From positions 1 to 23,173 of the IMG/VR virus record IMGVR_UViG_3300044695_001340: a stretch of DNA of 23,173 nt, one strand, 5' to 3'. Within the stretch, counting starts at the first letter, position 1. Every line of letters starts with the position of its first letter. The notes beneath the pieces are model-generated. The model did no database searches. It worked only from the letters and a program-made list of their open reading frames with translations, and was not told where the DNA came from. The stretch is from a virus. Shown here one piece after another: positions 1-23,173 of the stretch. The translations under genes were made by a program, and so were the position numbers.

Positions 1-227
1 ACCACGTTAAGCCCTTGGTTAAAAAATGCCCCATCTAAAGAGCCAAAAGGGTAAAAGGTCGCGCCAACGGGTGTAAACACACCGACCATTGTGGTGGCGG
101 TGCCGGTCTGCACGTCATAGATGGTGATTGTAGGCGTACTGGAAGCAGAACTTACAAAGATGCCTCTGAGTTTGCCAGCACCGACTTTGATCTGTTTAGA
201 CGCCGTGATGTAGGTGTAATTTGCCAT
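1..227 (-). CDS. Partial small beta-rich phage protein (C-terminus off the window)
   Basis: An ATG at 227 opens a frame that runs leftward off the window edge after 75 full codons (begins MANYTYITASKQIKVGAG). The residues alternate in a beta-strand manner, with many Thr, Val, Gly and Ser, and the visible part ends in FFNQGLNV. I recall unnamed phage proteins of about 95-110 residues with a similar ending, so perhaps 20-30 residues are missing. A weak purine-rich site (TAAGG) lies upstream. It sits just beyond the 120-aa helical protein, in the same direction as the portal and terminase, so it probably belongs to the virion module. A head decoration or minor structural role is a guess from context; no catalytic motif is visible. 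Confidence 0.7.
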   Translation of the reverse strand, partial: MANYTYITASKQIKVGAGKLRGIFVSSASSTPTITIYDVQTGTATTMVGVFTPVGATFYPFGSLDGAFFNQGLNV

Positions 228-235
228 GATATGCC

Positions 236-598
236 TTACGAAAGGAACTTCAATTTGTATAGAGTGGAGAGATACAATTCGACGATTCCGTCGATTAAAT
301 TCTGTAAAGCCGTGTCTGTTTTGTCGCAGACTTCGTAGCGACACTTCTCAATCTCTTCAAGCGGATCTTCCAAGAACTCGGTGACGTTAGTCGTCTTTTT
401 AGACGATTGCAACGTAATGGCGCCGATCAGCCCATGTCTACCTTGATACGCCTCGGCAAACCCGTCAGCTAGGTCGATGATATTTTCATAGAACTTTTGC
501 AACGCCTTATGTTTGGCGTAGCTGCGAGTGTTCAAATGTACCGAATGGGTTACGTCGCGCGCTAGGAAAAACATCCCTACGAAATCGTTGCACTTCAT
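236..598 (-). CDS. Small helical protein, possibly DUF5856-like (ferritin/Dps-like fold)
   Basis: A 120-residue protein, predicted mostly helical. Residues about 10-55 carry a pattern with His and Tyr at spaced positions (HSVHLNTRSYAKHKALQKFY, then ADGFAEAYQGR), and the C-terminal half holds a second amphipathic helix pair. The pattern resembles what I remember of DUF5856, a family in phages and large viruses thought to have a four-helix, Dps-like fold; this is from memory and not a search. Its ATG overlaps the portal stop in an ATGA, so it is translationally coupled to the portal. Its place next to the portal suggests an assembly or virion-associated role, but the function is unknown. Confidence 0.75.
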   Translation of the reverse strand: MKCNDFVGMFFLARDVTHSVHLNTRSYAKHKALQKFYENIIDLADGFAEAYQGRHGLIGAITLQSSKKTTNVTEFLEDPLEEIEKCRYEVCDKTDTALQNLIDGIVELYLSTLYKLKFLS

Positions 599-2802
599 TG
601 TGGTTGCTCCATCATTGGGGGCGGTTGCATCTGTTCAGGTGGCATACCTTCAGGTGGCATCATGCCTTGATCCATAGGCGGTTGCATCATGCCCTGATCC
701 ATTGGAGGTTGCTCCATAGGCATCTCAAACTGCTCACGTTGAGGCGCGCCGCTAATCAAATCGCCCGTATCCAAGGCAGCGGCAACCGTACCCATTACGA
801 TGTCTTGAATCTGCTCAAAGGTCATGCCCGCTTGAACGGCTGAGATGCGTTTGGTTTCAGCATCAAAGGCTTTAATCTGCGCCTCATAGTTCTTGCGCTC
901 AATGTCTTGGGCTTCCATAGACTTAGACACGTTTTGCAGCATGGTGTGCATTTGTTCCATCTCTTGCGCCATTGCTTGCATCTGTTGCTCGGCGGCTTGG
1001 AGTGCTGGGTCTTTGTCACCGTCGTCCATCAACTTAGGATCAATGGTCTTGGCAAAGCGTTTGGCCATCTCTTGGGCACCAGGCCAATCCATGTTCTTGA
1101 TGAACAGATCGCCCGCAACTGCCCACAACTGTGGGTTGCCTTGCAGCAATTGACCCATAGACTCCAACGCTTCTTGGCGTTTGGTCATGTAGCTTGGGCC
1201 GGTCGTGACCATCACGTCGTAAGTGCCAACGCCAGGGTTGTAAATCTTGTCAATTTCTAACCCGTTTTGGTCAACAATTTTCTTAACCGGCTCTTGTTGC
1301 ATGGGATCAATCTTGGCTGAATCAGGCTCGCCGTCCTCGCCCATGATGCGCGCGACCCGTTGCGTGTCGTAAATCTTAGGCACTAAGCCAATAATCTGAC
1401 GGGTAATGTGACGAATGGCGCGCGCTAAGTTGTCAACGTAGTGATAGGTGCCGGTGTCGGTCTGACGCTCACGCGCCATGATAGCCTTGCCTGAACGCTC
1501 GTTAGAGGTCGCACCAAGGCTAGAGTCATATTGCCCTGTCGTTGACTTAATATCGTCGCTAGCGCCCGCTTTGGCTTGCAGCAAGCCACTTGACGCCATA
1601 GGGGGCTGTGCGCGTTGTGGCAATGGGAGCGTGCCGCCCGCACCGTCGGTGACATCAGGGTTAACTTCAAGGTATGGCCAGTTGGTGGTGTTAGCAGTTT
1701 TCCATTGGGTTTCGTAGCCCTCGAACTGCCCGCCGTAGCCAATAAACGGTGCTTTGGGCGCCAAAGCGAGCATCTCAGCCTCTTGGCTTACCCAATAGTT
1801 GTACATACGTTGAGCATCCTTGGCGTTACGCACAATGCCCGACACATGAATGCGTCCGTCAATCTCAAATTCGTTACCCACGACACGCACAACCGGAATC
1901 CAATCACCTGCCCAATCGTTATGCTCAAGCACTTCAAAGCCGTTAATCTTGCAATGCTTGACCTTTTTGACATCTACAATACGGCTTTTGATTGGCTTCA
2001 TGCCCATCTGAACCATTTGCTGGTCTTCAGGCGAACCCTTCATGGCGCTTACGTTGCCGTAGTAAAGGTTTAATGTAGCTTTCTCATGCTCGACGTAGTA
2101 ATAATCGGCAATCCGAATAGTGTCTACGCTTAACCACGGTGCGTAGGATTCGTTACCCACGCTTTGCGCTTGGAGCGAGGACACGGGTTGTGCATCCGGA
2201 AACATACGCTCAAAGTCTTCAAGCATTAAGTCTTCGGTCACAAAACACCATTGGGCGTCTGAGCCGCACGGGTCTTGGATTGTTGGATCCATGTAGACTG
2301 AAAAAGAGTTGCGAATACGCCCAATCTTGATGTTTTGATCAAACGAATTGGGGCTTTCGTACTCGGTGAGCAGCCGGATATAGCCCTCACCATACGCCAC
2401 TTGGTTTTCACAAGCGGTGTCGTATGCGACGTCCGCGTCGGACATATACTCAATGTGACGCACCATGCCGTTGAAAATCTCGGCAACCTCAACGTCAGCC
2501 TTGTCGTCAGCGGGGATTACTTTTCCGCTTGGTCGATTTTGGCGTTGATCGTTGGTGACTTGTCTGACGTGCTGGGGGAGTTTGTTGATGGTAAGGCAGG
2601 GGCGCGCGTTGATGGTTTGGCCTTGAACCGAGCCCCGAGTAGCCAACACGTCGGCTGGCCATTGATATTGATTATCAGGACTTGCAGCATAAAAACGCAA
2701 ATCGTCTAATTCATCTTCTCTAGAATCTGAAAAGGCAGCAATTGCCATCGTCATCCGGTGAAGGGCAGTTTCTATGATGTCTTTGTCTTTAGAGTCAGCC
2801 AT
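595..2802 (-). CDS. P22-type portal protein
   Basis: The portal ring sits at one capsid vertex, is the channel for DNA packaging and ejection, and docks the terminase. The 735-residue length and features such as NDQRQNRPSGKVIPAD near residue 90, VAYGEGYIRLLTEY near 140 and FSVYMDP near 170 fit the P22-like portal family, which is longer than the lambda or SPP1 types. About residues 605-665 form a Gln/Met-rich coiled coil, matching the C-terminal barrel helices of P22 portal. The last 45 residues are a Met-Pro-Gln-rich tail containing two copies of QPPMDQGMM. A purine-rich AAAGGA lies about 10 bases before the ATG. The start overlaps the HNH gene end by 8 bases. Very likely correct; only the length of the barrel is uncertain. 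Confidence 0.93.
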   Translation of the reverse strand: MADSKDKDIIETALHRMTMAIAAFSDSREDELDDLRFYAASPDNQYQWPADVLATRGSVQGQTINARPCLTINKLPQHVRQVTNDQRQNRPSGKVIPADDKADVEVAEIFNGMVRHIEYMSDADVAYDTACENQVAYGEGYIRLLTEYESPNSFDQNIKIGRIRNSFSVYMDPTIQDPCGSDAQWCFVTEDLMLEDFERMFPDAQPVSSLQAQSVGNESYAPWLSVDTIRIADYYYVEHEKATLNLYYGNVSAMKGSPEDQQMVQMGMKPIKSRIVDVKKVKHCKINGFEVLEHNDWAGDWIPVVRVVGNEFEIDGRIHVSGIVRNAKDAQRMYNYWVSQEAEMLALAPKAPFIGYGGQFEGYETQWKTANTTNWPYLEVNPDVTDGAGGTLPLPQRAQPPMASSGLLQAKAGASDDIKSTTGQYDSSLGATSNERSGKAIMARERQTDTGTYHYVDNLARAIRHITRQIIGLVPKIYDTQRVARIMGEDGEPDSAKIDPMQQEPVKKIVDQNGLEIDKIYNPGVGTYDVMVTTGPSYMTKRQEALESMGQLLQGNPQLWAVAGDLFIKNMDWPGAQEMAKRFAKTIDPKLMDDGDKDPALQAAEQQMQAMAQEMEQMHTMLQNVSKSMEAQDIERKNYEAQIKAFDAETKRISAVQAGMTFEQIQDIVMGTVAAALDTGDLISGAPQREQFEMPMEQPPMDQGMMQPPMDQGMMPPEGMPPEQMQPPPMMEQPQ
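658..711 (-). repeat. 27-bp in-frame tandem repeat in the portal tail
   Basis: Two adjacent 27-base units (658-684 and 685-711) encode QPPMDQGMM twice, differing at a few third-base positions. Shorter related units (PPEGM, PPEQM) follow toward the stop codon. This is expansion of a low-complexity C-terminal tail and is probably prone to length change. Confidence 0.85.
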
Positions 2803-3310
2803 TAAAACGATTTCCTTTGCTCATGTTTTCTGACCCTGTAATAACTTGTAAATTCCAAGGCACATGAAGTCCTGATACGTTGCCGCCCCGTAAAGGTACG
2901 ATATGGTCAACATGATAATCTAGCCCCGTGCTTCGCAGCGCAGCACAATAATTATAAATGCTTTCCATTTCAAATAGTTGTCCTGCATTTAACCAAGACG
3001 GTTGACGCGCATCTTTGGCGCTGCGGTAATTTGCAGTCCACAAGTTACGATCGCCTTTATTTTTAAGCCCATATTTGCGAGAATACGCAGCAGATTTTTT
3101 GGGGTGGTTTTGCCGCCAAATTTTATTAAACGCATAATATTTGTCAGGTTTAGCTAACTTAGATTTTCCCGACGCAACGTTGGCGCAATCACAACAAGTT
3201 TTGTTGTTTGTGTACCGTTCAACAGCATGACCTTTAGAACAGTTATTACCCGTAAAATAGCGAGGTAGCCCTTTAGCTATTGCTTCTTGACGGGTAATTA
3301 GTTCGGTCAT
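2795..3310 (-). CDS. HNH endonuclease with N-terminal zinc-finger-like motif
   Basis: A 171-residue protein. The C-terminal part carries an HNH core: DYHVDHIVPLRGG at about 131-143 (D135, H136), then N153 in PWNLQ and the final N/K residues in SENMSKGNRF. The N-terminal part has C24, H28, C39, C40 and C42, arranged like a small zinc knuckle, and is followed by a basic region. Free-standing HNH enzymes of this type nick or cut DNA and often move between phage genomes. It is more AT-rich than its neighbours and is wedged between the co-chaperonin and portal genes, yet overlaps both neatly (ATGA with the first, 8 bases with the second). Its role could be homing or help with packaging; I favour a mobile gene. 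Confidence 0.88.
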   Translation of the reverse strand: MTELITRQEAIAKGLPRYFTGNNCSKGHAVERYTNNKTCCDCANVASGKSKLAKPDKYYAFNKIWRQNHPKKSAAYSRKYGLKNKGDRNLWTANYRSAKDARQPSWLNAGQLFEMESIYNYCAALRSTGLDYHVDHIVPLRGGNVSGLHVPWNLQVITGSENMSKGNRFNG

Positions 3311-3552
3311 ACAAGCCCTATGACATCTTTATCACGCATTAAAATCAAGTCTTCATACTTGCGGTCAATTGTACCGCTGTACATGACATGATCACCTACG
3401 TTCACCATAAGCGGGCGTTTAGAGTCTTTTTTGCCTGGCCCAACGGCGACTACCACGCCTGTGCGGGTGTCTTCCTCGGGCATAATAATCAACCCGCTTT
3501 GCACAAACGGGTCAGGGCGTACCGCAATATTGTCGTGTAGAGGTTGGATCAT
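3307..3552 (-). CDS. GroES-like co-chaperonin (Cpn10 family)
   Basis: The 81-residue sequence follows the Cpn10 plan: MIQPLHDNIAVRPD (beta core, compare GroES 'PLHDRVIVK'), a mobile-loop equivalent at 15-31 with the hydrophobic triplet L21-I22-I23, then GVVVAVGPG (32-40), VGDHVMYSG (52-60) and a closing DLILMRDKDVIGLV. GroES caps GroEL through the hydrophobic triplet, and phage versions such as T4 gp31 let the host chaperonin fold large capsid proteins. This copy is shorter than GroES (97 residues), mainly in the mobile loop and roof hairpin. It overlaps the genes on both sides by ATGA and lies in the virion module, which fits a role in folding virion proteins. The Shine-Dalgarno site is weak, so coupling to the upstream gene is likely. 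Confidence 0.88.
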   Translation of the reverse strand: MIQPLHDNIAVRPDPFVQSGLIIMPEEDTRTGVVVAVGPGKKDSKRPLMVNVGDHVMYSGTIDRKYEDLILMRDKDVIGLV

Positions 3553-3701
3553 TTCTTCTTTGCAGTTTTGGCTGATTGTTTAAAGTCTTTGACAGTCGGG
3601 GCGTTTTTTGACCCGACTTTGTTCATTTTCTCGCCCGAGCCCTCTTTAATGCGCTCGCGTTTTGCGTGAATATTTGCGTAGAGTCCAGGTTTAGTAGCCA
3701 T
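3549..3701 (-). CDS. Small basic phage protein of unknown function
   Basis: A 50-residue, Lys-rich protein beginning MATKPGLYANIHAKRERI and ending KTAKKK. I chose the ATG at 3701 although the frame is open up to 3782: 3701 follows AAGGTGG at a good distance, forms a TAATG junction with the preceding stop, and the extra upstream residues would only be the preceding gene read in another frame. I recall many phages carrying a short protein of this kind (KPGLYANIH...GSGEKM...GSKNAPT) near structural genes, always without a function. The very basic composition could mean nucleic acid binding, but nothing shows this. Confidence 0.8.
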   Translation of the reverse strand: MATKPGLYANIHAKRERIKEGSGEKMNKVGSKNAPTVKDFKQSAKTAKKK

Positions 3702-3958
3702 TAACATTTCCACCTTTTTAAAGATGCTTTTGCACGTTCGCCGTCTTTGGCATGGGCTGCAACCGCACCCATGCGGGCACAAAATGACGCTTTACGACCT
3801 TTATCTGCTTCGGTCTTAGGATTGGGGGCGGGTGCCTTTAGGTTTGAGCCAGTTTCCGCATTGTACTTGGCTCTACCCTTGGCGGTTAACCCCGCACCTT
3901 GAGAGGCGGGCAATTTCTCGCCACGCCCCACAGATAAAGATACGGATTTCTTAGCCAT
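3701..3958 (-). CDS. Small Lys/Ala-rich protein, DUF6321-like
   Basis: An 85-residue protein with the recognisable stretches LTAKGRAKYNAETGSNLKAP (about 24-43), RKASFCARMG (about 55-64) and a C-terminal LKRWKC. I remember this layout from a short phage family listed as DUF6321; the name is from memory. No enzymatic motif, membrane segment or signal peptide is visible. The two Cys residues (in SFCARM and at the C-terminus) are part of the family pattern. It is joined to its neighbours by one-base overlaps on both sides (TAATG), so it is part of the same virion-module transcript. Confidence 0.82.
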   Translation of the reverse strand: MAKKSVSLSVGRGEKLPASQGAGLTAKGRAKYNAETGSNLKAPAPNPKTEADKGRKASFCARMGAVAAHAKDGERAKASLKRWKC

Positions 3959-4419
3959 TATGCGCAGTGAATGATTGCAAAGTTAAGGACAACAGCCTCA
4001 GACAAAGAGCCGCCGCTAATGTTACGCAAGGTAATAGTTGCCGAACCCGCGGTCATGCTAGACACCCAACAGTTGTAAGCGCCAGCAGTTGCCGCACCCG
4101 ACACGTTTAGGATCAGTACGTCTTTGGCTGACAACACGCTGTTGGTCAACGTAAAGGTCACGTTGGTCACAGTCGCCAGTGAAGCGTTGTTCATCGTAAT
4201 CTGACCGGCTGACGTATTTAGCGTCACACCGGTAGATTTGCTTGTAAGCTGAGTGACCGCACCTTGTGCCGGAGTTCCATAACCAATCTCTGTGTCTGCG
4301 TAAACAGTTGTACCTTCGATTGTGCTAGGTGTTGTTAAGCCAATAGGCGAATTGTCAACAGTACCGCCAGAGATAATTTGATCGCTATACGCGACACCGA
4401 TTGCTTGTGAATTTGGCAT
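3958..4419 (-). CDS. Beta-rich virion-like protein of unknown function
   Basis: A 153-residue protein starting MPNSQAIGVAYSDQ. The frame is open to 4512, but the ATG at 4419 has GGGAGC just upstream and lies one base past the terminase stop, so the longer form is unlikely. Residues about 50-153 are almost all beta-type: repeated Thr/Ser/Val-rich strands (QLTSKSTGVTLNTSAGQITM, VTFTLTNSVLSAKDVLIL, GSATITLRNISGG) ending in VLNFAIIHCA. I know this pattern as a frequent unnamed phage protein that looks like a beta-sandwich decoration or fibre domain. There is no signal peptide or catalytic motif. Its place between the large terminase and the portal supports a head-related role by inference only. 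Confidence 0.8.
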   Translation of the reverse strand: MPNSQAIGVAYSDQIISGGTVDNSPIGLTTPSTIEGTTVYADTEIGYGTPAQGAVTQLTSKSTGVTLNTSAGQITMNNASLATVTNVTFTLTNSVLSAKDVLILNVSGAATAGAYNCWVSSMTAGSATITLRNISGGSLSEAVVLNFAIIHCA

Positions 4420-4420
4420 T

Positions 4421-5941
4421 TCAAGCTCCCATCCAAGAAGTTTGTAAACTATTAGTTGATTGACTACGGCGCTTTGGTTCTGCGTACTCTCGGTGCGCGA
4501 CGGGGAATGCAAACGTCACGCATATAGCATCTGCTGCATCAGGCGAGGCTAGGCCCCGCGCTTTCATGTCCTTCTTAGACTCTAAAAAGATCGTACCTTT
4601 AGAGTCGGGCTTCATTACTGGTGATATTAAATCAGTTTTAAGTATCCTGTCACTAGGAATCGACGCGGTTTTCAACCAATTTCGCATATCACCCCACATC
4701 TGAGCCCTTAAATTACCATACATCAGCGGATTTTTGGACTTATTGCCAAAATTGACCCCTCTTATCTTGTAGCGTTGTTCTTTTAGCCGGTCAACGACCC
4801 CACCACCAACGCCGCCTTCGTCGATCACCACTAACGCGGGCTTATATTCCTCAATACACTCAATGACATGGCCCACCACGGTCATCGTATCGTCGCCTTT
4901 GAAGCGTTTAATGCCAATAATGTCACGCCCTTGGCGTATGGCGATCACGGTTGAGTCAGAACCGAACCGTGCAGGGTCAACGCCCACAATAATGGGGGCG
5001 GACAGGTCTTTGAGCCGTGGCCGACGCATGGCTTCATCAACGATAGATGATGATATAAACTGATCATCACCCGCAGAGGGAAAGTCACCGTAGACTTCGA
5101 CCGCAGCTTGTGATGAATCGGCGCCATATTCGTCGATGATCTGCTGGTAGACTGCCTTGTCCGTACCCTCAACCGTGCGCGCGTCCACAATCTTGGTGTT
5201 CCAAAAGTCACGCTTGGAGTTGTGGCATTCGTAGAAGTAACCGGTGTTGCGGCGCGGGTTAGAGAACGCCAACCAAAAGCGGTTAGGCGTGTTCTCGGTA
5301 AAGAAACCAGCGGTCACCGCCCAAATAGCGTCATCAATACCTGATGCCTCATCAAAGATCACCATCACGCCGTCGTAGTTGTGGACGCCCGCGTACGCGT
5401 CAGGGTTCTCGCTTGACCACAGTCTGCCCTCAACCGACCAATAGCGTGTGCCTTTCTTTAGGTCACGCTCGACTAGTTCTGTAATCCACTTGGCGGGCAT
5501 GAGCCGTGTGGCGCTGACCTCAAACCAATGTGAATTAAGTGACATGGCAAGCCACTTGGTAATCTCTGCCCAGGTGACTGAGCGTAATTGTGATTCTGAG
5601 TTGGCTGAGATGATGGTCGTTGAACCAATCCGTGTGGAGAGCATCCACAAGGTGAGCCAACTGACTAAGGCTGACTTGCCAATACCGCGACCGGATGATG
5701 TCGCCATGCGGAACGTGTCAAAGTCAACCTTGCCGCCGTTCTGCTTAATGTGTGCGGTCAGGTCGGACAGCACTTCGCGTTGCCAACGGCGTGGGCCGGA
5801 GAAGTTTTCTAAGGGCGTACCCTTCTGACCCCAGGGGAACGCATAAAGTACAAACGCTAGTGGGTCATCCTTGATCTTGGGCGACCAAAGACGGCTCATA
5901 AGAGCCATTTCTTCGGTTGCGCTGTACTGTGTCGTTTGCAT
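4421..5941 (-). CDS. Terminase large subunit (packaging ATPase and nuclease)
   Basis: This motor protein pumps DNA into the prohead and cuts the concatemer. The 506-residue sequence has both domains. ATPase: Walker A SSGRGIGKSA at about 82-91 and Walker B VMVIFDEAS at about 192-200 with E198 as the likely catalytic Glu, followed by a coupling region. Nuclease (RNase H-like): D322 in VGVDPARFGSDS, D374 in ALVVIDEGG, and an acidic pair in ASPDAADAI (D468, D471). The length and motif order are normal for TerL. Its ATG overlaps the upstream stop as TGATG, and the small terminase gene lies two genes upstream, the usual order. Confidence 0.96.
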   Translation of the reverse strand: MQTTQYSATEEMALMSRLWSPKIKDDPLAFVLYAFPWGQKGTPLENFSGPRRWQREVLSDLTAHIKQNGGKVDFDTFRMATSSGRGIGKSALVSWLTLWMLSTRIGSTTIISANSESQLRSVTWAEITKWLAMSLNSHWFEVSATRLMPAKWITELVERDLKKGTRYWSVEGRLWSSENPDAYAGVHNYDGVMVIFDEASGIDDAIWAVTAGFFTENTPNRFWLAFSNPRRNTGYFYECHNSKRDFWNTKIVDARTVEGTDKAVYQQIIDEYGADSSQAAVEVYGDFPSAGDDQFISSSIVDEAMRRPRLKDLSAPIIVGVDPARFGSDSTVIAIRQGRDIIGIKRFKGDDTMTVVGHVIECIEEYKPALVVIDEGGVGGGVVDRLKEQRYKIRGVNFGNKSKNPLMYGNLRAQMWGDMRNWLKTASIPSDRILKTDLISPVMKPDSKGTIFLESKKDMKARGLASPDAADAICVTFAFPVAHREYAEPKRRSQSTNSLQTSWMGA

Positions 5942-6408
5942 CAGAACTTCTTGGTGTAGCGGGCGTTGACGTTAAACATACCGCGCGGGCCGTACATACC
6001 GCCAATATCTAAATTACCGCCGTTACCAAGGTTAGTGTTAAACCCCGCGTCTAACCCAGGCATAATTTGAATGGTGCCGTCAGGCATTCGCACCATTACG
6101 CCCGAAGCACCTGCGCGTAGGTTGTCACCCTGGTAACCGCCGCGCGCCATTAGTGTGTCAGGTGTAAATTCTGCAATCTGTCCGTTAGGCATTGGCATAT
6201 TGTATCCGCCCGAAGTACCTTGAACCATACCTTGAAATGGCGATTGACGGCTAGGTTGTTCACCCATCATAGTTGGGCGCCCACCCATGTCACCCGACAT
6301 ATTAAGTTCTTGATCTAGCAAAAACAGTTTGCGCCGATCTTCAGGTGTCATGTCCTCTAGAGAGAAGCGCAGCATATTTAGATTCTTGGGCATTAGTTCG
6401 TTGGCCAT
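5941..6408 (-). CDS. Gly/Met-rich protein of unknown function between terminase genes
   Basis: A 155-residue protein. The N-terminal 40 residues look helical and charged (MTPEDRRKLFLLDQEL). The middle is Gly, Met and Gln rich. The last 40 residues alternate like beta strands (GGNLDIGGMYGPRGMFNVNA) and end RYTKKF, with a terminal Phe as in outer-membrane beta-barrel proteins. The ATG at 6408 has GGAG seven bases upstream; it lies 68 bases inside the small terminase gene, in another frame. A later start (6351) would shorten the overlap but lacks a ribosome site. I do not recognise the family. A virion or connector role is plausible from its position only. Confidence 0.75.
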   Translation of the reverse strand: MANELMPKNLNMLRFSLEDMTPEDRRKLFLLDQELNMSGDMGGRPTMMGEQPSRQSPFQGMVQGTSGGYNMPMPNGQIAEFTPDTLMARGGYQGDNLRAGASGVMVRMPDGTIQIMPGLDAGFNTNLGNGGNLDIGGMYGPRGMFNVNARYTKKF

Positions 6409-6817
6409 TGCCGGACTCCATATCTATAGTTAACCGTTGTTCGGCTTGCTCAAGCGCGGTGATGATGCTGATCTGTTGCGTCACGTCCACCTGCACTTGT
6501 TGCTTGGCCACCCAATCGTGTTTGTGTTTCAAGAACTCTAACGCCATCTTAGCGTCGCCGCCAACGGCCGCGTCATACACGACTTGCGACATGGTCGCTT
6601 CCGCTTCCGCACGGCCTTGCATGGCGGCAAGTTCAACAACAGGGTCTAGCTGGCAGAGTTTACGAAACTCTTCGGGCATCATGCCAGCCCGTAACGCCAA
6701 GGCGTCGTTGGACAAGCCTAACTTTGCGGCTTCGTATACGCGCAACAAACGCGACTCGGTGGCGCGGACTTCGCGGGGTGTGAAGTGTAGAGATAGCATT
6801 TTGCGATTGTAGGTCAT
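6341..6817 (-). CDS. Probable terminase small subunit
   Basis: A 158-residue, largely helical protein. Residues about 24-52 (VYEAAKLGLSNDALALRAGM then PEEFRKLC) form a helix-turn-helix-like segment, followed by a long helical region (AAMQGRAEAEATMSQVVYDA) and GGDAKMALEFLKHKHDW, a pattern seen in many small terminases. The small subunit recognises phage DNA and hands it to TerL, encoded two genes downstream. No Shine-Dalgarno site precedes the ATG at 6817, but an exact minus-strand TATAAT lies 11 bases upstream, so the mRNA leader could be only a few bases. The repeat-rich region next to it may hold the site it binds (inference). The assignment rests on motif and position. Confidence 0.85.
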   Translation of the reverse strand: MTYNRKMLSLHFTPREVRATESRLLRVYEAAKLGLSNDALALRAGMMPEEFRKLCQLDPVVELAAMQGRAEAEATMSQVVYDAAVGGDAKMALEFLKHKHDWVAKQQVQVDVTQQISIITALEQAEQRLTIDMESGNGQRTNAQESKYAALLSRGHDT

Positions 6818-6828
6818 GTCGGCAATTT

Positions 6829-6834
6829 ATTATA
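6829..6834 (-). promoter_or_regulatory. Candidate -10 box for the leftward virion module
   Basis: Read on the minus strand, 6834-6829 is TATAAT, a perfect sigma-70-type -10 hexamer, preceded by an A/T-rich tract. No good -35 hexamer is seen at 16-18 bases (the best fit is TTATGC). Transcription from it would start about 3-5 bases before the small terminase ATG, giving an almost leaderless mRNA. Confidence 0.4.
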
Positions 6835-6933
6835 TAAAAAAATTTTGTTGGCATAACCTCCGCTAGCTAGGGCTCCTCGCAGGGCCCTCCCCCCCCCTAC
6901 CCCCATGCCCTCAAGAATGCTTAATGCCACCAT

Positions 6934-6972
6934 GCTGCACTGCGGTAGCTGCACTGCACAATGCTGCGCTGC
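6934..6972. repeat. Three GCTGC(A/G)CTGC repeats
   Basis: GCTGCACTGC occurs at 6934-6943 and 6949-6958, and GCTGCGCTGC at 6963-6972, spaced 15 and 14 bases start to start. They form a small cluster beside the other repeats in the non-coding region. Confidence 0.7.
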
Positions 6973-6992
6973 AACATCGCCGTGTGCCTGGC

Positions 6993-7027
6993 GAGCTGTC
7001 GAGCTGTCGAGCTGTCGAGCTGTCGAG
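6993..7027. repeat. Tandem GAGCTGTC repeat (four copies plus GAG)
   Basis: Four exact head-to-tail copies of the 8-mer GAGCTGTC occupy 6993-7024, followed by a partial GAG. Each unit contains AGCT. The array ends 5 bases before the first 18-bp repeat of the next array. Possible roles are protein binding or simple slippage expansion. Confidence 0.9.
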
Positions 7028-7032
7028 TGGTG

Positions 7033-7147
7033 CTCACTAAGTCTTAGCCACTCACTAAGTCTTAGCCATACTCACTAAGTCTTAGCACTAAGATTTAGTG
7101 AGTGGCTCACTAAGTCTTAGCCACTAATGCTCACTAAGTCTTAGCCA
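7033..7147. repeat. Iteron-like array: five direct copies plus one inverted copy of CTCACTAAGTCTTAGCCA
   Basis: Exact 18-mers lie at 7033-7050, 7051-7068, 7106-7123 and 7130-7147. A copy at 7071-7086 matches over 16 bases, and an inverted copy with one change lies at 7087-7102 (ACTAAGATTTAGTGAG). Each unit holds the dyad CTAAG-T-CTTAG, so each is a possible site for a dimeric protein. Spacing is 18 and 20 bases on the left and 24 on the right, with the inverted unit in the middle. Such arrays are typical of origins (initiator iterons), operators, or terminase recognition sites. There are no spacers of equal unique length, so this is not a CRISPR. Confidence 0.92.
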
Positions 7148-7237
7148 CTAAGTTTCCCTTGAAGGTCATGTAGGCAATGAGGGCAATGCCCACAAAGTCC
7201 ACTGGACTGCTACGTTGTGCGTGCGCCAACTGCGCCG

Positions 7238-7267
7238 ACATATATACTACTGTACATATATACAGTA
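7238..7267. repeat. Direct and inverted repeats in the AT-rich part of the intergenic region
   Basis: ACATATATAC occurs at 7238-7247 and again at 7254-7263. Overlapping the second copy is a perfect 7-base inverted repeat, TACTGTA (7248-7254) and TACAGTA (7261-7267), around CATATA. It looks like an operator. The flanking 7240-7320 stretch is strongly AT-rich and could also serve as a melting region. Confidence 0.65.
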
Positions 7268-7419
7268 TTTTATAAAAATATCTTTATTAACTATTACTAT
7301 TACCTTTATTACCCTACAAAGCACATAAACCGATAATTTATAAAGCATTTTTTGAAAGCACTTCGCGCCTTTTTGCGTTGCCTTTTCATTACCCTTAAAT
7401 GCCTTACATTTTTAACAAA

Positions 7420-7439
7420 CCTCACAAAACCTCACAAAA
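7420..7439. repeat. Tandem CCTCACAAAA (two copies)
   Basis: CCTCACAAAA is repeated head to tail at 7420-7429 and 7430-7439, about 100 bases before the first gene of the rightward operon. It could be part of the control region for that operon; no clear -35/-10 pair was found next to it. Confidence 0.55.
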
Positions 7440-7540
7440 TGAAAATAGTTGTTATAGCAGTGGTTTAAATGCTAGAAATTCCTGTACACTGTGTTTGTAG
7501 TAACCCGAAACGAAACTAATCTAATCTAAGGTAATCGAAA

Positions 7541-7906
7541 ATGAACATAGCAGAACTCTACAACCAAGCGCGCGCTGCTGGCTTATTGGCCGCGCAGGCC
7601 GCGCAAGTAGCACCAATGATAGTCAACGCGCATAAAAACCCGCTCGACGCTAACAGCGAGATAACGCGCTCTTACTTTGTTGAAGACGGCGTTTGTGGCT
7701 TTGCCAGCGTTGTCGTTAAAAATATAAAGTTCGCCAATGGCCTTAAAAAGATGAATATCGGCCGCAAAAATTACGGCGGTGGCTATTGCATTAGCGTACG
7801 TGATTTTAATCAGTCGTTAACGCGTAAAGAAGTTTACGCGCGCGCATTTGCTGATGTGTTAATCGCAAACGGCGTCGACGCCTACGTTGATTCACGAATG
7901 GACTAA
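7541..7906 (+). CDS. First gene of the rightward operon, unknown function
   Basis: A 121-residue protein beginning MNIAELYNQARAAGLLAAQA and containing SYFVEDGVCGFASVVVKN (about 45-62) and GGGYCISVRDFNQSLTRKE. The predicted order is helix, beta strands, helix. I remember unnamed phage proteins with the same closing part (VRDFNQSL.RKE.YARAFA) but no function. The start is supported by TCTAAGGTAA upstream. It is the first gene after the repeat-rich region, so it is probably expressed early (inference). A GC-rich hairpin follows it. Confidence 0.8.
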   Translation: MNIAELYNQARAAGLLAAQAAQVAPMIVNAHKNPLDANSEITRSYFVEDGVCGFASVVVKNIKFANGLKKMNIGRKNYGGGYCISVRDFNQSLTRKEVYARAFADVLIANGVDAYVDSRMD

Positions 7907-7915
7907 AACTAATCC

Positions 7916-7933
7916 GGCCCGCGCAAGCGGGCC
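7916..7933 (+). other. GC-rich hairpin with GCAA tetraloop (copy 1)
   Basis: GGCCCGC-GCAA-GCGGGCC is a perfect 7-bp stem closed by a GNRA-type loop. No U run follows, so it is not a classic terminator. It lies between two genes of the operon, and an identical copy occurs at 8824. It could act in mRNA stability, processing or partial termination. Confidence 0.75.
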
Positions 7934-7952
7934 ATAACTCAAAGGGTTCACT

Positions 7953-8144
7953 ATGACATCTAAACAATATGACGACGCGCGCCAGGCGGCCAATGACGCG
8001 TTTAAGGTTTACGCGCCAATACGCGACGCGTACCGCGCCGGTAAACTTTCCGACGCTGAATTTTTGGCCGCGCAAAAAACATACTTTGCGGCCGAGGCGT
8101 TATTTGATGCCGCGTACGCGCTCGAGGTGGCCGGCGATGAATAA
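7953..8144 (+). CDS. Small Ala/Asp-rich helical protein, unknown function
   Basis: A 63-residue, almost fully helical protein (KQYDDARQAANDAFKVYAPI then AYRAGKLSDAEFLAAQKTYF). It looks like a two-helix hairpin with a turn near residue 32 (AGKLSD). The start at 7953 follows AAAGGG. Its end overlaps the start of a 23-residue membrane peptide. I do not recognise a family. It may be a small adaptor or inhibitor of a host protein, but nothing shows this. Confidence 0.72.
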   Translation: MTSKQYDDARQAANDAFKVYAPIRDAYRAGKLSDAEFLAAQKTYFAAEALFDAAYALEVAGDE

Positions 8145-8208
8145 ATTTTCCGATGTTATTGCCGCGCTGTTAATGTGCCTGGCTTTGTTGCTGGCTTGCT
8201 TTATCTAA
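8137..8208 (+). CDS. 23-residue single-pass membrane peptide
   Basis: The ATG at 8137 overlaps the end of the preceding gene by 8 bases and opens a 23-codon frame. After MNKFSD the rest is a hydrophobic helix (VIAALLMCLALLLACFI), long enough for one membrane pass. Coupled translation from the preceding gene is likely, as there is no good separate ribosome site. Small membrane peptides of this sort occur in phage early regions as inhibitors or accessory lysis factors; the role here is unknown. The frame is short, but its composition and coupling make chance less likely. Confidence 0.5.
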   Translation: MNKFSDVIAALLMCLALLLACFI

Positions 8209-8232
8209 ACTTCACTTCACTAAGGTTAAAAA

Positions 8233-8814
8233 ATGAAAATCACTTTTAAAACATCTTTCCTGTTTGCCGCGCTCGAGTGCTCTGCTAAAAAAGACATTCG
8301 TTATTACTTGCAAGGTATCAATATTCAAATTACTAAGCCGTTTACCGGCATGGTTTACGGCACCGACGGCCATATACTTTTTGCGGGCCAATTGCCTTAT
8401 GACGGCGCCGTTGACGTGCCCTTAAACCTAATTATCCCTACCGACGCCGTTAAGCGCTTGGACAAAAAATTAGATTTTACCGAGCTCGAGTACGACGGCC
8501 AAAACTATATGCTCGGCGGCGCGCGCTTTGTGCCCGTCGACGGCCGTTATCCTGATATTGGCCGCGTTATCCCCCAAATTGACCACAACACCGAGCAAGC
8601 GCCAGGCACCTATAACCCTGACTTGCTAGTACGCGGCCGCGCGGCACTGTCGCTGTATCTCGGCGTTAAGCCAAAAGATACATTCAATTTCATTCAGCGC
8701 GGATCTGATAGCGCCGTGATGCACGCCGGCGTTAATACTTGTTTAGTGGTTGTAATGCCCATGCGAGCCGGCCACGAGGCGCCCTACGCCGGCTTTAACC
8801 GCGATTTCATGTAA
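8233..8814 (+). CDS. Shortened DNA polymerase III beta-clamp-like protein
   Basis: At 193 residues this is about half of E. coli DnaN (366), and it aligns by eye with DnaN from domain II onward. DIRYYLQGI (21-29) matches DVRYYLNGM; GTDGHIL (43-49) matches ATDGHRL; LIIPTDAVKRL (66-76) matches the VIVPRKGVIEL strand-helix; PVDGRYPDIGRVIP (101-114) matches LVDGRFPDYRRVLP; VVVMPMR (172-178) matches the DnaN C-terminal VVMPMRL that shapes the client-binding pocket. Domain I is absent and domain III is shortened. A sliding clamp tethers DNA polymerase to DNA. It is encoded apart from the PolA-type polymerase of this phage. Ribosome site: CACTAAGG. It could form a ring of more subunits or act by binding host clamp partners (inference). 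Confidence 0.82.
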   Translation: MKITFKTSFLFAALECSAKKDIRYYLQGINIQITKPFTGMVYGTDGHILFAGQLPYDGAVDVPLNLIIPTDAVKRLDKKLDFTELEYDGQNYMLGGARFVPVDGRYPDIGRVIPQIDHNTEQAPGTYNPDLLVRGRAALSLYLGVKPKDTFNFIQRGSDSAVMHAGVNTCLVVVMPMRAGHEAPYAGFNRDFM

Positions 8815-8823
8815 CACCACTCG

Positions 8824-8841
8824 GGCCCGCGCAAGCGGGCC
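8824..8841 (+). other. GC-rich hairpin with GCAA tetraloop (copy 2)
   Basis: The 18 bases repeat the hairpin at 7916 exactly, and both are followed by ATAA then CTC before the next gene. It sits between the clamp-like gene and the next gene, with no U run. Confidence 0.75.
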
Positions 8842-8866
8842 ATAAACTCCACTAAGGTAGATAAAA

Positions 8867-9145
8867 ATGACACAACGTATTACTGATAAACAATTAGACT
8901 CACTTTGTGAGTATCTCAACACTATTACAAAAAGCCCAACGGCGCCCTGGGCTAATGGCCGCGCGGCCGTGGGCAATTATCATATCTCGCGCGCCTATGG
9001 CGGCGTTTGCTTGATGCGTCACGTCAACGAGTCCGGCGGCGCGACGTGCCCACTCGGACAGGGCCACGGCACTAAGCGCGAGTTGTACAACACTATGCAC
9101 GCATACATCAAGGGCTTATCGGCCACGCAAGAGGTGACGGTATGA
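8867..9145 (+). CDS. Conserved phage protein of unknown function
   Basis: A 92-residue protein beginning MTQRITDKQLDSLCEYLN, with GNYHISRAYGGVCLMRHVNE (about 36-55) and KRELYNTMHAYIKGL near the end. I recognise the pattern 'ITDKQLD...NTIT.SP...GNYHI..AYGGV.L.R..N..GG...KRELY..MHAYI.G' as a very frequent small phage protein without a known function. The order is helix, beta hairpin, helix. The start follows CACTAAGG. It is the first of seven genes whose ends and starts overlap as ATGA. Confidence 0.85.
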   Translation: MTQRITDKQLDSLCEYLNTITKSPTAPWANGRAAVGNYHISRAYGGVCLMRHVNESGGATCPLGQGHGTKRELYNTMHAYIKGLSATQEVTV

Positions 9146-9393
9146 ACTTCGACCATTACGAATATACATTGGCTGACCATTGGGTGAGCGCCATTATCAA
9201 CGCCGATTACACGGGCTTAGATGATGTGGAAGAAAAACAGCTAACCGAATGGTTAGCAGAAAACCATAAACCTCAAGGCCATTGGGATATTGAAGGCGAT
9301 GACGAGGGTTTTTTTGCCCGCGATGAAATAAGCGGCTTGCACGCTAACTGTATTACGGTTCGCCAATATTTCCCCATTGAGGCGACAAAATGA
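9142..9393 (+). CDS. Small acidic protein of unknown function
   Basis: An 83-residue acidic protein. The N-terminal half is helical (ADHWVSAIINADYTGLDDVE, EEKQLTEWLAEN). The second half looks like a beta sheet with GHWDIEGDDEGFFARDEISG. I recall phage proteins with the same plan (a helical part with TGL.D.E...L..W, then GHW.......F...E..GL...C..V..Y), unnamed. The ATG overlaps the previous stop by ATGA. No catalytic motif is visible. Confidence 0.8.
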   Translation: MNFDHYEYTLADHWVSAIINADYTGLDDVEEKQLTEWLAENHKPQGHWDIEGDDEGFFARDEISGLHANCITVRQYFPIEATK

Positions 9394-9578
9394 AACTTGC
9401 ATACCACGCTAAAAATGATAACCACGGTTGGCGCCACATCAAAACGGCGCCTATTAGTTGTCCTGAGTGGCACGACGCCGACCGGTGGGCCTATAACTTT
9501 ATGATCGACAACGGCGAACAAGTGCTAACCATTGGCTGGAATATGTACCAGTTAATTAACGATAAGGCCACAACATGA
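9390..9578 (+). CDS. Small Trp-rich protein of unknown function
   Basis: A 62-residue protein with five Trp and several His residues (HAKNDNHGWRHIKTAPI, CPEWHDADRWAYNFMIDNGE). It overlaps its neighbours on both sides by ATGA. The pattern suggests a small compact beta fold. I do not recognise the family. Its reality rests on its place in the coupled chain and on codon use like its neighbours. Confidence 0.65.
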   Translation: MKLAYHAKNDNHGWRHIKTAPISCPEWHDADRWAYNFMIDNGEQVLTIGWNMYQLINDKATT

Positions 9579-9775
9579 AAACTACTTTTATTCGAGATAA
9601 CTATAAATTCGAGCCCGAACACATTGTCTATTACACCGGCGCGGACGGCCAAGCGCGCTTGATGCGGCCTTGGCGCGTTTATTACAAACGCGACGGCGCG
9701 CTAGGCAATTATTTTTGGATTTATGAAGGCACCCGCTTTTATTCACCCCGTACACTTAAGCGAGATATCTTATGA
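9575..9775 (+). CDS. Small Tyr/Arg-rich protein of unknown function
   Basis: A 66-residue basic protein (YKFEPEHIVYYTGADGQARL, RPWRVYYKRDGALGNYFWIY). Predicted beta strands are rich in Tyr and Arg, which could fit nucleic acid or protein binding. It has ATGA overlaps at both ends. The family is not recognised. Confidence 0.65.
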   Translation: MKTTFIRDNYKFEPEHIVYYTGADGQARLMRPWRVYYKRDGALGNYFWIYEGTRFYSPRTLKRDIL

Positions 9776-9954
9776 ATACTTACATTCGATCGACCTATTC
9801 GCGCGAATACGCGGCCGTACGCGCGCATCATACGCGCGTCAAGGCGCTAGGCCTTGAGATAGTACCGGCCACGCCTAAACTGCGTTATATGGCCCGCATA
9901 GGGGTTATTGCTACTTTTCGCATTTTGCCAAACAACACTTTGGGGTATTTATGA
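9772..9954 (+). CDS. Small basic protein of unknown function
   Basis: A 60-residue basic protein (YSREYAAVRAHHTRVKALGL at about 9-28, then ATPKLRYMARIGVIATFRIL). A helix is followed by two strands. It is linked by ATGA at both ends. No family is recognised, and the reading frame is supported mainly by the continuous chain of coupled genes. Confidence 0.62.
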   Translation: MNTYIRSTYSREYAAVRAHHTRVKALGLEIVPATPKLRYMARIGVIATFRILPNNTLGYL

Positions 9955-10154
9955 ACTATAAAACAGGCCAGCCGGTCGACGTTGGCGATATTGTGCACGT
10001 CAAGAACCGGCCCTATACCGTCTACTCAATAGGCGATTATGTAACCCTGCGTTCAATGTGCGAGCGTGGTTACATCAAGCGCGTATTTCCGGCCGACATA
10101 GGGGCTTACACACCGCGCCTACACCCCGTCTTTGCGGGGTTAATGCCGTTATGA
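9951..10154 (+). CDS. Small SH3/KOW-like beta-barrel candidate
   Basis: A 67-residue protein. GQPVDVGDIVHVKNRPYTVY (6-25) followed by SIGDYVTLRSMCERG reads like the strand pattern of a small SH3-like barrel, in which an opening 'G..V.VGD.V.V....Y.V' and a later 'V.L' strand are typical. This is a fold guess. It has ATGA overlaps at both ends and is followed by a 20-residue membrane peptide. Function unknown. Confidence 0.68.
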   Translation: MNYKTGQPVDVGDIVHVKNRPYTVYSIGDYVTLRSMCERGYIKRVFPADIGAYTPRLHPVFAGLMPL

Positions 10155-10213
10155 CCATAAGCCTAATCGCGGCCGCTATCGTCATTCTAATGATTCTAGT
10201 CTTTGACCTATAG
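10151..10213 (+). CDS. 20-residue membrane peptide at the end of the operon
   Basis: The ATG at 10151 overlaps the previous stop as ATGA and opens a 20-codon frame that is hydrophobic almost throughout (SLIAAAIVILMILVF), ending DL. It is the last frame before the terminator at 10231. The same ATGA coupling as in the preceding six junctions supports real translation. It would form one membrane helix. The role is unknown. Confidence 0.5.
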   Translation: MTISLIAAAIVILMILVFDL

Positions 10214-10230
10214 CGCCACGCAAACCCCAC

Positions 10231-10253
10231 AGCCCGCTTAGGCGGGCTTTTTT
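10231..10253 (+). terminator. Intrinsic terminator of the rightward operon
   Basis: AGCCCGC-TTAG-GCGGGCT forms a perfect 7-bp stem (10231-10248) followed by a run of six T (10248-10253). It closes the rightward operon. The stop codon of the primase-helicase gene on the other strand lies inside the hairpin. On that strand the hairpin is not followed by U, so it should act one way only. Confidence 0.93.
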
Positions 10254-12541
10254 ATTGGTGTAACGCTAGCCAACGGTGTACCGGCGCGCACTACCAAGCC
10301 CTCAGCCATTACGCGCAGCTCTGACTTTTTATGGCCCACCATATCAGGCGCACAATAGACTTGCTTTTTAGTGGTGAGCTCACGCGTGGCTAGGCGCCCA
10401 CAGTCGAACCAACTGCACTCGAGTAGCGCGTGCAATAGGGCGCCCTGGCTCACCTTATAGGTGCCTGGGGCGTTGAGTGATAGCGTGTCACAGATAACGT
10501 GAAACGGCGACGCGATAACGCCCTGCGCGAACACCCCTCTACGCTCGCGGATCATATCGACTAGGTAACTTTCATTTGCGCTCATACCCTGTTCGATCAG
10601 GGTTAACTTAAATTCGGTAACAGGGGGCGCGGCCGACGGGTTAAACGCGCTTACGTCGCGCTGGGCCAGCCACGCGGCGCACGCGGCCACGCCACCACGG
10701 GCAAACCATGACCATATTTTCGCGCTCACCTCGGGGGCCATACGGGGGGCGTTTGATTTAAGGGCAAACCAACGCCGATCCTGACTATCAAGGGTAATGG
10801 GCACCGCGTCATTACTAAACGCCAGTACCATACACCTGTTCACCATATCGTACGGTTTCAGGCCTTTACGATTGATCGACAGATACTCAGGGGGCGCGGC
10901 GATAATCGGCTTTAATTTGTTTGCTAACGCGCGACGATCCTTGGCGTCGGGTTCGCGTAATTCGTTCAATATCAATATCTCGCTTTCGAGCGCGTAATTA
11001 AACTGCGACGACATAGTGTCAGAATCAAGCAAGCCACGGTTAACCGCGTTATCCCCACACACGGCCCATATAAACGGGTGCCACATAGTGTCTTTGCCCG
11101 AACCCTGTACGCCGGTATGTAGCACCGCGTGATTGATCTTGGTTTGCGGGTGTTGCAGTTTATAGGCCATGACGTTAAAACAATGCTCGAGCGTATCCGC
11201 GTCGGGCACTAGGTGCCTACAATGATCTAGCCACGGGGTAATGTCGCCCGCTATGGCCACGGGCCGAGCATCGCGCCACCTATTGCCGTACACGTCACCG
11301 CCTCGGCTAACCAAAACGGTATCGCCGGCCGCGTACGTTATCCCCACCAACGCGGGGGCGCCGTTTTCTTGTCTTAATTCATCAAAACAGACTGAGGCCT
11401 CAATATGTCGGCCGGTTCTAACTGATTTACAAATGACGTGCCGGTATAGCGCGTTAAACGTGCCCCGCGCAATCTCGCGCCGGTCTTGCATATCAAAGTA
11501 ACTGTCGTCGGATTGAATGTAAGCAAAACGGGCAAACCACTCGCGTTTTTGTACGCGCCCGAGCTCTCGGTTTTCAATCTCGGTTTGGCGCTTTTTAACG
11601 TCATCAGGAAATGCGGCCGTGGGGGCGATAATTTCATAGGCCTTGGCCATTGTCTTGGCTAGCAGTTCGTCGCGTAGACCTGGGGCCGCGCTCGGCCCGC
11701 CTTGGCCTTCGACCCATTCAAGAAAGATATGGCTGTCAAGTTGCAAGCAATGGCTGTGCAAGCAACAGTACGCGCGCATAGACGGGTTGTACCGCCCTTG
11801 CGGGTTACCGTCTGTGTGTTCGTGCGCATTGGGGCAAACGACACCCGCCCAGCCCTCGCTATTGGGGCGACTAATGACAAGGCTATTCTCGGCCAACCAC
11901 GCAAAAATGTTATCGGTACCGTCGTCGTCTATCTTGATCGGGCGGTACGCGTTGGATTCGACGGGGCCGGAAGTCACCCCGAACGCGCCCATGATCTGCG
12001 GCAAACTAAACTCACGGGTAGGATGAAACTCGGTCAGGATCGACTTGAACCCGTTGCGCTCGGGCTTGAGGTTAACGCTCCCTGGTATCCTAAAATTCCG
12101 CACCGCATTACACGCGCCCTTGTCGGTGTAACCGGCCTCGGCTATGGCCTTGATCGCAGCGCTAAAGACTTGGTGCGTGGGTTGATCGTCTAGGGCAAAG
12201 GTATAGCCCCATTGGAAGTTATCGGGGGAGGTTTCGATCTTCCAAGTGGGCTCAAGCGGGGGCGCTTTCGATTTGGTGCCCACGTCATCAAGTACAAGAA
12301 AAGCAACATGGTCGCAATTGTGAATCGACGCGCTCGGTTTACTCTTAAACCGATCAACGACAAATGAGGCTGTATTGGCGTACCACGCGCCGCCTTCTTT
12401 GTACTCATGGGGGTAAAAGGCTGGCCATGTCGCCTTAATCGTGCCATCGGCGTGTTGTTCTTTTCCAACAGGCTTTTGCTTGACTAATAGACAAGTTTCA
12501 CCCTCGGGGGCGACTTTTGAAATATAATCGACGAAGTCCAA
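10238..12541 (-). CDS. Primase-helicase (RepB/prim-pol-like N-terminus, SF3-type helicase C-terminus)
   Basis: A 767-residue replication protein. Residues about 70-165 resemble RepB/prim-pol-type primase domains: HNCDHVAFLVLDDVGTK with an acidic pair (D85, D86), TSPDNFQWGYTF and AVRNFRIPGSVNLKP. A zinc-ribbon-like patch follows (C236, H240, C259, C260, H262, H264, C265). The helicase domain has Walker A GVQGSGKDT (477-485), Walker B EILILNE (521-527), a sensor FSND (575-578) and an arginine finger DRRWF (588-592), as in D5-like/DUF5906 helicases. It would unwind the fork and lay primers for the polymerase encoded just upstream. The start is TTG, set by a strong AAGGAG seven bases away. It is the last gene of the leftward replication module and ends inside the opposing terminator. 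Confidence 0.9.
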   Translation of the reverse strand: MDFVDYISKVAPEGETCLLVKQKPVGKEQHADGTIKATWPAFYPHEYKEGGAWYANTASFVVDRFKSKPSASIHNCDHVAFLVLDDVGTKSKAPPLEPTWKIETSPDNFQWGYTFALDDQPTHQVFSAAIKAIAEAGYTDKGACNAVRNFRIPGSVNLKPERNGFKSILTEFHPTREFSLPQIMGAFGVTSGPVESNAYRPIKIDDDGTDNIFAWLAENSLVISRPNSEGWAGVVCPNAHEHTDGNPQGRYNPSMRAYCCLHSHCLQLDSHIFLEWVEGQGGPSAAPGLRDELLAKTMAKAYEIIAPTAAFPDDVKKRQTEIENRELGRVQKREWFARFAYIQSDDSYFDMQDRREIARGTFNALYRHVICKSVRTGRHIEASVCFDELRQENGAPALVGITYAAGDTVLVSRGGDVYGNRWRDARPVAIAGDITPWLDHCRHLVPDADTLEHCFNVMAYKLQHPQTKINHAVLHTGVQGSGKDTMWHPFIWAVCGDNAVNRGLLDSDTMSSQFNYALESEILILNELREPDAKDRRALANKLKPIIAAPPEYLSINRKGLKPYDMVNRCMVLAFSNDAVPITLDSQDRRWFALKSNAPRMAPEVSAKIWSWFARGGVAACAAWLAQRDVSAFNPSAAPPVTEFKLTLIEQGMSANESYLVDMIRERRGVFAQGVIASPFHVICDTLSLNAPGTYKVSQGALLHALLECSWFDCGRLATRELTTKKQVYCAPDMVGHKKSELRVMAEGLVVRAGTPLASVTPIKKPA

Positions 12542-12555
12542 TGCAATACTCCTTA
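12535..12555 (-). promoter_or_regulatory. Ribosome site fixing a TTG start for the primase-helicase
   Basis: On the minus strand CTAAGGAG lies seven bases before TTG-GAC-TTC-GTC. No in-frame ATG lies nearby, so the strong site selects a rare TTG start, which may lower translation of the primase-helicase. Confidence 0.7.
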
Positions 12556-12562
12556 GTTGTTT

Positions 12563-12591
12563 AAGCCACCCTAGCCGGTGGCTTTTTTTTT
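12563..12591 (+). terminator. Intrinsic terminator facing against the replication genes
   Basis: AAGCCACC (12563-12570) and GGTGGCTT (12577-12584) form an 8-bp stem around CTAGCC, followed by nine T in all (12583-12591). The U run is on the plus strand, so it would stop rightward RNA, while both neighbouring genes are read leftward. On the minus strand the hairpin is followed by TTAAAC, which is weak for termination. Confidence 0.75.
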
Positions 12592-14494
12592 ACTTGCCGT
12601 ACCGAGTCATTGTCTGAATCTCGGCGTCTAGTGGCAGACCTTGCGCCCACGGGGGCGGCGTACACATAACTTGCCTTAACCGCTCGGTGACGGTTTCGGG
12701 CTGATCGGTTTCAATAACAATTTCGTCGTGAACGTGGAGTACAACTCCGAGAGGTTCAACGGCGCGGAGAGCGTAACGTAATACGTCGTTCGCTGCGGCT
12801 TGGGTGACATTTTCACAGGCCAACCCACGCCATAGTCGGGCGCGTGGCCACTCTTTAGCGTCAGCGGCGGGTTTCCATGCGGCTTTTGCGTAACTGATTC
12901 CATCTTCTTCAAGTTTGGCGTAGGGGTAGCAGAGAATTCTGCTTGAAGGTAAAGCGTACCATAAGTGTTGCCCATCATACAGATAGGTAACCCTACCCGC
13001 GACGATTTCGCGCCCCTTATTACGCATAGCGATCATGTAACCAGTTTCTAGCTCTTGCCAATACCTAACGGCCCATTGGTTTGCGCGGCGCCACGCGTCA
13101 ACGGTGCGCTGCGCGTCTGATTCTGTCATGGTTAACCCGTATGCTCTACCCATTGCAGAGAACGCACCTAGACCCCCGCCAAACCCGCAAGCGAGAATGG
13201 CGACCTTACCGATTTGTCTTTGGTCGGGCGTGACTTCCGACTCGGGTATTTTGTACATCGCGGCAGCTTCCCGTATGTAAATGTCACGCCCCGAGCGAAA
13301 CACATCTAGCACGTCATCACCTCTGCCTGATAGCCACGGGGTCATACGCGCCTCGATCTGAGCCCAATCGGCTACCACCAAGGACTTACCCTTGGCGGGT
13401 ATGATCGCAGGGCGCAGCATCCCTTTTAGAACGTCTGTGACCCTCTTACCAAACTCGGGAACGACGGAACGTCCGAGAACCATGCTCGCTCTAACAGACT
13501 CGGGGTCTTTGGCGCACCGGCGCGTGAAGTTGTGGACTTGCGCGCCATAGCTAGACGCACGACCAGTAGCCGATCCTCCGGCGAACACAAAGGCTCCACG
13601 GACGCGATTGTCCTCCACATCTGCCAAGTCGCGTAAGCGTGAGAACTTCGCAACGCTCGACGCCCAGAGATCATCGGCACATTGGATAACTTGCTCAACG
13701 TCAGGCGGTAGGTCTGACGTGGCCAAGAGGTTTGCGCGAACGCGCTTGTCAATTGAATACTTTCCATCTTCCACTTCCATTAGTTTAAGGTGTTCTGTAC
13801 TTAGTCTTTCTTTAACCCATTCGCGCATCTTCGGCGAGCGGACTGACGTGATCGCGCCATCGGTGACGGCTCGGACAATGGACTGTATGTCCGCGAGTTC
13901 TGTGGCCGCGTAAGAGATGGCTGCGCTGGCAAGATGCACATCCACCAGTACACCTCGGTCGTTGATTTTTTCGTTGACATGGTAATCCTCCAATTCTTCA
14001 TCTGATAGGGGGCGTAGGCTCTGACTGACCGCGCGCATGGCGCGCACGTCTTGCTCACAGTATTGCACCATTTCAAGCATCAGCGCAGGGTCATCTTTAA
14101 ACGGCGGTACGCACAGCGCCCTGATCAACTGCGCGCCTCTGTAATCTTTCTTCATGCTCGCACCGGCAAAGCGACCCACGTCTTCAAGGCTACCAGGCGC
14201 ACAATTGGCGCGCGCTTGAGTGGCGGTGCAATAGAACTGCTCTAACTTAAAGTTAATTTGCAAGACGTACCAAAAGATCAACCGCTCAAAGGCTGCGTTG
14301 TGGGCGTAGATTAAACCCTTATGATCGCGTACACGTTGGGGGAAGGGCTGCGTAGGTAGCCACGTCACCACGTCTTCATCGTCAAACGCGTAGGACATAC
14401 ACAATACGTCTGTCGTCGAGTCTTGCGCGTAGTTGTAGACGCCATGCTTCTTTAGGTCGCAATGGCTACGGGTTTCAAAGTCAACCCATAGCAT
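12590..14494 (-). CDS. Family A DNA polymerase with 3'-5' exonuclease domain
   Basis: From the ATG at 14494 the protein has 634 residues (the frame is open to 14527, but MLWVDFETRS is the usual start of such proteins). Exonuclease: Exo I WVDFETRS (D5, E7), Exo II YAHNAAFER (about 63-71) and Exo III YCEQDVRA. Polymerase: motif A VVADWAQIEARM with D376, motif B RQIGKVAILACGFGGG with K430, and motif C LHVHDEIVIE with D590. There is no 5' nuclease domain, as is usual for phage enzymes. Counting from the motif B Lys, the residue matching E. coli Pol I Phe762 is Leu and that matching Tyr766 is Phe. It would be the replicative polymerase, downstream of the nuclease genes and upstream of the primase-helicase. 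The start overlaps the preceding gene by 14 bases. Confidence 0.95.
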   Translation of the reverse strand: MLWVDFETRSHCDLKKHGVYNYAQDSTTDVLCMSYAFDDEDVVTWLPTQPFPQRVRDHKGLIYAHNAAFERLIFWYVLQINFKLEQFYCTATQARANCAPGSLEDVGRFAGASMKKDYRGAQLIRALCVPPFKDDPALMLEMVQYCEQDVRAMRAVSQSLRPLSDEELEDYHVNEKINDRGVLVDVHLASAAISYAATELADIQSIVRAVTDGAITSVRSPKMREWVKERLSTEHLKLMEVEDGKYSIDKRVRANLLATSDLPPDVEQVIQCADDLWASSVAKFSRLRDLADVEDNRVRGAFVFAGGSATGRASSYGAQVHNFTRRCAKDPESVRASMVLGRSVVPEFGKRVTDVLKGMLRPAIIPAKGKSLVVADWAQIEARMTPWLSGRGDDVLDVFRSGRDIYIREAAAMYKIPESEVTPDQRQIGKVAILACGFGGGLGAFSAMGRAYGLTMTESDAQRTVDAWRRANQWAVRYWQELETGYMIAMRNKGREIVAGRVTYLYDGQHLWYALPSSRILCYPYAKLEEDGISYAKAAWKPAADAKEWPRARLWRGLACENVTQAAANDVLRYALRAVEPLGVVLHVHDEIVIETDQPETVTERLRQVMCTPPPWAQGLPLDAEIQTMTRYGK

Positions 14495-15308
14495 ATTGCT
14501 TACGGATTTTGCCACCCGCCCCCGCATTGATAACCGCTGCGTTAACCCATATTTTGCTGCCAGTTGGCAGACGTCTTATGTGACCCCGACGCAAGTGTTC
14601 GCGCGGGCTGCGGTGGCTGCCCCCTGCGTGGCCGTTGCCGGTGCTCGCTGGGCGGTCTATGGTCAGCACACGGTATTCATCAAAAGGCAGCGAACCAAGC
14701 GTTTTGCTAGGTTTGCGTGATGGTAATTTTTCGGTGTGAACATTGCTACACGCCAACGCGTTAAGAAAACCAAAAACTATTTGTAATTCCATCCCGTAAT
14801 CTTGTTCTAAAGTTTCAGGCGTATTAACACCCATTATTTCAGCCGGAGGCATATGAACTTTGAATGTATAGACACCTTTATCCCCCATAACATACGAATC
14901 AACTTTAGGTATAAAAATAGGCGGGCAAGGGTACCAAATACCTATCGTATAGCACCACATCTGAACACTTATGTATCCCGACCTTTCCACTAGCAACAAG
15001 ACTATTTTGCTAGGGAATTGAGTTTGATCTTCTAGAGGTGAATAATTGCGATAGATAGATACATCACGGGTAAATTCCAATGCTATATGTTCGTAGGGCA
15101 AACGTAATTCTTCTACGCCGTCAAGCCCTTTTAATTGCGCGTCATTTAAAATATACCCGTTTAAAGGTAAAGTAAATTTTACTGCGCTATCTAAAAGGGG
15201 GTGAAACAAAAACGCGGGGTTTATTTTTTTTACTTCTTCATACTTATTACTATCATTTAATTCCAATATATTTTTTTTAATTTGACGACAAAAATTTAAT
15301 GGTTCCAT
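14481..15308 (-). CDS. AT-rich 275-aa phage protein of unknown function
   Basis: A 275-residue protein inside the replication operon. The first 170 residues look mixed alpha/beta (FCRQIKKNILELND, LPYEHIALEFTRDV, IWYPCPPIFIPKVD). Then come FGFLNALACSNVHTEKLPSR (about 179-198) and a basic C-terminal tail with RSPREHLRRGHIRRLPTGSK and IWVNAAVI. I recognise this tail (SPR.HLRRGHIRRL..G..IWV) from many unnamed phage proteins. The N-terminal two thirds is clearly more AT-rich than the neighbours, suggesting separate origin. The start has CTAAGGTAAAG upstream. A non-coding stretch with nested inverted repeats precedes it. Function unknown; the tail could bind nucleic acid. Confidence 0.82.
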   Translation of the reverse strand: MEPLNFCRQIKKNILELNDSNKYEEVKKINPAFLFHPLLDSAVKFTLPLNGYILNDAQLKGLDGVEELRLPYEHIALEFTRDVSIYRNYSPLEDQTQFPSKIVLLLVERSGYISVQMWCYTIGIWYPCPPIFIPKVDSYVMGDKGVYTFKVHMPPAEIMGVNTPETLEQDYGMELQIVFGFLNALACSNVHTEKLPSRKPSKTLGSLPFDEYRVLTIDRPASTGNGHAGGSHRSPREHLRRGHIRRLPTGSKIWVNAAVINAGAGGKIRKQYAMG

Positions 15309-15430
15309 TTGACTTTACCTTAGTTTATAGGTGGGGGCGTTGATTTGGCCGTTACTGCATACGCGTTGGAAGGCAAGAAAAACACGCACTTACGACATCC
15401 TCAAATGCTTGCCTAACCGCCCCCTGAACC
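15309..15430 (-). other. 122-base intergenic leader with nested inverted repeats
   Basis: GGGGGCG (15333-15339) pairs with CGCCCCC (15418-15424), and inside it AGGCAAG (15371-15377) pairs with CTTGCCT (15408-15414). On the minus strand this lies upstream of the AT-rich 275-aa gene. The rest of the operon has almost no gaps. It may be a folded mRNA leader or a small structured RNA; no known riboswitch class is recognised. Confidence 0.55.
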
Positions 15431-15574
15431 TTACTCGGCTACTACTGGTGGCAACTGCGGTATTGCTTGCGCGCGAATCTTAGCGATCAGGCCTTCGACC
15501 TGTTCGTAAGGTTGACGCCCGAGCATAGCCATAATCGAATTGACTTCTGCGACTGTCAGGTTCAAGTCAATCAT
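15431..15574 (-). CDS. 47-residue helical phage protein of unknown function
   Basis: An ATG at 15574, overlapping the preceding stop as ATGA, opens a 47-codon frame ending at 15431. The protein begins MIDLNLTVAEVNSIMAMLG and continues PYEQVEGLIAKIRAQAIPQL, ending PPVVAE. I recognise the 'LTV.EVN.I...LG..P...V..LI.KI..QA.PQL' pattern from many phages, where a protein of this size is common and unnamed. It is probably a two-helix bundle that binds a partner. It lies between the 208-aa protein and the structured leader. Confidence 0.82.
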   Translation of the reverse strand: MIDLNLTVAEVNSIMAMLGRQPYEQVEGLIAKIRAQAIPQLPPVVAE

Positions 15575-16197
15575 GTTGCGCTCCTACGACGACGTGCGGG
15601 TGCTGCCTCGGCAACTTCTTCTGCTTCAACAATTGGCTCTTCGCCATCCATTGACACCCACGACTGAATGTCAAACAAGGGTGTAAAGATGCGACCGTAT
15701 GACTTGTGCTGATAGTGTTCTTTTTTAAGTAACACGACAGGCACAGGCTTTGACTGATCTTTATCCACCTGTTCGGCGATCGCAACCGCTAGGGCTTGTA
15801 CGCCACGCTTGCCACCGGCTGATGTGGTGGTGTAACGCGCTTCCATGCCCTTGTCTTCGCCTGATACACACTTAAGTGACATACCGACTTGCGTTTCCCA
15901 ACCTTTTTTGGCTTGGGGTGGCGCGTCATCAGTTTCAGGTAATGGCTCAGATACCGACACCATCTTTTCGCCCAACACTTCCCCATCTCCCCATGCGATA
16001 AAACCATGCACAAACGAAAAGGGATTGACCGCCCACAATGAGTCATCTTCAACTTCAGTTTGATCGGCACCGAACACCCAATGCCCGCTACGATCCATCT
16101 TGATAATGACCGTACCAGTGGGCCCTACTTCGGCTTGAATGGTACGCAGGGCTGTAGAGAGTGACTTTACTTCAGGGAGTTTTGCTAAGTTAAACAT
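15571..16197 (-). CDS. Conserved replication-module protein, possibly ssDNA-binding (function unproven)
   Basis: A 208-residue protein starting MFNLAKLPEVKSLSTALRTI. The centre (DRSGHWVFGADQTEVEDDSL, NPFSFVHGFIAWGDGEVLGE, EKGW-like KKGWETQVGMSLKC) looks beta-rich. The C-terminus has an acidic stretch (EEPIVEAEEVAEAA) followed by RRRR. I recall this as a recurrent phage protein encoded next to DUF2800-type nucleases and PolA polymerases, usually unnamed. The beta-rich core, acidic tail and genome position would fit a single-stranded DNA-binding protein, but no OB-fold hallmark is certain. The ribosome site is AAAGGACAG. The stop overlaps the 47-aa gene by ATGA. Confidence 0.82.
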   Translation of the reverse strand: MFNLAKLPEVKSLSTALRTIQAEVGPTGTVIIKMDRSGHWVFGADQTEVEDDSLWAVNPFSFVHGFIAWGDGEVLGEKMVSVSEPLPETDDAPPQAKKGWETQVGMSLKCVSGEDKGMEARYTTTSAGGKRGVQALAVAIAEQVDKDQSKPVPVVLLKKEHYQHKSYGRIFTPLFDIQSWVSMDGEEPIVEAEEVAEAAPARRRRSAT

Positions 16198-16208
16198 TTT
16201 ACTGTCCT

Positions 16209-17297
16209 TTAGATTAGTTTTAGGTTTGCAAGTTGCCTACCTAGGTTAATAACCGCTGGCCTTGGATCAGAGTCCGCAGCCAACGTACTGCCCGAGCTAA
16301 CGCTTACAGCTACGTCAGCCGGAAAGTTCTTTTTGCCGATAATTTTCTCGGCTTGCGCGACAGAGATTAGCTTACTTTCGTAAGCCTTGTCGCCTAGTAA
16401 TTTCACCGGCGCTTCATCGTTCACCCATTGACGTACGCCGCGCTTGGCGACCAACTTAAAGCCTGGCACTTTGACGTTGTTCTCAAGCATATCGTATGCC
16501 AATACACGCACCGAATCAATCCATTCTTCAAGCAGATCAGCTTGGGTGAGGTACTCGCTTATCTTCTCAGCATCGACACGCACAAGCGCGGTCTTGAGCG
16601 CACGATCAACGGCACCGGTTACTTTAGGGCAAGTAGGTTTGGCTGCACACCACCGGCAATGCTCACCGGTGTCCATTTTAGTGCGAGGGCCGTTGACCGC
16701 AGCAATCAAATCAAACTCAAACTTAGCGATACGCTCGGGCGTTGTCACCCAACGCTTCACCATCGGCGGTTGAACAATGATGATTTCAATTTCCTCAACG
16801 TCCTCAAACACCCATTGAGTTTCCGGCGTACGCATGGCAGCCGCAGCGTAGAACATACCCTGTTCGTTCTCAGTTGCCTCGACAGCCACGCCGTTGCCAA
16901 ACTTCCAATCCAACACAATTGCCTTCTTGCCGATCCGGCCAAGTAGGTCAGCACTTCCAAACACGCCTGGCAGAAGATCACCAAAGTTGACGCTGCTTTC
17001 CACAGCAAACTCCATTTGCTTATCGGGATCAATTTCATCCAACGCCGCAAGCGCCACAAGAATCTTGTCATCGTACAACTCCTGCGTGAGAGTAATGCCT
17101 TCGTAGGTCATGCCAATCACAGACTCAGGCGTAGCCTTGCAGTCAAGGATTTGACTAATGGCGTCGTGTAAGAGTGTACCTTCGTCAGCGTACTTGCTGC
17201 TAGGCAGTTTAGGCATCTTAGCGACCATGTCGATACTAGCAGGGCAAGCGATAACGCGTTTGGCGGTTGAGCCACCTACGATAGTTGAGTGAATCAT
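16209..17297 (-). CDS. DUF2800-type RecB/Cas4-like nuclease with four-Cys cluster
   Basis: A 362-residue protein of the PD-(D/E)XK superfamily. Visible motifs: GTLLHDAI with H44, VFGSADLLG with D117, IVLDWKFG with D130 and K132, and the QGMFYAAA motif with Q146, the standard RecB/Cas4 order. C18 (in VIACPAS) and the later C214, C217, C223 (CRWCAAKPTC) match the layout of iron-sulfur-cluster nucleases such as Cas4 and AddB, so a [4Fe-4S] cluster is likely. It would resect DNA ends or process replication intermediates. It is the first gene of the leftward replication module, with AGGAGA upstream of the ATG and a divergent promoter region behind it. The DUF2800 label is from memory. Confidence 0.88.
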   Translation of the reverse strand: MIHSTIVGGSTAKRVIACPASIDMVAKMPKLPSSKYADEGTLLHDAISQILDCKATPESVIGMTYEGITLTQELYDDKILVALAALDEIDPDKQMEFAVESSVNFGDLLPGVFGSADLLGRIGKKAIVLDWKFGNGVAVEATENEQGMFYAAAAMRTPETQWVFEDVEEIEIIIVQPPMVKRWVTTPERIAKFEFDLIAAVNGPRTKMDTGEHCRWCAAKPTCPKVTGAVDRALKTALVRVDAEKISEYLTQADLLEEWIDSVRVLAYDMLENNVKVPGFKLVAKRGVRQWVNDEAPVKLLGDKAYESKLISVAQAEKIIGKKNFPADVAVSVSSGSTLAADSDPRPAVINLGRQLANLKLI

Positions 17298-17324
17298 AGT
17301 GTAATCTCCTGTTTAGAAATTTAA

Positions 17325-17354
17325 TTGTACACGATTTTTTGCTTGTGATATACT
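17325..17354 (+). promoter_or_regulatory. Candidate sigma-70-type promoter for the rightward module
   Basis: TTGTAC (17325-17330) and TATACT (17349-17354) are 18 bases apart, with TG one base before the -10 (TGATATACT, extended -10). Predicted start is near 17361, giving a short leader with AAAGGAG before the ATG at 17378. The region also must hold the promoter for the divergent nuclease gene; on the minus strand only a TACAAT stands out. Confidence 0.6.
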
Positions 17355-17377
17355 TTTTTACATGAAAGGAGAAATAA

Positions 17378-17866
17378 ATGGACGCAGCCACTTTAAAATC
17401 GTTGTTGGTACTCAATTCGGCTACAGGCGAATTTATTTGGAAAGCTAGACCTGGTATTGCCAGAAACGACCGTGCGGGGAAAATTGCAGGCAAAAAACGA
17501 AAAGATGGTTATGTAGATATTTGTATTAACCGAAAATTATATTTAGCCCATCGTTTAGTTTGGCTTTATGTTTATGGTAACTGGCCGCCTCATCAAATAG
17601 ATCATATCAACCGCGATCGCACTAATAATAGAATACACAATTTACGGTTAGCAACACCCGCACAAAACGCGCAAAATAGAACAATAGCTAAAAATAATAA
17701 GTCAGGTTTTACAGGCGTATTTTTATATTCATGCGGTAAACATGGAGCTTTTATAACTAAAGATAAAAAACGTATTTATTTAGGGCTATACGATACTTTA
17801 GAAGAAGCGCGACAAGTTAGGTCAAATGCTCAAAATTCAATGTTTACTCATGCGGGCGCATTGTGA
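17378..17866 (+). CDS. HNH endonuclease with C-terminal AP2-like domain
   Basis: A 162-residue protein of the HNH_3/AP2 homing-endonuclease type. The HNH part is HQIDHINRDRTNNRIHNLRL (72-91), with D75, H76, N84 and N88, preceded by AHRLVWLYVYG. The C-terminal part (KSGFTGVFL...KRIYLGLYDTLEEA, about 108-144) has the AP2 DNA-binding pattern. Such enzymes cut a specific site and spread by repair. It is distinctly more AT-rich than the following genes, which marks recent arrival. It overlaps the VRR-NUC gene by GTGA and takes the promoter-proximal place, so the downstream genes may now depend on the promoter and coupling it carries. Confidence 0.92.
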   Translation: MDAATLKSLLVLNSATGEFIWKARPGIARNDRAGKIAGKKRKDGYVDICINRKLYLAHRLVWLYVYGNWPPHQIDHINRDRTNNRIHNLRLATPAQNAQNRTIAKNNKSGFTGVFLYSCGKHGAFITKDKKRIYLGLYDTLEEARQVRSNAQNSMFTHAGAL

Positions 17867-18138
17867 CCCGCGAGGCAGAAATCGAAAATTATTTTAAATG
17901 GGCGGTCGAACGCGCGGGTGGCAAGACGTACAAATTCACGTCGCCTAGCCACCGTGGCGTAGCCGACCGTATAGCGTGTTTCCCTGACGGGGCGACATGG
18001 TTTGTAGAGTTAAAGACCAAAGGAGGTCGATTGTCAGAATTACAAAAAATTTTTGCCGCCGACATGGCTAAATTAAACCAAAACTACACAACACTATGGA
18101 CTAAGGAGCAGGTAGACCAATGGCTAAAACTCTTGTAA
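17863..18138 (+). CDS. VRR-NUC domain nuclease
   Basis: A 91-residue stand-alone VRR-NUC protein. The motif GVADRIACFPDGATWFVELK (32-51) contains D35, E49 and K51 of the PD-(D/E)XK core, with Q61 in LSELQ as the last active-site residue, and an N-terminal Glu (E4 or E6). In this family, bacteriophage single-domain members form dimers and can cut branched DNA such as Holliday junctions. It could resolve recombination or packaging intermediates. The start is GTG, overlapping the HNH stop. Its end overlaps the next gene by 19 bases. Confidence 0.93.
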   Translation: MTREAEIENYFKWAVERAGGKTYKFTSPSHRGVADRIACFPDGATWFVELKTKGGRLSELQKIFAADMAKLNQNYTTLWTKEQVDQWLKLL

Positions 18139-19025
18139 TTGACAGTCATAAATCATCAAATGACAAACCCGCAGCTAATCTTCATTGGCAAAACGCGCGC
18201 ATGATAGCCGACGCATTAGACGGCGATCTTATATGGTCGTACCCTACAGTTAACGATAACGTACACGGGGGTTACGATTCGATTGTGTTTGTACACGCAA
18301 GTCACTATGCGTACACCGATTACGCGTGGCTTGAGGCGTCGCCCAATGCAAAGCTGTACTACGTCACCAATGAGTACAACTTAGGCGAGCCACGCACGTT
18401 ATGGATGGCCGCTAAAGCAGGGCGCAAGTATACGGTGTTAGCAAACCACCCGCACCACATTAGTAAAGTCGTTATGAAATACGTTGACGATTGGCAAATG
18501 CTTAACTTAAACGCATTGGTGTACGGCAATTACACCTATGAGAACGCGCGTAATCGTGAGTGCGTGTATTACGGGTCATACCGCGACGATAGAAAGAAAT
18601 ATTTTAAAAAATATTTTGACGGGTTGACCGTATCAACGCATAGCAAGAACCGACCAAAAATAGATTTGTTAGACGTTGCGCCTAAGTACGTCAACCGGTT
18701 AGACATTCAGAGCGGTGATTTGGCGCAGTTTGGTTTTTCACTTTACATTGAAGATGAAAAGACACACACCGCGTACAACTACTTAGCTAATCGTTTTTAT
18801 GAATCGCTTAACAGCGGCGCGTTGTGTTTGTTTGATGAGTCATGCGAAAACACGTTGGGGCTTTGCGGTTATCCGATAGAGCGCGATCAAGTTATTAAGA
18901 GCAGCACAGATATGTTAGACGCGATTGATGCGTTTGCCGGTACAAGATGGTCGGATGACATATTGGCTATGGCTGCTAAAGATAAACAGTTAACGCTAGA
19001 TACTATTCGGAATATCGTATCGTGA
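18120..19025 (+). CDS. GT-B glycosyltransferase-like protein resembling T4 beta-glucosyltransferase
   Basis: A 301-residue protein whose pattern follows T4 DNA beta-glucosyltransferase by eye. YDSIVFVHAS (52-61) matches YDRLIVVNSS; NAKLYYVTNEY (76-86) matches KSKIYYLFTDI; CVYYGSYRDDRKK (148-160) matches VIYGGSFRSGQRE, which in T4 binds the UDP phosphates; NRFYESLNSGALCLFDE (224-240) matches LRVWETMASDAVMLIDE, whose Glu binds the ribose. So it is probably a GT-B enzyme using a nucleotide sugar, perhaps on phage DNA. No hydroxymethylase or other base-modifying gene is in this window, so the acceptor is unknown. It lies between VRR-NUC and the helicase; its start overlaps the first and its stop overlaps the GTG of the second. 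A protein or glycan acceptor is also possible. Confidence 0.68.
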   Translation: MAKTLVIDSHKSSNDKPAANLHWQNARMIADALDGDLIWSYPTVNDNVHGGYDSIVFVHASHYAYTDYAWLEASPNAKLYYVTNEYNLGEPRTLWMAAKAGRKYTVLANHPHHISKVVMKYVDDWQMLNLNALVYGNYTYENARNRECVYYGSYRDDRKKYFKKYFDGLTVSTHSKNRPKIDLLDVAPKYVNRLDIQSGDLAQFGFSLYIEDEKTHTAYNYLANRFYESLNSGALCLFDESCENTLGLCGYPIERDQVIKSSTDMLDAIDAFAGTRWSDDILAMAAKDKQLTLDTIRNIVS

Positions 19026-20335
19026 ACCTTAGACCTTATCAGAATGAAGCAGCAGCTTTTCTCGGCACACACGACCGCGCTATGGTTCTCGCGCCCGTAG
19101 GAGCCGGTAAGACGGCGATTACGTTAACTGCTATGCAAGCCTCACCCGTGCGCCGTTGGCTTGTCTTAGCCCCCAAGCGGGTTGCCACAAGCGTATGGCC
19201 GACCGAGGCCGCTAAGTGGGCACCCGACCTTGACATAGCCGTAGCCGTGGGCACACCCGCGCAACGCTTGAAAGCGCTCGGCGCGCGCGTTGTCGTAACC
19301 AACTACGACAATCTGCAATGGTTGGCCGCGCAAGATTTGGACTTTGACGGCATTGTGTTTGACGAACTGACACGGCTTAAAAACCCTTCGGGCGCGCGCT
19401 TTAAGGCGTTGCTCAAGGTCATTGAGCCTATGACGGTCAGGTGGGGCCTGACCGGATCGTTTACATCTAACGGTTTAGAAGATGTGTTCGGGCAATGCAA
19501 GATTGTTGACCAATCGTTGCTTGGGCGCAGCAAGGGCGCGTTTATGCAAACCTATTTTGTGCTGATGAACAAAGAGTACGGCGAGTGGGCACCACGCCCC
19601 AAGGCGTTGCAGTCGGTCATGGAGCGTATCAAACCCGCGACATACTTGCTTGAGGCAGGTGAGTACGCCGATAAGTTGCCGCCCTGCCACACCATTGAGA
19701 TGCGCTGTGACATGGACATGGCCGAGTACAAAGTAATGAAAAAAGAATTTGTGTTGCGCTTTGGTGACACGCAGATTGCAGCGGTTAACGCAGGGGTTGT
19801 GACGGGCAAGCTGCAACAGATGGCGTCAGGGTTTATCTATCACACTTACACGGTAGCTAGTCCACGCCCAAGTATGTTCGATAACGTACAGACAGCCGTT
19901 TGGATGAGCCGTCACAAGTTTGATTTGTTAGACGATTTACTAGAGGAGAACCAACGTGCGAACACCATCATCGCCTACACCTACCGAGAAGAACTTGCCG
20001 AACTCAAGCGCCAGTACCCCCACGCCGTCACTCTCGACGACAAGGACGCTATTGACCGCTGGAATGCGGGAAAAGTGGAGTTGCTACTTGTCCACCCCAA
20101 GAGCGCCGGACATGGGCTTAACTTGCAACACGGCGGTTGCCGGATGGTCTTTCTGTCATTGCCTTGGAGCCTTGAACTCTACGAGCAAACCGTAGGGCGT
20201 ATCCACCGCTCGGGGCAGAAGAATGACGTGTGGGTGTATGTGTTGCTCACCAACAATACTGTTGATGAGAAGATTTGGGCGGCGTTGCATGACAAGCGCG
20301 CCGTGTCTGATATTGCTTTAGAGGCTTTGAAATGA
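19022..20335 (+). CDS. SNF2-like SF2 helicase
   Basis: A 437-residue superfamily 2 helicase of the SNF2/RapA type. Motif Q-like NLRPYQNEA at the N-terminus, motif I APVGAGKT (24-31), motif Ia VLAPKRV, motif II DELT (114-117, the common DEAH-box variant here with Leu-Thr), motif III LTGSFTSN (143-150), motif V AGHGLNLQ, and motif VI QTVGRIHRSGQ (about 389-399). Such enzymes translocate on double-stranded DNA. Phage versions often stand beside VRR-NUC nucleases, as here, suggesting joint work in recombination or replication restart. The start is GTG, overlapping the preceding stop. Confidence 0.94.
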   Translation: MNLRPYQNEAAAFLGTHDRAMVLAPVGAGKTAITLTAMQASPVRRWLVLAPKRVATSVWPTEAAKWAPDLDIAVAVGTPAQRLKALGARVVVTNYDNLQWLAAQDLDFDGIVFDELTRLKNPSGARFKALLKVIEPMTVRWGLTGSFTSNGLEDVFGQCKIVDQSLLGRSKGAFMQTYFVLMNKEYGEWAPRPKALQSVMERIKPATYLLEAGEYADKLPPCHTIEMRCDMDMAEYKVMKKEFVLRFGDTQIAAVNAGVVTGKLQQMASGFIYHTYTVASPRPSMFDNVQTAVWMSRHKFDLLDDLLEENQRANTIIAYTYREELAELKRQYPHAVTLDDKDAIDRWNAGKVELLLVHPKSAGHGLNLQHGGCRMVFLSLPWSLELYEQTVGRIHRSGQKNDVWVYVLLTNNTVDEKIWAALHDKRAVSDIALEALK

Positions 20336-20493
20336 AAATTGATCTATTACGCGCGCAACTGTCTGCGGCCAAAGACGTGTTGCGCCACCGGCAGAAGTTA
20401 ATGAACGAAGCGACACGGGCCTACAACCGTGTTTTTGTAACTGTTAAAAAACTGGAGGAACGGTATGAAAATCACTTGGCGAAAACTAAATGA
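20332..20493 (+). CDS. 53-residue coiled-coil protein
   Basis: The ATG at 20332 overlaps the helicase stop as ATGA and opens a 53-codon frame. The protein (MKIDLLRAQLSAAKDVLRHR ... VFVTVKKLEERYENHLAKTK) is one long helix with heptad-like Leu/Val spacing and many charged residues. It ends 29 bases inside the next gene, in a different frame. The last part contains the GGAGG site of the next gene. I do not recognise a family. The reading is supported by coupling and composition. Confidence 0.6.
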   Translation: MKIDLLRAQLSAAKDVLRHRQKLMNEATRAYNRVFVTVKKLEERYENHLAKTK

Positions 20494-20656
20494 AACGATG
20501 GCCACGCTGTCTGAAGAAGAGATCATGGCCATGCTTGAGTACGAACGCACCCACGAACGTCGGGTAAAGATGCTGTTGCGCTTGCACCAGCGCGCAAACT
20601 CTTTGCGCGTTGCGCGTGAGCGTATTGAGTTGCTGAAAGAAGCGGTGCGACCATGA
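20465..20656 (+). CDS. Small helical phage protein, unknown function
   Basis: A 63-residue, strongly helical, basic protein (TLSEEEIMAMLEYERTHERR, then LRLHQRANSLRVARERIELL). The phrase 'SEEE...ML..E......R...L.RLHQR.N.LR..RER..LL' is one I remember from many phage genomes without a function. GGAGG six bases upstream sets the start. It ends with ATGA into the next gene. Confidence 0.78.
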   Translation: MKITWRKLNETMATLSEEEIMAMLEYERTHERRVKMLLRLHQRANSLRVARERIELLKEAVRP

Positions 20657-21093
20657 ACAAGATTGATTTGATCATCGACGCGCTATCGGTTGCACAAAAC
20701 TCCGTTTGGTCTACGCTAAATCAAGAGGCGCTTGCTTATGCAATTGAATTGAAAGTAGAGTTATCCAAACCAACGCTGCCAATGTCGCCTGAGCGTTTGC
20801 CGCGATACGTTGCGACCAATAATATCAAGCCTATGAGTGGCGGCGGCGGTGCAGGTGGTGAGTTAGCCAAGCCTGAGCAAGAGCCTATTGGTTGGTTTTT
20901 AAAAGACCATTTAGAAACTTACATGGAAAGCTATAAAGATATTGAAGGAGCAATCCCACTCTACACCTCACCACCACGCAAAGAATGGGTCGGTTTGTCG
21001 GTCAATGAAGGTCGTGACTTTTTTGAAAGCAAATTGACAAGAGCGGAGTTGATTACCGAGATTAATGAGTTTTTAGAGGAAAAGAACACATGA
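20653..21093 (+). CDS. Protein of unknown function with a Gly-rich linker
   Basis: A 146-residue protein. The N-terminus (about 1-45) is helical (IDLIIDALSVAQNSVWS). A Gly-rich linker (SGGGGAGGE, about 62-70) follows. Then comes PEQEPIGWFLKDHLETYMES (about 73-92), reaching IEGAIPLYTSPPRKEWVGLS. The 'EPIGW ... IPLYTSPP' motif is frequent in phage proteins of the siphovirus and podovirus groups but has no proven role. The C-terminus is acidic and helical. It has ATGA coupling on both sides. Confidence 0.78.
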   Translation: MNKIDLIIDALSVAQNSVWSTLNQEALAYAIELKVELSKPTLPMSPERLPRYVATNNIKPMSGGGGAGGELAKPEQEPIGWFLKDHLETYMESYKDIEGAIPLYTSPPRKEWVGLSVNEGRDFFESKLTRAELITEINEFLEEKNT

Positions 21094-21722
21094 GCTACAT
21101 CGTTGCATCCCTACCCCCGCTCAAGTGTTTCGTACGCCGAGAGTTCTTGTACAACTTCACGAAGGGCCACGGCGAATACGAACCTGCTATTTGGGTAAGC
21201 ATCAAAGCACTTAGGGGCCAAGTGTTTCGCATTGAAAGCCTTTTGCCAGCCTATGGTGCGCTCTACGACAAGCTGCCCATCCACGCCTATGTGTGGCACA
21301 CCGATAGCCCTGCGTCGCTCCCCATTGACGTCTTGCAACTGTGGGATTGCATGGGCTATAAGTTCACGGTGATTGAGAAGATAGGGCTGCGTAACCTGGG
21401 TGTTAAGTTTATGTCTAAAGACAAGACGTGGGTGTACGGCAAGTACCTGTTCACGGTAGACTTCTGCGCGGATGGGCTGGATGTGGACACAGGCTTTACC
21501 GAGCAGGCCGAAGAACACAAGTCGTTTAATTTCATTAGACTTGATAACGGGCAGTTTGCTTGCCAGCCGAACAATAGGTGTTTGTGGTACGACCAAAGCC
21601 TAATCCCTGCCGACACCAAGCACCCTGATTTTCAAGCAGCACAAACGTTTTGGACGGTGGACGGCACACGCAAGTGGACAACCGGCACCGATTGGTTTTA
21701 TAACATTGAGGAGAGGACATGA
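21090..21722 (+). CDS. Widespread phage protein of unknown function (LDNGQFACQPNNR type)
   Basis: A 210-residue protein. It opens with IVASLPPLKCFVRREFLYNF and holds AIWVSIKALRGQVFRIESLL, LPIHAYVWHTD, LPIDVLQLWDCMGYKFTVIE, YLFTVDFCADGLDVDTGFTE, EEHKSFNFIRLDNGQFACQP and NNRCLWYDQSL. This set of conserved blocks is one I know from cyanophages and many other aquatic phages, always listed as hypothetical. There is no recognised fold. It lies in an accessory cluster after the helicase and is linked by ATGA to the genes on either side. Because it is widespread, it may be a core phage function not yet assigned. Confidence 0.88.
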   Translation: MSYIVASLPPLKCFVRREFLYNFTKGHGEYEPAIWVSIKALRGQVFRIESLLPAYGALYDKLPIHAYVWHTDSPASLPIDVLQLWDCMGYKFTVIEKIGLRNLGVKFMSKDKTWVYGKYLFTVDFCADGLDVDTGFTEQAEEHKSFNFIRLDNGQFACQPNNRCLWYDQSLIPADTKHPDFQAAQTFWTVDGTRKWTTGTDWFYNIEERT

Positions 21723-21781
21723 TAGAAATACTTTTTATTTTTGTTTTTGTTTTAATTGCTACTTGGTGGACACATGACTGA
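21719..21781 (+). CDS. 20-residue membrane peptide
   Basis: The ATG at 21719 forms ATGA with the preceding stop and opens a 20-codon frame: MIEILFIFVFVLIATWW, then THD. It is one strongly hydrophobic helix rich in Phe, Ile and Val, with two Trp near the end, typical of a membrane interface. GAGGAGAG lies just upstream. Its end overlaps the next gene's ATG (ATGACTGA). It is short but has good signals. Function unknown. Confidence 0.6.
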   Translation: MIEILFIFVFVLIATWWTHD

Positions 21782-21974
21782 GAGCCAAGTGTACAAACAG
21801 ATTATTGAGAACCTCGCACAGATCGACGATGACATTGCTAGGCTGCGCCACCAGCACTTGATGCTACGCGTAGACATTCAAATTCTACTGGAGAAACGAA
21901 ATGGTATACGACATAATAATGTGGTTCTACGCGTCGATGGCCCTGATGGTAGCAGCACTTCTGTGGCTGTTTAA
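21774..21974 (+). CDS. Small coiled-coil protein with a long overlap to the next gene
   Basis: From ATG 21774 the protein has 66 residues. The first 45 (SQVYKQIIENLAQIDDDIAR, LRHQHLMLRVDIQILLEKRN) form a coiled coil. The rest (GIRHNNVVLRVDGPDG...) lies within a 74-base overlap with the next gene, in another frame. A TTG at 21756 is also possible but adds no recognisable residues, and GGTGGA precedes 21774. The coiled coil may pair with one of the small membrane peptides next to it (inference). Confidence 0.62.
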   Translation: MTESQVYKQIIENLAQIDDDIARLRHQHLMLRVDIQILLEKRNGIRHNNVVLRVDGPDGSSTSVAV

Positions 21975-22095
21975 CACACGCGAGAAACCCCCGCCACCGT
22001 TCCCGCGCGAATTAATCTGCGACGGGTGTGGTCAAGTTTGTAGTGATCTTTTAGGAGGCTACTGTGAATACTGCGTTAAGAAATTGGTTCAATGA
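21901..22095 (+). CDS. Membrane-anchored zinc-ribbon protein
   Basis: A 64-residue protein. Residues about 5-24 (IIMWFYASMALMVAALLWLF) form one membrane helix. A Pro-rich stalk (KPPPPFP) follows, then a four-Cys ribbon, CDGCGQVCSDLLGGYCEYC (two CxxC pairs and an extra Cys). The likely layout is an N-terminal anchor and a cytoplasmic zinc-binding head, set by basic residues after the helix (NTREK). GGAG lies upstream of the start. It overlaps the genes on both sides. It could attach phage or host proteins to the membrane; no known family recognised. Confidence 0.72.
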   Translation: MVYDIIMWFYASMALMVAALLWLFNTREKPPPPFPRELICDGCGQVCSDLLGGYCEYCVKKLVQ

Positions 22096-22216
22096 CGTTG
22101 ACCGAGGTAGTGCCAACTGGACGGGGCGAGTCGAGCGCAGACTTAAAGACTGCTACTCGCCCCCGTACATCCCCTTGTGGCGCCGTGTGCTTATGCGAGC
22201 ATTGAATTGGCTTTGA
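22064..22216 (+). CDS. 50-residue basic protein with GTG start
   Basis: A GTG at 22064 follows AGGAGG by five bases, an ideal ribosome site, and opens a 50-codon frame ending at 22216. The protein begins MNTALRNWFNDVDRGSANWT and contains RVERRLKDCYSPPYIPLWRR; it is basic and Trp-rich, ending RALNWL. It overlaps the zinc-ribbon gene by 32 bases and its stop lies 26 bases inside the convergent endolysin gene. I do not recognise it. The very good ribosome site is the main evidence. Confidence 0.66.
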   Translation: MNTALRNWFNDVDRGSANWTGRVERRLKDCYSPPYIPLWRRVLMRALNWL

Positions 22217-22703
22217 CTTTGACGTCAGCCACACGGTTTAGCCAGCCTTTGCCAAAGGTTGCAAAGGTGCCAAGGGAGCGGTAGAAGTCTTCCTTGGCTT
22301 GGCTAAACTTCTCAATCAGTTCAACAGGGTCGATGGCTTGCACAGCGGCAAGCGTCAAGGGGCCAAAGCCACCGTCGGGTGTCACACCCACGGCAGATTG
22401 CAATAGCTTGATTGCGCGCCCAGGCCCCGCGTTCACCCCAAAATCAAACATTAGGTAGTCAAGCCCGACAGGCAATTCGTCGGCGCGCACGGCATCCCAA
22501 AACTTCTTCTTGTATAGGGGCTCGACCTTCTCGGGCGTCAGGCTACGCATTTCAGCCTCATCGGACTCACGACCTACCCAGTTTTCCCAAGTTGCCTTGG
22601 TCACGCCGAGGTTAGTCATGCCGCCAGGGTCAGCGGGGTGGTCAACATAGCCCCCTTCCGACTTCAACATCAATTTAAAAGCATTATCCCAATTACTAAT
22701 CAT
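22191..22703 (-). CDS. Endolysin, glycoside hydrolase family 108 lysozyme
   Basis: A 170-residue muramidase that cuts peptidoglycan at lysis. The N-terminal GH108 signature is KSEGGYVDHPADPGGMTNLG (14-33), with E16 the catalytic acid and the conserved DPGG-TN-G stretch. The C-terminal half (VGVTPDGGFGPLTLAAVQAI and following helices) matches the peptidoglycan-binding type 3 domain that usually accompanies it. There is no signal peptide or N-terminal anchor, so a holin is needed; none is identified in the window with confidence. GGAG lies eight bases before the ATG. The stop of the upstream gene overlaps as ATGA. Confidence 0.95.
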   Translation of the reverse strand: MISNWDNAFKLMLKSEGGYVDHPADPGGMTNLGVTKATWENWVGRESDEAEMRSLTPEKVEPLYKKKFWDAVRADELPVGLDYLMFDFGVNAGPGRAIKLLQSAVGVTPDGGFGPLTLAAVQAIDPVELIEKFSQAKEDFYRSLGTFATFGKGWLNRVADVKVKANSMLA

Positions 22704-23173
22704 TTACTCATCTCCGTGCTTGCTAAGTTGATGCGAGTCTTCGCTTGGATAATATCTTTAGGCGGTATTTTAAAACCCACCGCAATGTAGCCTACAAACC
22801 TGCCTTGTTCAGGCGGTATAGCGCCACGGCACATGTACGTCACGCCATGTTTGACAACGTACTCACCGAGCTTTGAGCTTGGTACAAACGTCTCGCAATG
22901 CACCTCGCCTTGAAACATCGTAATGACTGCACGGTTGCGTTCGGGCGAACTGGTAAACAAAGCGTTGATTACGCCTTCAAGCGATTTTTCACGACCCTGA
23001 TTGCTCATTGCCAAGATGGTTGTGCGGCTATTTGACTGAAGATTGACAGAGTTAACAACCACCACATCTGCGCTCAGATCGTAAATTAAAGACTTGGCAA
23101 TAGCCTCGACAAGCAACGGTTCTTTTAGCTCAGTCTTCTTGCTACTGATTGCACCCAAAATGACCTGCCGTGA
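22700..23173 (-). CDS. Partial lysis-module protein of unknown function (N-terminus off the window)
   Basis: The frame stays open to the right edge (23173). A TTG at 23158 could be used, but no ribosome site is seen, so the true start is probably outside. The visible part (about 157 residues) has SADVVVVNSVNLQSNSRTTI, then ERNRAVITMFQGEVHCETFV and GRFVGYIAVGFKIPPKD. It looks like an alpha/beta sensor-like fold with two conserved Cys, but that is a guess. I have seen similar proteins beside phage endolysins, often with an N-terminal membrane helix, which would lie in the missing part. It is coupled to the endolysin by ATGA. Confidence 0.75.
   Translation of the reverse strand, partial: SRQVILGAISSKKTELKEPLLVEAIAKSLIYDLSADVVVVNSVNLQSNSRTTILAMSNQGREKSLEGVINALFTSSPERNRAVITMFQGEVHCETFVPSSKLGEYVVKHGVTYMCRGAIPPEQGRFVGYIAVGFKIPPKDIIQAKTRINLASTEMSK

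Follow-up and report, generated by a model that had tools for sequence, protein, structure and literature searches.

Organization of the region upstream of terS

The window analyzed here is the whole of a 23,173-base virus record. Its phage was assigned to a P22-like podovirus family by TerL, portal and synteny, and the nearest named records, MW202483 and DSL-LC05, are both metagenomic. Rfam and tRNA searches of the window gave no match. The features that concern us lie in and around the intergenic region between the late (terS-terL) and the early operons:

4421..5941, minus strand: TerL (phrog_2, E 1.8e-41; 68-79% identical to the annotated TerL of DSL-LC05 and MW202483)
6341..6817, minus strand: probable TerS, from its position, an HTH-plus-helices model and a C-terminal segment in common with the Sf6-type TerS of relative L008
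6829..6834, minus strand: TATAAT-like box, presumed late promoter -10, found by eye 13 nt before the terS start codon
6880..6905, minus strand: G-rich element (GGGGTAGGG...GGGCCC), widespread upstream of terS in the family
6988..7027, no strand assigned: five tandem CTGTCGAG units, part of a hypervariable slot
7033..7147, both strands: 15-mer array (class B), five direct copies of CTCACTAAGTCTTAG and one inverted copy
7033-7047, 7051-7065, 7071-7085, 7106-7120 and 7130-7144, plus strand: the direct copies, all exact
7088-7102, minus strand: the inverted copy CTCACTAAATCTTAG, with one change
7161..7187, minus strand: head-to-tail 9-mers (class A), ATTGCCCTC (7179-7187), ATTGCCTAC (7170-7178) and ATGACCTTC (7161-7169), proposed as initiator iterons
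About 7237..7360, no strand assigned: AT-rich stretch, candidate unwinding element, 77% A+T versus 50% for the window
7248..7267, plus strand: LexA-like palindrome TACTGTACATATATACAGTA, inside the AT-rich stretch
10238..12541, minus strand: primase-helicase, proposed replication initiator, with a RepB_primase-like N-terminus (below cut-off) and a DUF5906 SF3-type helicase
10349..10579, minus strand: predicted winged-helix segment (residues ~655-731) in the AlphaFold model
10382..10384, minus strand: codon of Arg720 in the wing, which covaried with base 9 of the 9-mers

An earlier, sequence-only reading had drawn attention to the array at 7033-7147 as five direct copies and one inverted copy of an 18-bp unit. 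The array and its copies were confirmed. The full 18-mer, ending in CCA, was present in only four of the five direct copies; the copy at 7071 lacked this end. The dyad ascribed to every copy was broken in the inverted one (CTAAGATTTAG), and the spacing, described as regular, was irregular (starts 18, 20, 17, 18 and 24 apart). The array was indeed unlikely to have arisen by chance. Allowing at most one mismatch, the core CTAAGNCTTAG occurred six times in the window, every time inside the array; in 100 shuffles the mean was 0.43, and six was never reached. No copy of the 15-mer lay outside 7033-7147 in the entire record.

The same reading had placed the array beside an AT-rich stretch, as was found, and next to terS. 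The array began 216 nt upstream of the terS start (6817), with the five CTGTCGAG units and the G-rich element in between. On the early-gene side it was flanked by the degenerate 9-mers and by the AT-rich stretch with the LexA-like palindrome.

Of 120 relatives, 41 had the LexA core CTGT-N8-ACAG upstream of terS, versus 1.6 expected in shuffles. This suggested LexA control of the early genes or of the origin. Where a different terS lay at another place, the G-rich element was still present ahead of terL. Within it, GGGNAGGG lay at most 170 nt from terS in 91 of 124 relatives; this motif resembles the FtsK-orienting KOPS motif of E. coli. A promoter scan of the window did not report the TATAAT-like box at 6829-6834.

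The GC-skew switch that had been suggested as a check on the array was not seen consistently at the array or origin region, in the window or in other genomes. The cumulative skew of the window had its minimum near 17.3 kb (about 17000-17400), at a divergent gene pair, and other genomes disagreed on the position. For the product of 8233-8814, elsewhere in the window, the best PHROG match was a RusA-like resolvase; a further match, to the beta clamp of DNA polymerase III (TIGR00663, E 2.3e-6), raises the possibility of a shortened sliding clamp.

Distribution of the 15-mer among relatives

TerL and several primase-helicases served as queries to draw relatives from IMG/VR as whole contigs, and all exact copies of the 15-mer were sought in the same collection. 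The bearers were P22-like phages, for the most part from freshwater. Loci within bacterial assemblies belonged chiefly to MAGs of freshwater type, labelled Rhodoferax, Burkholderiales or Methylococcaceae; the host assignment from these labels is weak, because the loci may be binned phage contigs. One contig with this phage type (L132) was 92,900 bases long, complete relatives being 36-39 kb, and is possibly a chimeric or concatenated assembly.

Exact 15-mers were found at 77 loci, of which 62 were from the family of the window. Wherever terS was in view in these family loci, a copy lay 122-370 nt upstream of its start. The remaining loci were one short multi-copy fragment and 14 single copies in unrelated contigs, the latter roughly the chance expectation. 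Relatives carried one to eight copies. Spacings of 18, 20, 22-25 and 35 dominated, and no clear 10.5-base period of helical phasing was detected.

Across 122 distinct contexts, the base preceding the 15-mer was a purine in 96%, and the following base was never A. Among near copies, 17 of 19 were changed at position 9. The invariance of the 15 bases was partly by construction, the profile having been seeded with exact matches; the near-copy pattern and the flanking preferences were not products of this seeding. These patterns point to sharp edges, like those of a protein-binding site.

The 15-mer was absent, even with one mismatch allowed, from L144 (TerS 96% identical) and L143 (TerS 92%), and from L130, L135 and L181 (primase-helicase 97% identical). 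It was identical in L224 and its kin despite identities of 54% for TerS and 57% for the primase-helicase. Conservation among related phages, proposed earlier as a check, was mixed, the 15-mer being kept in 62 family loci and missing from these five phages. The slot of the sisters without it was occupied by other repeats, GC-rich and unrelated, and L129 carried two 15-mers followed by this GC-rich kind. The expectation that relatives with the same genes would have repeats at this place thus held for repeats as such and failed for this particular one.

As single-stranded DNA, the array of the window folded better than shuffles (z -4.0), as did that of L224 (z -12.3). The substitute slot of L144 folded no better (z -0.35). 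Hairpin formation was rejected as a function common to all occupants of the slot, as it was seen in bearers and not in L144.

No partner of the array emerged from the searches. A search for a gene specific to the bearers turned up only shadow ORFs, and no segment of the primase-helicase was shared specifically by them. No bacterial genome with the array was found in the genome collection searched. The 15-mer was also missing from the 401 genomes searched from the bacterial family to which one host MAG (Rhodoferax) belongs, and a host regulator sharing this strict consensus is accordingly less likely.

Sequence comparison shows that the array is real and specific to the family, that it has sharp bounds and is exchangeable, and that it follows neither TerS nor the primase-helicase. 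It would be an element of its own, in which copies of a bounded 15-bp site are clustered in an exchangeable slot, with the 9-mers on one side and the terS promoter on the other. Our preferred reading, to which we give somewhat less than an even chance, is that the array binds a sequence-specific regulator and serves the late promoter or the origin as a multi-site operator or enhancer. Clustered, bounded 15-bp sites do lie near a presumed promoter, that of terS, identified by eye only. An operator had been one of the three functions offered by the sequence-only reading, and it is the best remaining fit for the array, although the searches for a bearer-specific gene and in the 401 genomes came back empty.

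The main rival is a palindromic repeat with no regulatory function, selfish or maintained by recombination, which expands and shrinks in a tolerant spacer. Its rapid changes in copy number, orientation and presence would be expected from such a repeat, as would the unrelated repeats in the sister slots and the folding of the arrays of the window and L224 above shuffles. On the other hand, fifteen exact positions, defined edges in 122 contexts and variation nearly confined to position 9 argue for sequence recognition, with the reservation that this sharpness is partly ascertainment from exact-match seeding. The array is also confined to one place in the genome, and the sister slot at z -0.35 did not share its folding. 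We consider a non-functional repeat possible and, on balance, unlikely.

9-mer repeats beside the AT-rich stretch

The window contained one exact 9-mer (ATTGCCTAC) and two degenerate copies. Clean ATTGCCTAC repeats were present in the close relatives L131, L133 and L138, and head-to-tail 9-mers occurred in the same region in nearly the whole phage family, often in opposite orientations to either side of the AT-rich stretch. Short direct repeats beside such a stretch, as at SF3 origins, were thus found in most relatives, those of the window being partly degenerate.

The 9-mers had the general form ATnnCCnAC, and the units differed between close relatives. They included ATTGCCTAC, ATGACCTAC, ATGACCCAA, ATTGTCCAC, ATAGCCAAC, ACTGCCAAC and others. 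At 6815-6826 of the window, the terS start codon was inside a 9-mer-like sequence (ATTGCCGAC ATGACCTAC), indicating that iteron-like repeats run into the terS start.

Certain 9-mers resemble DnaA boxes. DnaA boxes as a family-wide reading were rejected, PF08299 being present in only one of 40 records. A stand-alone DnaA domain IV protein was encoded in L088 at 25082-25378 (MW202483 31423-31719; PF08299, E 3.4e-19) and was absent from the other family members searched.

Covariation of the 9-mers with the primase-helicase

The element encoded an SF3/D5-type helicase. The primase-helicase matched DUF5906 (E 4.5e-14), a primase PHROG (E 3.3e-20) and the NrS-1 helicase (E 2.2e-9). Its predicted winged helix had the order helix-strand-helix-helix-strand-strand, with confidence mostly above 80-90 per 10-residue block. 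Foldseek gave no significant match to this model (best E 0.25); the best of the non-significant matches were mostly winged-helix DNA-binding proteins, with a replication terminator and PadR-like proteins among them. Residue 720 fell in the loop joining the last two strands, which follow the putative recognition helix.

In 40 phages, the primase-helicase gave the best correlation with distances between 9-mer units, and its C-terminal part the best within the protein. The partial Mantel correlation with the C-terminus, given TerS, TerL and PolA, was 0.36 (p 0.0005), and the C-terminal part kept a partial correlation of 0.22 given the rest of the protein. TerS gave a partial r of -0.15, although terS is the nearer gene.

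In a column-wise scan, residue 720 stood out. Arg at this position went with 9-mers ending in C, and Gly, Ser, Ala or Val with 9-mers ending in A, T or G. Examples are Arg720 with ATTGCCTAC (the window), Gly720 with ATGACCCAA (L046) and Ala720 with ATTGCCAAT (L160). In the first 54 phages, all 43 with Arg had C at base 9 and all 11 without Arg had another base. On a tree made from the rest of the protein, residue 720 changed five times and base 9 five times. The joint character also changed five times, so that the switches coincided.

A new set of 119 phages then served to test the rule, and 117 agreed (Arg with C in 66, another residue with another base in 51); base 9 was omitted from the register-setting pattern in this test and was included in the first set. 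The two misses, L439 and L440, had called units ATATCCACA and ATATCCATA. These resemble ATTATCCAC in another register and look like register errors. A second pairing, Lys718 with C at base 7, held in 14 of 14 cases in the first set and in 31 of 35 in the new one.

L135 is a natural recombinant. Its primase-helicase was 96.5% identical to that of the window, and its wing and its 9-mers were both of a G005-like type. Taken together, the comparisons indicate that the 9-mers are matched to the C-terminus of the primase-helicase.

Such a correlation could stem from common descent or linkage instead of recognition, the phages being related and the 9-mers and the primase-helicase gene lying within 6 kb. 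We regard this as quite improbable. TerS is closer to the 9-mers and showed no such partial correlation. The five coincident switches were seen on a tree built without the C-terminus, the wing and 9-mers of L135 were both of the other type despite the near identity of the protein, and the rule held in 117 of the 119 further phages.

Terminase genes and replacement of TerS

A fold search with TerS gave weak matches only, the PaP3 small terminase among them. Three relatives, L007, L008 and L012, had TerL 96-98% identical and an Sf6-type TerS on the other strand a few kb away (in L008, PF20901, E 1.2e-22). The C-terminal QISI..ALEQAE segment of TerS was kept. They also had a different replication module and no array, and they kept the G-rich element before terL. 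We interpreted these phages as carrying a natural TerS swap.

A candidate origin with a proposed accessory array

The 1-kb intergenic region would be a replication origin joined to the control region of the late promoter. In the proposed mechanism, the initiator sites are the head-to-tail 9-mers beside the AT-rich stretch. The SF3 primase-helicase encoded by the phage itself would bind them through its C-terminal winged helix and then load on the AT-rich stretch. From the covariation, an origin at this place and binding of the 9-mers by the primase-helicase are likely. Analogy with SaPI Rep, SCCmec Cch2 and P4 alpha also points to the 9-mers as origin iterons read by the winged helix. We put the probability of the whole, an SF3-helicase origin of the P4/SaPI type plus an exchangeable accessory 15-mer array, at about 0.6.

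The sequence-only reading had offered the array itself as initiator iterons. The region does look origin-like, and the direct repeats of the array lie close to an AT-rich stretch, with the gene of an SF3 primase-helicase at a distance of 3 kb. The 15-mer was not, however, present wherever the same initiator was; it was missing from L130, L135 and L181 with 97% identity and unchanged at 57%. The protein is tracked by the neighboring 9-mers and not by the 15-mer unit. Judged by distribution, iterons bound by the primase-helicase are largely refuted as an account of the array, and we consider them very improbable.

The third function offered, a pac or cosB-like terminase recognition site bound by TerS, is hardly credible, since the array did not accompany the same TerS (L144 and L143 lacked it at 96% and 92% identity, and L224 had it at 54%). 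Complete contigs were circular with only assembler-length overlaps and gave no fixed end here. The array is always within 370 nt upstream of terS, and the three phages with the replaced Sf6-type TerS lack it; this loss does not discriminate, because their replication module changed too. Being absent alongside near-identical TerS or primase-helicase and present at about 55% identity, the array is neither a terminase site nor an essential initiator iteron. We interpreted it as optional and accessory.

The natural variation was enough to give residue-to-base rules, and these predicted new cases. One may speculate that the near one-residue code (residue 720 paired with base 9, Lys718 paired with base 7) determines the origin that a primase-helicase can fire and defines replication-compatibility groups in sympatric phages, the 15-mer arrays being a second, independent label read by a phage or satellite factor; we consider this rather improbable. 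The locus also illustrates how a conspicuous repeat near terS can mislead. The visible array was dispensable, and short, partly degenerate 9-mers carried the signal of specificity.

Comparison with known systems

In lambda cosB and SPP1 pac, repeats upstream of or near terS bind TerS. Unlike these, the 15-mer array was missing from phages with nearly identical TerS.

The Vibrio cholerae satellite PLE has semi-palindromic direct repeats in its origin, which are bound by RepA, a RepA_N protein (PMC7145576). The likeness of the 15-mer array to these iterons is superficial, and the array tracks no replication protein here.

By sequence, the closest solved relative of the helicase part was the NrS-1 primase-polymerase (PDB 6k9c/6k9e; E 2.2e-9, residues 448-597), likewise a phage replication protein with a helicase domain. 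NrS-1 is reported to use a recognition sequence of 8 nt, found in two copies (PMC7102993), and that paper describes no iteron array.

In P4, the alpha protein combines primase, SF3 helicase and origin recognition (as cited in PMC9611036). The protein of the window likewise joins primase and SF3 helicase with proposed origin recognition. The iteron sequence and the genome context differ from those of P4, and the likeness to alpha is one of function.

According to the account in PMC7581432, which cites Ubeda et al. (2007), SaPI Rep and SCCmec Cch2 are D5/SF3-type self-loading helicases whose C-terminal domain reads the origin iterons. The 9-mers of the present family similarly track the C-terminus of a D5/SF3-type helicase. 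The present case differs in belonging to a P22-like phage and in having primase and helicase joined in one protein; its 9-mers sit next to terS, about 3 kb away from the primase-helicase gene, and the system is predicted from sequence. Iteron origins read by a helicase C-terminus are thus already known from satellites and mobile elements, and the present analysis places a probable counterpart in a large uncultured P22-like family.
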